NCBI RefSeq assembly: GCF_004328665.1
Contig: NZ_CP019771.1
Span: 434,001 to 498,000 of the forward strand
Length of the DNA: 64,000 nucleotides
Direction: 5' to 3'
Source of the DNA: Pseudoalteromonas sp. DL-6
GTDB lineage: Bacteria; Pseudomonadota; Gammaproteobacteria; Enterobacterales; Alteromonadaceae
Both the position numbers and the translations under genes were made by a program. The notes under the pieces are model-generated. The model had not been told where the DNA came from, did no database searches, and saw only the letters and a program-made list of their open reading frames with translations. This document shows, one piece after another, positions 1 to 64,000 of the stretch. Position 1 is the first letter of the stretch, and the number at the start of each line of letters is the position of its first letter.

Positions 1-1
1 G

Positions 2-589
2 CAAACGCTTGGCCAGCATTTACATAGTTTTGATGTGGTTATTTTTCAATTTCCGCTTATTCCTGCGTTTGTTGGTCGTGATGCATTTGAACACAATACT
101 CGCCATACCAGCATGAACGTACTTAACCGCGCATTACTGCATCAATTTATAAAATATGCTAATGAGTTTGCTTTAAACCCGCAAGGCGCAGGGCTATGTT
201 TCATCACTTCAAAAGATGTTAAACCTTATCGAGAATGGAATATTGAAGGCAGTTTAAATACCCATTTAAACGCACAATATCAAGGGCAAATGCCATTTGA
301 TATTAGTCACTTTAGTGGTTATAAAATTCGCAATGTTGACCGTGATAAACACGTTAAAGACACCAGCGGCATTACCTATGTATTTAGTGAAAAACCCTTA
401 CCTGAACTAGCTAGCTTGTTAACTTTGCCTGCTTACTTATCCGATAATTATTGCTCGCTATGTCGTGTAGGGCCGTTTTTAGCTTACGAGGATAAAAGCA
501 AGCATTTTGCTGCTAAAAAACACCTGCAAATGATCAAACTAGAGCAAGACTGGCAGCAATGGTTAACAGCGTTTTATAAGTCAAGCTAG
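2..589 (+). CDS. DUF2431 / BMT5-like Rossmann-fold protein, 5' end outside window
   Basis: The frame is open to the left edge, so the true start lies outside the window; a GTG at 35 is internal. The visible N-terminal part reads FDVVIFQFPLIPAF, followed by a segment rich in N, R and L. This resembles the F-N-F-P-H region of DUF2431 proteins, which are Rossmann-like and related to the eukaryotic 25S rRNA uridine methyltransferase BMT5. A C-terminal RVGPFLAYEDKSKHF stretch is also typical. The bacterial role is not established; a methyltransferase-like fold is inferred. The stop codon overlaps the 3' end of the convergent GMC gene by 9 bp, so neither gene has room for its own terminator there. 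Confidence 0.6.
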   Translation, partial: QTLGQHLHSFDVVIFQFPLIPAFVGRDAFEHNTRHTSMNVLNRALLHQFIKYANEFALNPQGAGLCFITSKDVKPYREWNIEGSLNTHLNAQYQGQMPFDISHFSGYKIRNVDRDKHVKDTSGITYVFSEKPLPELASLLTLPAYLSDNYCSLCRVGPFLAYEDKSKHFAAKKHLQMIKLEQDWQQWLTAFYKSS

Positions 590-2179
590 CTTAATTAAGT
601 CAGCTACTTTTTCGGCAATGGCTATCACACAGGCATTGGTGTTGCCGGTAATTATATGCGGCATAATTGAGGCATCAACCACACGCAAATTTTTCACGCC
701 ATGTACTTGTAGTTGGCTATTCACTACCGCCATGGGATCTTGCCCCATTTTACAAGTGCCTACAGGGTGATATTCAGTCTCGGCCGTTTGCCTAATATAC
801 TCAATAAGCTGCTCATTATTGTTAACATCTAGCGGGTAAACCATATTACCTCTAATTACATAAAATGCTTCACTTTGCATAATCTGCAGTGTTTTTTTAA
901 GCCCCGCTAACATCACGTTTAAATCATCGGGGTGGCTTAAATAATTAGGATCAATAAGTGGTGCACTCAAAGGGTTGGCATCGGCTAATCGAATCGTGCC
1001 ACGGCTTTTAGGGTGCATAATACTACAGTGAATACTATAACCATGGCCTAGGTGCAGTTTACGGCTATGGTCATCCACCAGCCCAATTACAAATTCAAGC
1101 TGTACGTCGGGTACTTTTGAATCGGAAAATAGCTTTATAAAGGCATGTGATTCTGCAAAATTACTAGTAAGCTGCCCTTCACGTTTTACAAACCAATCAA
1201 CGCATCCTTTTGCAATATTAAGCGCACCACTCGCACTTATACCAAATGTGCCTTTACTGTATTTAGCTTTATACAATGGTACAACGGTTAAGTGATCGTG
1301 AAGGTTCTCTCCTACACCAGAAAGCTCGTTTACTATTTCAATATTATGCTGCTTTAGTTGCTCTTTAGGGCCAACCCCCGATAGCATTAAAATTTGCGGA
1401 GAGTTAATTGCGCCTGCACTTAAAACCACCTCTTTTTTTGCATGCAATACAACGGCCTTATTGTTTATAGAAACAGAGACTCCGGTTGCGGTTTTATCGC
1501 AAAAAAGCACTTTATTAACGTGTACTTTGCTAAGCACAGTTAGGTTTTTTCGGTTTAAATGGGGGGTTATATACGCTTTTGCTGCGCTACAACGCTCCCC
1601 TTGATGTTGAGTCACTTGCGATAACCTTGCTCCCACTTGCTGCCCTGCGTTTATATCGGCATTGTGCGGTACACCTTGTTGTTCGCAGGCGTTTAAAAAC
1701 AGCTGATTTACTGGGCTTGGCTGGCTTAAATCCTGCACATGCAAAGGACCATCAACCCCGTGTACATCACTTTCAGTAAAGGTTTTATTATTTTCAGCTT
1801 TAATAAAATAAGGCAATAAACTCTCATAGTCCCAGCCCTCATTGCCCAGTGCAGCCCAACTATTATAATCGTGCTTATTACCTCGAATATAAACCATGGC
1901 ATTAATGGAACTTGAACCGCCAAGCACTTTGCCACGAGGCATAAATCCGCAGCGGTTATTAAGCTCTTTTTGAGGTACCGTATTGTAATGCCAGCTATTA
2001 ATGCCATAAGGCACACTAGCAGCAACCCCTGCAGGCATTTGAACCATTGCACCTTTATCACTGCCGCCCGCTTCAATTAAGCACACACTCACATTTTTAT
2101 TTTCAGATAATCGCGATGCGATAACGCAGCCTGCACTGCCTGCGCCAACAACAATGTAATCAAATGTAGTGATATGCAT
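581..2179 (-). CDS. GMC-family FAD oxidoreductase (choline-dehydrogenase-like)
   Basis: This is a glucose-methanol-choline oxidoreductase of 532 residues, a normal family length. The N-terminal FAD-binding GAGSAG sits at residues 12-17 and is followed by LIEAGG. The GMC signature RGKVLGGSSSINAM lies near residue 80. The C-terminal YHPVGTCKMG places the active-site His at about 471, and Asn515 in GNTNA is its usual partner. A longer frame starts at 2218, but the ATG at 2179 has GGAG just upstream and begins directly at the FAD fold, so I prefer it. No signal peptide is visible, which suggests a cytoplasmic alcohol or choline-type dehydrogenase. The exact substrate cannot be read from sequence. 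It is divergent from an AraC-type regulator 88 bp away, which probably controls it. Confidence 0.85.
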   Translation of the reverse strand: MHITTFDYIVVGAGSAGCVIASRLSENKNVSVCLIEAGGSDKGAMVQMPAGVAASVPYGINSWHYNTVPQKELNNRCGFMPRGKVLGGSSSINAMVYIRGNKHDYNSWAALGNEGWDYESLLPYFIKAENNKTFTESDVHGVDGPLHVQDLSQPSPVNQLFLNACEQQGVPHNADINAGQQVGARLSQVTQHQGERCSAAKAYITPHLNRKNLTVLSKVHVNKVLFCDKTATGVSVSINNKAVVLHAKKEVVLSAGAINSPQILMLSGVGPKEQLKQHNIEIVNELSGVGENLHDHLTVVPLYKAKYSKGTFGISASGALNIAKGCVDWFVKREGQLTSNFAESHAFIKLFSDSKVPDVQLEFVIGLVDDHSRKLHLGHGYSIHCSIMHPKSRGTIRLADANPLSAPLIDPNYLSHPDDLNVMLAGLKKTLQIMQSEAFYVIRGNMVYPLDVNNNEQLIEYIRQTAETEYHPVGTCKMGQDPMAVVNSQLQVHGVKNLRVVDASIMPHIITGNTNACVIAIAEKVADLIKLA

Positions 2180-2267
2180 ACTTATTCTCCAATTAAAAAA
2201 CCAGTTTGCATGGAACATCGAATAAAAACTTGTTATTTTTAGACATCATCACGCAAAAGTATATTTT

Positions 2268-3269
2268 ATGAGCCGCTTAATTAGAGCCACCTCTTTACAA
2301 GGAATAGACCATTTAATTGCAGAACTTGGGGGAGATTTCGCTGCCATAATGCAGCAGTGCGCCATTAATGTGGACTTTAATAAACTAGAGCAAGAGACCC
2401 TTACTTACCGCGCGTATGCACAGCTATTAGAGCATTGCGCGAATACACTAAACTGTCCAAATTTTGGGTTAAAACTAGCAAGTCTGCAAAGCTTTGATAT
2501 TTTGGGCCATATTGCAATAGCCGCTCAAACAGGCACTAATTTAGCCGAGGCGCTAGATTGGGTGATAAAATATTTACACTTGCATACGCCAGCGCTTAAT
2601 TTAACCACTCATCCACTTGATGATAATAAACACGTGTTTTTATCATTCGCTATAAATCTCAGGCCATTACCAGCAATAAACCAGGTAATAGAGCTCACCA
2701 TTGCATTGGCCATAGCTACCTTAAAAAATATGAGTAATGGCCGCTGTAAGCCACAAAGTGTATTTTTACCTCATACCCTAGGCGCAAATAAGCAGACCTA
2801 CCACCCGCATTTTGGGTGTAAGGTTATTACTCACAGAAATAGCGCCGGTGTTTTAATTGCCAAACAAGACTTAGATTTAACACTTAACATAACTAAGCAA
2901 CATAAAACCCAAGCAGCACTTAACTTTTTAGCTGAAAATAATGCTTATAGCCAATCTTTACCCACTCAGGTAAGCGCGCTTATTCGCATTATGCTGCCGA
3001 TATTTCAAAGCGCTAATAATACTATTGCCGCTGCGCTTAATATTCACCCTCGCACCTTGCACCGAGAACTTAAAAAACACGATACCAGTTTTGTAAAGCT
3101 CAAAGACGCCACTCGCCGCGCATTATGTGAGCACTATTTATTACAAAACCAATTGTCGGTGACTCAAATTTCAGAGCTTTTAGGTTATCAGGAGCAAGCT
3201 ACGTTATGTACTAGCATTAAACGTTGGTTTAATTGCTCTGCCCGCGCATTTAGAGCCAAACATTGTTAA
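2268..3269 (+). CDS. AraC-family regulator with Arabinose_bd-type N-terminal domain
   Basis: The protein has 333 residues with the OruR/ArgR-like AraC layout. An N-terminal ligand-sensing domain spans about residues 15-210, including the FGLKLA and LGHIAIAAQT stretches typical of this subgroup. A C-terminal AraC HTH pair follows: the first helix-turn-helix around AAALNIHPRTLHREL, the second around ISELLGYQEQATLCTSIKRWF. It is divergent from the GMC dehydrogenase and starts 88 bp from it, so that operon is the likely target. The Gfo/Idh/MocA gene follows 35 bp downstream on the same strand and may be co-transcribed. The second HTH has LCTSIKRW where many family members have F-x-R-A-F-K-R-W, a mild deviation. 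Ligand unknown. Confidence 0.8.
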   Translation: MSRLIRATSLQGIDHLIAELGGDFAAIMQQCAINVDFNKLEQETLTYRAYAQLLEHCANTLNCPNFGLKLASLQSFDILGHIAIAAQTGTNLAEALDWVIKYLHLHTPALNLTTHPLDDNKHVFLSFAINLRPLPAINQVIELTIALAIATLKNMSNGRCKPQSVFLPHTLGANKQTYHPHFGCKVITHRNSAGVLIAKQDLDLTLNITKQHKTQAALNFLAENNAYSQSLPTQVSALIRIMLPIFQSANNTIAAALNIHPRTLHRELKKHDTSFVKLKDATRRALCEHYLLQNQLSVTQISELLGYQEQATLCTSIKRWFNCSARAFRAKHC

Positions 3270-3304
3270 ACTGCGCCCTTGTTTAAAAACAGCAAAGGCT
3301 ATTC

Positions 3305-4300
3305 ATGAATTTTGTAATTGTAGGTACTAATTTTATTAGCGACACGTTATTGGCAGCGGCTAATACTCTCAGCAATTTTAATTTATACGGTATTTGCTCT
3401 CGCCAAATAAGCAGCGGTGATCGCTTTTTAGCTAATCATCCAACAAATACCGATGCTAAAATTTTTACCTCTATTGATGCTGTGTGCCAAGATGAACAAG
3501 TAGACGTAGTTTATATAGCGGCGCCCAATAGCCTGCACAGTGCATATGCAATACAGTGTTTAAAAGCGGGCAAACACGTATTAGGCGAAAAGCCCTCAGC
3601 GGCTAATAGCAGGCAACTTGCGGCTATTTTAACTGCGGCAAAGCAGCATCAGCGCCTTTACATGGAAGCGATGATGACAACGCACTTACCTAATTTTGCG
3701 CACTTACAAGCTGCCCTAAAAAAAATAGGCACACCACGTAAGTTTATTGGTCAATTTAGTCAGTATTCATCACGTTACGACAAGTATAAAAATGGTGAGC
3801 GCCCTAATACCTTTTTACCTGAATTTGCTAATGGTGCCTTACTAGATTTGGGTATTTACCCACTTTATCTCGTTATTGCATTATGGGGAGCACCACGCTC
3901 TGTGCACGCCAGCGGCGTATTACTTGAAAGTGGTGTGGATGGTGCAGGCGATGTGCTTTTAAATTATCCCGACAGACAAGCGGTGATCAGCTATTCGAAA
4001 ATTTCACAAGGCGAAAATATCACTGAAATTCAGGGGGAATTAGGTCGAATTAGAATTGAAGCCGTGTCGCAGCTTAAAAAAGTAGAGTTTATTGCTAACA
4101 ATGGTCATAAAGAGCTTATTAGCACGGAATTTGACGAGCACTTTATGAAGTACGAACTCGAGAACTTTATCAATACCATTGAGCAAAATCAGGGGGAGTC
4201 TAGCGTTAATACTCATCAGCTTTCTGTCGATGTAATGCAAGTACTTGACACCGCACGCGCACAACTTGGTGTTGTTTACCCAGCAGATTTATCCTCTTAA
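3305..4300 (+). CDS. Gfo/Idh/MocA-family NAD(P)-dependent oxidoreductase
   Basis: This 331-residue protein has the two-domain layout of glucose-fructose oxidoreductase / myo-inositol dehydrogenase relatives. The N-terminal Rossmann strand reads MNFVIVGTNFIS, so the usual GxGxxG is degenerate. The cofactor/active-site E-K-P is present at residues 95-97 within GKHVLGEKPS. The C-terminal alpha/beta domain includes GALLDLGIYPLYL, which corresponds to the conserved D-x-G-x-Y/H segment. Expected role: oxidation or reduction of a sugar or polyol derivative in the cytoplasm. It follows the AraC regulator by 35 bp and ends just before a strong hairpin at 4317. The substrate is not predictable; the degenerate nucleotide loop may alter cofactor preference. 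Confidence 0.8.
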   Translation: MNFVIVGTNFISDTLLAAANTLSNFNLYGICSRQISSGDRFLANHPTNTDAKIFTSIDAVCQDEQVDVVYIAAPNSLHSAYAIQCLKAGKHVLGEKPSAANSRQLAAILTAAKQHQRLYMEAMMTTHLPNFAHLQAALKKIGTPRKFIGQFSQYSSRYDKYKNGERPNTFLPEFANGALLDLGIYPLYLVIALWGAPRSVHASGVLLESGVDGAGDVLLNYPDRQAVISYSKISQGENITEIQGELGRIRIEAVSQLKKVEFIANNGHKELISTEFDEHFMKYELENFINTIEQNQGESSVNTHQLSVDVMQVLDTARAQLGVVYPADLSS

Positions 4301-4316
4301 TAAAACAAAAACTATC

Positions 4317-4353
4317 GGCTAAGCGATAAGCGTATTTTATCGCTTGGCCTTTG
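4317..4353 (+). terminator. Rho-independent terminator after the Gfo/Idh gene
   Basis: A 13-bp stem pairs 4317-4329 with 4337-4349, with one G-T wobble and a short loop. It is followed by a short T run. It lies 17 bp after the oxidoreductase stop. Confidence 0.6.
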
Positions 4354-4477
4354 AGCACCCTTTACTAAACACTGCTATTTTGAATTAAGCTTAAAAAGAT
4401 CACAAAATTTGACTTACCTCTAAGATCAAAAGCAGGTAACATGCCGCCAAAATTCATCGCAATCTTTAAGGACATCC

Positions 4478-5344
4478 ATGCAAAAATCAACCAAAGAGCT
4501 ATTACTGGCTATTTTATGCATATTGCTAGCAATGATGACGATTCAGTCAGGCGCGTCACTGGCTAAACAGCTTTTTCCTATTGTTGGGCCTGAGGGCACA
4601 ACCGCCTTACGTTTGGGATTTTCGGCCGCTATTTTGTGTTTGATTTTTAAACCGTGGAAACACTTCCCCGTTGCTAGCCAACGCTTACCCATATTAATTT
4701 ATGGCTTAAGTTTAGGCGGCATGAATATTCTATTTTATTACGCGATAGAACGTATCCCATTGGGTATTGGGGTTGCGCTTGAGTTTACCGGCCCATTAGC
4801 TGTTGCGTTGTTTTCTTCTCGCAGAAAACGTGACTTATTTTGGGTAGCCTGTGCGGTAGCGGGTATTTTATTACTCTTACCTGATATGAAAGGCCAAGAT
4901 AGCCTTGATCCAGTCGGTGTAGTGCTCGCACTTGCGGCGGGTGCCTGTTGGGCTGGTTATATTTTATTTGGTAAAAAAACAGGCAGCCAAAGCTCTGGTG
5001 GCGCAACGGTTGCGATGGGCATGACCATTTCAGCCATCGTGCTTGTGCCTTATGGTGGTATTTCACAAAGCGCCGCATTTACTTGGGATATTATTCCATT
5101 AGGCATTGCTATCGCCGTACTTTCGAGCGCCCTACCTTATACTTTAGAAATGATCACGCTGCGTAATATGTCGCCGCAAGGGTTTAGCATTATGATGAGT
5201 CTTGAACCTGCTATTGCAGCACTAGCCGGACTCATTATTTTAGGAGAACTGCTCAGTATTTGGCAGTGGCTGGCTATTTTGCTGGTAATTATAGCCTCGG
5301 TAGGCAGTTCCATGTCTAATGGTAAAAAGCAGCCCGCGACTTAG
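4478..5344 (+). CDS. rhtA: RhtA-like threonine/homoserine exporter (EamA/DMT family)
   Basis: A 288-residue, very hydrophobic protein with about ten membrane segments arranged as two EamA repeats. It matches what I remember of E. coli RhtA closely at several points: MTIQSGASLAKQLFP near the start, GLSLGGMNILFYYAIE, VALEFTGPLAVALFSSRR and ALPYTLEMITL. RhtA exports threonine, homoserine and some other amino acids across the inner membrane. The ATG at 4478 has AAGGA about 8 bases upstream. The gene stands alone, between the terminator at 4317 and a 350-bp gap before the TBDR. Family assignment is firm; the specific substrates are carried over from E. coli. Confidence 0.85.
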   Translation: MQKSTKELLLAILCILLAMMTIQSGASLAKQLFPIVGPEGTTALRLGFSAAILCLIFKPWKHFPVASQRLPILIYGLSLGGMNILFYYAIERIPLGIGVALEFTGPLAVALFSSRRKRDLFWVACAVAGILLLLPDMKGQDSLDPVGVVLALAAGACWAGYILFGKKTGSQSSGGATVAMGMTISAIVLVPYGGISQSAAFTWDIIPLGIAIAVLSSALPYTLEMITLRNMSPQGFSIMMSLEPAIAALAGLIILGELLSIWQWLAILLVIIASVGSSMSNGKKQPAT

Positions 5345-5696
5345 GGTCTGTTGAACTTTTTTAATTGCGTCATGAGCTATCATGGCGCAGTGCCACTCTC
5401 TGCATTTTACAGCTCTCTCTTATTGCGTTTAAGCCTACGCCTCACCTAACTTTGAATTATAACGTCTTTATATAACTAGCTATTGTACTTATAACAATAA
5501 GCATTAACTTTTTGTGTGCATTATTTATACAAACACTTTGTTTTATTTAAACTTTAAATTTAAGTAAAAACCCGCAACCTAATTTTTATTCTAAAAAAGT
5601 GAATTAAAATTCATATTTTTATTTCCATCAACAAAACTCCCTGATATTATTAGCGCTCATTTATTAACGTACTAAATCTAACTGGGATCAATTTTT
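5345..5696. other. Intergenic region upstream of the TonB-dependent receptor
   Basis: This 352-bp gap has no coding frame I can support. The first ~110 bp are relatively GC-rich and start with GGGTCTGTTGAACTTTT, which looks like a mobile-element or decayed remnant, but no partner end is visible. The last ~200 bp are very AT-rich and probably hold the receptor promoter. A small inverted repeat, TGAATT/AATTCA, lies about 90 bp before the start codon and could bind a regulator. Confidence 0.4.
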
Positions 5697-8111
5697 ATGT
5701 TTAAACCAAGCCTGTTAACCTTGGCTGTATCAAGCGCACTGAGCGGTGTATTATTTAGCGGTAATGCAACAGCACAAGAGCAAATTATTGAAAAAAATAA
5801 ATCGCTTGAAGTTATTGAGGTTACAGCAACACGCCGAAGTGGCTCTATTCAGGCTGCGCCTCTTAATATTACTGCGCTTGATGCCGATGTAATGAAAGAC
5901 CAAAATATCAGCGAATTAGCCGATGTAGCGCGTTGGGTGCCAGGTTTAACAATTACTGATCAAGGTGGTCGCTCTGGCTCACCTATTATAGTTCGTGGAT
6001 TAAATACAAATTCATCAGGCCCTTCATCAGATGGCGGCACGGTAGCCACTTACATTAACGAAATTCCAGTATCGGTAGATATGCGTCTTGTTGATGTAGA
6101 GCGTGTGGAAGTGCTTATTGGGCCACAAGGCACATTGTATGGCGCAGGCACACTTGGTGGCGCTATTCGTTACATGCTTAAAGAGCCAGAGCTTGATTTC
6201 ACCTCAGGTGAAGTATTTGGTGATGTTTTTCAAACTCAAGAAAGTGATTCAATCGGTGGTGAAGCGGGTTTTATCTTCAACTTACCATTAATTGAAGACA
6301 AACTGGCGGTTCGTACCAGCTTAAATATTTATGAAGATCCTGGGTTTATTGACTACGCTTACACCGTTCGTGAACCTGGTGTGTCGATTACCGACCCTGA
6401 TTGGACAAACCTTGATGCAGTAAACAGCAATCTTAAAAATGTAAAAGACGCCAACGGTGAAACCACCACAACTGGGCGTATTTCATTGCGTTACAAAGCA
6501 AATGAATCATTCGAAGGCACATTAAACTACTTCTACCAAAAGCAAGACACCGAAGGCCGCTCAATTGTTCATCACAATAGCCTTAACGAAAATAATGGTT
6601 TAAATGATCGCATCGGCAAATACGAGTCAGCGTACCGTTTTGAAGAGCCACGGGAAAAAGAAGATCAATTACTGAGCCTTGAACTTAAAGCCGACTTAGG
6701 TTTTGCCGAGCTGGTATCAGCTACCGGTATTTCACACTTTGAAGCCGATGGTCAACGCGACCAAACTGACCTTTTAATTCGTTTAGACTATGGCTACGAG
6801 GAGTTTCCTTCGTTTTCAGCATTTACCCGTGAGTTAGACGAAGTCGATACCTTCACTCAAGAGCTACGTTTGGTCTCACAAAGCGATAGCGACCTAAGCT
6901 GGATTGTTGGTGGTTTTTACAACAAAACCGACACTGATGCATCAAGCCGAGAGTACACACCAGGCTTTGATCAGTTCGCCGTTGATAATTTTGGTGGCGC
7001 ACAGCTAAGACCAGACTCTTTAGAGTATTTAGAAATTACTGGCAGCAAAGTAACTGAATCTGCACTTTTTGGTGAAGTGGGTTACCAAGTAACCGATAAA
7101 CTCGACATTACCATTGGCGCGCGTTTTTACGAATACGACGTAGAATCAAAAGCGGCTTTTGATTTCCCATTAGCAAATACCTTGTATGAAGGTGCTGCAC
7201 CTGATGAAGTTTCAGTTAACTTTGAAGAGAACGAAGCTGGTGACAACGGTAATCTGTTCAAATTTAATGCTAAATACCAATTCACAGATTCAGTGATGGC
7301 GTATGCAACCATTAGTGAAGGCTTTAGAATTGGTGGCTCAAATGGCTTAGTGCCTTGCCCAACCCCTCTACCTGAGGATCAACAAACAGGCTGTGGTACA
7401 CCTGATGAAATGTTGTATGAGGCAGATACTACCACCAACTATGAGCTAGGCTTCAAAAGTACCTGGATGAGAAGCCAGCTGCACTTTAATGCTGCGCTAT
7501 TCAATGTAGATTGGGACAACGCACAGATTGCCGGTGCAACAACAGTAGGCCAATTACCGTACCTGTCAAATGCAGGTAGCGCTAATGCGAAAGGGATTGA
7601 AATTGCCACGCGTGCAATTTTATCAGACTCGTTTACTGCCTATGCAACTTATGCCTATACAAAAGCAGAGCTAACCTCAGACGCTCCGTATTTATTTAAT
7701 GCCGATGGCACTGATGGCGCAAAAGATGGCGACCGTTTACCGGGCTCACCTGAGCACCAGTTCTCTATGGGGATTAACTACCAAACAGACGTTTTAAATG
7801 ATAAAACCCTTGATATTAACTACGGTTTAACTGCACAAAGTGATGTAATTTCAAAAGTAGGCCTACGTGACAACGGTGAAGCACTCCCAGGTTATAGCTT
7901 AAGTAATATTTCAGCTAAATTAACCGCCGATGCGTGGTCGACTACTTTATATGTAGATAACCTATTTAATAAATATGCGGTTACTTCTGTTCGTCGTTCA
8001 GATGCGGATATTACAACAGCCAATGGCGCAGACATACAACGTAACTATGGTTACTTTATTAATCGCCCACTTACTGTTGGCATTAAATTTAACTATAAGT
8101 TTGAAATATAA
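5697..8111 (+). CDS. TonB-dependent outer-membrane receptor
   Basis: The protein has 804 residues: a signal peptide ending near residue 26 (GNATA-QEQ), a TonB-box-like segment LEVIEVTATR, then a plug domain. Plug motifs include IIVRGLNTNSS and VEVLIGPQGTLYGAGTLGGAIRYM. A 22-strand-type barrel follows and ends in the aromatic-rich GIKFNYKFEI. It should import a ligand across the outer membrane using TonB/ExbBD energy. The gene is followed by a TPR-sulfotransferase, a pairing I associate with marine Alteromonadales, whose shared function is not known to me. The stop is followed by degenerate tandem copies of its own last codons and then a terminator. Substrate not determinable; no Fur-box-like site was evident upstream. 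Confidence 0.85.
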   Translation: MFKPSLLTLAVSSALSGVLFSGNATAQEQIIEKNKSLEVIEVTATRRSGSIQAAPLNITALDADVMKDQNISELADVARWVPGLTITDQGGRSGSPIIVRGLNTNSSGPSSDGGTVATYINEIPVSVDMRLVDVERVEVLIGPQGTLYGAGTLGGAIRYMLKEPELDFTSGEVFGDVFQTQESDSIGGEAGFIFNLPLIEDKLAVRTSLNIYEDPGFIDYAYTVREPGVSITDPDWTNLDAVNSNLKNVKDANGETTTTGRISLRYKANESFEGTLNYFYQKQDTEGRSIVHHNSLNENNGLNDRIGKYESAYRFEEPREKEDQLLSLELKADLGFAELVSATGISHFEADGQRDQTDLLIRLDYGYEEFPSFSAFTRELDEVDTFTQELRLVSQSDSDLSWIVGGFYNKTDTDASSREYTPGFDQFAVDNFGGAQLRPDSLEYLEITGSKVTESALFGEVGYQVTDKLDITIGARFYEYDVESKAAFDFPLANTLYEGAAPDEVSVNFEENEAGDNGNLFKFNAKYQFTDSVMAYATISEGFRIGGSNGLVPCPTPLPEDQQTGCGTPDEMLYEADTTTNYELGFKSTWMRSQLHFNAALFNVDWDNAQIAGATTVGQLPYLSNAGSANAKGIEIATRAILSDSFTAYATYAYTKAELTSDAPYLFNADGTDGAKDGDRLPGSPEHQFSMGINYQTDVLNDKTLDINYGLTAQSDVISKVGLRDNGEALPGYSLSNISAKLTADAWSTTLYVDNLFNKYAVTSVRRSDADITTANGADIQRNYGYFINRPLTVGIKFNYKFEI

Positions 8112-8160
8112 TTAAGCGACAAGTTTGAGATGTAATTAAACGAAAAGTTTAAGTACAATC
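8097..8160 (+). repeat. 24-bp degenerate tandem repeat spanning the TBDR stop codon
   Basis: Units at 8097-8120, 8121-8144 and a partial third from 8145 all begin AAGTTT. The first two share the AAGTTTGARATRTAATTAA pattern, so the last codons plus the stop are repeated downstream. It looks like local replication slippage or terminal-codon duplication. Confidence 0.6.
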
Positions 8161-8164
8161 AAGA

Positions 8165-8190
8165 GGCTCAAATTAATTTTGAGCCTTTTT
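8165..8190 (+). terminator. Rho-independent terminator after the TBDR
   Basis: GGCTCAAA (8165-8172) pairs with TTTGAGCC (8178-8185) and is followed by TTTTT. It separates the receptor from the TPR-sulfotransferase, so the latter may use its own promoter or read-through. Confidence 0.75.
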
Positions 8191-8221
8191 ATTTGTAAGC
8201 ACATTATTTATAAGAGTATTC

Positions 8222-9811
8222 ATGCAGCCAAACTTAAAGCAACTACACCAAAGCGCTATCAACAACTTAAACCAAGGCAATATTCAGCAAGCGCATAAAG
8301 CACTGGTTGAGCTGGTTACACAAAAACCAGACTTTGCTGATGGCTACTTTTTACTCGCTATGGTTAATTTAAAGGTTGGCCAAATTTACAAAGCGATAAA
8401 GCTAATTGAAAAAGCATTAAGCTTTACTAAGTCTATTGAATATACAGCGCAACTTGCCAAGTGTTACGCCCTTACCGGCGATTTACAAAAAGCAAAAAAC
8501 ATCGCCCTCAGCGTTAAGATTGAACATATTAGTAAAGCACTTGATGCCGATACATTAGGCGTCGCGCTCACCCAAGCGGGTTTACATCAACAAGCAGCTG
8601 ATTACTTTATATGCGCATTAAGTTTAGCTGAGGCGAGTAATACTCGTCAGCCGCAGTTTTATTATAACTATGGGGTGTGTGCTAAATTTTTAGGCCAGTT
8701 TGATAAAGCACAGCAAGCGTTTGAAAATGCCATTGCACTGAACCCGCTTCATCATCAAAGTCATTTTGCCTTAGCCGATTTAACTAAAGTCACCGAACAT
8801 AATAACCACATAGCGCGATTAAAAAATGTATTCGAACAGGTCAATCATCCCGACGCTAAACTGCATATAGGTCATGCGCTCGCAAAAGAATATCAAGACT
8901 TAGGAGAGTTTTCAGCAGCCTTTGCCGCGTTACAACATGGTAAAGCAGCAAAACTCGCTAATAAGGCGTTTGATAACCAAGCGTCTGAGGCTTTATTTGC
9001 ACATATTAAACAGCTCAGTGATAAGTACAAAAACCAACAAACAGCTGGCAACCAAAGCAGTGAGCCAATTTTTGTATTAGGCATGCCGCGCTCTGGCACC
9101 ACATTAGTTGAGCGCATTTTATCAAGCCACAGCGACGTACAATCAGCAGGCGAACTGCAAGACTTTGGCCTAAGTGTAAAAAAACTCAGCCAAACACCCA
9201 CGCCTCAAGTACTCGATATAGACACTTTAAGCCAAGCTTACCAGCTTGATTTTGCAAAACTTGGCAGCACTTACCTTGAAGCAACGCGTGTTGTAACCGG
9301 CAGCCATAAACACTTTATTGATAAACTACCGTTTAACTTTTTTTATATCGATTTAATTACCAAAGCCCTGCCAAACGCCAAAATAATTTGTCTACTTCGC
9401 GACCCCATGGACACCTGTATTGGTAACTATCGCCAGCTATTTACTATTAACAACCCGTATTATGCTTACTCCTTAGACTTACTCGACACAGCTAAATTTT
9501 ACAGCCGCTTTTATAAACTGATGCAGCACTTCAGCACCCTGCACAGCAATATTAAACTAGTAAAATACGAAGAACTCATCGCCGCACCAGAGCAAAAGAT
9601 AAAAGAGTTAGTGAGCTATTGCGACTTAGACTGGCAACCACAGTGCCTTGATTTTCATTTAAACACCGCACCGGTTTCAACCGCTAGCAAAATGCAAGTG
9701 CGCCAACCGCTTAACAACAAAGCCATAGGCCGCTGGAAGAATTTTAAGCCCCATACAGATGAAGCGCAGACTCATTTAGTTAATGAAGGAGTTATAGGTT
9801 TAATTAAATAA
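8222..9811 (+). CDS. Tetratricopeptide-repeat sulfotransferase
   Basis: A 529-residue two-part protein. Residues 1 to about 210 are TPR-like helices with the usual A/G/Y/P spacing, for example GYFLLAMVNLKVGQIYKAI and YYNYGVCAKFLGQFDKAQQ. From about residue 280 there is a PAPS-dependent sulfotransferase domain. It opens with the 5'-phosphosulfate loop PIFVLGMPRSGTT (P-R-S-G-T-T at 289-294), and later CLLRDPMDTCIGNYRQ supplies the 3'-phosphate-binding R and S/T-type region. Expected reaction: transfer of sulfate from PAPS to an acceptor (glycan, lipid or protein). No signal peptide is visible. It sits 110 bp after the TBDR on the same strand, so a link to receptor ligand or surface modification is possible but inferred. 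Confidence 0.85.
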   Translation: MQPNLKQLHQSAINNLNQGNIQQAHKALVELVTQKPDFADGYFLLAMVNLKVGQIYKAIKLIEKALSFTKSIEYTAQLAKCYALTGDLQKAKNIALSVKIEHISKALDADTLGVALTQAGLHQQAADYFICALSLAEASNTRQPQFYYNYGVCAKFLGQFDKAQQAFENAIALNPLHHQSHFALADLTKVTEHNNHIARLKNVFEQVNHPDAKLHIGHALAKEYQDLGEFSAAFAALQHGKAAKLANKAFDNQASEALFAHIKQLSDKYKNQQTAGNQSSEPIFVLGMPRSGTTLVERILSSHSDVQSAGELQDFGLSVKKLSQTPTPQVLDIDTLSQAYQLDFAKLGSTYLEATRVVTGSHKHFIDKLPFNFFYIDLITKALPNAKIICLLRDPMDTCIGNYRQLFTINNPYYAYSLDLLDTAKFYSRFYKLMQHFSTLHSNIKLVKYEELIAAPEQKIKELVSYCDLDWQPQCLDFHLNTAPVSTASKMQVRQPLNNKAIGRWKNFKPHTDEAQTHLVNEGVIGLIK

Positions 9812-10180
9812 CAACAATTGTTACGTGGACGGATAGTTCAGTGTGATTAATTTGAAAGTTACCGGATGGATTCACGAACTCTGATCAAGCGGGTTGATAT
9901 AATAATTAACTATGCCACTACATGGGAACTATTCATACAATGGGCTTTAGTTTATAAAGGGAAGGTTTTAATGCCCTAATTAGGCCACGTTAATAAAATG
10001 CGCTGCCCTAAGTCGTCCCTGCATTACTAAGCATATTTATTGCCTGATATTAAACCGAATTAAGCGCGTTAAATCAACACACTAATTTCGACTATAAGTT
10101 AAGTTGAATATGAGCGTCTCAATTAACATAAGCGTTTTGTATTATCGATTGTCTGCAAAGTGCGGTCATTGGTAAACTTT

Positions 10181-10206
10181 GATGTATGAAGTCAAGATTT
10201 GACCTC
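10181..10206 (+). repeat. Short dispersed repeat, copy 1
   Basis: ATGTATGAAGTCAAGATTTG followed by ACCTC. It shares the core TGAAGTCAAGATTTG with copy 2 at 10300-10326. An inverted copy on the other side of the cassette (13231-13260) has one base different in that core. See findings. Confidence 0.65.
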
Positions 10207-10299
10207 TTTTGTTTAGCGAGAGCCAATTACGCTGAATGAACGATTTTCGCTTTTTTACGGAGTTCGGTTGAGTGCTATTTGTAGACGATCAGGTGTTGT

Positions 10300-10326
10300 A
10301 ATGTCTGAAGTCAAGATTTGCCCCCT
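10300..10326 (+). repeat. Short dispersed repeat, copy 2
   Basis: ATGTCTGAAGTCAAGATTTG followed by CCCCCTC. It lies 14 bp from an 18-bp near-palindrome and about 85 bp from the end of the MBL-fold gene. Confidence 0.65.
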
Positions 10327-10339
10327 CTAGCCTAACGAT

Positions 10340-10357
10340 ACTGTCAAGTTTGACAGT
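10340..10357. repeat. 18-bp near-perfect palindrome
   Basis: ACTGTCAA (10340-10347) and TTGACAGT (10350-10357) are exact inverted arms around GT. It could be a weak hairpin downstream of the minus-strand cassette or a recombination/protein-binding site. There is no T run on the minus strand, so it is not a good terminator. Confidence 0.5.
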
Positions 10358-10411
10358 TTGTCATGGTAAGTACTTTTGAAAACAATGACAATAATGATTG
10401 ATTGTATAATT

Positions 10412-11485
10412 CTATAATTTTAATGCATCCCCATAAAGTTGGTACTTAACTTGTTGAGAGCTGTGGGTACTATGAATAAAGCCAAAAGACTCCAAAGGCA
10501 TAACATCTAGTACTTTTACATCAGGAGTTTTCTTATTAACTATTTTTGATGCTTTAGGGGATAAAACTTTTTTTGTACTGTATTTAGGTTTAGTTGCGCA
10601 TAAGACAGTTTCAGTATAAGTTTTATAGATCTTGATAGATTCTTCTCTTGGGAGTGAGCTACTTCCAAAAGTTGTAATTAATGCAATGAAATTTGAAGAT
10701 GTATAGCACTCCCAAGTTTCTTTATGAAATGCAGTCTTTGAACCATGATGAGGAACTTTAAATAAATCAATTGACCTTTTTTTAGGCGCGAGGTGTGTAT
10801 TTATTGCCGAATCCCAACCACCTCTTTTATCAAGAGTAATTTCTAAATCTGCACCTAGTAAAATGCTCTTCTTACTATTGAGGTTTTCTATATTGATTGC
10901 AATACAAAAGTGGTTTGGGAAATCTTTACTTGCGGACTGCGCTAAGGTTCTTTTATTTTCAACAGATTTTATAATTTTTTTTGTAAACATCTCAGTTGAT
11001 TTAATAGAGTCATAATCAGAAGGAGATAATGCTGAGATTATATGATTTTCATTTTTGAAAATGACTTTATCTTGGTTTAAACGAATAATAAGCCGTTCTG
11101 ATTTTTTCATCAATTTAAAAACTTTCTGAATCTCAGAAGTCATAGACTTAATATCAAAACCATTAATAATTTCTAAAGAAGAATAATAATTTAATGCTTC
11201 ATTTGTAGTTAATGCATCTGGCATATAAACCTTTGCATCTGGTGAAGCTGACTCGATTATAGAAGACATTCCTTTTATATGATCTTCATGAAAGTGAGTT
11301 ATGACGATTCTCTTCAATACAAGGCTAGGATCTAAACCAATTGATTCTAAATAACTAATTGCAGCTGGTTTTTTAGTTTTAACGTTAATAAAACTATCAA
11401 CGACCATCCAATTATCTTGCTCTAATTCAACTAAAATTGATTCTCCGTTACCACGGCCAAATACAACTACATTTATGTCTGGCAT
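10412..11485 (-). CDS. Metallo-beta-lactamase-fold hydrolase, ComEC/Rec2-type, third gene of cassette
   Basis: A 357-residue soluble MBL-fold protein. The metal motif THFHEDHIKG gives H64, H66, D68 and H69. The remaining ligands fit H192 (FPNHFC), D213 (LLGADLE) and H246/H247 (VPHHGSK), and this last motif is typical of ComEC/Rec2-like MBL domains that hydrolyse nucleic acid or phosphoesters. There is no signal peptide and no membrane segment, so it is a stand-alone domain acting in the cytoplasm. It starts 12 bp after the preceding cassette gene with GGTGA as ribosome site, so the three genes form one operon. Base composition is clearly AT-richer than in the flanking housekeeping genes. Substrate unknown; nuclease or nucleotide phosphodiesterase activity is inferred from family. 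Confidence 0.8.
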   Translation of the reverse strand: MPDINVVVFGRGNGESILVELEQDNWMVVDSFINVKTKKPAAISYLESIGLDPSLVLKRIVITHFHEDHIKGMSSIIESASPDAKVYMPDALTTNEALNYYSSLEIINGFDIKSMTSEIQKVFKLMKKSERLIIRLNQDKVIFKNENHIISALSPSDYDSIKSTEMFTKKIIKSVENKRTLAQSASKDFPNHFCIAINIENLNSKKSILLGADLEITLDKRGGWDSAINTHLAPKKRSIDLFKVPHHGSKTAFHKETWECYTSSNFIALITTFGSSSLPREESIKIYKTYTETVLCATKPKYSTKKVLSPKASKIVNKKTPDVKVLDVMPLESFGFIHSTHSSQQVKYQLYGDALKL

Positions 11486-11497
11486 TTTTCACCGCAA

Positions 11498-12124
11498 TTA
11501 AACGAAAATATTTGAATACTTTTGGAAGTTATTTTCTAATCGGCCTTTTAAGGCTCTGGGCGAAACGTAAGTCAAACGCATCCTAAAATCTGAAAAGTTT
11601 TCAGAATGAGGTACCAACTTGTTATTTAAGTTTTTGTAGGTCGTTCTAGTTCCGATCCGCCAGTAGAAACCTGCATTTGGAATTATTTTGCTTACTTCGG
11701 AATTTAAAAAATTTGAGAAAGGAACGGTTATTGTCATAACTTGCATATTTTCTTCAATATCATAAACCGATGCGCACAACTCTTTATTGACTTCATCAAC
11801 ACTGTCGATAGTACAAAAAAATTCACTCTCTAAATCTTCTACAACTTGTTGTTTATTTAATTCAAAACTTGTTTCTTCATTAGATTCATGAATATCATCA
11901 ATAGCATCTAAAGTAATGCTTCCTAATTCATATTGTAAATTAAACTTTGAAGATATTTGGGTGAGATTATTACATATATCTTTATTATATTTTTTAAATG
12001 AAATTGTTGGGCTAAGTGATTTGGATAATAGCTTTTCATTTACAGGCTTATTATCTGTAGATGAAAAAGAAGTTTTATCTAGAGGGGTATCTATAGAATC
12101 TGTACATATAGCAAGATTATTCAT
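11498..12124 (-). CDS. Unrecognised protein, second gene of the MBL cassette
   Basis: I do not recognise this 208-residue protein. The first ~75 residues are polar and Ser/Asn/Lys-rich and may be disordered. Residues ~75-125 are acidic (DDIHESNEETSFEL and similar). The C-terminal ~80 residues look folded: MTITVPFSNFLNSEV, then an aromatic PNAGFYWRIGTRTTYKN and a basic FRMRLTYVSPRALKGRL. There is no signal peptide or membrane helix. Its ATG overlaps the stop of the upstream gene (ATGA), showing translational coupling, and the MBL gene follows after 12 bp. The sequence is very AT-rich (11 G+C in the 60 bases 11941-12000). It could be an adaptor, sensor or antitoxin-like partner; that is speculation. 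Confidence 0.65.
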   Translation of the reverse strand: MNNLAICTDSIDTPLDKTSFSSTDNKPVNEKLLSKSLSPTISFKKYNKDICNNLTQISSKFNLQYELGSITLDAIDDIHESNEETSFELNKQQVVEDLESEFFCTIDSVDEVNKELCASVYDIEENMQVMTITVPFSNFLNSEVSKIIPNAGFYWRIGTRTTYKNLNNKLVPHSENFSDFRMRLTYVSPRALKGRLENNFQKYSNIFV

Positions 12125-12837
12125 GAAAAGCTCTCCACAATTCCTTTTATATTTTGAGGACCCAATTTAAATATCTCATCAAAATATTTCTCAATAGTTA
12201 TTTTTGCATTTTCCATTGAACCGCTTTTACCTAAAGGAAAGTGATAATTTAAGATACACTCGGTACAAAATTCATAATCCTTATCTTTTGTTCCTCTAAC
12301 CGGGAGGATAGAAATGTTTAACTGTGGTTGTTCTTCGACATTTTCAATTACAGGCTCGAGTGCTGATTCAATACGCATAGAAATATTTGTCATTCCTGCC
12401 CGAGAATCTTCTTTACCAAATAGATCTAACCATTGTGATTTAGGTGTTAAAGCATCACCAAAATTGTTCCATTCTTCTTGTGTTTGATGAGTAATCCAAG
12501 ATTTATAATTTATTCCCATAATGGTAGGGTTAGCGGTATCGTTATAGTCCAGTAATGAAAAAACAAAATCTCTAAATAAAGTTATTGAGCTTAAATCAGT
12601 TAAAAAAATTGAAAGTCTATTTTGTGTATTACGTGTAGGTTCTGTTCTTAAGTTACCCCAAGGAAGAGAAATCTGTAATTCAGCTGGTGATACATATTCT
12701 ACGTCAGTATTTTCTTTATCATTTTCATTAATGAGCCCCATTTGAAGTAGGTTGTCAGGCAGATGATGTAAATTGTTAAATTTTCCAATCAACACTACAG
12801 AAAAATTAGTATCTCTAACCTTGTATGAAACACTCAT
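12121..12837 (-). CDS. Unrecognised protein, first gene of the MBL cassette (possibly TIGR04255-like)
   Basis: A 238-residue soluble protein without a signal peptide. It opens with beta-strand-like SYKVRDTNFSVVLIGKFN, has a central IMGINYKSWITHQ and a MTNISMRIE strand, and ends with a helical AKITIEKYFDEIFKL. This outline recalls the sporadically distributed TIGR04255 proteins, but the match is by impression only. The start at 12837 has AAGGG about 8 bases upstream. Upstream on the minus strand, TTGACT (12908-12913) and TAATGT (12885-12890), 17 bp apart, could be a weak promoter, with an 8-bp TCTCGAGA palindrome between it and the gene. It overlaps the next gene by 4 bp. Function unknown. Confidence 0.65.
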   Translation of the reverse strand: MSVSYKVRDTNFSVVLIGKFNNLHHLPDNLLQMGLINENDKENTDVEYVSPAELQISLPWGNLRTEPTRNTQNRLSIFLTDLSSITLFRDFVFSLLDYNDTANPTIMGINYKSWITHQTQEEWNNFGDALTPKSQWLDLFGKEDSRAGMTNISMRIESALEPVIENVEEQPQLNISILPVRGTKDKDYEFCTECILNYHFPLGKSGSMENAKITIEKYFDEIFKLGPQNIKGIVESFS

Positions 12838-13343
12838 CGAACAGAACCCTTAATTTAAATTTATATAAATTCTCGAGAGACTCTACATTAAATTGAATCT
12901 ATATAATAGTCAACAAATTAGGTAGTTTCCAATTCTAAAGAATTTCAAAATTTGGAGCCGATCTTTGATTTTGATATATCCCCAACTAACTCTATTAAAT
13001 AGGATTATAGATCGTTCAGATAATTATCCATTTTTCTTTAGTTTTGTTTTTTAGTTCTCTATACATAACTTGACTCTCCTTTGCCGACAATTTATATCGA
13101 TGCACAAACTAGACATCTGAAGATTTACTTTCCCCCAAAGTGTAATCATTACGTTGTTGTGATATGAAATATTGCATTCTGCCAAAGGGCCAGTATCTGG
13201 TAAGTAACCGCGGTACTATAGTGATGAGCTGATAGGGTCAAATTTTGACTTCAGACATTAAAACTCTTAACTGACCTCTCCTCGCCCTTACTTGCCTTCT
13301 AGGTTTTGATCTAATAGTCAAAACTCAGCATGTAAATTAATGG
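12838..13343. other. AT-rich junction right of the three-gene cassette
   Basis: In 506 bp I see no gene. The left part is the AT-rich upstream region of the cassette operon. The right part contains the inverted repeat copy at 13231-13260 and then ~80 bp leading to the RIO kinase stop. There is no obvious terminator for the RIO kinase. Confidence 0.5.
13231..13260 (-). repeat. Short dispersed repeat, copy 3 (inverted)
   Basis: Read on the minus strand it gives ATGTCTGAAGTCAAAATTTG followed by ACCCTATC. It matches copies 1 and 2 closely but in opposite orientation, on the other side of the cassette. Confidence 0.65.
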
Positions 13344-14198
13344 TTATTGCTCATCGGCGTCGCGAATGCGTTCTTTACGTTCTTGCTCTTCATCAAAGGC
13401 GGCTTGAATTTCGTCAAGTACTGAGTCTACATCTGCAGCTTCGCTGTCGTCTTCAAATTCGCCACTGAGTTTTGAGTGCGGGGTTAAGTTAGCATCTGCA
13501 AACAATGCCCACATTTCTTTGGCGTATTGCGTGTGTAATAACGCCGGTGCAAATTGGCCATAATAGCGGCGCATGTTATTTACATCGCGGGTAAACATGG
13601 CTTCGGCGCTATTATTAGCAGAGGCGTTAACCGCTTGAGGTAAATCAATAATTACCGGGCCGTTACTATCTACAAGTACATTAAACTCCGATAAATCACC
13701 GTGAATAATCCCAGCGCACAGCATGAGTTTAATGTAGTGCATCATTGATGTATGTTGCTCAATGGCTTGTTGCTCAGTTAAATCAACCGCGCCAAGTTGT
13801 GGTGCAACATCGCCTTCATCATCACTTACAAGTTCCATTAACAAAACACCGTCAATGCAGCCGTAAGTTTGCGGTACGCGAACACCTGCTGAGGATAAAC
13901 GCGAGAGTGCGTCAACCTCGGCATTTTGCCAAATTTCTTCTTCTAATTGGCGGCCATAGCTTGAACGTTTACCCATAGCACGGGCTTGGCGGCCACCACG
14001 TACTTTTCGCCCTTCTTGGTACTGTGCTGCCTTTTTAAAACTGCGCTTACTGGCCTCTTTGTAAACCTTAGCGCAGCGAATCTCATCGCCACAGGCGACT
14101 ACAAACACATCGGCCTCTTTACCGCTCATTAAACGGCTGATCACTTCATCAATAAAACCATCATCAACTAATGGCTGTAAGCGTTTAGGTATTTTCAA
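13344..14198 (-). CDS. RIO-family serine protein kinase (RIO1-like)
   Basis: A 284-residue RIO kinase. The flexible Gly-poor loop SGKEADVF (25-32) precedes the ATP-binding Lys44 in CAKVYK. The catalytic loop IIHGDLSEFNVL gives D168 and N173, and the metal-binding D185 is in VIIDLPQAV. RIO kinases lack the substrate-binding activation loop of canonical kinases; bacterial members (PA4780-like) autophosphorylate on serine and have poorly known targets. The C-terminal ~45 residues are strongly acidic. The start at 14198 begins with MKIPKRLQPLVDDGFID, matching family N-termini. It stands alone, divergent from the uvrA-like gene ~500 bp away. Confidence 0.85.
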   Translation of the reverse strand: MKIPKRLQPLVDDGFIDEVISRLMSGKEADVFVVACGDEIRCAKVYKEASKRSFKKAAQYQEGRKVRGGRQARAMGKRSSYGRQLEEEIWQNAEVDALSRLSSAGVRVPQTYGCIDGVLLMELVSDDEGDVAPQLGAVDLTEQQAIEQHTSMMHYIKLMLCAGIIHGDLSEFNVLVDSNGPVIIDLPQAVNASANNSAEAMFTRDVNNMRRYYGQFAPALLHTQYAKEMWALFADANLTPHSKLSGEFEDDSEAADVDSVLDEIQAAFDEEQERKERIRDADEQ

Positions 14199-14695
14199 AC
14201 AACACCTACTAAAAATACAGGGTTGGCTTTTTGTTTTGCTATGTGGTTCAAACGAGGCATACCTTTGGGGATTGAAGAAAATTATAAATTATTAGTAAAC
14301 TTTAAAGTTACATTTAATGACTAAATTACGCAGCTAGAATAAGCGACTACACAGAAAAAGCCAACCGCCTTTTTTGCTTTTTAAGTATTATTGAGCCCAT
14401 ATTTAATTAAAACAGCATAAAAATGCTAACAAATAAAAAAAACAATAAATACATAACTAAAATTGTTAACTTATTCCAACCTAACCAAACTTCTACCTAC
14501 ATCATTTAACTCCCCGCAATACGCTTCAGTCAATTAATATTATTGTCTTTGGTTAAAGTTTATACTAGCAGTTTTTCTGTTATGTAAACGCAAAACTAGC
14601 ATATAGCTAAGCGCTCATTCAGTAAGACTGCATTATTATTAATACTTTATAGAACATTAATAAACACAGGATTATTACACAGGAGTATATATTAC
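14199..14695. other. Intergenic region between RIO kinase and uvrA2, with a gene fossil
   Basis: This 497-bp gap is mostly AT-rich. Its only recognisable content is the decayed lysE-family 3' end at 14481-14560 (separate entry). The last ~60 bp carry the uvrA2 translation signal, with AGGAG about 12 bases before the ATG at 14696. Confidence 0.6.
14481..14560 (-). pseudogene. Decayed duplicate of the 3' end of the lysE-family gene
   Basis: 14481-14560 aligns without gaps to 17342-17421, inside the intact LysE-family gene, with 66 of 80 positions identical by hand count. Shared blocks include CTAACCAAAC, TCCCCGCAAT and TTAATATTATTG. In the frame of the intact gene the copy reads TLTKDNNIN, then stop, LKRIAGS, stop, so it is non-functional. 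Weaker similarity may continue past 14560. The copy and the intact gene flank the uvrA-like gene in the same orientation, which points to an ancient duplication or insertion event. Confidence 0.75.
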
Positions 14696-17257
14696 ATGGC
14701 AACCACACCTAAAAAGTCACATGAGGTTAATAATGTACAATCGGCCTTATTAAACCCAGAGCACAGCATTCAAGTAAGAGGCGCACGTGTTCATAACTTA
14801 AAAGATGTGGATGTAAACCTGCCTCGTAATTCACTTGTGGTGTTTACCGGTATATCGGGCTCGGGTAAATCATCGCTCGCCTTTGGAACATTATTTGCCG
14901 AATCGCAACATCGTTATCTTGACTCGGTTTCACCTTATGCACGCAGATTAATTGATCAGGTAGACGAGCCTGATGTAGATTCAATTGAAGGACTGCCACC
15001 AGCGGTAGCATTACAACAACAGCGTGGTGCACCCTCGGTACGTTCATCGGTGGGTAGTGTAACCACTATATCTAACGCGCTGCGAATGCTTTACTCACGC
15101 GCAGGCGAATACCCCAAAGGGCAAGGCATACTGTACGCCGATGCGTTTTCGCCCAATACGCCTCAAGGCGCCTGCACAGAGTGCCATGGTATTGGCCGCG
15201 TTTTTAACGTAACCGAAGAGCTGCTAGTGCCCGATCCCACTAAATCAATTAAAGAGCGCGCCATTGCAGCATGGCCGCCGGCTTGGCAAGGTAAAAACCT
15301 AAGCCGTATTCTTACTTCTTTAGGCTACGATATTAATAAACCGTGGAATACCCTGCCTAAAAAAGCCCGTGATTGGATTTTATTTACCGACGAAACACCT
15401 ACAGTGCCCGTGTTTCCTGAGTACACACTTGAGCAAACACAAGAGGCAATTAAAAATGAAGAAAGCCCTAGCTACATGGGTACATTTACAAGTGCTAAAC
15501 GTTTTGTTTTACAGTCTTTTACGAGCACTCAAAGCCCACGTACTAAAAAGCGCGTATCGCAGTATATGCAAATATCACAGTGCCCGCAGTGCGAAGGAAA
15601 AAAACTCAAAAAAGAGTCGTTATCGGTTAAAGTAGCTGGTCTTGATATAGGCGAAATTTCGCAGCTAACACTCAATGAGCTGGCAGATAAGCTAAGGTTT
15701 GCTGCTAATAATCCCGCTAAAAGTAACGCTGCAAACCCCGAAAAAGCCATAGTTGCAAAGCGTATAGCAGGCGACATTCTTAAACGCGTTGAAGCACTCA
15801 CCAAACTTGGTTTAGGGTATTTATCGCTTGAACGAACCACCCCATCGTTATCGCCTGGTGAATTACAACGCTTAAGGCTTGCAACGCAAATTCGATCAAA
15901 ATTATTTGGTGTAGTGTATGTGCTAGACGAACCCTCAGCAGGCTTACACCCTGCCGATACACAAGCCTTATTAGCCGCACTAGATGAGCTAATTGCCGCT
16001 GGTAACTCAGTGTTTGTGGTTGAGCACGACGTAAGTGTTATTCGCCATGCCGATTGGGTGGTTGATGTAGGACCAAATGCGGGCTCCCGTGGCGGTAATA
16101 TTGTTTATAGCGGCCCTGTTGCAGGCTTAAAGCAAATTAGTAACTCACACACGAGCCAGTATTTATTTAAAAATGACGAATCTCAGCAAGCTCAAATACA
16201 AAGTAAACAACGCCCAGCAAAAGCATGGCTAACGCTTAAAAATGTTGAGCGTAATAACTTACAAAAACTTAATGTAGAATTTCCGCTTGGGGTTATTACA
16301 AGTGTTACAGGGGTATCAGGCTCAGGTAAATCAAGCTTAGTAAGCCAAGCGCTTGTTGAATTGGTTTACGATGCACTAGGGCAAAAATCGCAGCCACAAA
16401 TACCTACAGATGAAGCCGAGCTACTCGAGCAAGAGCTCGATATAACAACTGGCGGGCAAATAACTCACGGCATTGAACACATAAAGCGCCTGGTAACGGT
16501 TGATCAAAAAGCCATTGGCCGCACACCTCGTTCAAACCTTGCAACTTACACGGGCTTATTTGATCACGTACGTAAACTGTTTGCCAATACCAAAGAGGCA
16601 AAAGCGCGTAAGTACGATGCCGGTCGCTTTTCGTTTAACGTTAAAAAGGGTCGATGCGAAAATTGCGAAGGCGTAGGCTTTGTAAGCGTGGAGCTGTTAT
16701 TTTTGCCTAGCGTGTATTCGCCTTGTCCTGTATGTAACGCCAAGCGTTACAACCAAAAAACACTCGACATTACCTATAAAGATAAAACTATTGCCGATGT
16801 GCTTAATTTAACCGTTGAATCAGCGCATACATTTTTTGCCGACGAACCTATTATTTTGCGCGCGCTAAATGCGCTGCTACAAGTAAGTCTTGGCTATTTA
16901 CGTTTAGGCCAACCTGCTACTGAGCTTTCGGGCGGCGAAGCCCAACGTATTAAACTTGCCACTGAACTACAGCGTACTCAGCGCGGGGATACACTTTATA
17001 TTTTAGATGAACCAACCACAGGCCTACACCCAAAAGATGTAGATATGCTAATGGCGCAGTTAAATGGCTTAGTTGATGCTGGCAACACCGTCATTATGGT
17101 TGAGCACGATATGCAAGTTGCTAGTAACAGTGATTGGGTTATTGATATTGGTCCAGGAGCCGGCGATGAAGGCGGGGCAATAGTTGCACAAGGTAAACCA
17201 AACGAGGTCGCGCAATCTACAAAAAGCCGTACTGCGCCTTTTTTAAAAGCGCTGTAA
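14696..17257 (+). CDS. Class II UvrA-like excinuclease ATPase (UvrA2 type)
   Basis: The protein has 853 residues, shorter than the ~940 of housekeeping UvrA. It has two ABC ATPase halves: Walker A GISGSGKSS at 53-60 and GVSGSGKSS in the second half; signature LSPGELQRLRLA and LSGGEAQRIKLA; Walker B VYVLDEPSAGLHP and LYILDEPTTGLHP. Cys pairs for zinc modules are visible: CTECHGIG, CPQCEGKK, CENCEGVG and CPVC. The shortened region after the first Walker A and the alternative first zinc module fit class II UvrA, which is thought to lack normal UvrB binding and is linked to tolerance of DNA-binding drugs. It is a single-gene unit with a terminator at 17307. Its flanks carry duplicated lysE sequence, suggesting it arrived by insertion. 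Confidence 0.85.
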   Translation: MATTPKKSHEVNNVQSALLNPEHSIQVRGARVHNLKDVDVNLPRNSLVVFTGISGSGKSSLAFGTLFAESQHRYLDSVSPYARRLIDQVDEPDVDSIEGLPPAVALQQQRGAPSVRSSVGSVTTISNALRMLYSRAGEYPKGQGILYADAFSPNTPQGACTECHGIGRVFNVTEELLVPDPTKSIKERAIAAWPPAWQGKNLSRILTSLGYDINKPWNTLPKKARDWILFTDETPTVPVFPEYTLEQTQEAIKNEESPSYMGTFTSAKRFVLQSFTSTQSPRTKKRVSQYMQISQCPQCEGKKLKKESLSVKVAGLDIGEISQLTLNELADKLRFAANNPAKSNAANPEKAIVAKRIAGDILKRVEALTKLGLGYLSLERTTPSLSPGELQRLRLATQIRSKLFGVVYVLDEPSAGLHPADTQALLAALDELIAAGNSVFVVEHDVSVIRHADWVVDVGPNAGSRGGNIVYSGPVAGLKQISNSHTSQYLFKNDESQQAQIQSKQRPAKAWLTLKNVERNNLQKLNVEFPLGVITSVTGVSGSGKSSLVSQALVELVYDALGQKSQPQIPTDEAELLEQELDITTGGQITHGIEHIKRLVTVDQKAIGRTPRSNLATYTGLFDHVRKLFANTKEAKARKYDAGRFSFNVKKGRCENCEGVGFVSVELLFLPSVYSPCPVCNAKRYNQKTLDITYKDKTIADVLNLTVESAHTFFADEPIILRALNALLQVSLGYLRLGQPATELSGGEAQRIKLATELQRTQRGDTLYILDEPTTGLHPKDVDMLMAQLNGLVDAGNTVIMVEHDMQVASNSDWVIDIGPGAGDEGGAIVAQGKPNEVAQSTKSRTAPFLKAL

Positions 17258-17306
17258 AGTCACGCATACTCAGATTAAAAGGTTAGCAGTTTTATATGCG
17301 CCAAAT

Positions 17307-17332
17307 AAAAAAAGAGCCTCGGGCTCTTTTTT
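17307..17332. terminator. Bidirectional terminator between uvrA2 and the lysE-family gene
   Basis: AAAAAAAGAGCC / GGCTCTTTTTT forms a stem with a tiny loop and has A and T runs on the two sides. It can serve both converging genes; the stop of the lysE-family gene is within it. Confidence 0.8.
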
Positions 17333-17948
17333 AACCCAAAGCTAACCAAACTCCCACTAGCACCATTAAACTCCCCGCAATACGATTCATCCACTTAATA
17401 TTATTGCCTTTGGTTAAAAATAGCCGCAGGCTTTTGCCACCTGTTGCATAAATCATCATACAGATAAACTCTGAGAGTAAAATAATGGCCACCAGCACCG
17501 CTAATTGCGGCGCAACACTGTATTGCACGTTAATAAAAGGAGGTAATAAGGAAATCATAAACGCCCATCCCTTTGGATTGGCAATGGCGGTTACAAACCC
17601 CTGTGAAAATAATGAATATCGGCTCACGGCTGTTGTGTTATGCGTATCAACCGACATTTTTCCTTTTGCACGCCACATATTAATGCCAATGTAGATTAAA
17701 TAAGCGCCACCTAGCCATTTTAAAATATCAAATGCGCTGGGGTAATTAAGCATTACACTGGCAACACCTAACACTGCGGCTACCGCAACACTGGCGACAC
17801 CTAATAGCTCGCCAATCATCATCCATAAAGTTCGGCGCACACCTATACTCATACCTAAAGTCATGGCCAGTGTCATGCACATACCCGGCGTAATAGACAC
17901 AAAAAAGAAGGTAGGAATAAATACCGCAAGTGCAGCTACATCAATCAT
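17331..17948 (-). CDS. LysE-family amino-acid exporter
   Basis: A 205-residue membrane protein with about six hydrophobic segments. Family landmarks are TPGMCMTLAMTLGMSIGVR near the N-terminus, WLGGAYLIYIGINMWRAK in the middle and NPKGWAFMISLLPPF in the second half; G-x-x-N-P-K is the classic LysE/RhtB feature. It likely exports an amino acid or analogue across the inner membrane. The start at 17948 (MIDVAALAVFIPTFFFVSI) is the family-like N-terminus. A decayed duplicate of its last ~80 bp lies on the other side of the uvrA2 gene. Specific substrate unknown. Confidence 0.8.
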   Translation of the reverse strand: MIDVAALAVFIPTFFFVSITPGMCMTLAMTLGMSIGVRRTLWMMIGELLGVASVAVAAVLGVASVMLNYPSAFDILKWLGGAYLIYIGINMWRAKGKMSVDTHNTTAVSRYSLFSQGFVTAIANPKGWAFMISLLPPFINVQYSVAPQLAVLVAIILLSEFICMMIYATGGKSLRLFLTKGNNIKWMNRIAGSLMVLVGVWLALG

Positions 17949-18038
17949 TTAAAGCTCGCAATAGGTTAAAAAAGTAGTGTTAATTTTGAATGAAAGGGTA
18001 AAGGAAAAATAGCTATCGGTAAATTAGAAATAACAGCA

Positions 18039-18124
18039 TCGAGGGTCGGGTTAAGGGCAACGAGCTTAGCCCGAGTTAGCAGCGCAGTATTTCGCGCTGC
18101 CGCACCTCGAAACCCGAACCTCGA
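18039..18124. repeat. GC-rich complex inverted repeat (REP-like)
   Basis: The outer arms TCGAGGGTCGGGTT (18039-18052) and AACCCGAACCTCGA (18111-18124) pair with one mismatch. Inside, GCAGCGC (18079-18085) pairs perfectly with GCGCTGC (18094-18100). GC content is far above the surroundings. It sits in the gap between the S9 peptidase stop and the lysE-family start. It resembles a repetitive extragenic palindrome or small non-autonomous element; only one copy is in this window. Confidence 0.65.
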
Positions 18125-18143
18125 GCTCGAAACTCTTAGCACA

Positions 18144-20606
18144 TTAATTTACGTTTACGTCTGCAACCGTTTCGGTGGTTTCAGTATCTGCTTCTTTATC
18201 TAAAAGCAAATACTTATCAAGCCACTGCTCTTGCTCCCATAGCACATGTAATAGACTTTTACGGGCTCGGTAGCCATGGGCTTCGTAAGGAAGCATCACT
18301 AACCGCGCTTCTTTACCTAGGCCTTTAAGCGCTGCGTACATACGCTCACTTTGCATCGGGAAAGTGCCCGAATTAGGGTCCTCTTGACCGTGGATCATTA
18401 ACATTGGTTCGTTAATTTTTTCAGCATGGAAAAACGGTGACATGTTTGCATACACACTTTGTGCTTGCCAAAAGTCACGCTCTTCACCCTGAAAACCAAA
18501 CGGTGTTAATGTGCGGTTATACGCACCACTGCGGGCAATACCAGCCTTAAATAAGTCGCTATGCGCTAATAAGTTAGCCACCATGAATGCACCGTAAGAG
18601 TGCCCTGCAATGGCAATATTGTCTTTATCGGCAATGCCCTTTTCAACCAGTACATCAACCGCTGCTTTGGCGCTAGAAACCAGCTGTTTTCTAAAGTGAT
18701 CATTTGGCTCACTGCCATCAACACCTACAATCGGCATTTTAGGATCGTCAAATACTGCAATTCCTTTAGCTAAATAAGGCATTGGCCCCCAATAACCAAT
18801 GTAGGTAAATTCGTATTCTGATTCGCGCACCTGTGAGGCAACCGCTTTATCTTTATATTCAAGTGGGTATGCCCACATCAATACAGGTAAAGGCCCTTGT
18901 GTTTTATCATACCCTGGCGGTAAATAAAGCGTACCCGATAGTTCAACACCGTCATCGCGGGTGTAACGTAATTGCTCTTTAGTCACCCCTTTAAATGCTG
19001 GATACGGATGCTCAAACTGAGTCAGTTGCGTTAACGTATCTCTATCTAAATCACGAATAAAAAAGTTAGGCTGCTGCGTTTTAGATTCACGAATAGTAAT
19101 AATACGTTTACCTTCATCGTCTAATAAAGCACGCACCCGCTCATAGTAAGGTGCAGCCGATTGCCATAGTCGTTTAGTGCTGTTTGTTTTTACATCGTAT
19201 TGATCTAAAAATGGAATATTCCCTTGCTCAGATGCACCATCACCACGAAGGTAAATGTAACGTCCGCCTACCACTTTTATAACACGCGAACCTAAATCGT
19301 TACGCTCATATATGGTACTGCCAGGATCTTTGTAAGCATCATTGTAACTACGCTCTGAAAACAGCACACGGTTGCTATCGGCATTACGGGGTTGAATAAC
19401 ATAAGTACGTACTTGTCTGTCACTAAAGCGCCAATCACTTAGCATGGCAATGTTGTCATTACCCCACTCTATACCCGCAAAACGGCGCTCTACCTTTGCA
19501 AATAATTTAGGTTCGCGTTTAAACGGTGCACGTAAACTATAAAGGTAGTCATGGTGCTCAACCTCAGTTTTCATATCGCCGCCATCTTGCGCTTCGGCCC
19601 AAATAACCTCTGCGCCCTGATCGGCACGCCACTCAAAATTACGCCGTCCAGTGCGAACACTGTCATACCCTTGTGGAATGTTGTCGGCAAGGGGTTGCTT
19701 TGCCAGCTCGACTAATGCAAAACCACGCATCCCCCATATTTCCCATGTGGTTGCAAAGCGGCTGTAAGGTACTTGATACGAAAATGGCTCGTCTATTGTA
19801 GCAACCAATAAATTAGTAGAATCAGGAGAGATTGAAAACGATTTAAATAAACCGGCGTCGCCAATCTTCTGCGCTTTACCATCTAAGGTGATATAGGCTA
19901 GCTGCCCTTGTCCGTAAAACTTAAATTGCGCTTCATCAAACGGACTAGTTAATAAGTTTTGATAAGTGCGCGCTGGGGCTTTTTCACCGGTACTTTGTTG
20001 AATAACCGGTACTGTGCTTTGAGTATCATTGGTTAATCTTGGTTTGTCTAAGTTAACCGCTAAATTAGCCACAATCGCTGTGCTATCGGGTAACCACTCA
20101 TAAGGGGTACTTGTTAAAGTAGAATTAAGTGGATACTCACTTAACTGCTTTGCTTGTTTACTTTTAACATTGTAAATCCAAAGTCGTGCATTTTCTGGCT
20201 GTTCCACAATAAACGCTAAGTACTCGCTATTTGCAGACCAACGAGGGGAACGAATAATACCCTGCGGCAAGTTATTTACGTTAACCACCGTACCACTTTG
20301 TACATGCTTAAGCTCTAAAGCACTGTACTTTGCACTTACCCGTGAGCGAGAAAAGTTAGCAGGGTTTAACTTAATACCCGCTAATTTAAGTTCTTCTTTT
20401 GCAAGCTCATCTAACGAGACCACTCTTTTACGTTCAAACAAAGCCAACCACTGGCCATCGTTTGATAAAGAGCTAGTAGGGGCTAACTTAGCATCGACTA
20501 ATGCAGCCAGTTCTGGGGAAGGAGTTTGATATCCTTGCTCTGCATAGCTTGCAGGTAGCAAAACAATACAGCCAACAAAGGCAATTAACAGCCTAAAAGC
20601 ATTCAT
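18144..20606 (-). CDS. S9-family serine peptidase (glutamyl-endopeptidase/acylaminoacyl-peptidase-like), exported
   Basis: An 820-residue protein with a signal peptide (hydrophobic LLIAFVGCIVLLPASYA) and then a long beta-propeller-like region. The C-terminal alpha/beta-hydrolase domain shows the nucleophile GHSYGAF (Ser670), the acid in MLIHGQEDPNSGTFP and the His in YEAHGYRARK. GHSYGAFM and the overall size recall plant chloroplast glutamyl endopeptidase (CGEP) relatives rather than prolyl oligopeptidase. It likely degrades peptides in the periplasm. The gene stands alone; the REP-like element lies just downstream. Exact cleavage specificity cannot be read. Confidence 0.85.
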   Translation of the reverse strand: MNAFRLLIAFVGCIVLLPASYAEQGYQTPSPELAALVDAKLAPTSSLSNDGQWLALFERKRVVSLDELAKEELKLAGIKLNPANFSRSRVSAKYSALELKHVQSGTVVNVNNLPQGIIRSPRWSANSEYLAFIVEQPENARLWIYNVKSKQAKQLSEYPLNSTLTSTPYEWLPDSTAIVANLAVNLDKPRLTNDTQSTVPVIQQSTGEKAPARTYQNLLTSPFDEAQFKFYGQGQLAYITLDGKAQKIGDAGLFKSFSISPDSTNLLVATIDEPFSYQVPYSRFATTWEIWGMRGFALVELAKQPLADNIPQGYDSVRTGRRNFEWRADQGAEVIWAEAQDGGDMKTEVEHHDYLYSLRAPFKREPKLFAKVERRFAGIEWGNDNIAMLSDWRFSDRQVRTYVIQPRNADSNRVLFSERSYNDAYKDPGSTIYERNDLGSRVIKVVGGRYIYLRGDGASEQGNIPFLDQYDVKTNSTKRLWQSAAPYYERVRALLDDEGKRIITIRESKTQQPNFFIRDLDRDTLTQLTQFEHPYPAFKGVTKEQLRYTRDDGVELSGTLYLPPGYDKTQGPLPVLMWAYPLEYKDKAVASQVRESEYEFTYIGYWGPMPYLAKGIAVFDDPKMPIVGVDGSEPNDHFRKQLVSSAKAAVDVLVEKGIADKDNIAIAGHSYGAFMVANLLAHSDLFKAGIARSGAYNRTLTPFGFQGEERDFWQAQSVYANMSPFFHAEKINEPMLMIHGQEDPNSGTFPMQSERMYAALKGLGKEARLVMLPYEAHGYRARKSLLHVLWEQEQWLDKYLLLDKEADTETTETVADVNVN

Positions 20607-20880
20607 GTTTTATCCTTTTTATTTTTGAATATTACCGGATATATAAACACGTTTTGCACCATTCATAAAGTGTTAAGCTAAGTAATGACTTAAGTAGCCT
20701 GAATACGCTAAAATACACGCCTATTTACTCAACGCTAAAATTGGTTGTTTATGTCCATTAATTTGCAGCATTTTAGTTTTTCGAAATCATACTCTGCTTT
20801 TTAAATACCGTTACAGCTTTTAAAAATATACCACTGTGTTTGAGTCTGTTTTTCCATCAAATAATTAGAGAATCTAGCCA

Positions 20881-22104
20881 ATGAAAAAAGTGCTGGTAAT
20901 TGGCTATGTATGGCCAGAGCCCAATTCGTCTGCTGCAGGTACGCATATGATGTCGTTACTTAATGCATTTAAAGCGCAAAACTGGGATGTTGAATTTGCC
21001 ACGCCTGCACAACCTACCGATCACATGGTTAACCTTACCGACTTTGGTATCACTAGCCAAAGTATTGCCCTAAACTGTGATAGCTTTGATGACTATATAA
21101 AAGCTTACAATCCCGATTTAGTGATGTTTGACCGTTTTATGATGGAAGAGCAGTTTGGCTGGCGCGTAGATAAGCATTGCCCTAATGCGCTTAAAATTTT
21201 AGATACCGAAGATCTACAATGCCTTCGCAATGCTCGCCATGAAGCGCATAAAGGTGAGCGTGAATTTAACCACAGCGATTTACTATCAGACATAGCTAAA
21301 CGTGAAATAGCCGCGATTTTACGCTGCGATCTCAGCTTAATTATCTCAAGCTATGAGATGGAGCTACTCAATGAAGTGTTTAATGTTGAGCCTAGTGTGT
21401 TGCATCATTTACCATTTATGGTTGATTTAAGCGCCTTACCTGAGCAAACTAAATCGTATCAACAACGCCAACACTTTATGACCATTGGTAATTTCAGACA
21501 TGCCCCAAACTGGGATGCGGTGCTTTATTTACAAAAAATTTGGCCGCTTATCCGTAAACAACTGCCACAGGCAGAACTGCATATTTATGGTTCATACCCG
21601 CCACCAAAAGCCACCGCACTTAATAATCCTAAAACCGGCTTTTTAATTAAAGGCTGGGCCGATGACGCATATGAAGTAATGCAAAGCGCACGTATTTGCT
21701 TAGCCCCTTTACGTTTTGGGGCGGGTATTAAAGGTAAACTATTAGAAGCCATGATCATGCAAACCCCAAGCATCACCACGCCTATTGGCAGCGAAGGTAT
21801 GCACAACACATTACCGTGGCCAGGTGTGGTAACAGCAGATGCGCAAGCTTTTGCAGATGCCGCCGTCTCTTTATACAACAACGAGGCTAAATTTAGCGAA
21901 GCGCAAGCCGCTGGAAACCTTCTACTTAATACCCTGTATGACAAAGTGCAGTTAAGTGCTCAATTAATTGAAAAAATCGACTCAATAAGCAGTAATTTAG
22001 ATGCTCACCGGATGAAAAATTTCACAGGCCAAATGCTCAAACACCATACCATGCGCAGCACACAATATATGTCGCAGTGGATAGCAGAAAAAAATAAAAA
22101 ATAA
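20881..22104 (+). CDS. GT4-type glycosyltransferase
   Basis: A 407-residue protein with GT-B character. The N-terminus KKVLVIGYVWPEPNSSAAGTH carries the Gly-rich donor/acceptor loop. The C-terminal domain has FMTIGNFRHAPNWDAV, then PQAELHIYGSYPPP, ICLAPLRFGAGIKGKLLEAM and TPIGSEGM, which match glycosyltransferase family 1/4 nucleotide-sugar-binding elements (the E in GKLLEAM is the family Glu). It acts in the cytoplasm, probably on a surface glycan. The ATG at 20881 is preceded by GAGAATCTAGCC. It is an orphan transferase with no other polysaccharide genes beside it; acceptor unknown. Confidence 0.8.
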   Translation: MKKVLVIGYVWPEPNSSAAGTHMMSLLNAFKAQNWDVEFATPAQPTDHMVNLTDFGITSQSIALNCDSFDDYIKAYNPDLVMFDRFMMEEQFGWRVDKHCPNALKILDTEDLQCLRNARHEAHKGEREFNHSDLLSDIAKREIAAILRCDLSLIISSYEMELLNEVFNVEPSVLHHLPFMVDLSALPEQTKSYQQRQHFMTIGNFRHAPNWDAVLYLQKIWPLIRKQLPQAELHIYGSYPPPKATALNNPKTGFLIKGWADDAYEVMQSARICLAPLRFGAGIKGKLLEAMIMQTPSITTPIGSEGMHNTLPWPGVVTADAQAFADAAVSLYNNEAKFSEAQAAGNLLLNTLYDKVQLSAQLIEKIDSISSNLDAHRMKNFTGQMLKHHTMRSTQYMSQWIAEKNKK

Positions 22105-22124
22105 CATTAAAAATCACTAGACAG

Positions 22125-22151
22125 GCGGCGATTTGTGTTTAAAATCGCCGC
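22125..22151 (+). terminator. Hairpin after the glycosyltransferase gene
   Basis: GCGGCGATTT (22125-22134) pairs perfectly with AAATCGCCGC (22142-22151), with a 7-nt loop. There is no T run after it, so it may be a Rho-dependent or 3'-stabilising hairpin rather than an intrinsic terminator. Confidence 0.45.
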
Positions 22152-22226
22152 AAATAAACTTGGGCAATTTTAGCATTATTGCCTATATTTTTAGCTTAGT
22201 TATTTAATAGTTGGTTCAAAACAAAT

Positions 22227-23453
22227 TTGAAAACCGCAACGTTTACTGAAAAACGCAAATTTATCGTTAAATTGGGCAAGATGCTCCATAAATACGGTAC
22301 ACCTGCCTATCGCTTAGAAGCCCACTTAATGGAAGTGGCGACTTATTTAGGTCTTAAATCCTCGTTTGTTATGTCTCCAACGTCGGTTACCTTTGTTATT
22401 TGGACGGATGGTCATGAAGATGAATATACCCATGTTGCCCGGGTTGACCCAGGCGATCACGATTTAGGTTCACTTGCGGATACCGATGACCTAGTTAATA
22501 AAATGCTCAATGGTGAACTCACGTTGCAAGAGGTTGATCAGCAACTTGATATCATTTTTGAGGCGCCAAACCCTTATAACAAAATCATAACCGGTATCGC
22601 TTTTGCCACCTCTGGCGGTGCATTTGCAATGCTAATGGGCACCAGTTGGAATGATGTTATTTGGTCTGGTTTATTAACCTTTATTGTTTACTTATTTGTA
22701 TTGTGGTCGGCCCGTTCGAAACGTGTGGCTCACATGCTTGAGCCACTAGTGGCGATAGTGTCGGCCATTCTTGCTTGTGCTATTAGCGTTCATTTAGATG
22801 CACACATTAATATTCGGTTAATTGTGCTTTCTGCCATTATTGTGTTTATACCCGGTTTAGCCCTTGCACTTGGCTTAGCTGAACTGGCAGCCCGGCATTT
22901 AGTCTCGGGCACAGCACGCGTGATGGACTCGTTTATGTTGCTGTTTAAGCTCTATTTTGGGGCTTTTATTGGTATTGCTATTGGCTTTGCCTTATTTGGT
23001 CAAACCGATTTCGTACAACCTGAGCCGTTACCAAAGTGGACTGCATGGTTAGCCATATTCTTACTCTGTAGCAGCTTAATTGTGATATTTAGAACCAAGT
23101 TTAAACACGCAGCCTGGTCTATAGCCTCTGGCTTTATTGCCTATGGCACTAGTATTGGCTCTGCCATGTACTTAGATTACACACTGGGTACCTTTGTGGG
23201 CGCATTCTCTGTAGGTGTGTTTAGTAACTTATTTAATCGTGTTGCCAATGCCCCGGCCTCTATTGTGGCTATGCAAGGCCTAATTGTATTAGTACCTGGT
23301 AGCAAAACGTATATTGGTTTGAACTCACTGATTGAAGGGCAAGATTTTGTTTATGCAGAGCACATTGGTCAACAAACGTTTTTAATCTTTATGTCGCTGG
23401 TGGCCGGACTTATTTTTGCTAACGTAGCACTTCCTCCTAAAAAAAGTCTATAA
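22227..23453 (+). CDS. ThrE-family threonine/serine exporter
   Basis: A 408-residue protein joining the two ThrE domains. A ~120-residue soluble N-terminal part (RKFIVKLGKMLHKYGTPAYRLEAHL, VDPGDHDLGSL) is followed by about ten membrane segments, ending with a second integral-membrane block (AMQGLIVLVPGSKTYIGLN). ThrE exports threonine and serine. The start is a TTG at 22227 without a convincing Shine-Dalgarno; the next ATG is inside the conserved GKMLHKYG segment, so the TTG fits the conserved N-terminus better. It is monocistronic. Together with the RhtA-like and LysE-like genes, this is the third amino-acid exporter in the window. Confidence 0.85.
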   Translation: MKTATFTEKRKFIVKLGKMLHKYGTPAYRLEAHLMEVATYLGLKSSFVMSPTSVTFVIWTDGHEDEYTHVARVDPGDHDLGSLADTDDLVNKMLNGELTLQEVDQQLDIIFEAPNPYNKIITGIAFATSGGAFAMLMGTSWNDVIWSGLLTFIVYLFVLWSARSKRVAHMLEPLVAIVSAILACAISVHLDAHINIRLIVLSAIIVFIPGLALALGLAELAARHLVSGTARVMDSFMLLFKLYFGAFIGIAIGFALFGQTDFVQPEPLPKWTAWLAIFLLCSSLIVIFRTKFKHAAWSIASGFIAYGTSIGSAMYLDYTLGTFVGAFSVGVFSNLFNRVANAPASIVAMQGLIVLVPGSKTYIGLNSLIEGQDFVYAEHIGQQTFLIFMSLVAGLIFANVALPPKKSL

Positions 23454-23592
23454 CATTAAGCGCGGTTTCACACCGCGCCATAGCATTATTGCCTTCATTA
23501 AACGCCCTCTTTTGAGGATTAATCGCATTTTTTAGTATATTGGGAACACCTTGCTATAATGGCTGAAATCTAATAAAGCAAAGGAAATAACA

Positions 23593-25641
23593 ATGCTAAA
23601 AACTAGCTTAGCGATAGCAATTGGGCTTTCAAGCTCACTTGCATTTGCGCAATCAGCAATCACTGTTGAAGACATTCCAAAAGTAAAATCGGTAATACAA
23701 ACAAGCGTTAGCCCCGATGGCGACACTGTTGCATTTACTCGTTCGTTACCTCGCACGCTTTACGTTGACGAAAATGGCAGTAATTACAGTGAGCTTTACG
23801 TTGTTGATGATGAAGGTGTTGAACGTCCTTTTATTACCGGCTCGGTTAATATTAAAAGCCTACAATGGTCAAACGACAGCAAAACAATTTACTTTTTAGC
23901 GAAATTAAAAGACGACAAATATACTTCGCTTTACCAAATACCTGTTGATGGCGGCCAAGCACAAGCGGTTATGTCATTAAAAGGCACATCTATTTCAAGC
24001 TATCAGTTAAGCCCTGATAACAAGCAAGTTGCCATTTTAGCAATGCCAGCTGCTGATAAGTCAGAAAAAGAACTAAAAAAGCTTGGCTTTAAAGCAGAAG
24101 TGTACGAGCAAGGCCTTAAAAACAAGCAGCTTTTTATTGTAGATTTAGCTAAAGCCGACAAGCCACTTACTCCAACTGCACTCAATGTTGATAACTACGT
24201 AAGTGACGTTAATTGGGCTGCTGATGGTGAAAAGCTACTGGTTAAGACTCAACCTACAGCTTTAATTGACGACAGATACACAAAATCAATGTGGCATTTA
24301 TTTGATATTGCTAGCAATAAAGTTACCTTGTCATTTAAAACTGAAGGTAAATTAGGCGATGCTGAGCTGTCGCATGATGGTAAATACATTGCTATTTTAG
24401 GTGCAGAAGATAAGCACGACCCTGCTACAGGTCGTTTATTTATTGCCGATACTAAAACTGCAGAAATCACAGAATGGTTACCTAACTTTATGGGCCACGT
24501 TGTCGACTTTGAATGGTCGCACAAACGTAACACCCTTAACTTTATTGCCAATGTAGGCACTGAAAGTTTTGTTGCGAGCATTAAAACTGGCTCTAACAAA
24601 TACAAGAAGCTCGTAAAAGAAGGCAAATTTATTGCCTCACAGCTAAGTGTTTCTGATTCAGATAAAACACTCGCACTTCGTGGTAACACAGCAAAACACC
24701 CTAACGAAGTCTTTATCGTGCGCAGTAACAAAGCAACACGTTTAACTGATTCAAACAGCTGGTTAAACGACAAACGCTTTGCTAAACAAGAAACAATTAC
24801 CCTTAAAGCGCGTGACGGTGTAGAACTTGATGGTGTACTAGTTTACCCACTCGATTATGAAAAAGGCACACGCTACCCACTAATTATGTCGGTACACGGT
24901 GGCCCTGAAAGCCATGATAAAAACGGCTGGGTAACTAACTACTCGCGCCCTGGTCAAATGGGTGCTGCCCGTGGTTACGCGGTATTTTACCCTAACTACC
25001 GTGGTTCAACAGGTAAAGGCGTAGATTACTCTAAACTAGGTCAAAACGATTACGCAGGTAAAGAGTTTGACGACTTAGTTGATTTTAAAAATCACCTTGT
25101 TGATATGGGATTAGTTGATACTAAACGTGTTGGTATTACCGGTGGCTCATACGGCGGTTATGCATCAGCGTGGGGCGCAACAAAGCTAACCGAGCACTTT
25201 GCTGCCAGCGTTATGTTTGTGGGTGTAACTAATCAGCTATCTAAATTTGGTACTACTGATATTTCAAACGAAATGAACCTAGTTCATGCGCGTTCATACC
25301 CATGGGACAAATGGCAATGGTACTTAGAGCGCAGCCCTATTTACTGGGCAGGTCAATCTGAAACGCCACTGCTTATTATGCATGGTAAAGACGATCCTCG
25401 CGTTCACCCTGCACAATCTATGGAGCTTTACCGTTACATGAAAGTGCAAGGTAAAGATGTTCGCCTTGTTTACTACCCTGGCGAAGGCCATGGTAACCGT
25501 AAAGTAGCAGCACAATACGATTACAGCTTGCGTTTAATGCGCTGGATGGACAACTACCTAATGGAAGGCAAAAAAGACATGCCTGCATTTGAAATTGACC
25601 ATGCCGCTAAATTAAAAGCAGTGAAAGACGCTAACAAATAA
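23593..25641 (+). CDS. S9-family prolyl-oligopeptidase/acylaminoacyl-peptidase-type hydrolase, exported
   Basis: A 682-residue protein with a signal peptide (LAIAIGLSSSLAFA-QSA). Residues ~25-390 are beta-propeller-like with WDG/TolB-like repeats (SPDGDTVAFTR, SPDNKQVAILA, SHDGKYIAIL). The C-terminal hydrolase domain has GGSYGGYA (Ser519), HGKDDPRV (Asp601) and GEGHGNRK (His633), aligning with the DPP4/acylaminoacyl-peptidase triad. It releases dipeptides or acyl-amino acids, most likely in the periplasm. AAGGAAATAACA precedes the ATG. It is followed by a strong terminator at 25661 and appears monocistronic. It is distinct in sequence from the other S9 enzyme at 18144. Confidence 0.88.
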   Translation: MLKTSLAIAIGLSSSLAFAQSAITVEDIPKVKSVIQTSVSPDGDTVAFTRSLPRTLYVDENGSNYSELYVVDDEGVERPFITGSVNIKSLQWSNDSKTIYFLAKLKDDKYTSLYQIPVDGGQAQAVMSLKGTSISSYQLSPDNKQVAILAMPAADKSEKELKKLGFKAEVYEQGLKNKQLFIVDLAKADKPLTPTALNVDNYVSDVNWAADGEKLLVKTQPTALIDDRYTKSMWHLFDIASNKVTLSFKTEGKLGDAELSHDGKYIAILGAEDKHDPATGRLFIADTKTAEITEWLPNFMGHVVDFEWSHKRNTLNFIANVGTESFVASIKTGSNKYKKLVKEGKFIASQLSVSDSDKTLALRGNTAKHPNEVFIVRSNKATRLTDSNSWLNDKRFAKQETITLKARDGVELDGVLVYPLDYEKGTRYPLIMSVHGGPESHDKNGWVTNYSRPGQMGAARGYAVFYPNYRGSTGKGVDYSKLGQNDYAGKEFDDLVDFKNHLVDMGLVDTKRVGITGGSYGGYASAWGATKLTEHFAASVMFVGVTNQLSKFGTTDISNEMNLVHARSYPWDKWQWYLERSPIYWAGQSETPLLIMHGKDDPRVHPAQSMELYRYMKVQGKDVRLVYYPGEGHGNRKVAAQYDYSLRLMRWMDNYLMEGKKDMPAFEIDHAAKLKAVKDANK

Positions 25642-25660
25642 GTATAAGCTTAATAGCAAA

Positions 25661-25687
25661 GGCCAACATAAATATGTTGGCCTTTTT
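25661..25687 (+). terminator. Rho-independent terminator after the S9 peptidase
   Basis: GGCCAACATA pairs perfectly with TATGTTGGCC and is followed by TTTTTG. Confidence 0.85.
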
Positions 25688-25777
25688 GTTTGTAATGCCA
25701 GGCATGCTTAGTGGCAAAGCGCTGCTTATGTTACACTCTGACTAATTATTCTGATAACTGCTAATCACACCATTGCC

Positions 25778-27445
25778 ATGTCAAACCCTGCTAGCTGCTT
25801 TACCACTTTTAATGAAAATATAGATAACCTTGCACTGCCTGAGCAGTTTACGTTTCCCTTTTATTATAAACCTCATCCGCTGGCCGTTGCCGCTGCAAAA
25901 CAATTACAACAACAATTAAAAAAGCTAGATAAGGCTATTTTAGATACAGATGATATTGATGCCGGTAAAATGTTTGGCGTATTGGTTGTTCAAGATAAGT
26001 CGCAACAGCTAGGCTTTATTAGCGCCTATTCGGGGCAAATAGTGGGGATAGATGAGCAACTGCATTTTGCGCCAAATGTGGCACTTAAACATATAGACGA
26101 TGCAGAATTTAGTCAGCAGAGCCAAGTGATTAACGATATTAATGCGCAAATTACAGCCTTGCAAAACAGTGATAATTATCAACAAATTGAGCAACAGTTA
26201 GTGACTGCTCGCCAACACTATGAGCAACAACTTATCGCCAAGCAGCAAGCGATGCAAGTAACTCGAAAACAGCGAAAACAGCAACGGCAAGCCGCCGGCG
26301 AACAACTCAATAATGATGAGTTTGAAAAACTGAAGAACCAATTAGCTGGGCAGAGCATTGTTGAGAAAAAACAACTACAAGCATTAAAGCAACAGTGGCA
26401 AACACGCATTACAGCGCTTGAACAAGCACAACTCACAATAGATGATGAAATTAACGGATTAAAAAAACGCCGTAAAGTACTCTCTAAAAACTTACAAAAA
26501 AAGCTATTCGCTCAATACCAGTTTTTAAATGCAAACGGCGAAGTGACCGATTTAAACGCCATTTTTGCTAAGCTGCCCGAGCACACACCACCTTCTGGCG
26601 CGGGAGATTGTGCCGCACCAAAATTATTACAATATGCCTATAAACATAATTTAAAGCCGCTGGCTATGGCCGAATTTTGGTGGGGCGCACCGCCAAAATC
26701 AGCGATTAGGCATCATTTACATTATTACCCATCGTGTTATAGCAAATGCCAGCCTATTTTAGGGCATATGCTGGAGGGGTTAAATGTTGAAGATAACCCG
26801 CTATTGGTCAACCCCGCGCAGGGAAAGGACCTAACGATTGTTTATCAAGACGATGATTTGTTAGTAGTAAACAAACCTGCTGAATTTTTATCTGTGCCAG
26901 GCATTAATATTGACGATTCGGTATATATGCGAATTAAAACTCAGTTCCCACACGCTTCGGGGCCACTTATTGTGCACCGATTAGACATGTCGACTTCTGG
27001 GCTGTTAATGATTGCGCTAAATAAACGGGTGCATAAAGCACTGCAAAAACAGTTTATAGGGCGTAGTGTGGAAAAACGTTATGTTGCTTTAGTGGCGGGC
27101 AATATTGCTGCTGAGAGTGGCACTATAGAGTTACCTTTAGTGCTTGATTTTGATGATAAGCCACGGCAAATGGTGTGTTATAAAACGGGTAAGCCGTCAT
27201 TAACAACATGGCAGGTACTGGAACGTAAAAATAATACCACCCGCTTACAACTCTACCCAAAAACAGGACGTACTCATCAGTTGCGTGTTCACTGTGCCCA
27301 CCACTTAGGGTTAAATACACCCATTGTGGGCGACACTCACTACGGTAAAAAGGCAGAACGACTGCATTTGCATGCCGAGTATTTAGCTTTTACCCATCCT
27401 ATTAGTCATGAACGATTAGAATTTGAAGTAGCCGCTGATTTTTAA
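25778..27445 (+). CDS. RluA-family pseudouridine synthase with long coiled-coil N-terminal region
   Basis: The protein has 555 residues, more than twice the minimal RluA size. The catalytic domain occupies the C-terminal ~240 residues: IVYQDDDLLVVNKPAEFLSVPG, the catalytic loop IVHRLDMSTSGLL with Asp403, then VEKRYVALV and GRTHQLRVHCAHHLG. The N-terminal half contains a Gln/Lys-rich coiled coil at roughly residues 118-242, followed by a link segment ending in YYPSCYSKCQPILGHM. It converts uridine to pseudouridine in rRNA or tRNA; the target site is not predictable. It lacks a clear Shine-Dalgarno. I have seen this elongated architecture in marine gammaproteobacteria and vibrios, but the role of the extension is unknown to me. 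Confidence 0.85.
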   Translation: MSNPASCFTTFNENIDNLALPEQFTFPFYYKPHPLAVAAAKQLQQQLKKLDKAILDTDDIDAGKMFGVLVVQDKSQQLGFISAYSGQIVGIDEQLHFAPNVALKHIDDAEFSQQSQVINDINAQITALQNSDNYQQIEQQLVTARQHYEQQLIAKQQAMQVTRKQRKQQRQAAGEQLNNDEFEKLKNQLAGQSIVEKKQLQALKQQWQTRITALEQAQLTIDDEINGLKKRRKVLSKNLQKKLFAQYQFLNANGEVTDLNAIFAKLPEHTPPSGAGDCAAPKLLQYAYKHNLKPLAMAEFWWGAPPKSAIRHHLHYYPSCYSKCQPILGHMLEGLNVEDNPLLVNPAQGKDLTIVYQDDDLLVVNKPAEFLSVPGINIDDSVYMRIKTQFPHASGPLIVHRLDMSTSGLLMIALNKRVHKALQKQFIGRSVEKRYVALVAGNIAAESGTIELPLVLDFDDKPRQMVCYKTGKPSLTTWQVLERKNNTTRLQLYPKTGRTHQLRVHCAHHLGLNTPIVGDTHYGKKAERLHLHAEYLAFTHPISHERLEFEVAADF

Positions 27446-27791
27446 ATCAGCGCTGCTTTTAGTCGAATCGGATTCTAAAACAGTGCCATTTTTTCATATT
27501 GCAAAGTAGGTAACTTTTACCGTTGCAATATAGAAAAATTTACCTGCATTATGCAAAACCATAATTCAAAAAATAAAAATAACATTTAAATTCAACAATT
27601 TAAAAATTGGCATTCGCTTTGCTTTTGTTATTGTACGTATTTGTTAAAGCAACTTAAAGCGCCAATAAGTGCTTTTAGTCACACACAGTAAATGGCTTGC
27701 TAAGCGCTTACTGTGTGCAACAGAACTTCCTACACTCCCTGTGTACTTTATTGGTTATAGGCTAACGCTTATAACCATTTTTTTTGCTTTA
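27446..27791. other. Intergenic region between RluA-family and DoxX-like genes
   Basis: This 346-bp gap has no supportable protein gene. It starts with a weak hairpin overlapping the pseudouridine-synthase stop (CGCTGATTT / AAATCAGCG, then CTGCTTTT). The middle is AT-rich. The last ~110 bp form a structured segment ending in a T run, given separately as a possible small RNA. Confidence 0.5.
27682..27785 (+). ncRNA. Candidate small RNA or structured 3' UTR
   Basis: Two hairpins lie on the plus strand. CACACAGTAA (27682-27691) pairs perfectly with TTACTGTGTG (27708-27717). GGTTATA (27753-27759) pairs with TATAACC (27770-27776) and is followed by A and a run of T, like an intrinsic terminator. 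No convincing promoter was pinned down, so it could be the tail of the upstream gene's transcript. On the minus strand the second hairpin has no T run, so it is not the DoxX terminator. Confidence 0.35.
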
Positions 27792-28205
27792 TTATTTAAC
27801 GGTAAATTTTACGTCTTGATCACGTAATAAATAAAGCGCAAAACACGCAGCCCACATCGGCCATGCTGCAAAAAACAGTAAATTATTAAAGCCATCAATG
27901 TACTGGTTGTAAGAAGACAGCGTTGATAGTCCATGCATTATAAAAATAGCACCGTAAGTAATACGTTTTTTAAAACCGACTAAAAACGCTATCACTAGCG
28001 ATAATTGCAATGTACCTAAAATATAAGCAATCGTATCGGTAGAGCCACTGATCCCGTAAAAATGCTCAAAAATACGAGCGCTATGCCCCGGATTTACAAA
28101 TTTATCCAGTGTCCACATTACCATAACTATGAAAACCCCTAAGCGCAGCGATAAAAGCGACCATTGCAAACGAGTTTGTACATCAGTATTGATTGAATCT
28201 GTCAT
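27792..28205 (-). CDS. DoxX-like integral membrane protein
   Basis: A 137-residue protein with four hydrophobic segments. LRLGVFIVMVMWTLDKFVNPGHSARIFEHFYG resembles DoxX/TQO-small-subunit family N-termini, and GTLQLSLVIAFLVGFKKRITYGAIFIMHG follows the same plan. Function within this family is mostly unknown; some members work with oxidoreductases or in sulfur/redox stress. It is divergent from the large TBDR operon at 28420, with ~215 bp between the two starts, so shared control is possible. Confidence 0.65.
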   Translation of the reverse strand: MTDSINTDVQTRLQWSLLSLRLGVFIVMVMWTLDKFVNPGHSARIFEHFYGISGSTDTIAYILGTLQLSLVIAFLVGFKKRITYGAIFIMHGLSTLSSYNQYIDGFNNLLFFAAWPMWAACFALYLLRDQDVKFTVK

Positions 28206-28419
28206 AAAATTTCCTTAAAAAAGATATAAATAAACTAATTGGCAAGTAAGACCGTATAATCGTTTTTTTATTTTCAAATAAATTAAACTCTTTACAATAA
28301 AAGCACTATTATTTAACCGCTAAGATAAAAAAATAAAAACATTAGCAATTGATTGAAAGATATTTGTACCTGTCTTGGTCTTTTGTGTACATCAACATAA
28401 AACAATAGAGAAACACGAT

Positions 28420-30771
28420 TTGAAATACACGTATTTAGCTTTAACCCTCGCCCCACTATTAAATGTAGCTTTAGCAGCTCAGGCTACAGTAACAAAAAGC
28501 CCAGACCCCATTGAGCGAATTGAGGTGGCAGGGCAAGCGCTTAAATCTAAAAACCTCTCTATTAAAAACACCACAGTAAATGGCCCTTTTGGCGACAACC
28601 TGGCCTTGCAAGACATAGCCCGCTCAGTGACCCCTATTTCTAAAGACTTAATTGAGCAACTTAACATAACAACATTGCACGATGTGCTCGCTGTAAGTCC
28701 TAATACATACGCGGCCAGTGGTTTTGGTGCACCAAGCTTACCGACTATCCGCGGCCAGTTAGGTGAGTTATTTCAAGATGGTACTCGACGTCAAGCAGGT
28801 AATAATGGTTTTGGTGTGCCGTTGTCGTTTAATGCGATAGAACAGATAGACGTAGTTAAAGGTGCACCACCTGTATTGTTTGGTTCAAGCCAACGTAACG
28901 GTGGCTTTGTAAACTTACACTCTAAAACAGCCTCAACTGATCAGCGTAAAGGCAATGTGAAAGTGTCTGCAGGAAGTTGGGATAAGTATAGCGCCCAAGT
29001 AGATTACAACGCACCGATTGTTGAGGATAAAATTGGCTTACGTGTTAGCTATGAGCATATTGATCAGGGCAGTTATTATGACTACTCAGCCACACAAAGT
29101 GATAGCTTGTTTGCGGCATTAAAAATTTTACCGGATGACAAAAGCAGTTGGGACATTAACTTTGAACTGTACCAAACAGAATTTACCGATAACGCTGGTA
29201 TAAACCGCCCTACCCAAGCGCTTATCGATCATAATCTTTATATTACTGGTCAAGGGTTACAAGCGAATGGCAGCACAGTTCCTAGCGCAGGGTCTATTAT
29301 ATCGCCTACAGGACAAGTCAAAATAGATACCAGCCGTGTGCTTACCGACCCTGATAATCTCAATCAAGCGACCACTTATTTAGTTCATAGTATTTATAAG
29401 CGCGCACTGTCTGATGTGATGTCGATTAAAAACATTAGTTACTTTCAGCATTTGCAGCGCGAAGAAATAGCACAAAATAGTTTTGTTGAAATAATTGATG
29501 GCGCCGATACCGCACAAAACCGCACTGAACTTACGTATCAATGGAGCAATGAGCAGCAAACCTTATTCGCCGTTGATGTTCGCTACAATAAAGTATTGGG
29601 TTACAGCCAATTTACTACTGAAGCCGACACACCTATTGATTTAACCGGCCCACTTTCAAACCGCCGCATTCCATTAACTGATGCCCAAAAGGCACGTTTG
29701 GTAGAGCTGCGTCCTGATGTATATGTATCGCCTGGTGGCCAGTACGATATTAACAATGATGGCAGTGGTGATTTTAATTTATCAGACACTACAGACTCAC
29801 GCTCATGGCAAACCGGCATTGCCATTCAACAAGACTCACAGTGGACTGACAGCATACGTACTAGTGCTGGTTATCGTGTTGATTATTATGATGTAGAAGC
29901 ACACGACCCCATTGCGCCTCAAGGGCAAATAGCGGCTAGTGATAGCATTAACGATACACTGCAATCAGCGCAGTTGAGCGTTAATTACTCAGTAAATGAC
30001 GATTTAACCACTTATGCGGCAGCAAGCTATAACGAAGCCACCTCTAACAGCATGGCTGGCGGTAATACGTTAGGTGGTGATAATACAATTAGTGCACAAA
30101 ATTTTGCTACGGAAAATACTTTAGTCGAGTTTGGGGTGAAATATGCGCCAACACAAAGCGACTGGTATGCAGATGCTGCTGTATTTAGCCAACGCCGCAG
30201 CTTACGTAATCGCGATGGTAGCAATACCGGCATTCGTACAACTGGTTTCGAAAGCCAAGTATTTTATGATGCTTACCCTTACTGGGTAAGCGCAGGCTAC
30301 AGTTACATTGATGCCCGTTATGACAACTCTGCGACAGGCCAAGATTCAGCGCAAATAGCCGATGCGTTTGATAATTCGCGCCCCGACATTATTGCGGGTA
30401 ACAGCATAGGTGCACCAAGTTACACTGCTTTTGCGCCCTCAAACCGTCAAGTTCAAGGGATCCCAGAGCAATCATTAAGTTTAAACGCTAACTATACAAT
30501 TACCTCTCAGTGGCAAGCTGGATTTTCTGCCCTGTATACTAAAAGCTACCCTTTAGATTTTTTGGCTACCGTATACATTCGCGATCAGCATACCTTAAAT
30601 GTTAATACCAGCTATGCGTTTACCTCAGCGACTAAATTAAGACTCGATGTAAATAATATTACCGATCAGCAAAACTGGCGTCCTGTATTTGAAGGTGGCT
30701 ATTTTGGCGCGACACTTGCGTTCCCAGAATTACCAATTAACGCTAAGCTCACACTTACCCATAACTTTTAA
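28420..30771 (+). CDS. TonB-dependent outer-membrane receptor, first gene of the ynj-like operon
   Basis: I place the start at the TTG at 28420, giving 783 residues. It begins with a clean signal peptide (KYTYLALTLAPLLNVALA-AQA) and has AGAG upstream; an earlier in-frame TTG at 28375 would add a polar N-terminus before the signal peptide. Plug features are IERIEVAGQ (TonB box-like), PTIRGQLGELFQDGTRRQ and IDVVKGAPPVLFGSSQRNGGFVNL. The barrel ends in AKLTLTHNF. The plug style resembles siderophore/metal-type receptors more than SusC-like ones. It is followed 17 bp later by the TVP38-reductase gene and then an ABC importer, so it probably brings in the ligand handled by that operon. Ligand unknown. 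Confidence 0.85.
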   Translation: MKYTYLALTLAPLLNVALAAQATVTKSPDPIERIEVAGQALKSKNLSIKNTTVNGPFGDNLALQDIARSVTPISKDLIEQLNITTLHDVLAVSPNTYAASGFGAPSLPTIRGQLGELFQDGTRRQAGNNGFGVPLSFNAIEQIDVVKGAPPVLFGSSQRNGGFVNLHSKTASTDQRKGNVKVSAGSWDKYSAQVDYNAPIVEDKIGLRVSYEHIDQGSYYDYSATQSDSLFAALKILPDDKSSWDINFELYQTEFTDNAGINRPTQALIDHNLYITGQGLQANGSTVPSAGSIISPTGQVKIDTSRVLTDPDNLNQATTYLVHSIYKRALSDVMSIKNISYFQHLQREEIAQNSFVEIIDGADTAQNRTELTYQWSNEQQTLFAVDVRYNKVLGYSQFTTEADTPIDLTGPLSNRRIPLTDAQKARLVELRPDVYVSPGGQYDINNDGSGDFNLSDTTDSRSWQTGIAIQQDSQWTDSIRTSAGYRVDYYDVEAHDPIAPQGQIAASDSINDTLQSAQLSVNYSVNDDLTTYAAASYNEATSNSMAGGNTLGGDNTISAQNFATENTLVEFGVKYAPTQSDWYADAAVFSQRRSLRNRDGSNTGIRTTGFESQVFYDAYPYWVSAGYSYIDARYDNSATGQDSAQIADAFDNSRPDIIAGNSIGAPSYTAFAPSNRQVQGIPEQSLSLNANYTITSQWQAGFSALYTKSYPLDFLATVYIRDQHTLNVNTSYAFTSATKLRLDVNNITDQQNWRPVFEGGYFGATLAFPELPINAKLTLTHNF

Positions 30772-30788
30772 ACCGTTTGAGAGATAAC

Positions 30789-32942
30789 ATGTTAAAAAAA
30801 CTAAGTTTGTTATTACTGGCGGCGATAGGTGTCGGCTTATTCTTTTTTTATGACCTAAACCAGCTCCTTACCCTTGACGGGTTAAAAGGGTCAATGGCGC
30901 AATTTGATCAGTACAAAGCTCAATCACCGTTTTTGGTGATCGGGGGGTTCTTTTTACTTTATATATTAGTGACCGCGCTTTCACTGCCTGGTGCAGCTAT
31001 TTTAACGCTAGCCGCTGGTGCATTATTTGGTTTGGCTCAAGGGTTATTAGTTGCCTCGTTTGCCTCAAGCATTGGTGCTACGTTGGCATTTTTAGTGTCA
31101 CGTTATTTATTGCGCGATACCATAAAAAAACGCTTTCCTGAACGTTTAGCCGCTATAGATACTGGGGTTGAAAAGGAAGGCGCATTTTACTTATTTACGC
31201 TGCGCTTAGTGCCTGTTTTTCCGTTCTTCTTAATTAATTTATTAATGGGTTTAACCGCTATTAAGTCATGGACTTTTTACTGGGTAAGCCAAATCGGGAT
31301 GCTGGCGGGTACCTTTGTATTTGTGAACGCTGGTACCCAATTAGCACAAATAGATAGCTTATCGGGTATTTTATCGCTGGATTTAATTTTGTCGTTTGCG
31401 TTATTAGGGGTATTCCCGTTAATTGCAAAAAGCCTAATAAATGCAATAAAAAAGCGCCGTGTTTATAAAAACTACACTAAACCTAAAACATTCGACCGCA
31501 ACATGATTGTTATTGGTGCGGGCGCAGGCGGCTTAGTCACCAGCTATATTGCTGCTGCCGTAAAAGCTAAAGTTACCTTAATTGAAGCCGGAGAAATGGG
31601 CGGCGACTGCTTAAATACTGGCTGTGTACCTAGCAAAGCCATTATTAAAAGTGCAAAAGTAGCCCAGCAAATGCGCCAAGCTGAAAAATATGGGCTACAA
31701 AACACGACACCGCAGTTTTCGTTTAAAAAAGTAATGGCACGAGTGCAGCAAGTGGTTGCCGATATTGCCCCACACGACAGTGTTGAGCGCTACACAAACT
31801 TAGGCGTAGAAGTAATAAAAGGCTACGCCAAACTTATCGACCCGTGGACGGTGGAAATTAAATTAAATGATGGCGGCACGCAAACACTTACCGCGCGCAC
31901 GCTTGTTATTGCCACTGGCGCACGCCCATTTGTACCGCCACTACCTGGGATTGAAGAAACCGGCTATGTAACCAGTGATACGTTATGGAGCAAATTTGCT
32001 AAGCTTGACGATGCACCTAAAAAGCTTGTTGTACTTGGCGGTGGGCCAATTGGTAGCGAATTGGCACAAAGCTTTGCGCGTTTAGGTTCAAACGTTACGC
32101 AAATTGAAATGGCTGAACGCATTATGATCAAAGAAGACTTAGAGGTGTCTAAATTTGCTCACGAAGCGTTAACACAAAGCGGCGTAAACATTTTAACCTC
32201 ACACCAAGCACTGCGCTGTGAAGCACGCAACGGTAAAAAATTCATTGTGGTAAAACACAACGACAATGAAATCGATATTGAATACGACGAACTACTTTGC
32301 GCCGTAGGGCGAAGCGCACGGTTGGAAGGTTATGGCCTTGAAACGCTCGGCATAGAAACGAGCCGCACCATAGTAACTAACGACTACTTAGAAACACTCT
32401 ACCCTAATATTTTTGCCGCAGGCGATATTGTAGGTCCGTATCAGTTTACTCATGTAGCCGCTCATCAGGGTTGGTACGCTGCAGTAAATGGCTTATTTGG
32501 TCAGTTTAAAAAGTTTAAAGTAGATTACCGTGTTATTCCTTGGACCACATTTATTGACCCAGAAGTAGCACGGGTGGGCATAAATGAACAAGAAGCGATT
32601 GAAAAAGGCATAGACTATGAAATCACCCGCTTTGAATTTGAAGAGCTAGACCGCGCCATCACCGAAAGCGCTAACAATGGTTTTATTAAAGTGATCACCC
32701 CTAAAGGTAAAGACAAAATACTCGGTGTTACTGTGGTTTCTGAGCACGCTGGCGATTTAATTGCTGAATTTGTACTAGCAATGAAACACGGTTTAGGGCT
32801 TAACAAAATATTAGGCACCATTCATAGCTACCCAACATGGGCCGAAGGCAATAAATACGCAGCAGGTGAGTGGAAACGCGCTCACGCACCTGAAAAAGTA
32901 CTAAACATGCTGGAAAAATACCACGCCTGGCGCAGAGGCTAA
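30789..32942 (+). CDS. TVP38/VTT membrane domain fused to a mercuric-reductase-like FAD disulfide oxidoreductase
   Basis: A 717-residue fusion; the ATG at 30789 has GAGAG upstream. Residues 1-~220 form a TVP38/TMEM64 (VTT/DedA-like) membrane domain with about five to six helices, including AGALFGLAQGLLVASFASS and LRLVPVFPFFLINLLMG. From ~235 on it is a class I pyridine-nucleotide disulfide oxidoreductase. FAD loop VIGAGAGGLVTSY, redox Cys pair GGDCLNTGCVPSK (C274, C279), NAD loop VVLGGGPIGSELA and the C-terminal dimer interface are all present. There is no extra C-terminal Cys pair, so mercuric reduction itself is unlikely. Expected role: membrane-tethered NAD(P)H-driven reduction of an unknown disulfide or other substrate. 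It lies between the TBDR and DUF547 genes; the latter starts 1 bp after its stop. Confidence 0.88.
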   Translation: MLKKLSLLLLAAIGVGLFFFYDLNQLLTLDGLKGSMAQFDQYKAQSPFLVIGGFFLLYILVTALSLPGAAILTLAAGALFGLAQGLLVASFASSIGATLAFLVSRYLLRDTIKKRFPERLAAIDTGVEKEGAFYLFTLRLVPVFPFFLINLLMGLTAIKSWTFYWVSQIGMLAGTFVFVNAGTQLAQIDSLSGILSLDLILSFALLGVFPLIAKSLINAIKKRRVYKNYTKPKTFDRNMIVIGAGAGGLVTSYIAAAVKAKVTLIEAGEMGGDCLNTGCVPSKAIIKSAKVAQQMRQAEKYGLQNTTPQFSFKKVMARVQQVVADIAPHDSVERYTNLGVEVIKGYAKLIDPWTVEIKLNDGGTQTLTARTLVIATGARPFVPPLPGIEETGYVTSDTLWSKFAKLDDAPKKLVVLGGGPIGSELAQSFARLGSNVTQIEMAERIMIKEDLEVSKFAHEALTQSGVNILTSHQALRCEARNGKKFIVVKHNDNEIDIEYDELLCAVGRSARLEGYGLETLGIETSRTIVTNDYLETLYPNIFAAGDIVGPYQFTHVAAHQGWYAAVNGLFGQFKKFKVDYRVIPWTTFIDPEVARVGINEQEAIEKGIDYEITRFEFEELDRAITESANNGFIKVITPKGKDKILGVTVVSEHAGDLIAEFVLAMKHGLGLNKILGTIHSYPTWAEGNKYAAGEWKRAHAPEKVLNMLEKYHAWRRG

Positions 32943-32943
32943 T

Positions 32944-33750
32944 ATGTTTAAAACACCTTTAAAAGCGCTATTGTTAGGTTCTGCTTTGCTTGCAACATCG
33001 TTTGCAAGCAAAGCTCAAAACATGCATGACAGCTGGAATGCATTATTAAACAATCATGTTGTAGCTATTAATCATGGCCACAGCACAGAGGTTGATTACA
33101 CAGCAATAAAAGCTAAGCGCAAAGGACTTAAAACCTATTTAGATTCGTTATCGGCTGTTACGCAAAATGAGTTTGATACATGGGAAAAACCTAAGCAGCT
33201 GGCGTTTTTAATTAATGCGTATAACGCTTTTACTGTTGAGCTAATATTAACAAAATACCCAGATCTTAAATCAATTAAAGATTTAGGCAGTTTTTTTAGC
33301 TCACCGTGGAGCAAAGAGTTTATTTTTCTGCTGGGTAAAACTCGTAGCTTAGATAACATAGAGCATGACTTAATCAGAGGTAGCGGTAAGTACAACGATC
33401 CACGTATTCATTTTGCGGTAAATTGCGCCAGCATTGGCTGCCCTGCTCTTCGAGAGGAAGCCTACACCGCAAAAAAACTAGAGGCCCAATTACACCAACA
33501 AACAGTGCGTTTTTTATCTGATACGTCACGCAATAAACTACAAGGCAACATCCTAAAGCTGTCTTCTATATTCAAGTGGTATAAAGGTGATTTTACCAAA
33601 GGGTTTGGAGGGGCTAATTCATTATCACAGTTTTTATTACTATATGTTGATGCGCTCAATTTAGGGCCTGCCCAACAACAAAAATTAACAAGCGGCGACA
33701 TGAAAATAGACTTTTTAGACTATAACTGGGATTTAAATGCGCGTCGTTAA
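32944..33750 (+). CDS. DUF547 exported protein
   Basis: A 268-residue protein with a signal peptide (LKALLLGSALLATSFASKA-QNM). The DUF547 core is clear: KQLAFLINAYNAFTVELIL, LDNIEHDLIRG and DPRIHFAVNCASIGCPALREEAY, the last being the conserved Asn-Cys-x-Ser-x-x-C-P element. DUF547 has been likened to papain-like/transglutaminase folds, but no activity is established that I know of. It is probably periplasmic. Its start follows the reductase stop by 1 bp and its end overlaps the next gene by 14 bp, so it is an integral operon member. Its place between a reductase and a binding protein suggests a processing step on the imported substrate; that is inference. Confidence 0.82.
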   Translation: MFKTPLKALLLGSALLATSFASKAQNMHDSWNALLNNHVVAINHGHSTEVDYTAIKAKRKGLKTYLDSLSAVTQNEFDTWEKPKQLAFLINAYNAFTVELILTKYPDLKSIKDLGSFFSSPWSKEFIFLLGKTRSLDNIEHDLIRGSGKYNDPRIHFAVNCASIGCPALREEAYTAKKLEAQLHQQTVRFLSDTSRNKLQGNILKLSSIFKWYKGDFTKGFGGANSLSQFLLLYVDALNLGPAQQQKLTSGDMKIDFLDYNWDLNARR

Positions 33751-34999
33751 GGCTTTTACAGTGTGCTTGCAAAGGTGTTTTTTTAGTATCGCCATTTTTA
33801 TGTGCCTACTCACCGCTTTTAGTGTATTTGCTAATGATGCGAGTAATACTGTTTGGCAAAAAATCCAAAACCAAGGCAAAAACCAATCGGTGTATTTTTA
33901 TGCGTGGGGCGGCGATGCGCAAATAAATGCCTATATTCAGTGGGCTGCGCAGCAAGTAAAAGCTAAATATAACATTAACTTAGTACATGTAAAACTCAGT
34001 GATACCAGTGAAGCAGTAAGCCGCGTGCTTGCTGAAAAATCAGCAAATAATCATACCCAAGGCAGTGTCGATTTAATTTGGATCAATGGGGCTAACTTTG
34101 CTGCTATGAGTAAGCACGGGCTTTTACTAAAAGACTGGGCTGATAAATTGCCTAATTTTATTTACACCAATCCAGAAAACAATCCCAGCGTGCTGTTTGA
34201 TTTTGGTTTACCCACTCAGGGAATGGAAGCCCCCTGGGGGCAAGCCTCACTGACTTTTTATTACGATACGCTAGCAACGAGCGCTCCACCTCAAACCCTT
34301 AATGAGTTATTAAGCTGGAGTAAAGCAAACCCAGGACGATTTAGTTACCCCAAACCCCCTGACTTTTTAGGAATGAGCTTTTTAAAGTATGCATTAGTGG
34401 TATTACACCAACATAGCGATGCAATGCTACAAGCAAAATTAAATCAACCAGTTAGTGATGAAAACACAGCCCAAGTGCTTGACTCTTTGTGGGCATTTTT
34501 AAATAAATTGCACCCTAATCTTTGGCGTAATGGCGAGTACTTTATGCAAAGCGGCGTACAAATGCGCCGTTTAATAGACGATACAGAGCTTAGTATTGGC
34601 TTTACGTTTTCGGCACCAGAAGTACCGGCTGCGGTAAAGCGTTATGATTTACCAAAAAGTATACGTAGCTACGCAATGCAAGATGGCAGCTTAAGTAATA
34701 CTCACTTTGTCGCTATTCCTTATAATGCAAGCCATGCACAAAGTGCGCAATTAGTGGCTAACTTTTTATTAAGCCCCGCAGCGCAAGCGCATAAACAAAA
34801 ACCCGCTATATGGGGTGACAAAACGGTATTAATTCAAACGAGCTTAACCGCAGAGCAGCAGGCATTATTTAAGGCCGTGAAGCCGCATCCTAGCGCACTA
34901 CCTCTTAATAGTATTAAACGCACACTCAGTGAGCCACACCCAAGCTGGGTAGAGGCGATTAACACTAGCTGGGAAGCTCGTTATGGAACAAGCCAATGA
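33737..34999 (+). CDS. ynjB: ABC-importer substrate-binding protein, YnjB-like
   Basis: A 420-residue periplasmic binding protein. A signal sequence spans about residues 12-32 (IAIFMCLLTAFSVFA-NDA). The mature part starts with VYFYAWGGDAQINAYIQWAA and contains VDLIWINGANFAAM, PTQGMEAPWGQASLTFYY and PGRFSYPKPPDFLG, the plan I know from E. coli YnjB (a class of extracellular solute-binding proteins related to thiamine/iron/spermidine binders). The start at 33737 overlaps the DUF547 gene; an internal ATG would cut into the signal peptide. It overlaps the permease gene by 4 bp (ATGA). The substrate of Ynj transporters is not established. Confidence 0.82.
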   Translation: MRVVKAFTVCLQRCFFSIAIFMCLLTAFSVFANDASNTVWQKIQNQGKNQSVYFYAWGGDAQINAYIQWAAQQVKAKYNINLVHVKLSDTSEAVSRVLAEKSANNHTQGSVDLIWINGANFAAMSKHGLLLKDWADKLPNFIYTNPENNPSVLFDFGLPTQGMEAPWGQASLTFYYDTLATSAPPQTLNELLSWSKANPGRFSYPKPPDFLGMSFLKYALVVLHQHSDAMLQAKLNQPVSDENTAQVLDSLWAFLNKLHPNLWRNGEYFMQSGVQMRRLIDDTELSIGFTFSAPEVPAAVKRYDLPKSIRSYAMQDGSLSNTHFVAIPYNASHAQSAQLVANFLLSPAAQAHKQKPAIWGDKTVLIQTSLTAEQQALFKAVKPHPSALPLNSIKRTLSEPHPSWVEAINTSWEARYGTSQ

Positions 35000-36714
35000 G
35001 TAAAGTACTCCATACAGCTGATTTATTCTCACGCCTAGTCAAAATAACCCCTTACTGTTTGCTGGCACTGTTAACAATACCTGTATTGGGCGGCCTAATT
35101 GGAGTAATGTTGCCTGCCTTTGGCTGGGCGCCTGCCTTGAATAAAACCAACATGAGTTTGGCTGGGTTTAATGCTTTATGGGATACGCCGGGGCTTTCAC
35201 AAATGATAGGCTTGAGTATACGTACCGGACTAATTAGTACATTAATAGCGTTTGCACTCATGATTATTATGCTGGCTGCATTTTTTAATAGTGTATGGCT
35301 AAAACGAATTGAACATCTATTGAGTCCCACACTGGTTATTCCCCACGCTGCAGCGGCGATTGCGGTCAGTTTTTTAATCGCACCATCGGGATTATTCACT
35401 CGCTTGTTTTCGCCTTGGTTAACGGGCTGGCAATTGGCACCTGAGGGCTCATTACCATATGATACTTTTGGCTGGAGCATTATTATTGGGCTTGTACTTA
35501 AAGAGCTGCCTTTTTTATTGCTCATTGCATTGGGTATTTTAGCGCAGCCTGAACTTGGCAAAAAGCTACGAAAGCAGCATCAAATTGCGGTTAATTTAGG
35601 TTATTACCCTATGGTGGCTTTTTTTAAGGTGGTGCTACCCAATTTATACCCACTGTTACGTTTACCCATTTTTGCAGTACTTGCTTATGCCAGTGCCAGC
35701 GTTGAAATGCCACTCATACTTGGGCCAAATACCCCCCCGACTTTAGCCGTTGCTATTATGCATTGGTTTAATGATGTTGATTTAACCCTGCGCATAAAGG
35801 CCTCGGCGGGTGCTCTGTTACAATTAGCGATCACTGTTGGGCTACTGCTAATTTGGCTATTACTTGAAAAAGTCATTGCTATAGTTTTTAGTCAGTCACT
35901 CATCAACGGCCGACGCCATTATGCTCACCAACTTGTTCGTACTTTTACTTATGTCTTTACTTGCGTAATTTTAGCCTTTATTGCAGCTGCGTTAATTGGG
36001 TTAGTACTGTGGTCAGTGGCTGGCTATTGGCGTTTTCCGGATACCCTACCCTCCAGTTTGGTATTACTGCACTTTGAAAATGCTTTTACACACATACACA
36101 CTCCTTTGTTTAATACTTTTGTTATTGGGTTTGTTAGCACGGGTTTTGCCACTATTTTGGTACTGTTATGCTTAGAAGCAGAACAAATAACAGCTAAACC
36201 TTTGTCGAAGTGGGCACAGATAATTATATACCTGCCATTGTTGGTGCCCAGTATTGCTTTTTTATTTGGTATTGTGTGGCTACAGCAATTGCTAAATAGT
36301 CAGCATGCTTTTTTTAATGTGATATTTGTACATTTGCTGTTTGTTTTACCCTATGTTTTTTTATCTATTGCGGATAGTTACAGGCGTTTAGACCCAAGAT
36401 TTGCGCGTGTTGCTGCAAGCCTAGGTGCCAGCCCATGGAAGGTGTTTTTCCAGGTTAAATTGCCACAGTTATTTGCGCCTATATTAATTGCAATGGCGCT
36501 GGGGCTAGCAATAAGCTTTGGCCAGTACTTATCAACCCTGTTAGCCGGTGGTGGCCGAATAGCCACCATAACCACCGAAGCCGTAACGCTGGCAAATGGT
36601 GCGAGTAGGCGCACCAGTGCTGTGTATGCAATACTACAAATGGGCTTACCCCTACTCGGCTTTATACTAGCGTGGGGATTACCTCGGTATGTTTTTAATA
36701 ACAAGCAGCTATAA
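34996..36714 (+). CDS. ynjC: ABC-importer permease with two fused membrane domains, YnjC-like
   Basis: A 572-residue protein with about 12 membrane segments, two BPD_transp_1 domains fused in tandem as in YnjC, ThiP and FbpB. The coupling (EAA) loops are visible: the first near HQIAVNLGYYPMVAFFKVVLPNLYP, the second at RVAASLGASPWKVFFQVKLPQL, which is the more canonical A-x-x-L-G-A-x-P-x-x-x-F form. It forms the channel for the YnjB-like binding protein. Its start overlaps the ynjB stop, indicating coupled translation. The ATPase gene follows after 24 bp. Confidence 0.83.
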   Translation: MSKVLHTADLFSRLVKITPYCLLALLTIPVLGGLIGVMLPAFGWAPALNKTNMSLAGFNALWDTPGLSQMIGLSIRTGLISTLIAFALMIIMLAAFFNSVWLKRIEHLLSPTLVIPHAAAAIAVSFLIAPSGLFTRLFSPWLTGWQLAPEGSLPYDTFGWSIIIGLVLKELPFLLLIALGILAQPELGKKLRKQHQIAVNLGYYPMVAFFKVVLPNLYPLLRLPIFAVLAYASASVEMPLILGPNTPPTLAVAIMHWFNDVDLTLRIKASAGALLQLAITVGLLLIWLLLEKVIAIVFSQSLINGRRHYAHQLVRTFTYVFTCVILAFIAAALIGLVLWSVAGYWRFPDTLPSSLVLLHFENAFTHIHTPLFNTFVIGFVSTGFATILVLLCLEAEQITAKPLSKWAQIIIYLPLLVPSIAFLFGIVWLQQLLNSQHAFFNVIFVHLLFVLPYVFLSIADSYRRLDPRFARVAASLGASPWKVFFQVKLPQLFAPILIAMALGLAISFGQYLSTLLAGGGRIATITTEAVTLANGASRRTSAVYAILQMGLPLLGFILAWGLPRYVFNNKQL

Positions 36715-36738
36715 TTTCAATATACTAAAGGGCGTTTA

Positions 36739-37392
36739 ATGCAGCCATCATTACAAATTAAAAATTGTCAGCTTTATCGTCAAAACGAGTTGTTACTGAG
36801 CTTGAATGAACAGGTTAAAGGTGGTGAAATTCTTACTATTATGGGGCCATCAGGGAGCGGTAAATCTAGCTTATTAAATTGGCTTACTGGCGCATTACCT
36901 CCGGGTTTTAATGCAACTGGCGAGGTGTGGCTAAATGATACTAATATTAGTTCCTTGCCTAGCCATTTACGCCATGTTGCTGTGCTATATCAAGACCCAT
37001 TACTATTCTCGCATCTATCTGTTGGCGGTAATATTAGCTTTGCCATGCCAAAAATGGATAAAAAACAACGCCAACAGCAAATAGATGAAGCACTTACACA
37101 CGTTGGGCTAAAAGGCATGGCCAAGCGCCATCCAGACACTCTCTCTGGTGGGCAGCAAGCCCGTGTTGCTTTATTACGACTATTACTGAGTAAACCCAAA
37201 GCGATTTTACTCGATGAACCCTTTAGTAAGCTTGATCAGCAATTACGTATTGAAACCCGTCAGCTGGTGTTTTCACAAATTAGGGAATATCAGTTACCCG
37301 CCATTATGGTCACCCATGATGAAAGTGACGCAATAGCCACAAATGGCAAAATCATCAATCTAAACGTACAAAGTGATATAAATGTTAGATAA
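36739..37392 (+). CDS. ynjD: ABC-importer ATPase, YnjD-like
   Basis: A 217-residue ABC ATPase. Walker A GPSGSGKSS is at 36-44, the Q-loop in VAVLYQDPLLFSHL, the signature LSGGQQARVALLRLLLSKP, Walker B AILLDEPFSKLD and the switch His in VTHDESDA. It is shorter than many importer ATPases, lacking a C-terminal regulatory domain, as E. coli YnjD does. It energises the YnjB/YnjC-like importer. The stop overlaps the phosphatidyltransferase start by 11 bp. Confidence 0.85.
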   Translation: MQPSLQIKNCQLYRQNELLLSLNEQVKGGEILTIMGPSGSGKSSLLNWLTGALPPGFNATGEVWLNDTNISSLPSHLRHVAVLYQDPLLFSHLSVGGNISFAMPKMDKKQRQQQIDEALTHVGLKGMAKRHPDTLSGGQQARVALLRLLLSKPKAILLDEPFSKLDQQLRIETRQLVFSQIREYQLPAIMVTHDESDAIATNGKIINLNVQSDINVR

Positions 37393-38029
37393 ATTTATTA
37401 CCCCACTTATAAAACCGGTGCTTATTCCGTGCGTAAAACAGCTGCACAAAAAAGGAGTGAGTGCCGATCAATTAACCTTAATAGGTTTTTTAATTGGCTT
37501 GCTAGCCGTTCCACTGATTATTTTTGAATATTGGTACGGCGCATTAATCGTAATTTGTATTAATCGCATTTTTGATGGTCTTGATGGCGCGCTCGCGCGT
37601 TACGCTCAGAGCAGTTCAAGCGCAGGGGGATATTTAGACATTACTCTGGATTTTTTATTTTATGCGCTTATTCCTTTTGCGTTTATTTTAAGTAGCCCTG
37701 AGCAAAATGCATTGGCGGGGTCATTATTGCTTGTGACTTTTATAGGCACAGGGTCGAGTTTTTTAGCGTTTGCGATTGCCGCCGAAAAATTTAAACTCGA
37801 TAAACCGCAATTTAAATACAAAAGTTTTTACTACTTAAATGGCCTAACTGAAGGCACTGAAACCATTGCCTTGTTTATTGCCTTTTGTATTTGGCCGCAG
37901 TATTTTTCAATTCTTGCTGTTTTATTTGCCATTGCCTGCGCGATAACTATTTTTACTCGTATATATGGAGGTTACTATACCTTAAAACAGCAAGAAACCG
38001 CATTCCACGAGGTAAACCATGAGTCATGA
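37382..38029 (+). CDS. ynjF: CDP-alcohol phosphatidyltransferase-family membrane protein, YnjF-like
   Basis: A 215-residue membrane protein with the complete CDP-alcohol phosphatidyltransferase motif: D65, D68, G69, A72, R73, G82, D86 and D90 in the D-x-x-D-G-x-x-A-R-x8-G-x3-D-x3-D pattern. The N-terminal KGVSADQLTLIGFLIGL is also family-like. These enzymes use CDP-diacylglycerol or a CDP-alcohol to make phospholipid head groups. Gene order ynjB-C-D followed by this gene parallels the E. coli ynj cluster, where ynjF is the same family; the rhodanese ynjE is missing here. It overlaps both neighbours by 11 bp. The acceptor alcohol is unknown. Confidence 0.83.
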   Translation: MLDKFITPLIKPVLIPCVKQLHKKGVSADQLTLIGFLIGLLAVPLIIFEYWYGALIVICINRIFDGLDGALARYAQSSSSAGGYLDITLDFLFYALIPFAFILSSPEQNALAGSLLLVTFIGTGSSFLAFAIAAEKFKLDKPQFKYKSFYYLNGLTEGTETIALFIAFCIWPQYFSILAVLFAIACAITIFTRIYGGYYTLKQQETAFHEVNHES

Positions 38030-38807
38030 AATGTATTGGCGACTCGGCTTTTTTTTCAGCGTACTGGCAATAATGATGCTGCTTGAATGGCGAAAACCTG
38101 CACGCCAATCAATAATTAAAAATAGGTCACGTTGGTTGGCTAATTTTGGATTAACCCTTACCTCTACCCTGCTCTCACGCCTAACCGTACCGGTTGGCCT
38201 AACCGCGGTTGCTGTTTATTATCAGCAGCATGGAATTGGGCTATTTAATCAACTCAATGTCTCACCACTCATTGTAGTGATACTCAGCTTACTTTTGCTT
38301 GATTTAATTATTTACTGGCAGCATCGGCTTTTTCATCAGGTGCCTATTTTGTGGCGTTTGCACCGCGTACACCACGCTGATGCACATATTGATACCAGTA
38401 CCGGTCTGCGATTTCATCCTATTGAAATTGTACTCAGCATACTTATAAAATTGATTGCCGTTACCGCTTTGGGTGTACCTGCTATTGCAGTATTAATATT
38501 TGAAATTGCACTCAATGGGTTAGCACTGTTTAATCATGCGAATATTCGCTTGCCAAACGCAATAGAAAAACCACTGCGCCTCATCCTTATCACTCAAGTG
38601 CTGCACCGCATACATCACAGCCAAAACCCCGAAGAAACAAACAGTAACTTTGGCTTTAGTGTAACTTGGTGGGATCGACTTTTTGGCAGCTACAAAACCA
38701 GCGCCACATTATCAGACAACGAGATAAACATCGGCCTAGCCCAATATCCCGATCCAAAACAAAACGCATCCTTGTGGCATTTGTTAACGTTACCATTTAA
38801 AAAGTAG
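38019..38807 (+). CDS. Sterol-desaturase/fatty-acid-hydroxylase-family membrane protein
   Basis: A 262-residue di-iron membrane oxygenase type. The histidine boxes are H102-x3-H106 (QHRLFH), H115-x2-H118-H119 (LHRVHHAD), a HANI region and the C-terminal VLHRIHHSQNPEETNSNFGF. Membrane helices flank the boxes. Family reactions are hydroxylation or desaturation of lipids or carotenoids; the bacterial substrates are mostly unknown. Its start overlaps the ynjF-like gene by 11 bp and it is the last gene of the operon, with a hairpin downstream. The pairing with a phosphatidyltransferase suggests a lipid-modifying pair; that is inference. Confidence 0.82.
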   Translation: MSHEMYWRLGFFFSVLAIMMLLEWRKPARQSIIKNRSRWLANFGLTLTSTLLSRLTVPVGLTAVAVYYQQHGIGLFNQLNVSPLIVVILSLLLLDLIIYWQHRLFHQVPILWRLHRVHHADAHIDTSTGLRFHPIEIVLSILIKLIAVTALGVPAIAVLIFEIALNGLALFNHANIRLPNAIEKPLRLILITQVLHRIHHSQNPEETNSNFGFSVTWWDRLFGSYKTSATLSDNEINIGLAQYPDPKQNASLWHLLTLPFKK

Positions 38808-38810
38808 CAA

Positions 38811-38845
38811 TAAGCTAAACTAAGCAAAAAATTTAGCTTAATTTA
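38811..38845 (+). terminator. Probable terminator of the ynj-like operon
   Basis: TAAGCTAAA (38811-38819) pairs with TTTAGCTTA (38832-38840) across an A-rich loop and is followed by ATTTAT. Confidence 0.55.
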
Positions 38846-38930
38846 TAACATTATCTGAGCGTTTGACCCGTTACATTAACAAAAGCAGTTCATTTAAAGT
38901 AAATCAATTGTAAATTATTTAAACAAATTC

Positions 38931-38959
38931 TTGACCCAATTAGAAATCCCCCATATTAT
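38931..38959 (+). promoter_or_regulatory. Predicted sigma-70 promoter of the laminarinase gene
   Basis: TTGACC (38931-38936) and TATTAT (38954-38959) are 17 bp apart, each 5 of 6 to consensus. The first operator begins one base after the -10 box, covering the expected transcription start, which fits repression by a LacI-type protein. Confidence 0.6.
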
Positions 38960-38960
38960 T

Positions 38961-38974
38961 TGTAAGCGCTTACA
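38961..38974. promoter_or_regulatory. LacI-type operator 1, laminarin locus
   Basis: TGTAAGCGCTTACA is a perfect 14-bp palindrome with the central CG typical of LacI-family operators. It lies directly downstream of the -10 box. An identical copy is 32 bp further on. Confidence 0.75.
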
Positions 38975-38992
38975 TTTACCACACAGAAAAAA

Positions 38993-39006
38993 TGTAAGCG
39001 CTTACA
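38993..39006. promoter_or_regulatory. LacI-type operator 2, laminarin locus
   Basis: A second identical TGTAAGCGCTTACA. Centre-to-centre distance is 32 bp, close to three helical turns, so two repressor dimers could bind on the same face of the DNA. The regulator gene is not next to this locus. Confidence 0.75.
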
Positions 39007-39068
39007 AAAATGACAAAATCAACAAATACACTATATTCTGACAATAATCAGTTGAACGGGGTTCAGTT

Positions 39069-41729
39069 ATGAACATTGAAACAACACGCATTACTCGCAT
39101 TTTAGCTGCTATTTCATTAGCATCTTTGGCGGGTTGTGGTGGTGACGCAGCGACTACTACCACCGATATTGAAAAAGTAAATCCTACTGAACCAGTCTCA
39201 GACTGGCGTATGGTATGGAATGATGAATTTGACAGCACAAGCATTGATGCTAACAAGTGGAACTTTGAATTAAACTGCGCTGGCGGTGGTAACAACGAAA
39301 AACAATGTTACACCGACAGTGAACAAAACGCCTTTATTAAAGACGGTGTACTAAACATAGTCGCCTTACCTGCTGAAGAAGGCGCAGAAAAACCATACAC
39401 GTCAGCACGTTTAAATACCCGTTACAACGCCGATTTTACTTATGGCCGCTTTGAAATGCGTGCCAAACTACCTGCTGGTCAAGGAAGTTGGCCTGCATTT
39501 TGGATGATGCCAACCGATGAAGAATATGGTACCTGGCCACGCTCTGGCGAAATTGATATTTTAGAAGCAGTTAATCTAAAAACAGTCGCAGAAGATGGCA
39601 CTGTTGAAGCAAATGTTTACGGTACACTTCACTATGGCCGTGAATGGCCAAATAACTCAAGCTCAGGCAAAGCTTATGCCCTGCCTGAGGGAATGAACCC
39701 CGCTGACGATTTCCATACTTATGCAATAGAATGGCAAGAAGGCGAAATACGCTGGTACGTAGATGGCTACTTATACGCCACACAACGTCGCTCTGAAATT
39801 CGTTATAATTCTAAAGATGAAGCAGTTGGCCTAAAACATAAAGGCTGGTTTGCTGAATACTTCGAACAAGGCAGTGGCGAACTTACTACTCACTGGGATA
39901 ATGCCCCATTTGATAAAGATTTTTATCTTATATTAAATCATGCTGTTGGCGGCGACTGGCCAGAAAATGTAAATAATTTAGGCATTGACGAAACTGCATT
40001 TGCAGAAGGTCAAAGTTTTGAAATTGATTACGTTCGTGTTTATGAATGTGCCTCAGATCCGGCCACCGGTAAAGGCTGTGAAACAGTTCGCCCTGGTTAC
40101 GATAGCTTAGACGATGCACTTGTGGAAGGTGAGGCACCTTTACCACCACCGCCACCAAGTGAAGCCCCTGCAGAAAATCTGGATGTGTTTGATGGTAGTC
40201 TAAATGCTAACTGGATTGCTTGGGATTGTTGTGGTGGAACAACACCTGAAACAATTACTGACGCTGATAAAGGCGACGTTATTAAATTTAATATTAATGA
40301 CAATAACGGCACTGTATTAGGTTTCTCTACTCGTGGCGGTCACTTCCCTGATGATTTTGCAGGAACATCATCACCATTTGACGCATCACCCCTACTTGAA
40401 TATAACGGTCGTTTAACTTTTGATATGAAAGTAGTTACTCCTCCAACATCAGATACTACATGGCTATTGAAAGCTGAAGCTGGAGATGGTGGCCCTAATA
40501 CCGGCGATGTAGCCTTAACTGAAAGCAATGAAGGCTTAGCCCCTGTTACTGGCCAATGGCAAACTTACACCTTCCCACTATCAATGCTGCAAGAAAAAGA
40601 CTTAGATTTAAGTGCTATTGATGTACTAATGGTATTCCCAGCATGGCAGACCGGTGAAGGTGCCGAGTACTTAATTACCAACGTAGCAATTGAAGGTGAT
40701 TTACCTGAGCCTCCACAGGTAGACTTGTTTACCGATGGGCAAAACCTTGATTGGCCAATGTGGGATTGTTGTGGTGGCTCTACTCCAACAGAAGTAATGG
40801 ATGATGCAGAACATGGTTTAACAGCTGAATTCAGCATAGGTGAAGCACCAACGGTTATGGGCTTCAACACTCGTACATCTGCAAACGGAAGCGGCACTCC
40901 ATTCGATGCCACGCCTATTTTAAGCAGCGGTGTTCTGCAGTTTGACGTAAAAGTAATGTCAAACCCAAACAACCCTGATGCAACTTGGATAATGAAAATA
41001 GAATCTAATGAAGGTGATACTGCAGTAGAAGTTCCACTGACAGACGTTGGTGAAGTGCCAGTAGTAGGTGAATGGCAAACATACACCTTCACATTTGAAG
41101 ATCTAGCCAGTGCAGGTTTAGATGTCAGTGCCATTGATGTAGTAATGATATTCCCAGCATGGGGCACAGGTGAAGGTGCGGTTTACCGTGTTGATAACGC
41201 TAAGATGTACGATCCTAGTGCATCAGCAGGCGATGAAATCACGATTTTCCAAGATACTGCCGCAGATATGTGGAAGATTTGGGATTGTTGTGGTGGCTCT
41301 ACCCCGACTGAAGAAACTGACGATGCTGATCACGGCATTGTAGCAGAATTTGTAATTGGCTCTGCACCAACGGTAATGGGCTTTTTAGCGGACGACGGTA
41401 CTTCTTTTGATGCTTCAGCAATATTAGCCAATGGCGTTGTACAATTTGAAATGAAAGTGGTAACGCCGCCAAATAGTCCTGACGCTGAATGGAAATTTAA
41501 AATTGAGTCAACAGGCGCAGCAACAGCGGTAGAGCTTCCTTTAGCACAAAGTGTTGAGGGAGAAGTACCCGTTAATGGTCAATGGCAAACCTACACATTT
41601 ACATTACAGTCACTGTTTGCTGCCGGTTTAGATATTAGTGATATTAATGTACTGATGATGTTCCCAGCGTGGGGCACAGGTGAAGGCGCTGTTTACCGTA
41701 TAGACAACGTAGTTATCGCTAATCCGTAA
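39069..41729 (+). CDS. GH16 laminarinase lipoprotein with three C-terminal repeat domains
   Basis: This 886-residue lipoprotein has the lipobox LAGC (ISLASLAGCGGD), so it should be anchored to a membrane, probably the outer one. A GH16 catalytic domain occupies about residues 45-330; the active-site E-x-D-x-x-E is E161, D163, E166 in GEIDILEAVN, the laminarinase (endo-1,3-beta-glucanase) form, and WPAFWMMP precedes it. After a PPPPPP linker (~357) come three homologous ~165-residue repeats starting near 371, 551 and 724. Each opens with WDCCGG (W385, W565, W738) and ends with VFPAW/MFPAW-x-TGEGA. They look like galactose-binding-like/ExoP-type or carbohydrate-binding modules. It is likely to cut laminarin at the surface and feed the TBDR 75 bp downstream. 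Two operators precede it. Confidence 0.88.
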   Translation: MNIETTRITRILAAISLASLAGCGGDAATTTTDIEKVNPTEPVSDWRMVWNDEFDSTSIDANKWNFELNCAGGGNNEKQCYTDSEQNAFIKDGVLNIVALPAEEGAEKPYTSARLNTRYNADFTYGRFEMRAKLPAGQGSWPAFWMMPTDEEYGTWPRSGEIDILEAVNLKTVAEDGTVEANVYGTLHYGREWPNNSSSGKAYALPEGMNPADDFHTYAIEWQEGEIRWYVDGYLYATQRRSEIRYNSKDEAVGLKHKGWFAEYFEQGSGELTTHWDNAPFDKDFYLILNHAVGGDWPENVNNLGIDETAFAEGQSFEIDYVRVYECASDPATGKGCETVRPGYDSLDDALVEGEAPLPPPPPSEAPAENLDVFDGSLNANWIAWDCCGGTTPETITDADKGDVIKFNINDNNGTVLGFSTRGGHFPDDFAGTSSPFDASPLLEYNGRLTFDMKVVTPPTSDTTWLLKAEAGDGGPNTGDVALTESNEGLAPVTGQWQTYTFPLSMLQEKDLDLSAIDVLMVFPAWQTGEGAEYLITNVAIEGDLPEPPQVDLFTDGQNLDWPMWDCCGGSTPTEVMDDAEHGLTAEFSIGEAPTVMGFNTRTSANGSGTPFDATPILSSGVLQFDVKVMSNPNNPDATWIMKIESNEGDTAVEVPLTDVGEVPVVGEWQTYTFTFEDLASAGLDVSAIDVVMIFPAWGTGEGAVYRVDNAKMYDPSASAGDEITIFQDTAADMWKIWDCCGGSTPTEETDDADHGIVAEFVIGSAPTVMGFLADDGTSFDASAILANGVVQFEMKVVTPPNSPDAEWKFKIESTGAATAVELPLAQSVEGEVPVNGQWQTYTFTLQSLFAAGLDISDINVLMMFPAWGTGEGAVYRIDNVVIANP

Positions 41730-41743
41730 TCCCTAATTCAGTG

Positions 41744-41769
41744 GTAGGTACTAAATTATAAGTACCTAC
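41744..41769 (+). repeat. Inverted repeat between laminarinase and TBDR genes
   Basis: GTAGGTACT (41744-41752) pairs exactly with AGTACCTAC (41761-41769), with an 8-nt loop. There is no T run, so it is more likely a mRNA-stabilising or processing hairpin within a bicistronic message than a terminator. Confidence 0.5.
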
Positions 41770-41803
41770 TTACCGTAAAAAATTAAGTAAAAGCAGAGCA
41801 ATT

Positions 41804-44797
41804 ATGAACACAAATAAGTTTAAAAAAAGCCCACTAGCGGCTTCTGTGTCACTTATCATCGCTGCAAGCACATTTAACTTCGCATACGCAGCGCAAGAAA
41901 ATACTGCCGAACCTGAACTAGAAGTTATTGAAGTAAAAGGTATTCGTGGCTCACTCATTCGTTCAATGGATGTAAAACGCGATGCATCAGGCGTGGTTGA
42001 TGCCATTTCTGCTGAAGAAATGGGTAAATTCCCAGATACTAACTTAGCAGAATCACTACAGCGTATAACCGGCGTATCGGTGAGTCGTTCAAACGGTGAA
42101 GGTAGCCAAATTACCGTACGTGGTTTTGGCCCATCATTTAACCTTGTAACACTTAACGGCCGTCAAATGGCAGGCACCGGTTTTACCCGCTCATTTAACT
42201 TTGAAAACTTATCATCTGAAGGTGTTAGTTCATTAGAAGTTATGAAAACAGCCCGTGCCGACACCCCTACGGGTGGTTTAGGCGCAACGGTTAATATTGT
42301 TACTGCTAAACCGCTGCAAAAGCCGGGTCAACGTTTTTCTGTAATGGCAAAAGGCATACACGACACCTCAGTAGAAGAAGGTGATAAAGTTACTCCTGAA
42401 ATAGCAGGTATTTACAGTAATACTTTCGCAGACGAAATGTTTGGTTTTTCAGCAAACTTTTCATACCACCGTCGTGATTTTCAGCGCCAAGCTGCAAATG
42501 TTCGCTCTTGGTTAGTCAATCCTGATTTATCAGTGGATGCTGAAAACATAATCGACAACCGCCCAATGGATGCCGATGGCAATCCAGCTAAACAGTTTTT
42601 TGATCCTAATGCTGGGGAGAGTGGTGAATATGTATCAGCAGCCTTCTTCCCGCAAGAAGTCAGCTTTGCAAAAGATGACATTCAGCGTGAACGTTTAAAT
42701 GCTCAAGCCACTTTTCAGTTTGCACCAACAGACAACTTAACGTTTACCTTAGACCACACGATATCAAATGCTACAACAGGTAATAATTCGTTATCGTGGG
42801 GTATTTGGAACGGCTCATTTGGCGGCAATGGTAATGCCTATGAGCTAGATGAAAACGGCACCGCTATTTATTATAATTCAGCAGGTGATGACGCGTCATT
42901 CACAGCTTTTCGTGAAACTTCAGAAGTAGACTCAAAAGCAACCGGTATTAATGTTGAGTGGTTAGCAACAGAAAACCTAAGTTTTAATTTTGATGCGCAT
43001 ACTTCAAAAACCACTACAGATAACGGTAAAGATCCAGGCTTAAACTCTAATGCCCGTATTATTTTGGGCTCAGCCGATCTCTCGACTAAAGAATACTTTT
43101 TCCGCGAAGGCGATGTGCCCGGTTTCAATATAAATTGGAACAACGGCACACAAGAAGTGAATCCTAATCAAATTGGCTCTAACTTTAGCATTTTCACTCG
43201 AACGCCGGGTGAGTCAGAAGTATCTCAAGTTCAATTAGATGGTAAATTATTTACTTACACAGATATTGGCCTTGAAACTGTAAAATTTGGCGCAGCTTAT
43301 ACCAAACAAACACTTAGTGGTTGGGGTGGTTCTAATAATGCCAATGCACCTGGCTTTAACAACGGTACATTCGCTGAAATTTTCCCGGATGCGATGTTCG
43401 AAAGAGTTGATTTAAGTGGATTCCTTGACGAGTTTTCATTTGGCCCTAACGGCGTAGCGCCAGGTTATGCTTATACTTATGACCTTGATGAAGCATTTGC
43501 TCGTCAAAGTGCTTATTTAACCGAAGACGTTATTGGCAGTGACTACTACCGCATTGGTAGCTTTGACCGCTTCCCAACTAACGAAGTTGAAGAAGAAACC
43601 ATTAGTGTGTATCTCTCTAGCAACTGGGTATTTGACGTTAGCGACTACGAAGTTTTTGTTAATTTAGGTCTTCGTTATGAAGAAACCGATATCGTCAGCC
43701 CAGCTAAAAGCCGGGTAGCTGAACAAGTTTATTGGGCTGGCGGTGCAGAGTGGTTAACTCAATTTGCCGCTGGTGGCGAATTAGTTGAAGTAGACTATGA
43801 AGGTCAGTACGACTTACTACTGCCTATGATTGATATTAAAGTGGATCTTACTGATGACTTAGTAACCCGCGCATCATGGGGTCAAACAATCACCAGACCA
43901 ACTCTTGGCGATATGTTAGGTAACTTAGCTTTAACTCCATCTCCTAAATTAAACTCAAGAAGTGGTAGCCGTGGTAATCCAAACCTAGAACCATTTAAGT
44001 CAACAAACTTTGACTTAAGTCTTGAGTACTATTACAGCGAAGGCAGTTACGCTGCAGTTGGTTTATTCTGGAAAGACGTGGATAACTGGATTGACAACAC
44101 CCAGGTTAAAACCACCTTCGAAGGTTTACATGATGTGTATTTAGGTCAGCGTTGGAACAACGCAGTAGCCGCCATAGAAGGCCGTGGCGATCAAGCAACT
44201 GACACTGCAATTTACAATGAAATTGTAGCTAATGGCGTAGGCATTGGTGAAAACAACCGTATATTACCAGACCCAGCAACCGATCCGCTGATTGAATGGA
44301 CGATTAATTCACCTGAGAATGTGGGTTCACGTAAAGTAAACGGAATGGAGTTTGCTGTTCAACACTTGTTTGGTGACTCAGGCTTTGGTGCGGGCTTTAA
44401 TGCCACCGTTGTTGATGGCGATGTAGAGTACGATAACTATTACCTTGCCTCTCAAGCGGTATTAGCTGGTTTAAGTGACTCTGCAAACCTACAAGGCTTC
44501 TATGAAAAAGATGGCTTATCGGTAAAAATTACCGGTGCATGGCGTGATGAGTACTTAATTGCACAAGGCTTACCAGATTCAGGTGCTACGGCTCCGCCAC
44601 AATATGCTGAAGAGTACTTGCAGTGGGATATTAGTGTTAACTACGAAGTTAACGAAAGCACAACGGTATTCTTTGAAGGTGTGAACTTAACTAACGAAAC
44701 CGAGCGTTCATTTAGCCGTTTCGAAAGCCAGTTCTTAAGCGCGGCTCAATACGGTCCTCGTTATGCCTTTGGCGTTAGATACTCTATGGGCAATTAA
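41804..44797 (+). CDS. TonB-dependent receptor, Caulobacter type (probable laminarin oligosaccharide receptor)
   Basis: A 997-residue receptor. It has a signal peptide (VSLIIAASTFNFAYA-AQE), the TonB box LEVIEVKGIRGSLIRSMDVKR and the plug sequence AEEMGKFPDTNLAESLQRITGV typical of the Caulobacter-type TIGR01782 group used for glycans. Further plug motifs are QITVRGFGPSFNLVTLNGRQM and GGLGATVNIVTAKPL. The barrel ends in YGPRYAFGVRYSMGN. It lies 75 bp after the GH16 laminarinase with only a hairpin between, so I infer uptake of beta-1,3-glucan oligosaccharides. Strong terminator at 44846. No SusD-like partner, as expected outside Bacteroidetes. Confidence 0.87.
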   Translation: MNTNKFKKSPLAASVSLIIAASTFNFAYAAQENTAEPELEVIEVKGIRGSLIRSMDVKRDASGVVDAISAEEMGKFPDTNLAESLQRITGVSVSRSNGEGSQITVRGFGPSFNLVTLNGRQMAGTGFTRSFNFENLSSEGVSSLEVMKTARADTPTGGLGATVNIVTAKPLQKPGQRFSVMAKGIHDTSVEEGDKVTPEIAGIYSNTFADEMFGFSANFSYHRRDFQRQAANVRSWLVNPDLSVDAENIIDNRPMDADGNPAKQFFDPNAGESGEYVSAAFFPQEVSFAKDDIQRERLNAQATFQFAPTDNLTFTLDHTISNATTGNNSLSWGIWNGSFGGNGNAYELDENGTAIYYNSAGDDASFTAFRETSEVDSKATGINVEWLATENLSFNFDAHTSKTTTDNGKDPGLNSNARIILGSADLSTKEYFFREGDVPGFNINWNNGTQEVNPNQIGSNFSIFTRTPGESEVSQVQLDGKLFTYTDIGLETVKFGAAYTKQTLSGWGGSNNANAPGFNNGTFAEIFPDAMFERVDLSGFLDEFSFGPNGVAPGYAYTYDLDEAFARQSAYLTEDVIGSDYYRIGSFDRFPTNEVEEETISVYLSSNWVFDVSDYEVFVNLGLRYEETDIVSPAKSRVAEQVYWAGGAEWLTQFAAGGELVEVDYEGQYDLLLPMIDIKVDLTDDLVTRASWGQTITRPTLGDMLGNLALTPSPKLNSRSGSRGNPNLEPFKSTNFDLSLEYYYSEGSYAAVGLFWKDVDNWIDNTQVKTTFEGLHDVYLGQRWNNAVAAIEGRGDQATDTAIYNEIVANGVGIGENNRILPDPATDPLIEWTINSPENVGSRKVNGMEFAVQHLFGDSGFGAGFNATVVDGDVEYDNYYLASQAVLAGLSDSANLQGFYEKDGLSVKITGAWRDEYLIAQGLPDSGATAPPQYAEEYLQWDISVNYEVNESTTVFFEGVNLTNETERSFSRFESQFLSAAQYGPRYAFGVRYSMGN

Positions 44798-44845
44798 TGC
44801 ATTGCCCAAACACAGTTTTGATTACCCCCTATAATTGAAAATTCA

Positions 44846-44871
44846 AAGCCGCTCATTGAGCGGCTTTTTTT
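44846..44871. terminator. Terminator between the TBDR and the S41 peptidase gene
   Basis: AAAGCCGCTC / GAGCGGCTTT with a 3-4 nt loop, followed by a T run on the plus strand. The convergent S41 gene ends within the T run (44870). Confidence 0.85.
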
Positions 44872-46342
44872 ATAAATGTTTAATTTTTTCTAATAACTTG
44901 TCGGTTGTCCAATCAATATCGTTATAGGCAATGTTGGGTTTGTAGTAATCGCCCTTTCCTCTTGCTCTATTAACATATACTTTGTTAGGGATGATCACTT
45001 TACCTAACCCTGAGGGTAACTCGGCTAATCGAACATCCATATACAATGAGTCAGCACTACTTGGCGCGCCAAATAACTGAGTATTTGTAAATTGCTTAAA
45101 TACATCAATGGCATCAAGACACGCACTTGCACACTGTGGCGGTACAATAACAAGAACCTGTGTTTTAAAGTCACTCACTGGTACCGTACTTTCGCTTAGG
45201 TTTGATTTACTTTGCTTTTCTTCGATGTAAAATGGCTTATTGTTTTCAAGTGACTGCGCCATACCTGCTGCTATTTCTTTAATCAATTCATGAACTTCAG
45301 GTTGATCTTTTACCACATCAATTAACGATTTTACATAGTTAGTATTGTCTTTTGACGCTCTCCACCAAACCCGGCTATTTTGTGAGTAGCTATCCATTTT
45401 TTGTTCAACAACTTGCTCACCCCACAACGCTTTTGCAAGCGTTAAGCTCCAATACGACGAGCCACCTTGGTTATGACGAAGATCTAAAACCACCGTTTTT
45501 GCACTGAGTAACTTAGAACGTTGAACAGTCACTTTTTTATACAGGTTATTGTAATCCTTAGTTTGCTTATCGTTATTTGCAAAACTAGGCATAGCAATCC
45601 AAGCTATGTTTTGCGCAGGCCATGTTAAGTCGGTTGCAAGCTCATCCCCATTATAGGCATGTGTTAAATGCTTAGTTACGCTCTGTGGCTGAACAGACCA
45701 ATCAAGGGTTTTACTGTAGGATTGTCCATTGGCTTTAACAAATTGACATTCTTTTAGAGGTGTTAAAAATGGGTTGCCCTCATCAACAAGTAACCGCCAA
45801 CCTTGCTGCCACCAATGCCCAGGCTGTGTAACCTGTCCATGAAACTTAAACACTCTTTGTCGCATTAACGTCTCTGTACTTTGCCCATCGCAGCCAGTTA
45901 TCACGTCGCCTTTATTTATATTATCTGTTTCACTGTAATACACTTTTAGTGCATCACCCCGCCAAACTGCACGAAAACCAGGCCAGCGACGAGCAGGTCG
46001 TTCAACACGTGAAAACACACCAGCATGACCATCTTGTAGCACAGTACTAAAACGCGCTATTGCCGCAACATGAACCTGTGGCCCGCTCGCTTTAGCAGAC
46101 AGTGCAAATGCTTCTGCTTTTGCTTGCTTTAATAGCTCAGGAAAGGCTGGGTTGTTAACATCAAACATGCCAGGGTGATTTTTTGCCGATATGCTGTAAG
46201 CAGCTTCAATATCACGCTCAGTAACAATGCGCCATTGCTCTGGGGTTTGAGGAGAAGCCGATAATTTGGCCATGCTCAAGGTAGGCGTAATCAATAAAGC
46301 GCTCAATAAAGTACGGCTAACTATTTTTGTTTTTATGTTCAT
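44870..46342 (-). CDS. S41-family (C-terminal processing-like) peptidase, exported
   Basis: A 490-residue protein with a signal peptide (SRTLLSALLITPTLSMA-KLS). The S41 core is visible as KTVVLDLRHNQGGSSYW (the D-L-R-x-N-x-G-G element), and the nucleophile region fits VIVPPQCASACLDAIDVF with Ser in A-S-A-C. An N-terminal helical portion (ISAKNHPGMFDVNNPAF, FSTVLQDGHAGVF) precedes it. No obvious PDZ domain is seen, which sets it apart from classical tail-specific proteases. Probably periplasmic; substrate unknown. It is monocistronic and convergent to the laminarin TBDR. Confidence 0.75.
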   Translation of the reverse strand: MNIKTKIVSRTLLSALLITPTLSMAKLSASPQTPEQWRIVTERDIEAAYSISAKNHPGMFDVNNPAFPELLKQAKAEAFALSAKASGPQVHVAAIARFSTVLQDGHAGVFSRVERPARRWPGFRAVWRGDALKVYYSETDNINKGDVITGCDGQSTETLMRQRVFKFHGQVTQPGHWWQQGWRLLVDEGNPFLTPLKECQFVKANGQSYSKTLDWSVQPQSVTKHLTHAYNGDELATDLTWPAQNIAWIAMPSFANNDKQTKDYNNLYKKVTVQRSKLLSAKTVVLDLRHNQGGSSYWSLTLAKALWGEQVVEQKMDSYSQNSRVWWRASKDNTNYVKSLIDVVKDQPEVHELIKEIAAGMAQSLENNKPFYIEEKQSKSNLSESTVPVSDFKTQVLVIVPPQCASACLDAIDVFKQFTNTQLFGAPSSADSLYMDVRLAELPSGLGKVIIPNKVYVNRARGKGDYYKPNIAYNDIDWTTDKLLEKIKHL

Positions 46343-46520
46343 GAAAATCCATTTTAAATTAGGCTATATAATTACTGTAAACTCATTTGGTAGAACTAAA
46401 AATACATTAAATCAAATAGGTATTAGCAAATTATTTTTACAGCAGTAACTTAGCAACATTAAAAGCAGCTAGCAATGAGCAAGATTTAAAATGAACTGGC
46501 TTTAAATTTAGAGCAACAGC

Positions 46521-46799
46521 TTACTTAGAGGTTTGTTCAATTTTGGTTTGCAGTAGTGTTATGCGGGCGTTGAGTTTTCTAAAGGTATACTGTGAATAGA
46601 AAAAGTTTAAAAAGAAAGCAGCAAAACCTGAGCAAGCAAGCCCTATCAATGGGCTGAAATAAAACATTAACAATAAAACAATTACAGCCATCGCTAACGT
46701 AAGTCCCAAATAATGAAATCCACTAAATAACTTTCGGTTGTTTTTTTCAAGTTGTACTAGATGAGAATCTATATGCATTAAAAATTTTCTTTTTGACAA
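46521..46799 (-). CDS. Small two-helix membrane protein, unrecognised
   Basis: A 92-residue protein I do not recognise. A basic N-terminus (SKRKFLMHIDSHLVQLEKNNRK) is followed by two adjacent hydrophobic stretches (LGLTLAMAVIVLLLMFYF and LIGLACSGFAAFFLNFFY) and a C-terminal amphipathic helix with heptad-like Leu/Ile (LNARITLLQTKIEQT). A small inner-membrane protein with a short cytoplasmic coiled coil is plausible. It stands 45 bp downstream of the GNAT gene on the same strand and may share its transcript. Confidence 0.5.
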   Translation of the reverse strand: MSKRKFLMHIDSHLVQLEKNNRKLFSGFHYLGLTLAMAVIVLLLMFYFSPLIGLACSGFAAFFLNFFYSQYTFRKLNARITLLQTKIEQTSK

Positions 46800-46843
46800 G
46801 TAAACGTTAACTATTTTGAGCTTTACTACCTACATAGCATTAT

Positions 46844-47371
46844 TTAAAAAAATGAGTTACTCCACTGCGCCTTAGTTAATCGGTATAACTGTACGGCACG
46901 ACCGTGAAATTCATGATTACTGTAGTCTGTAAAGCCAATTTTCTTTGCTACTTTTAATGACGCAATATGCTCAGGTTCAATAATAACAACGACGGATTGA
47001 TGAGTAGTTTGCGTAAACACATACTTTAAAACACCTTTAGCCGCTTCGCAGGCTAAGCCTTTATTCCAAAAATCGACCGCTAATCGATATCCTAAATTAG
47101 GCTCTTCGTTACCCGCGATACTTTGTGGGGAAATACCACAAAATCCAATCAATAAATCGCTGCTTTTATCTATTAATGCCCATGGCCCCAAACCATATGA
47201 ATCGTAACATTGTATACACCACTTTATAAACTCACCAGTTGCAGCTTCATCGCACACACCACGAATTGAGTATCTCATCACCTCATCGTCACTAAGAATT
47301 TTACTTAATGCCGGCACATCATCAATTGAAAATGGCCGAATAAGCAACCTTTGGGTTTCACAAATTTTCAC
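46844..47371 (-). CDS. GNAT N-acetyltransferase (RimJ/RimL type)
   Basis: A 175-residue protein with the RimJ/RimL-like acetyltransferase plan. It begins ETQRLLIRPFSIDDVPALSKILSDDEVMRY. The acetyl-CoA-binding core follows: LIGFCGISPQ, then NLGYRLAVDFWNKGLACEAAKGVLKYVF, with the family G-x-G-x-A replaced by NKGLACEA, and SLKVAKKIGFTDY at the end. Likely acetylates an amine on a protein N-terminus or small molecule in the cytoplasm. Target unknown. Confidence 0.8.
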   Translation of the reverse strand: MKICETQRLLIRPFSIDDVPALSKILSDDEVMRYSIRGVCDEAATGEFIKWCIQCYDSYGLGPWALIDKSSDLLIGFCGISPQSIAGNEEPNLGYRLAVDFWNKGLACEAAKGVLKYVFTQTTHQSVVVIIEPEHIASLKVAKKIGFTDYSNHEFHGRAVQLYRLTKAQWSNSFF

Positions 47372-47433
47372 TCAAACCTTCTTGTTATCACAGCTAAAAA
47401 ATTTCAACAAACCAAGTGATTAAGGTTGTTATC

Positions 47434-47652
47434 TCAGTTATTTCGCTCTTTTTTATATTTCGAATGCCACAAAAAGTATCCAAATAATATGCCTACTAAA
47501 GGAAATATTATTAAAGATGAAATGATTCCATCAAAAAAATCTTGCTCACCTGTAAAGTACATAATTAATTGAAATAAAAAAGCTGTAGGAACTCCCCAGC
47601 CTAGAACACCTTTTAGTAAAATAAAACGGAATTTAGTGTGGTTTATATTCAT
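47434..47652 (-). CDS. Small two-helix membrane protein, unrecognised
   Basis: A 72-residue protein with a short N-terminal polar part, two hydrophobic segments (VLGWGVPTAFLFQLIMYF and IISSLIIFPLVGILFGYFLW) and a basic C-terminus (HSKYKKERNN) that by the positive-inside rule faces the cytoplasm. The ATG at 47652 is preceded by AAGGA on the minus strand. Small proteins of this type are often found next to GNAT genes, but I know of no function. Confidence 0.5.
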   Translation of the reverse strand: MNINHTKFRFILLKGVLGWGVPTAFLFQLIMYFTGEQDFFDGIISSLIIFPLVGILFGYFLWHSKYKKERNN

Positions 47653-47821
47653 GAGCCTTCCTTGATTTATAAGCCCAAATAATGAGTTAGAATAAACGCT
47701 TTAGCCATAGCAGAAAGATAATAAAAAGTAACTATAACAGGAACAGTAACTGAGTTTTCATCTTGGTACAATCGATAAGGACATTAGAGTCGACAAATTT
47801 CTAAATTAAATTTCTATAAAC

Positions 47822-47847
47822 AAAGCGCTGCAATAACGCAGCGCTTT
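47822..47847 (-). terminator. Hairpin after the aldehyde dehydrogenase gene
   Basis: AAAGCGCTGC (47822-47831) pairs perfectly with GCAGCGCTTT (47838-47847). On the minus strand it is followed by GTTTATAG, so it is a plausible though T-poor terminator for the gene that ends at 47887. Confidence 0.55.
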
Positions 47848-47886
47848 CATTACTTATAGGTTGTTTGTTTAAACTAAAACGCGTTA

Positions 47887-49407
47887 TTAAAAGAAGCCAA
47901 GGGGATCTTCGCTGTAACTTACTAATAAGTTTTTAGTTTGTTGGTAATGATCGAGCGCGAGTTTGTGCGTTTCGCGACCTATACCAGACTTTTTATAACC
48001 GCCAAACGCAGCGTGTGCTGGGTACATATGGTAACAGTTGGTCCATACACGGCCGGCTTCTATTTTGCGACCAAAGTGATAAGCGCGGTTCATATTACGG
48101 CTCCATACCCCTGCGCCTAAACCAAATTCAGAGCTGTTAGCCAATTCGAGTGCTTCGGCTTCATCTTTAAAGGTCGACATTGAAATAACGGGGCCAAAAA
48201 TTTCTTCTTGGAACACGCGCATATCGTTAGTGCCTTTTAATAAAGTAGGTTGAATGTAATAGCCACCATTTAGCTCATCGCTAAGTTGCTCAACATGGCC
48301 ACCACTAAGTACTTCAGCACCCTCTTGTTTGCCAATATCAATGTAACTTAAAATCTTATCAAACTGTGCTTTAGAGGCTTGCGCGCCTACCATGGTTTCG
48401 CTGTCTAGCGGGTTACCGCGTTTAATTTGCTTAGTACGTTGTAAAATACGTTCTATAAATTGCTCATAAATATCTTCTTGAATGAACAAGCGTGATGGAC
48501 AAGTACATACTTCACCTTGGTTAAAGTAGGCAAGAATGGCGCCCTCAATTGCTTTATCTAGGTACGAGTCGTCTTTTTCCATAACATCGCTAAAGAAGAT
48601 ATTAGGTGATTTCCCGCCAAGCTCTACCGTTGAAGGAATAATGTTATCGGCTGCACATTTTAAAATATGTGAGCCCACAGGGGTTGAGCCTGTAAAGGCA
48701 ATTTTAGCTATACGCGTATTGGTTGCCAGTGCTTCGCCAGCTTCTTTACCAAAGCCATTTACTACGTTTAGCACGCCGCCGGGCAGTAAATCACCAATAA
48801 TTTCCATTAACACTAATATTGATGCGGGTGTTTGCTCAGCAGGTTTAAGTACCACACAGTTACCTGCTGCAAGTGCAGGCGCTAGTTTCCATGCAGCCAT
48901 TAAAATTGGAAAGTTCCACGGAATGATTTGCCCTACAACCCCTAATGGCTCATGAAAATGATACGCCACCGTGGTTTCGTCTATCTCACCAATGCTGCCC
49001 TCTTGAGCACGCAAGCAACCGGCAAAGTAACGAAAGTGATCCGCAGCAAGTGGAATATCCGCCGCGAGGGTTTCGCGAATTGCTTTACCGTTATCCCATG
49101 TTTCGGCCACTGCGAGTAGCTCTAGGTTTTGTTCAATGCGATCGGCAATTTTTAATAAAATATTGCTACGCTCGGTAACTGAGGTGGTGCCCCACTGCGT
49201 TTTTACGGCATGCGCTTTATCAAGTGCTAAATTAATATCGTCTTTATCAGAGCGAGGAATTTTACAAAACACTTTGCCATTTACAGGGCTAATATTCTCA
49301 AAGTATTGGCCATTAACGGGTTCAACCCATTCGCCGCCAATATAGTTACCATACTGCTGTTTAAATGTGATGAGTGCATCTGCTGAGCCTGGATTTGCGT
49401 AAATCAT
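47887..49407 (-). CDS. NAD(P)-dependent aldehyde dehydrogenase (AldB/ExaC type)
   Basis: A 506-residue aldehyde dehydrogenase. It has the Rossmann region [23 protein letters not shown], the glycine loop FTGSTPVGS, the general base E262 in VELGGKSP and the catalytic C301 in [12 protein letters not shown]. The E-V-C-T-C-P-S-R form and the C-terminal [25 protein letters not shown] are characteristic of the AldB/ExaC group that oxidises acetaldehyde and similar short aldehydes. It is divergent from an AraC regulator, with ~195 bp holding two inverted repeats, so AraC-controlled induction is likely. Cytoplasmic. Confidence 0.9.
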
Positions 49408-49455
49408 ATGTGTGTTCTCTTGTTGTTGTTAGCTAAAAGTCTAAGCCGAAATATC

Positions 49456-49487
49456 AGCAACTTGTTAGAGTAATGTAGCAAGTTGCT
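49456..49487. promoter_or_regulatory. Inverted repeat in the aldehyde dehydrogenase/AraC intergenic region
   Basis: AGCAACTTG (49456-49464) and CAAGTTGCT (49479-49487) are perfect 9-bp arms separated by 14 bp (centres 23 bp apart, about two helical turns). Spaced arms like these could bind a dimeric regulator, but AraC-family sites are more often direct repeats. Confidence 0.45.
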
Positions 49488-49522
49488 TTATATTTAATCG
49501 GTATTGATTGACATTAGACTAT

Positions 49523-49534
49523 TAAGCGCTTAAA
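49523..49534. promoter_or_regulatory. TTAAGCGCTTAA palindrome upstream of the AraC regulator
   Basis: A perfect 12-bp palindrome sharing TAAGCGCTTA with the laminarin operators at 38961 and 38993, but with different outer bases. It may be a site for the same or a related LacI-type protein, or coincidence. Confidence 0.3.
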
Positions 49535-49601
49535 AACTTGATTAGCAGTCCAAAAAAATTGCCTGTGAGTCCAAACGATTTAATCATTAAAAAGGCTGAT
49601 T

Positions 49602-50495
49602 ATGTATTCGTCGCAGTTAAATAAAAAACGCCAACAACTTGATGTGCTTATTGAAAACAAAGTGAGCTTTGCTGCCGATAACTCCGAACTGAGTATTTAC
49701 GATACTTATAAAAGCGCGCAAAAAGTGGCGCTGCATTCAAACGAATTACTGTTTTGTGCCATGCTCAGTGGCAAAAAAATTATGCATGTTGAGAGTAGTC
49801 AGTATCATAAAGCGTTTTTGCCCCACGAATCGTTTGTGTTAGCGCCTGAGCAAGGGGTGCTGATTGATTTTCCACAGGCAACTATCAACTCACCTACCAC
49901 CTGTTTAGCGATTGAAATTAGCACAGATAAAATAACCAATGTGGCTAATGCACTTAATATGCAGCAAAACTTTGCTAGTGATACCTTGTTTGAATACAGC
50001 CCTAATTTAGTGCACACCCAACATAATACGCAAACACAGCAGTTATTAGAGCGCATGGTACATTTATTTAGTGAGCAAGGCGCTGAGCGGCACTACTTAA
50101 TTGATTTATCGTTAAACGAGTTGGTCACCCGTTTACTGCAACAACAAAGCCGTGATTTATTACTGGCAAACTGCGATAAACTGCGCCTAAAAAGTAACGT
50201 GAGTGATGCACTGCATTATATCGAAGAGCATTTAAATGACTCACTCGACATAGACACCTTGTGCAAAATAACCTGTATGAGCCGTAGTAAGTTTTACCAG
50301 CAATTTAAACTTGCTTTTGGTACGAGCCCTGCGCTTTGGCAGCAACAGCTTAGGCTTAAAAAAGCCCGTACGCTTTTATTAGAAGGCCAAGCTATAAGTA
50401 AAGTGTGCTATGACCTTGGTTTTAATAGCGCCAGCCATTTTAGCCGCTTGTTTAAGCAAACCTTTGGTATTGCCCCTAAAGCGTGTCGACATTAA
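49602..50495 (+). CDS. AraC-family regulator divergent to aldehyde dehydrogenase
   Basis: A 297-residue AraC-family protein. The N-terminal ~180 residues form a cupin-like AraC_N sensing region (KKIMHVESSQYHKAFLPHESFVLAPEQG). The C-terminal ~100 residues carry both HTH motifs: LDIDTLCKITCMSRSKFYQQFKLAFG and ISKVCYDLGFNSASHFSRLFKQTFG, ending in the usual PKACRH. The N-terminal type (AraC_N) is commonly paired with aldehyde or alcohol dehydrogenase genes, and it is divergent from the aldehyde dehydrogenase at 47887. Likely activator of that gene in response to an aldehyde; the ligand is inferred. Confidence 0.82.
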   Translation: MYSSQLNKKRQQLDVLIENKVSFAADNSELSIYDTYKSAQKVALHSNELLFCAMLSGKKIMHVESSQYHKAFLPHESFVLAPEQGVLIDFPQATINSPTTCLAIEISTDKITNVANALNMQQNFASDTLFEYSPNLVHTQHNTQTQQLLERMVHLFSEQGAERHYLIDLSLNELVTRLLQQQSRDLLLANCDKLRLKSNVSDALHYIEEHLNDSLDIDTLCKITCMSRSKFYQQFKLAFGTSPALWQQQLRLKKARTLLLEGQAISKVCYDLGFNSASHFSRLFKQTFGIAPKACRH

Positions 50496-50576
50496 CGCAA
50501 CACAACAGTTTTTGTTATATTAAACAGCCTAATATGTTAATTTACTAATTCCCTGCTAAGTAGTTAAGAGTCGCCG

Positions 50577-51608
50577 ATGAGTAAACCCACCCGCTGGACA
50601 TTAAAGAGTATTGCCAAAGAATTAGGTGTGTCTAATGCTACGGTATCAAATGCGTTTAATCGCCCAGATCAACTCTCTGCTAAACGCCGCGAAGCCATAC
50701 TTAAAGCTTGTAAAGAGCTCGGTTATTATGGCCCTAATAAAGCAGCGCAATCTTTGCGAAGTGGCACATTTAATATTGTTGCTTTAGTGCTGCCAGATAG
50801 CGTGGAATATATGGTATCAGACCCTGTCGCGAGTAGCTTTATGCGTGGTGTAACCTCAGTGCTTGAAAAAAATAACATTAATGTTTTATTGTTTTCAGGC
50901 AATAGCGACAACCTTAATAATGTTGTTGATTTTGTTGATGGCTTTATTTGTTATGGACGCCCGCGCAATAAAGCACTAGTAGAGCAACTAAAAACGGTAC
51001 AAAAACATGTGGTCACTGTGGATTTTGATATTGCCCGCAACGCCTCAATTAATATAAACAACGAACAAGCCAGTTACGAAATAGCCAAACATGTTCTGCA
51101 CAGTAAAACTGATAATGTGGCAATATTAGGCTTGAGATTACTCGATGAAAATGTATTGTGCCGAGTATACGAACATCATGAGTTTGAAACGGGTCAATCT
51201 ATTTCTCACCAACGCTTACGGGGTTATCAGCGTGCGTTAAATGAAGCGAATGTAACGGTAGCCGACGACCGCATTTGGAATATTCCTGAAAGTAGCGAAC
51301 GCTTTGCCAGCATAGCCGCAAAAGAAGTATTAAACGCCTCTCCACGTCCTGATGTGATTATATGTATGAGTGATTTAATAGCACTCGCCACCATGCGAGA
51401 AGCCATAGAACAAGACATAAAAATACCAGAACAATTACGTATTGTTGGATTTGATGGCATAGAAGAAGCCGCCCGTTTTGTGCCTCGCCTTACAACGATT
51501 CATCAAAATAGCCAAGAAAAGGGCGTTATAGCCGCAAACTTATTTATTTCTAAAGAAGAAAAACAACACGAAGTAGGTTATACACTAAATATTGGTGCAA
51601 GTAGCTGA
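50577..51608 (+). CDS. scrR: LacI-family regulator of the sucrose cluster
   Basis: A 343-residue LacI/GalR-type repressor. The N-terminal HTH and hinge read TLKSIAKELGVSNATVSNAFNRPDQLS, then GYYGPNKAAQSLRSG. The periplasmic-binding-like effector domain follows (VALVLPDSVEYMVSDPVASSFMRGV, IVGFDGIEEAARFVPRLTTIHQ). It is convergent with the sucrose phosphorylase gene and neighbours the rest of the sucrose cluster, so ScrR-like control by sucrose or fructose-derived ligand is the best guess. The two identical CTTAATCGATTAAG palindromes at 53176 and 54668 are the likely targets. Symbol by context, following the Shewanella cluster naming. Confidence 0.8.
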   Translation: MSKPTRWTLKSIAKELGVSNATVSNAFNRPDQLSAKRREAILKACKELGYYGPNKAAQSLRSGTFNIVALVLPDSVEYMVSDPVASSFMRGVTSVLEKNNINVLLFSGNSDNLNNVVDFVDGFICYGRPRNKALVEQLKTVQKHVVTVDFDIARNASININNEQASYEIAKHVLHSKTDNVAILGLRLLDENVLCRVYEHHEFETGQSISHQRLRGYQRALNEANVTVADDRIWNIPESSERFASIAAKEVLNASPRPDVIICMSDLIALATMREAIEQDIKIPEQLRIVGFDGIEEAARFVPRLTTIHQNSQEKGVIAANLFISKEEKQHEVGYTLNIGASS

Positions 51609-51629
51609 GCGCTGTTAGTAACGCAGATA

Positions 51630-51660
51630 AAAAAGCCAAGCTTAAATTGCTTGGCTTTTT
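51630..51660. terminator. Bidirectional terminator between lacI-type and sucrose phosphorylase genes
   Basis: AAAAAGCCAAGC (51630-51641) pairs perfectly with GCTTGGCTTTTT (51649-51660); A and T runs flank it on the two strands. Confidence 0.8.
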
Positions 51661-51682
51661 GCTTTTCAACAAATAAAGCTAT

Positions 51683-53155
51683 TTAAACTAATAAGCTTTG
51701 TAAGTTTAAAGTGTCTTCTTGAGCGCCATTAACCTGCGTAATAAGTGCAGTACGGCTAGCAAAGTCAACGCTTAGAGAAATTGATTGTTGCTCAAGCTTC
51801 CACATTAAACAACATACACTCCCGCCACCTTGAGCAGTAAATTCACCAGCAAATGCAGGATGCTCATTACGTATATTAATTAACGCTATTAACCCTTTTA
51901 CAACCGGCTTATTTAGCGCTTCATCTATTTTAGCGGCATCTAAATAAGGGCGATTAATATCACGACCAACGTTCGTGCTCGCCAAAAGCTCCATATCATT
52001 TTTGCAAGCAAATAAACCACCGTAATACACTTGTGGTACACCCGGTGCAAAAAATTGAATGGCGCGAGATAACAAGTAATCAAAATCATTTGCGCCCAGT
52101 GCATCGTAATACGTACAATTAACTTGATATAGGTCGACGTTACTTGCAGCAGCACCTGTTGCTTTACGGCTCTGGTTATTGCTATTGGCATGCATGGTTT
52201 CTACTAGGTTATCTATTTGAGATGCGTTTAACAGCCCTGGCTTATCGCCCATTGGACCCGCATCAATAATGCCAATGCCATCATGGGTGTCTAGTACAGT
52301 TAAACAGTTACGCGGTGAAATTTGTAACCATTTAAGCAGTGCGTCTACGTCATTATTAAATAAGCTATGTAAAATAAGCGGAGGCAGGGCAAAGTCGTAC
52401 ACCATGTTTACGCGCTTAGCTACGGCAACTTGAGTTTGATAATGGCTATGAATTTCAGCAATGGTCTCCATGCCTAAATCATTTGCCTGCTTTGAGAGTT
52501 TATCTAAATACGCAAAGGTTTCATCCAGCATAAAACAGTTTGTACCTGCTTGCTTAATGGCGTAACCCGCTGCATCTAAACGAATAATGTTTACGTTGTT
52601 AGCAGAAAATTTAGTAAGTACGTTATTTAAATAAGCAATACCAGCTTCTACTTTTACGTTTATATCAATTTGATTGTCGGTAAAGGTAGTCCAAAAATCA
52701 TACGTTTGACCATCACCGCATTTCATTGGTGTAAAACAGCTTCCAGGACGCGGACGGTAAATGGCTTGTTGTTCTTGGTCGCTCATGCCATTAGGGAATA
52801 CATCTTCTTTAGTTAAAAATAAATCCCAAAATTCAGACCCTTTGCCTTTGGCAAGCACATCTTGAAATTGAAACGATTGCGCCGATACATGGTTTACTAT
52901 TAAGTCGGCCATTAAATCATGATCTTTTCCAAGTGCTTGAATATCTGACCAAGTTCCTATTCGGGCATCAACTTCACTATGATCAATTGGGTCAAAACCT
53001 GCATCGCTACCATCTATTGGGTTATAAAATGGTAATAAGTGTACCCCTGCAAAAACGTCTTTAAGTGGACCCTTTAGAAGTGCTGTTAATGCGTTTATAT
53101 CTTTACCGGTGATTCGATCAGCGTATGTGATCAATTGAACTTTATTCTTCATCAT
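51683..53155 (-). CDS. scrP: Sucrose phosphorylase (GH13_18)
   Basis: A 490-residue GH13 enzyme very similar in motif order to Bifidobacterium sucrose phosphorylase: NKVQLITYADR, GVHLLPFYNPIDGSDAGFD, AGTNCFM, VYDFALPPL and GVPQVYYGG. The catalytic residues are D194 (IIRLDAAGY, nucleophile), E234 (ETIAEIHSHY, acid/base) and D292 (LDTHDGIG), each offset by two from the D192/E232/D290 I recall for B. adolescentis. Reaction: sucrose + phosphate to glucose-1-phosphate + fructose, in the cytoplasm. Two adjacent ATGs open the frame. A perfect CTTAATCGATTAAG operator lies 20 bp upstream of the start. It works with the permease, TBDR and fructokinase that follow on the other strand. Confidence 0.92.
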   Translation of the reverse strand: MMKNKVQLITYADRITGKDINALTALLKGPLKDVFAGVHLLPFYNPIDGSDAGFDPIDHSEVDARIGTWSDIQALGKDHDLMADLIVNHVSAQSFQFQDVLAKGKGSEFWDLFLTKEDVFPNGMSDQEQQAIYRPRPGSCFTPMKCGDGQTYDFWTTFTDNQIDINVKVEAGIAYLNNVLTKFSANNVNIIRLDAAGYAIKQAGTNCFMLDETFAYLDKLSKQANDLGMETIAEIHSHYQTQVAVAKRVNMVYDFALPPLILHSLFNNDVDALLKWLQISPRNCLTVLDTHDGIGIIDAGPMGDKPGLLNASQIDNLVETMHANSNNQSRKATGAAASNVDLYQVNCTYYDALGANDFDYLLSRAIQFFAPGVPQVYYGGLFACKNDMELLASTNVGRDINRPYLDAAKIDEALNKPVVKGLIALINIRNEHPAFAGEFTAQGGGSVCCLMWKLEQQSISLSVDFASRTALITQVNGAQEDTLNLQSLLV

Positions 53156-53175
53156 GTGTGATTACCAAGTTGAAA

Positions 53176-53189
53176 CTTAATCGATTAAG
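53176..53189. promoter_or_regulatory. Sucrose-regulon operator upstream of scrP
   Basis: CTTAATCGATTAAG is a perfect 14-bp palindrome with a LacI-type central CG, 20 bp before the phosphorylase start. An identical sequence is at 54668-54681. Confidence 0.75.
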
Positions 53190-53327
53190 ATATATCTTTA
53201 ACTAGCAAGTAAGAATTTACAAGTAATTTTTAAATATTTTACATACAAATATCGTGGCTCGATTAATACTACAATAAGTTACTGACAACTTAATGTGTGT
53301 TACCAAGCATTTAACGAGGAAAAGCAA

Positions 53328-54557
53328 ATGACAAAATCACACACACACGTAAGCAGCGATCCGTTGCAACAAATTCGTTGGCTCACATACATGATGTTTT
53401 TTATGTTTGCCATGACCTCTGACGCCGTTGGCATGATTATTCCCGAACTCATAAGCGATTTTGGTTTAAGCATGACCCAAGCCAGTGCGTTTCATTATGC
53501 GCCTATGGCCATGATTGCAATAAGTGGATTATTTCTAGGCTTTTTAGCCGATAGCCTTGGCCGTAAAAAAACGATTATGCTTGGTTTATTAATATTCTCT
53601 GCAAGTTGTTTTTTGTTTGCTATTAGCAGCAGCTTTATATTTTTTGTTTTTTTACTGTGCTGTATTGGCCTGGCCATTGGTTTATTTAAAACCGGTGCAC
53701 TGGCGCTTTTAGGCGATATTTCTAATAGCAACGAAGAACACACCAAAACCATGAATAAAGTAGAAGGTTTTTTTGGCATTGGTGCTATTGTTGGCCCTGC
53801 TTTAGTTGGCGTGCTGCTGGTTCAAAATGTAAGTTGGACTTACCTTTATATTATTGCTGGCATTATGTGTTTAATTTTGGCATTGCTTGCTTGGCGTGCC
53901 GATTATCCTGCGGTAGTAAAAAGTACAGGCAAACCAGCCTCACTAAAAACGACCATGAAAATGGTTAAAAACCCTTATGCACTGGGTTTTTCTCTTGCAA
54001 TTGCTTTATATGTTGCCACCGAAGTCGCCATATACGTGTGGATGCCTACCCTACTAAAAGATTACACCGGCTCATGGCCGCTGCTCGCCACTTACGCACT
54101 AACAATCTTTTTTGTGTTGCGTGCTGCAGGGCGTTTTATTGCGGTATGGTTACTTAATAGGTTTAGTTGGCAAGGGGTTATGGCTTACTTAAGCTTTGGT
54201 ATTGCGCTGTGTTACGTTGGCACTCTTTATGGCGGCGTTGACTGGGCAGTGGCTTTATTACCTCTTTCAGGTTTATTTATGTCGATGGTTTACCCTACTT
54301 TAAATTCTAAAGGAATATCGTGTTTTCCTGTTCATCAACACGGCGCAGTAGCCGGTGTTATATTATTTTTTACTGCACTGTCAGCCGCCTTAGCACCTTT
54401 ATTTATGGGTATGATCAGCGATTACTTTGGACACGTGCGCTACGGGTTTTATTTAGCAACGGGTTTTGCAGTCATATTATTTTTGGCTATGTTATTTAAT
54501 TACTTCCGTGACCCATCAGCAACTGCATTAGAGCAAAGTAACTTAGTCGCTGAATAA
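53328..54557 (+). CDS. scrT: MFS permease, probable sucrose transporter
   Basis: A 409-residue major-facilitator protein with 12 hydrophobic segments. I use the ATG at 53328, which has GAGGAAAAGCAA upstream; an earlier in-frame GTG at 53295 is less likely. Motif A is FLADSLGRKKTIM between helices 2 and 3. Midway there is a hydrophilic loop (RADYPAVVKSTGKPASLK), and the second half contains AAGRFIAVWLLNRFSW. It lies between sucrose phosphorylase and the sucrose TBDR, so inner-membrane uptake of sucrose is inferred from context. Substrate specificity is not readable from sequence. Confidence 0.8.
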   Translation: MTKSHTHVSSDPLQQIRWLTYMMFFMFAMTSDAVGMIIPELISDFGLSMTQASAFHYAPMAMIAISGLFLGFLADSLGRKKTIMLGLLIFSASCFLFAISSSFIFFVFLLCCIGLAIGLFKTGALALLGDISNSNEEHTKTMNKVEGFFGIGAIVGPALVGVLLVQNVSWTYLYIIAGIMCLILALLAWRADYPAVVKSTGKPASLKTTMKMVKNPYALGFSLAIALYVATEVAIYVWMPTLLKDYTGSWPLLATYALTIFFVLRAAGRFIAVWLLNRFSWQGVMAYLSFGIALCYVGTLYGGVDWAVALLPLSGLFMSMVYPTLNSKGISCFPVHQHGAVAGVILFFTALSAALAPLFMGMISDYFGHVRYGFYLATGFAVILFLAMLFNYFRDPSATALEQSNLVAE

Positions 54558-54655
54558 ACAAACAACGCTAATGCTATAAAAAACATTATAAAAATCAATG
54601 CTTGAATAAAAAAACAGCAAATAATTAACAAAACAATTTGCTTATTGTAAAAACT

Positions 54656-54693
54656 TTGTTATTTTTACTTAATCGATTAAGTAAAAATAACAA
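54656..54693. promoter_or_regulatory. 38-bp perfect palindrome containing the sucrose operator
   Basis: Arms 54656-54674 and 54675-54693 are exact reverse complements with no loop. The core CTTAATCGATTAAG (54668-54681) is identical to the scrP operator. The outer part TTGTTATTTTTA/TAAAAATAACAA extends it. It lies 31 bp before the TBDR start codon, so a repressor there would block transcription or translation initiation. Confidence 0.8.
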
Positions 54694-54724
54694 CTTTCCT
54701 TCGGGTTTAAAACGAGGCGTTCAC

Positions 54725-57118
54725 ATGACAACACACAACACACCTTTATATCTGATCAGTGCTTTAGCGCTCGCCGTTAGCCAAGGCGTTAATGCACAAC
54801 AACAAGAGCAAAATACACAAGCGCAAGCCAACAAAGGACTAGAAACAATTGTTGTTACCGGTGTACCCCGCCGCACAACGATAATGGCGTCAAGTTCTTC
54901 TGTGAGCAGTGTGTCGCTTGAGCAAGTTGAGGTGTCTACGCCTCGCTCTACTGCAGAGGCATTTAGAATTATTCCCGGGGTTCGTTCAGAATCAACCGGC
55001 GGTGAAGGTAACGCCAACATTGCAGTACGTGGTTTACCAGTTGCCTCTGGTGGTGCTAAATTTTTACAGCTCCAAGAAGATGGCTTGCCTGTTTTACAAT
55101 ATGGCGACATTGCATTTGGTAATGCTGATATTTTTATGCGCTTAGATAATACAGTGCAAACTATTGAATCTATTCGCGGTGGTTCAGCCTCTACCGCAGC
55201 CAGTAATGCACCGGGTGGCATAATTAATTTCATTTCAAAAAATGGCGAAAACGAATCGGGCAGCGTATCAACTACACTTGGTCTAGATTACGATACTATT
55301 CGAACTGACTTTGAATATGGCACATATTTAAATGACACTGTACGCTTTCATGTTGGTGGTTTTGTGCGTCAAGGTGAAGGCCCGCGCGAAACAGGCTATA
55401 CCTCAAATAAAGGTGGGCAAATTAAAGCCAATCTAACCAAAGATTTTGAAAATGGTTACGTGCGCCTTTATTACAAACATTTAGATGATAAAAGTGTGGG
55501 TTACTTACCTATGCCAATGTATGCAAATGGTGACTCAATCCCTGGGTTTGACGCACAATCAGATACCCCACATTCGGCATTATTTACTAAAACAGTGCGC
55601 TTAAACGGCGAAAATCAAATAAGCAATGGCGATATTCGCGATGGTATGAATCCGCAAGTTGACTCAATCGGTTTTGAGGCTGCATTTGATTTAGACAACG
55701 ATTGGCGTATTGAAAACCGTTTTCGTAAATCATCTGTAAGCGGTAATTTTAATTCGTTGATCCCCGCTGAAGTTGGTGATGCATCAGCTATAGCGCAAAG
55801 CATTGGTGGTGTGGGTGCAACGCTTAGTAATGCAACCACTGGTGCTGCATTTAACGATGATTTAGCCATGCGCATTCATACGTTTGATGTAACCATGAAC
55901 GACTTTGACTCGATTGTTAACGACTTCAAACTGACTAAATCGCTAAGCGATGATACTAGCGTTACTTTTGGCTATTATGCGTCAACCCAAAATATTGCCA
56001 TGTCGTGGTTATGGAATTCCTACCTAATGGAGCTTAAAGGTGATAACGCTGCGCTATTAAATGTAACAGCCGCCGATGGGACTGAATTCTCTGAAAATGG
56101 CTTATACGCTTATGGCACGCCTTTTTGGGGTAACTGTTGTCAACGTGATTACGACACAGAATACGACACTCGTGCACCCTATATTGCATTTTCAACTAAG
56201 GTGGGTGACGTAAGTATCGATGCTAGTGCTCGTTATGACAGCGGTGAAGCGCGTGGTAACTATGCAGGCGCGGTTACCTCAACCGTTGATATGAATCGCG
56301 ACGGTGTGATTTCTGTTCCTGAACAAAATGTTGCAGGTATTGACCTTGCAAATGCCAGCCCTGTTAATTACGACTGGGATTACGCATCATATTCAATTGG
56401 TGCCAATTACCAAATTGACTCAAGCCTTGCAACGTTTGCACGATTGAGTAAAGGCGGTCGCGCCAATGCTGACCGACTTTTATTTGGTAAAGTTCGCGCC
56501 GATGGCTCAGTAGCCGATGAAGATGCCGTTGATGAAGTAAACCAGTATGAGTTTGGTATTAAAAAGCGCTTTGATTCACTGTCAGTTTTTGCCACGGCAT
56601 TTTATGCTGAAACTGAAGAGCAAAACTTTGAAGCGACATCACAAACCTTTTTTGACCGCGAATATGAAGCAAAAGGGATTGAGGTTGAATCAACCTACTT
56701 TATTGATGCATGGGATTTTCGTGGTAATTTAACGTGGACAGACGCTGAAATTGCAAAAGATGCACTTACCCCTGAAGTGGTTGGTAATACGCCTCGTCGC
56801 CAAGCTGATTTAATTTACTCATTAATGGCACGTTACACTTATGAAAAAGGCTCTGCAGGCCTTAGCTTTATTGGTACTACTGATGCCTATGCTCAAGATA
56901 ATAACGATCTTAAATTTGATGGTTACACTCAAGTAAATGGCTTTGTAAGCTACGATTTATCAGAAAACCTTAATATTGCACTAAACGTAAATAACCTATT
57001 CGATACAGTAGGTATTACTGAAGCAGAAGAAGGCTCAATACCTGATAACAACATCATACGCGCACGTGCTATTAATGGCCGTACAACGTCATTGACGTTT
57101 AAATACGCGTTTAACTAA
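54725..57118 (+). CDS. TonB-dependent receptor of the sucrose cluster
   Basis: A 797-residue receptor. I choose the ATG at 54725 because it has GAGG upstream and starts a clean signal peptide (LYLISALALAVSQGVNA-QQQ); an open frame continues upstream to 54638 across the operator. TonB box GLETIVVTGVPRR and plug motifs AEAFRIIPGVRSES, NIAVRGLPVASGG and IRGGSASTAASNAPGGIINFISK are clear. The barrel ends in TSLTFKYAFN. The large operator palindrome immediately upstream and the flanking permease and fructokinase make sucrose (or a related fructoside) the likely ligand. An inverted repeat follows the stop. Confidence 0.87.
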   Translation: MTTHNTPLYLISALALAVSQGVNAQQQEQNTQAQANKGLETIVVTGVPRRTTIMASSSSVSSVSLEQVEVSTPRSTAEAFRIIPGVRSESTGGEGNANIAVRGLPVASGGAKFLQLQEDGLPVLQYGDIAFGNADIFMRLDNTVQTIESIRGGSASTAASNAPGGIINFISKNGENESGSVSTTLGLDYDTIRTDFEYGTYLNDTVRFHVGGFVRQGEGPRETGYTSNKGGQIKANLTKDFENGYVRLYYKHLDDKSVGYLPMPMYANGDSIPGFDAQSDTPHSALFTKTVRLNGENQISNGDIRDGMNPQVDSIGFEAAFDLDNDWRIENRFRKSSVSGNFNSLIPAEVGDASAIAQSIGGVGATLSNATTGAAFNDDLAMRIHTFDVTMNDFDSIVNDFKLTKSLSDDTSVTFGYYASTQNIAMSWLWNSYLMELKGDNAALLNVTAADGTEFSENGLYAYGTPFWGNCCQRDYDTEYDTRAPYIAFSTKVGDVSIDASARYDSGEARGNYAGAVTSTVDMNRDGVISVPEQNVAGIDLANASPVNYDWDYASYSIGANYQIDSSLATFARLSKGGRANADRLLFGKVRADGSVADEDAVDEVNQYEFGIKKRFDSLSVFATAFYAETEEQNFEATSQTFFDREYEAKGIEVESTYFIDAWDFRGNLTWTDAEIAKDALTPEVVGNTPRRQADLIYSLMARYTYEKGSAGLSFIGTTDAYAQDNNDLKFDGYTQVNGFVSYDLSENLNIALNVNNLFDTVGITEAEEGSIPDNNIIRARAINGRTTSLTFKYAFN

Positions 57119-57124
57119 CCATTT

Positions 57125-57174
57125 TTAGTGTAACAATTGCTGAAGCTTTGTTTGTTCAGCGATTGTTACACTAA
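57125..57174 (+). terminator. Long hairpin between sucrose TBDR and fructokinase
   Basis: A ~20-bp stem pairs 57125-57144 with 57155-57174, with one G-T wobble and a 10-nt loop. It is followed by TTAGTTTTAATAATT, a weak T-rich tail. It may act as partial terminator/attenuator to set the receptor-to-kinase ratio. Confidence 0.6.
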
Positions 57175-57238
57175 TTAGTTTTAATAATTCTCCCTCGAAT
57201 TGTGACCTAGCCATGCTAGGTTTTTTAGGATTTACACT

Positions 57239-58189
57239 ATGACCAAATTACTTAGCCTTGGTGAGCTGCTTATTGATATGCTGCCTCAAGACTCTCAAAA
57301 CAGTGCTTATTTACCCATTGCAGGAGGTGCTCCAGCTAATGTGGCAGTAGGTTACGCAAAACTCGGCGGCAATGCTGCGTTTTGTGGCGGTATGGGAGAT
57401 GACTATTTTGCTAAACAATTAACTAATGCGCTTGAGCAATATAACGTAGGTACTGAGTATTTATTTACCATAGAAGGCGCGCAAACGGCTATGGTTATTG
57501 TCAGCTTAGATGAAAGCGGCGAACGCAGCTTTAACTTTTATCGTCATCAAACAGCCGATTTACTGTTAACGAGTGAGCATTTAAATCGTATTAATTGGGA
57601 TGAATTGAGTACCCTACACTTTTGTTCAAACACCCTTACTAATTCGGCAATTGCACAAACCACTGAGTACGCTTTAAAGCTGGCTAAAAACAACCACAAA
57701 CTCGTCAGCTTTGATGTGAATTTACGCTACAGCTTATGGCAAAGTAGCAATGAGATTGAGCAAAGCGTTCAGGCGTGTTTCGCCTATTGCGATATTGTTA
57801 AGCTCTCACGTGATGAGTTAAACTTTTTAGCAACGCAACGCCAACAATCAGCTGATATCTACTTAAAATCCCTGCTTGATTTAGGCGTCACGCTGGTGTT
57901 TTTAACCGATGGTCCAGCACCAGCGACTGCTTACCATAGCGCTTTTACACTCAGTGAAGCAGCCCCAACAATTACCGCTGTAGATACCACCAGCGCCGGT
58001 GATGCTTTTATTGCAGGCGTACTGTATTACCTAAACCACAGCGATAATGCAATGCCACTCACCGATAAGCTAAATGATGAGTCAATAGTAAAACAGGCGC
58101 TTCACTTTGGTCTTCGCTGTGGCTCAAAAGCATGTTTAGCTAAAGGCGCTTTTCCTGCGCTACCCACGCAGCAAACACTGTCAAAATAA
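57239..58189 (+). CDS. scrK: Fructokinase (PfkB family)
   Basis: A 316-residue PfkB/ribokinase-type sugar kinase. The N-terminal GGAPANVAVGYAKLGG and the C-terminal DTTSAGDAFIAGVLYY, with the catalytic base D255, are the two PfkB signatures. Length and the LLSLGELLIDMLP opening match bacterial fructokinases. Reaction: fructose + ATP to fructose-6-phosphate. It completes the sucrose pathway: phosphorylase yields glucose-1-phosphate and fructose, and this enzyme captures the fructose. It is separated from the TBDR by a 120-bp gap containing a long hairpin; terminator at 58204. Confidence 0.88.
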   Translation: MTKLLSLGELLIDMLPQDSQNSAYLPIAGGAPANVAVGYAKLGGNAAFCGGMGDDYFAKQLTNALEQYNVGTEYLFTIEGAQTAMVIVSLDESGERSFNFYRHQTADLLLTSEHLNRINWDELSTLHFCSNTLTNSAIAQTTEYALKLAKNNHKLVSFDVNLRYSLWQSSNEIEQSVQACFAYCDIVKLSRDELNFLATQRQQSADIYLKSLLDLGVTLVFLTDGPAPATAYHSAFTLSEAAPTITAVDTTSAGDAFIAGVLYYLNHSDNAMPLTDKLNDESIVKQALHFGLRCGSKACLAKGAFPALPTQQTLSK

Positions 58190-58203
58190 ACTAAGGTACT
58201 TAC

Positions 58204-58229
58204 AAAAAAGGCCTCTGTTGGCCTTTTTT
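58204..58229. terminator. Bidirectional terminator after fructokinase
   Basis: AAAAAAGGCC (58204-58213) pairs with GGCCTTTTTT (58220-58229). The convergent gene ends at 58232, so it serves both. Confidence 0.85.
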
Positions 58230-58231
58230 TA

Positions 58232-58627
58232 CTAAGCGTCTAAATTACTGGTTTTTAGCCATTCTAAAGCGGCAGTAGCATTTTCAAAGTATTGTATTTC
58301 ACCCGACATAAACCAACTGCCTAACTTAGCTATGGTTGATTGCCACTCTTTATTGCCGTAAATCGCTATTTTTTTAAACTCTTTGTTGTGCTTTAAGCCA
58401 AGTTTTAAATCGTCCCAAGCAGCACGAAGCTCCCAACCATCTAACTCGGTGCCATCTATGAGTACATTAACAATAGGATGTTTAACTTCGCCTAACGCTG
58501 AATCGATCATCGGGGTGATCACTTCATAGTCTTTGTGAGTTAAGGTACCAATTGCCTTAAGTGTTAAGAAAAACTCACTGCCTGAGCGCTCAATACCAAT
58601 CGACAAACCATGTGTTAAATTAACCAT
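58232..58627 (-). CDS. SpoIIAA/STAS-like protein
   Basis: A 131-residue soluble protein with the SpoIIAA-like (PF11964-type) plan: an N-terminal two-strand part (LSIGIERSGSEFFLTLKAIGTLTHKDYEVI), PIVNVLIDGTELDGWELRAAWDDLKLGLKHN, KKIAIYGNKEWQ and a terminal helix (ENATAALEWLK). Such proteins resemble STAS/CRAL-TRIO domains and may bind lipid or nucleotide; the roles are mostly unknown. Single gene, convergent to fructokinase. Confidence 0.75.
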   Translation of the reverse strand: MVNLTHGLSIGIERSGSEFFLTLKAIGTLTHKDYEVITPMIDSALGEVKHPIVNVLIDGTELDGWELRAAWDDLKLGLKHNKEFKKIAIYGNKEWQSTIAKLGSWFMSGEIQYFENATAALEWLKTSNLDA

Positions 58628-58730
58628 AACTCAACCCTTGAATGAAAAGAGCTTAAATTATAGGCAATAGTTAAAAGCTTTTACTTGAAGCAGATCAAAA
58701 AAGTCACTTAATGCAGATTTATTTTTTGAG

Positions 58731-59426
58731 CTAATTATGTTTTTTTAGCCGATTAACTTGGTTTTTTACATCGTTTAAATAGCCGGTTTTTATCCATACT
58801 CTTGCGCCATTGTTACCCGCGGTGGCGTTTATTTGGCTATTAACAGGAACTCTAAGCCAGCTGTGTTTTTCAAGTGTGTCGTTATGCTCTTGTAAAGTGC
58901 CATCCAAAACCAACAACTCAGCGCCACCACTCACCGTGAGCGTTAAAGATTGATTTGCGTTAAACTGTACAATACTCACTGTTTCATACGTATCTTGATA
59001 TAACGGAATGACATTTAGGTCATTAAACTCGGGGCTTTTATGCCCTTGCATCTGCTGTGTGTGAATGCGCACGTGCTGGCGATCTTCAGGCTGAAACTGC
59101 CATAGTTTTACAAATATAATACAACCGTCTTTTGAGCCAGGAGTATGCTTTGATTGTGGAGGATTACGAATATAGGTACCTTGTGGGAAGTCACCATGTT
59201 CATCTTGAAATACCCCATCAAGTACTAAAAACTCTTCACCGCCGGTATGTGTATGTGGGCTAAAGTGGCTGTTTGGCGCATAGCGTACAATACTAGTGGC
59301 ACGAGCAACTTCGTCGCCCACTCTGTCAAGTGGACGTCTATCAACACCTGCCATGGGCGAAGCTATCCATTCAAGTGACTCGCTATGTACTACGACACGT
59401 TGACTAAAGTCGGCAGCAATTTTCAT
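58731..59426 (-). CDS. ChrR-like double cupin protein
   Basis: A 231-residue protein starting at the ATG at 59426, which has GGAG upstream; a longer frame reaching 59495 would overlap the GST gene. Two cupin repeats are visible. The first has HFSPHTHTGGEEFLVLDGVFQDEHGDFPQGTYIRNPP with an H-x-H...E metal set. The second (QSLTLTVSGGAELLVLDGTL) lacks the His residues. This is the ChrR-type cupin fold, here without the N-terminal anti-sigma zinc domain, so probably an enzyme or sensor rather than an anti-sigma factor. It follows the GST gene by 16 bp (co-operonic), suggesting a detoxification or oxidative-stress role. Confidence 0.8.
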   Translation of the reverse strand: MKIAADFSQRVVVHSESLEWIASPMAGVDRRPLDRVGDEVARATSIVRYAPNSHFSPHTHTGGEEFLVLDGVFQDEHGDFPQGTYIRNPPQSKHTPGSKDGCIIFVKLWQFQPEDRQHVRIHTQQMQGHKSPEFNDLNVIPLYQDTYETVSIVQFNANQSLTLTVSGGAELLVLDGTLQEHNDTLEKHSWLRVPVNSQINATAGNNGARVWIKTGYLNDVKNQVNRLKKHN

Positions 59427-59442
59427 AGTTGGCTCCAAATTA

Positions 59443-60069
59443 TTAATTTTTAGCAGCAATACTTGGACGCTGAGCGACCTTTTGTTGCCATGCAATTAAG
59501 TGCGTGAGTTCAGTAGGAATAGCAATTTGTGCAAAGCCTGCAAACACAAGTCCTGCGTATAAGGTAATATCTGCAACACTAAATTGTTCACCTGCCACAT
59601 AAGTTGAATTTGCTAATACGCTATTAAAATAAACCAAGCCTTGCTGTGCTTTTTCAGCTTGCTTTTCACCCCATGCAACATTTTGATAGGTTTCAAGTTC
59701 AGGTCCTAATCCATCAGTAGCATGATGAAAGTAAGTGGCAATTGCATCAAGTACCATCGACTCAGCACGTTTTTGCATCATATTAATTACCGCGCGTTCT
59801 TTTGCCTCAACACCAGTTAATGAAGGGCCTGCAAAAGCGGTATCAATGTATTGTGTAATTGCAGTGCACTCGGCAATAAAAGTACCATCATCAAGCTCTA
59901 GTACAGGTACACCTGCCAACGGATTCTTTGCCAAGAAAGCCTCACTGCGGTGCTCCCCATTTAATAAATCAACAGCAACAAACTCTACTTTATCAGTCGC
60001 ATTTTTTTCAGCAAGTGCAATACGAACCCGTAATGGGTTAGGGAAATTTTCTACGTCATAAATTTTCAT
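59443..60069 (-). CDS. Glutathione S-transferase
   Basis: A 208-residue GST. The thioredoxin-like N-terminal domain starts MKIYDVENFPNPLRVRIALAEKN and contains NPLAGVPVLELDDGTFIAECTAITQYID, where V-P and the following E-C/S residues bind glutathione. The helical C-terminal domain has YVAGEQFSVADITLYAGL, the family N-capping box with Asp. Likely conjugates or reduces electrophiles in the cytoplasm. It is the first gene of a two-gene unit with the ChrR-like cupin and is divergent from a TetR-family regulator with paired operator-like sites between. Confidence 0.88.
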   Translation of the reverse strand: MKIYDVENFPNPLRVRIALAEKNATDKVEFVAVDLLNGEHRSEAFLAKNPLAGVPVLELDDGTFIAECTAITQYIDTAFAGPSLTGVEAKERAVINMMQKRAESMVLDAIATYFHHATDGLGPELETYQNVAWGEKQAEKAQQGLVYFNSVLANSTYVAGEQFSVADITLYAGLVFAGFAQIAIPTELTHLIAWQQKVAQRPSIAAKN

Positions 60070-60111
60070 AATTATCTCTTATATTTTAAGTTAATATAAG
60101 CAAATCAAGCC

Positions 60112-60127
60112 TACCTACTGATAGGTA
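60112..60127. promoter_or_regulatory. TetR-type operator, site 1
   Basis: TACCTACTGATAGGTA: perfect 6-bp arms TACCTA/TAGGTA around CTGA. It is in the GST/TetR intergenic region, 43 bp from the GST start. Confidence 0.6.
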
Positions 60128-60183
60128 ATTTATAGCAAGCGCTTAGTGTTTGCAAACTAAAAATAAAAGAGCTTGAAAATAAC

Positions 60184-60199
60184 TACCTACTGGTTGATA
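60184..60199. promoter_or_regulatory. TetR-type operator, site 2 (degenerate)
   Basis: TACCTACTGGTTGATA shares TACCTACTG with site 1 but has a weaker right arm. It lies 33 bp before the TetR-family start, so autorepression is plausible. Confidence 0.5.
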
Positions 60200-60231
60200 A
60201 TTTTTTCAGATAACAGCAAGGAAATATCAAA

Positions 60232-60750
60232 ATGAGTAAAAAAGCAGCCCTGCTACAAGCCGCAGAAAATAAAGTGCGACTGGGTGGATATAGCAACTTT
60301 AGCTTTAGAGAACTTGCTACTGAAATAGGTATAAAAAGTGCCAGTGTACATTATCACTTTCCAACCAAAGCTGATTTAGGTGCAGAGCTTGCGCATCAAT
60401 ACACCAACGCTTTTATGTTGGTACTTGGCGATCCTGACGCCCTAAAAGCCAATGGTAAAAATCCTATTGATATTTATACTCAGTTATTTAGAAATGCTCT
60501 CGTGATAGACAAAAAAATGTGCTTATGTGGCTTGCTCGGCGCAGAAAGCGACAGTCTCCCTGATAAAGTGCGGGTTGAAGTTCAGCGGTTTTTTAATAAA
60601 AATCTAGCGTGGTTAACCCAAGCACACGCTGCGAATGGTGAAGAAAACCCTGCTCGCGCGGCAATACAAACAGTGAGCTTATTAGAGGGTGCGATGATTA
60701 TTAGTAAAACCCTAGATGATATTAGCTACTTCGAACAAGCCACTTTTTAA
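60232..60750 (+). CDS. TetR/AcrR-family regulator of the GST-cupin unit
   Basis: A 172-residue protein with the TetR N-terminal HTH (YSNFSFRELATEIGIKSASVHYHFPTKADL) and a short effector domain containing a CLCGLLGAES segment. Cysteines there (MCLCG) could sense electrophiles, as in AcuR/NemR-type members. AAGGAAATATCAAA precedes the ATG at 60232. It is divergent from the GST-cupin unit and shares the intergenic operators. Ligand unknown, likely a reactive electrophile given the target genes. Confidence 0.82.
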   Translation: MSKKAALLQAAENKVRLGGYSNFSFRELATEIGIKSASVHYHFPTKADLGAELAHQYTNAFMLVLGDPDALKANGKNPIDIYTQLFRNALVIDKKMCLCGLLGAESDSLPDKVRVEVQRFFNKNLAWLTQAHAANGEENPARAAIQTVSLLEGAMIISKTLDDISYFEQATF

Positions 60751-60762
60751 ATGCTTATATAA

Positions 60763-60793
60763 AAAAAGCGAGCTTAAATAAAGCTCGCTTTTT
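60763..60793. terminator. Bidirectional terminator between tetR-type and cstA-type genes
   Basis: AAAAAGCGAGCTT (60763-60775) pairs perfectly with AAGCTCGCTTTTT (60781-60793). Confidence 0.85.
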
Positions 60794-60812
60794 ACATTAG
60801 TAGCTATGTGGT

Positions 60813-62276
60813 TTAAGCTGGACGCACTTTATGTTTTGAATGCACAAAGGCTAATACAATAAAACCTATAACCGCCACTACTACTCCAATTGGCTTACCT
60901 AAATCACTTGATAAGTTTAACCCAATTGCCGCAGTCATAATGTAAGATAAGGTCACTGCGGTTGCGATCACGGCGGGTATACTCGTGATCCAGTGGAATG
61001 TACCACGGTCAAATAGGTACTTGGTTGCAAGCCACAACACACTGGTAGAAAGCAGCATATTTGAAAACGCAAAATAACGCCAAATAACAGAGAAGTCGAG
61101 CTTAGTCATAAAGTAAGCAATGGTTAAAATTGGCAGTGCTAACAACAAACGATTGCGTAAACTTTGCGGAATACTAAACGCATCAACCACCGTTAAGCGC
61201 AGAGAGCGGAACGCCGTATCACCTGACGTGATAGGGAAAACAGCAACAGCAATAATAGCCATGATACCGCCAAATACACCTAAGTAGCTATTTGCGATAT
61301 GGTTAACCACTAAGCCAGGACCGCCTAAATCAAGCATCGATTTTAAACCCGCGTACCCTTCTGGGAAGGCTGCAATACCAGCAAGTGCCCAAACACAACC
61401 TACAATACCTTCACACATCATCGCGCCGTAATAAACTGGGCGTACATATTTTTCATTAGTTAAACAACGGGCAATAATAGGTGCCTGCGTAGAGTGAAAA
61501 CCACTAATAGCACCACAGGTAATGGTTATAAATAGCAACGGCCAAGTGGGCAGTCCATCAGGATTTGGTGCTAAAAAGTCGTGAGCATGATCGGCCTCAA
61601 AGTATGCTAAAAAGTCGCCAGCCACAGGTAAATGGGGTGCATTAATTAACAGTGATATCGCAATAGCTACTGTCATTACAATCATTAACAAACCAAAAAT
61701 AGGGTAAAACTTAGTGATGATTTTATCGATTGGTAATAACGTGGCTAAAAAGTAATACGCTAAAATAGCCAGAACCCAAAATGTATTGCTAGCAAAAATG
61801 GTGCCTTCAAATGCATCTAAGTTACTCAATAAGCCCGCAGGGCTCATAATAAATACGACGCCAACAAAAAATAACAACATAGCGGTAAATATAAGCATAA
61901 AGCCTTTAAATACAACGTTGTAATAATGGCCTGCAATTTCAGGTAAACTTTTACCATCTTCTTTAATGCTCATAACGCCAGAAAAGAAGTCATGTACTGC
62001 ACCGCCTAAAACGTTACCCAGTACAATCCACACTAACGCTACGGGGCCATATAACGCGCCCAAAATAGGGCCAAATATGGGGCCTACTCCTGCAATATTC
62101 AAAAACTGAATTAAAAATGCACGAACGGGGTGAATAGCAACGTAGTCAACACCTTCGCTAAAACGCTTTTGCGGTGTGTCAACGGTTGAATCTAAACCCG
62201 CTTGTTTTGCAACAAACGGGCTATAAAACTTATAGCCTAATATTAAAATAGTCAGGCAGATAAAAAAGATGATCAT
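60813..62276 (-). CDS. CstA-family transporter (short form)
   Basis: A 487-residue integral membrane protein with the CstA signature stretch HPVRAFLIQFLNIAGVGPIFGPILGALYGPVALVWIVLGNVLGGAVHDFFSG and later GAISGFHSTQAP. CstA/BtsT proteins of E. coli import peptides or pyruvate and are ~700 residues; this is the shorter form without the long C-terminal addition. Substrate could be pyruvate, peptides or another acid and is not predictable. The start MIIFFICLTILILGYKFYSPFVAK is family-like. Monocistronic; divergent from the RraA-like gene 350 bp away. No BtsS/BtsR-type two-component genes are next to it. Confidence 0.85.
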   Translation of the reverse strand: MIIFFICLTILILGYKFYSPFVAKQAGLDSTVDTPQKRFSEGVDYVAIHPVRAFLIQFLNIAGVGPIFGPILGALYGPVALVWIVLGNVLGGAVHDFFSGVMSIKEDGKSLPEIAGHYYNVVFKGFMLIFTAMLLFFVGVVFIMSPAGLLSNLDAFEGTIFASNTFWVLAILAYYFLATLLPIDKIITKFYPIFGLLMIVMTVAIAISLLINAPHLPVAGDFLAYFEADHAHDFLAPNPDGLPTWPLLFITITCGAISGFHSTQAPIIARCLTNEKYVRPVYYGAMMCEGIVGCVWALAGIAAFPEGYAGLKSMLDLGGPGLVVNHIANSYLGVFGGIMAIIAVAVFPITSGDTAFRSLRLTVVDAFSIPQSLRNRLLLALPILTIAYFMTKLDFSVIWRYFAFSNMLLSTSVLWLATKYLFDRGTFHWITSIPAVIATAVTLSYIMTAAIGLNLSSDLGKPIGVVVAVIGFIVLAFVHSKHKVRPA

Positions 62277-62627
62277 AAAGCACGCTTCTCTTTTTGTATG
62301 TGTTTATAGAGGGCTATTTTGCCGCCCCACTTTTTAAAATAACAATTGAACGTAGCATATGAAAAAGTAGCCAACAATGAGACGTTTGGCTAATGCGATC
62401 GCCAAATTAAATTCTTTCGAAAAGATAAAACTAGGTAACAGCATTAGTTACTCATAAAAACAGGATTAAAAAACACTAAAAATGCTTATATTGCGACTAA
62501 AATCTATACGCTAATCGACAACATTAGCTACACCTGAGTTGTTAATTAGCCTACGATAAACATTATTACTACTTTAAAACTTACGGTCTTTGCCCTACAT
62601 GGCTTGCCAAAAACAAGGATGCCCTCA
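62277..62627. other. Intergenic region between cstA- and rraA-type genes
   Basis: This 351-bp gap is AT-rich with no gene I can support. It must hold both divergent promoters. No clear operator palindrome stands out. AAGGA about 10 bases before 62628 is the ribosome site of the RraA-like gene. Confidence 0.45.
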
Positions 62628-63110
62628 ATGACACCGTTTACTACGCCCGATTTATATGATGAACATCGCGATAATGTGCAAGTTGCTGATAGTGGCTTGC
62701 AGCACTTTGGTAATAAAACTCACTTTTATGGTCAAGTAGTGACCGTCACCTGCCCTGACGATAACTCGTTTGCTGGTAACATATTGCATGAAAATGGTGA
62801 CGGCAAAGTGTTAGTTGTTGATGGTTTTGCCAGTAAGCGTTTTGCCTTTATTGGCGATATGATTGCAGAGCGCGCATTAAAAAATGGCTGGCAGGGCATA
62901 GTTATTAATGGTTGCTGTCGCGATATTGAAATTCTTGCCACACTTGATTTACCTGTAATGGCGCTAGGCGCAACCCCGCGCTGCACCACTAAGCGCGGCT
63001 TAGGCGCTAAAGATCACCCGGTTAATATGTTAAACACCACAATTAATACTGGTGATTGGGTATATGCTGATGTAAACGGCTTAATAATTAGCTCTAAAGC
63101 GTTGTTTTAA
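62628..63110 (+). CDS. RraA-family protein (RNase E regulator-like or HMG aldolase-like)
   Basis: A 160-residue protein starting at the ATG at 62628 with AAGGA upstream; earlier in-frame starts (62604 TTG, 62619 ATG) lie on or before that ribosome site. Sequence TPDLYDEHRDNVQVADSGLQHFG, then VLVVDGFASKRFAFIGDMIAERALKNGWQGIVINGCCRD, matches the RraA fold. The family includes the E. coli RNase E inhibitor RraA (161 residues) and aldolases with a G-x-x-R-D metal-site motif. Here the C-C-R-D form is close to that motif, so both functions remain open. Trimeric cytoplasmic protein expected. Confidence 0.82.
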   Translation: MTPFTTPDLYDEHRDNVQVADSGLQHFGNKTHFYGQVVTVTCPDDNSFAGNILHENGDGKVLVVDGFASKRFAFIGDMIAERALKNGWQGIVINGCCRDIEILATLDLPVMALGATPRCTTKRGLGAKDHPVNMLNTTINTGDWVYADVNGLIISSKALF

Positions 63111-63131
63111 TCCCTCGTAATAGTCGTTAAC

Positions 63132-63159
63132 AAAAAAGCAGCTCGAAAGCTGCTTTTTT
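63132..63159. terminator. Bidirectional terminator between rraA-type and chitin-binding genes
   Basis: AAAAAAGCAGCT (63132-63143) pairs with AGCTGCTTTTTT (63148-63159). Confidence 0.85.
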
Positions 63160-63200
63160 AATTTATATGGTTTTTTAAAACCCAAATTCTCAGGTTAAAA

Positions 63201-64000
63201 TTAAAGTGCTAACCATACATCGGTTGAACCAGGTTCGTTCCCTTGAGTCCACCATTTAGCTTGGTACTTATTACCTTGATAAGAAACTTCATCACCACTG
63301 TTATAAATAGCCGTTGGCTGCCAAACTGCGACACCCGTACCATCTGTAGGTTGTGTTGTTGCTTCCCATGCACCACCTAAATCAGGACGCTCGCCTTGAG
63401 TCCACCACTTTGCTTTATATTCAACGCCGTTATAAGTAACGACATCACCACCAACGTATGCAACACTCGCATCCCAGCTTCCTGTAGGTGGATTTGTAGT
63501 ATCAACGTTTGTAACTGTTACGCTAAAGCTTTGCGTTGTGGTTAATGCGCCATCACTAACTGCAACAGACACTGTGAAATCTGTATCTGCATCAACTGCG
63601 CCAGCCTCAATAGTTACATTTGAACCACTACCCACTAACGTTAAACCAGCTGGTACTGTCCACGTATATGTAACTGCATCGTTTTGAGCATCGCTTGCCA
63701 CAACAGCAACTGATGTTGATGCGCCTTCTTCAACGCTGATATTAGCGATAGCATCAACGCTAGGAGCTGTGTTTTCACCACCTGATGTTGGCGCAATAAC
63801 ATTAACAACAACATCACGATTAACGGTTGCCTCACCATCTGATACCGCAACGGTTGCCACATACTGTGTATCTGCAGTCACTGTTGGCGCTGTAATGACT
63901 AATGATGCGCTATTTTGTCCAGATACTACAAGTGCGTTATCAGCACTCCAGCTAAAGCTAAGTGGATCGTTATCGGCATCGGTTGCAGAAGCTGTTACTG
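63201..64000 (-). CDS. C-terminal part of a chitin-active protein: Ig/PKD-like repeats and two CBM5/12 modules
   Basis: The frame is open to the right edge, so only the C-terminal ~265 residues are present. In order (upstream to downstream on the minus strand): at least two PKD/cadherin-like repeats (SADNALVVSGQ..., then NTAPSVDAIANISVEEGASTS...), and two carbohydrate-binding modules of the CBM5/12 (ChtBD3) type. The modules read SWDASVAYVGGDVVTYNG-VEYKAKWWTQG and VWQPTAIYNSGDEVSYQG-NKYQAKWWTQG; the aromatic A-K-W-W-T-Q-G is the chitin-binding signature. Such tails belong to secreted GH18 chitinases or chitin-binding LPMOs of marine bacteria. Which catalytic domain lies upstream cannot be seen here. 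Confidence 0.8.
   Translation of the reverse strand, partial: VTASATDADNDPLSFSWSADNALVVSGQNSASLVITAPTVTADTQYVATVAVSDGEATVNRDVVVNVIAPTSGGENTAPSVDAIANISVEEGASTSVAVVASDAQNDAVTYTWTVPAGLTLVGSGSNVTIEAGAVDADTDFTVSVAVSDGALTTTQSFSVTVTNVDTTNPPTGSWDASVAYVGGDVVTYNGVEYKAKWWTQGERPDLGGAWEATTQPTDGTGVAVWQPTAIYNSGDEVSYQGNKYQAKWWTQGNEPGSTDVWLAL

Follow-up and report, generated by a model that had tools for sequence, protein, structure and literature searches.

A, B and MBL, three genes in the 64-kb stretch of the Pseudoalteromonas sp. DL-6 genome analyzed here (the window), probably form a mobile anti-phage, or anti-mobile-element, system whose effector, a ComEC-type metallo-β-lactamase-fold (MBL) DNase, is under the control of A and B. 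We give this reading a probability of roughly 0.6. It is based on a gene set conserved in content and order, common descent of the three genes, invariant metal ligands, mobile carriage, a defence context and predicted folds. Because the unit travels on prophages and plasmids, often in known defence sites, it is probably an undescribed immune system. We call it a putative immune system that combines an MBL effector with a new pair of partners, because A and B are unmatched in Pfam, NCBIfam and PADLOC and none of the literature matches listed describes the set in its title or abstract opening. An earlier mention is possible.

ORF calling places the three genes on the minus strand within positions 10412–12837 (Table 1). 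The original prediction described a tightly linked, AT-rich unit bracketed by short repeats, and the measurements agree on each point. A and B overlap by 4 bases (ATGA), and 12 bases separate the B stop from the MBL start. The GC content across A, B and MBL is 0.28–0.34, as against 0.40–0.49 in most of the flanking coding stretches. A 17-base repeat core, allowing up to two mismatches, occurs three times in the window, where shuffling predicts 0.03 occurrences; two copies lie to the left of the cassette and one, inverted, to the right. A 19-base form of the repeat, at the same tolerance, occurs ten times in the 3.9-Mb, two-contig genome, and three of the ten are at the cassette. The A-B-MBL block is real and its arrangement is beyond chance. 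No structured RNA in the inserted block was matched in Rfam, and promoter and terminator scans gave no excess over shuffled sequence.

Table 1. Coordinates of the cassette, its motifs, the bracketing repeats and the neighbouring genes in the window.
Feature	Position	Strand	Size	Description
Gene A	12121..12837	-	238 aa	predicted two-repeat alpha/beta saddle, perhaps TBP-like; without known family
Gene B	11498..12124	-	208 aa	predicted disordered N-terminal arm (residues ~1–90), C-terminal OB-fold and helix; without known family
OB-fold part of B, residues 94–182	11579..11845	-		blocks of mean pLDDT >90 cover nearly all of it
MBL gene	10412..11485	-	357 aa	stand-alone hydrolase of ComEC/Rec2 type with a metallo-beta-lactamase fold; predicted to be a DNase effector
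MBL metal-binding motif H64-x-H66-x-D68-H69	11279..11296	-		from the alignment of 47 rows
MBL motif H246-H247-G248-S249 (ComEC-type HHGS)	10739..10750	-		from the alignment of 47 rows
Repeat copy 1 bracketing cassette	10182..10219	+
Repeat copy 2 bracketing cassette	10301..10338	+
Inverted repeat copy, opposite side of cassette	13235..13264	-	30 nt	90% complementary to 10295–10324
Inserted accessory block	9872..13269	none		limits set by relative G020; flanks 95% identical
Left flank, TPR-sulfotransferase gene	8222..9811	+		neighbour outside the system
Right flank, RIO-type kinase gene	13344..14198	-		neighbour outside the system

Comparison with close relatives delimits the block. The RIO kinase gene was found in 23 of 60 genomes, the window's own included. 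Ten of the 22 relatives were compared, and four were informative; the other six keep the kinase without the second flank inside the stretch and are therefore uninformative. Alignment with relative G020, at 95% identity in the flanks, stops at window position 9871 and resumes at 13270; in G020 the gap is filled by 3.0 kb of unrelated cargo. In relative G048 the right flank is shared from position 13266 on (93% identity), as are, on the left, the pieces 9923–10093 (88%) and 9874–9910. Between 9923–10093 and the right flank G048 carries 5.0 kb, which includes the Lamassu genes LmuA and LmuB (PADLOC E-values 1.8e-153 and 6.5e-264). Given these shared pieces, the window-specific cargo may be as short as about 10094–13265. 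In two further relatives, G021 and G022, the site is nearly bare, no more than about 220 bases separating the flanks that align. The cassette repeats were not found in the compared stretches of these four relatives.

Sampling at wider ranges gives a similarly sporadic distribution. Among 99 genomes of the genus, the window's own included, its own is the sole one with a real MBL match; one other gives a match at E 1e-3. MBL matches occur in 3 of 394 genomes of the order and, with a profile, in 6 of 398 of the phylum, each count including the window's genome. The original prediction proposed a presence/absence comparison among closely related strains, and the outcome is that the genes are not fixed here: the four informative relatives are nearly bare or differently filled at the site. 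A conserved chromosomal gene set is thereby ruled out. By these alignments, A-B-MBL is cargo at a variable chromosomal site.

The same set recurs elsewhere. In single-sequence searches, A matched only itself, B matched itself and two others, and MBL matched 118 proteins including itself. The partners were located by scanning genomes, plasmids and viral contigs with MBL, reading upstream and then applying A and B profiles. Of 55 places with a close MBL relative, the window among them, 49 have A-B-MBL in the identical order; the suggested co-occurrence count thus yields 48 further places. At the remaining six (L012, L035, L051, L064, L067 and L069) the missing part lies beyond the end of the contig. 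Fifty complete loci reduce to the 49 places, as L031 is the same place as L027, and to 47 on removal of L043 and L063, whose MBL proteins are identical to others. Nineteen weak-match loci (L013–L026, L070, L071 and L073–L075) were left out as other MBL proteins; they have MBL E-values of 1e-14 to 1e-6 and neither A nor B, and the complete loci score 2e-45 or better, a line between the two groups that was set post hoc, after inspection of the table.

In all 47 non-redundant complete loci, A, B and MBL are co-directional and in one order, and A and B overlap or lie no more than 4 nt apart, with starts assigned mechanically. Mean identities across the 47 sets are 23% for A, 21% for B and 32% for MBL. 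The distance matrices of the three proteins correlate at Mantel r 0.88–0.89, a level reached in none of 2000 permutations. A tree of 70 MBL proteins places the 47 cassette MBLs in one group with an SH-aLRT support of 89, or 99 against 6A-MBL alone; this is a quick tree, in which the 47 were chosen for having A and B and several outside branches are long. As judged from these comparisons, A, B and MBL are a unit with shared descent. Its bearers range from Gammaproteobacteria to Bacteroidota and Planctomycetes and include Myxococcales, Saprospiraceae, a Scatousia MAG, Verrucomicrobiales, Bacteroides, Lichenibacterium, Scalindua, Pantoea and Adhaeribacter.

Searches begun from the partners lead back to the same loci. 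When viral contigs were scanned with A or with B as the starting point, either scan returned 16 contigs, all previously found via MBL. The profiles used held 11 sequences each from the enterobacterial branch only, because the full A and B alignments are too diverse. A plasmid search from A returned the same two plasmids as the MBL search. An order-wide A profile matched 4 of 295 genomes: the full set is present in three, and the fourth (G136) has a distant orphan at a contig end. This A-like protein (E 6.8e-10) sits on a 3.2-kb contig without an MBL gene and was not counted as a member. Its relatives are in 20 plasmid records, all with cyanobacterial names.

The metal-ligand motifs of ComEC/Rec2-type MBLs are, in outline, HxHxDH, D and HHGS, and the cassette MBL has all of them. 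Residues H64, D68, H69, D213, H246, H247 and G248 are present in 47 of 47 alignment rows, H66 in 46 and S249 in 45; the numbering H66/D68, earlier offered for control mutants, is correct within the HxHxDH motif. The best of ten PDB sequence matches is a competence (ComEC) nuclease chain (PDB 9ic4). The ComEC match spans 201 residues on 128 model positions in the window MBL and 284 on 207 in the MBL of locus L028. The median spacing is 86 residues from HxHxDH to P155 and 32 more to N191. Among PADLOC and NCBIfam models of immune MBLs, matches were obtained to LmuA (3e-13), RTasMBL (1.3e-10), 6A-MBL (3.5e-7) and Avs1a (1.1e-5). MBL is thus predicted, from its sequence, to be a DNase effector.

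A and B were said in the original prediction to fit no recognised defence family, and the proposed profile searches bear this out. For neither the 238-residue nor the 208-residue protein did Pfam, NCBIfam (June 2026) or PADLOC 2.0 (2023) return a significant match. In PADLOC, no model was matched by A or B of the window at E ≤ 1, nor by four A and three B relatives at E ≤ 0.1. Two Pfam lines, HolB_lid for one A relative (E 0.053) and DUF7222 for B (E 0.54), are below cut-off and at chance level. The structure model of A is a two-repeat α/β saddle with a pLDDT of 94. A TBP-like fold consists of two β-α-β(4)-α repeats, and the modelled fold of A is perhaps of this kind. The model of B has a disordered arm of about 90 residues followed by an OB-fold (94–182) and a helix. 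OB-folds are five-stranded barrels of order β-β-β-α-β-β, the arrangement seen in the modelled C-terminal part of B.

A vague resemblance of A to TIGR04255 had also been suggested. It was not confirmed: there is no NCBIfam match to this family, which has a cut-off of 30 bits, at E 1 for A or at 0.1 for four relatives. Profile-profile alignment with hhalign gives a probability of 6.1% (P 0.006), although it is colinear across 107 columns; the B and MBL profiles give 0.2 and 0.1 against the same family. On the TIGR04255 side, 2 of 14 translations were dropped for stops, being in the wrong frame at a shortened locus.

How might A and B act on MBL? MBL nucleases serve a number of bacterial immune systems as a common effector, and in the work of Tuck et al. 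2025 (PMC12799240) proteases activate them. In Hachiman, AVAST and canu, as shown there, the nuclease stays inert until loops over its active site are cut by a partner protease, and two gating insertions cover that site. By analogy, A, or A together with B, might be an unrecognised protease that cuts blocking loops in MBL, which would make the cassette a gated pro-nuclease like Hachiman-MBL, AVAST-1 and canu. The cassette MBL falls within the broad group that contains these effectors; the location of its long segments (86 and 32 residues) is comparable to that of the two gating insertions described in that paper; and canu likewise has three genes with the nuclease last. Against this, Pfam, NCBIfam and PADLOC gave no significant protease-family match for A or B, and no protease is prominent among the fold matches listed. 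We therefore regard proteolytic gating by A or B as unlikely.

The settings in which the cassette is found point to phage defence. In two P2-like prophages (L036 and L054) it is flanked by genes for a portal protein and a replication nickase, as annotated with PHROGs, and the same flanks were recognised by eye in L037 and L038. An anti-phage hotspot between gpA and gpQ, the site of P2 old and tin, is described in the main text of Rousset et al. 2022 (PMC9122126). In lambdoid prophages the cassette lies between antiterminator Q and holin (L039) or by an endolysin beside a holin (L040); in genome G226 it follows a Zot-family (PF05707) filamentous-phage gene; and phage-type integrases are near it in L052, L055 and L112. 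It is also carried by a conjugative Pantoea plasmid and by an Adhaeribacter plasmid typed as non-mobilizable. Searches of 50,697 phage records gave no match, and a megablast of the L036 MBL against 20,395 E. coli records, with a reach of only about 85% identity, gave none either.

Known defence genes adjoin several copies. In L068, AbiD, a type I specificity subunit and a type I restriction subunit are just upstream, neighbours that were first picked by eye. A neighbour scan covered 50 proteins judged likely genes at 11 non-IMG/VR loci, with L003, L004, L007, L009, L110, L114 and the window excluded. Matches at 1e-20 beside the cassette were to type IIG and type II restriction-modification, type I restriction, HmaC/DUF499 and SngB-SngC. 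Restriction, HmaC or SngB-SngC genes are present in at least 4 of the 11 loci (L005, L006, L011 and L030), the type II match and a second type IIG match having been assigned to no locus; up to 7 of the 11 have nothing convincing among their neighbours. A PycC match among the neighbours is probably to a general cyclase domain. The gene adjoining L111, which has no Pfam match at 1e-5, may be RAYT-like. To summarize, the cassette is associated with known defence loci through the P2 hotspot, L068, the neighbour scan and Lamassu at the same site in G048. This context supports the earlier idea of a small accessory, possibly anti-phage system, the function itself being a prediction.

Two other functions deserve mention in this light. 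First, A and B might neutralise a toxic MBL in a toxin-antitoxin-like, or addiction, module that retains prophages and plasmids, with phage defence secondary or absent. Carriage on both kinds of element, the effector's place at the end of the operon and the tight coupling of the genes would suit such a module. Repeated placement in known defence loci, including the chromosomal site that holds Lamassu in a relative, argues the other way, and we consider an addiction role improbable, more so than proteolytic gating. Second, that the cassette is a DNA-processing accessory of mobile elements, serving recombination, replication or uptake, is very improbable: ComEC-type MBLs and OB-folds do also belong to DNA uptake and metabolism, and the cassette adjoins holin, portal or Zot-family genes, but the same gene set is also chromosomal beside restriction systems, and its patchy distribution, in 3 of 394 genomes of the order, is unlike that of a housekeeping function.

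Returning to the anti-phage reading, we propose the following scheme, in which the nuclease activity on DNA, the sensing step, the controlling role of A and B and the fate of the cell are inferred. The saddle-like A and B, with its OB-fold and flexible arm, would be produced first through translational coupling, and MBL would be a ComEC-type, metal-dependent DNase. Because the effector is encoded last and its coupled partners first, MBL would, most simply, be held by A and B until they release or activate it. They would sense an infection product, most likely an unusual nucleic-acid state, for example exposed single-stranded or replicating phage DNA bound through the OB-fold of B. On meeting such infection-made nucleic acid, A and B would release or activate the otherwise quiet MBL. 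Active MBL would then degrade DNA and stop the phage, probably at the cell's expense.

A narrower proposal is that MBL is controlled without proteolysis, by a TBP-like saddle protein and an OB-fold protein, each of an undescribed family, which together would sense a phage-made nucleic-acid state, with activation by binding alone. We put this forward tentatively, as a possibility with the odds somewhat against it. If true, control by binding alone would define a new immune-system class, an old three-gene unit spread over several phyla, with P2-like, lambdoid and filamentous phages as well as plasmids for carriers. More generally, a widespread set without a recognisable protease would show a second control mode for the MBL effector, and A and B would add two sensor candidates. 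The cassette also accounts for unannotated cargo in prophage and plasmid defence slots, and its three co-directional genes are a ready profile for finding further loci.

The nearest known systems are those with a separate ComEC-type MBL effector gene in an operon, namely Avs1a of AVAST type 1, HamM of MBL-Hachiman, MBL-Lamassu and MBL-DRT. The cassette resembles these systems, as described in PMC12799240, also in the extra segments between metal motifs and in a mobile, defence-island setting. It differs in that no trypsin-like protease was detected, A and B match no partner model, and the nuclease gene is last, whereas in those systems it is typically upstream. Membership of AVAST type 1 was rejected, the Avs1a model NF041809 scoring 24.3 bits against a cut-off of 420 bits. 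Membership of the protease-gated MBLs was rejected as well: no trypsin-like or caspase-family gene is adjacent, A and B are unmatched, and the flanking genes encode a RIO kinase and a TPR-sulfotransferase. The canu caspase-nuclease system, from the same paper, shares the three-gene layout with the MBL nuclease last; the cassette departs from it in lacking a caspase match and in the predicted folds of its partners, a saddle-like α/β fold for A and an OB-fold for B.

Like the cassette MBL, 6A-MBL is the MBL enzyme of an anti-phage system. Membership was rejected, as the score to NCBIfam NF058524 is 29.7 bits against a cut-off of 220 bits. At 6A-MBL loci (6 of 299 genomes) the next downstream gene encodes a protein of 495–790 aa, and neither A nor B is within the 11-kb stretches of these six genomes. 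The window cassette, in contrast, has no such large partner gene, and the two MBLs are in separate groups of the tree. With old-tin and other P2 hotspot systems the cassette shares the gpA-gpQ slot, as that slot is described in PMC9122126. The proteins are different, and the terms MBL and metallo-beta-lactamase are absent from the main text of that paper. Finally, the cassette MBL resembles the ComEC/Rec2 nuclease domain in its HxHxDH, D and HHGS motifs and in its top PDB sequence match; it is set apart by being a stand-alone protein, free of the membrane part and coupled instead to A and B.

In a close relative, G048, a Lamassu LmuA-LmuB pair is found in the intergenic site that matches that of the window cassette, and thus the gap between the RIO-type kinase and sulfotransferase genes looks like a small defence slot. 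The same site in G020 holds about 3 kb of different small unannotated genes, the first ORF of which (167 aa) has no match in PADLOC (1e-3) or Pfam (1e-5). The window cassette is bracketed by a 19-base repeat, TGTCTGAAGTCAARATTTG, of which there are 10 copies across the genome (up to 2 mismatches allowed). The remaining seven copies may bracket other cargo likewise.

Features at the cassette site and in loci from other genomes
Stretch	Coordinates	Feature
Window	10182-10338, 13235-13264	19-base repeat, both sides of cassette; 7 further places in genome
L101 (G048)	4071-6781	LmuA-LmuB pair
L100 (G020)	2103-5117	Different cargo
L110 (G226)	9891-14570	Zot-family gene, A-B-MBL
L068 (viral-collection contig)	3061-11098	AbiD, HsdS, HsdR genes, A-B-MBL
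L111 (G223)	6499-7518	ORF upstream of A-B-MBL
L118 (G136, contig end)	1453-2169	A-like gene

Elsewhere, the A-B-MBL set has other neighbours. In G226, a Zot-family filamentous-phage gene shortly precedes it, which suggests an inovirus as the carrier. On the viral-collection contig, genes for AbiD and the type I proteins HsdS and HsdR lie immediately upstream of the cassette. The ORF immediately upstream in G223, without a Pfam match at 1e-5, is one that we take to resemble a REP-associated transposase. Two relatives of the MBL protein (P0011 and P0012; 55–56% identity) carry the source label Vibrio parahaemolyticus.

A distant A-like protein (E 6.8e-10) is encoded in G136, its gene being followed by a 306-aa ORF of no known identity. 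Relatives of this A-like protein occur on plasmids, in 20 records that all bear cyanobacterial names, and other systems may therefore also make use of the A fold.
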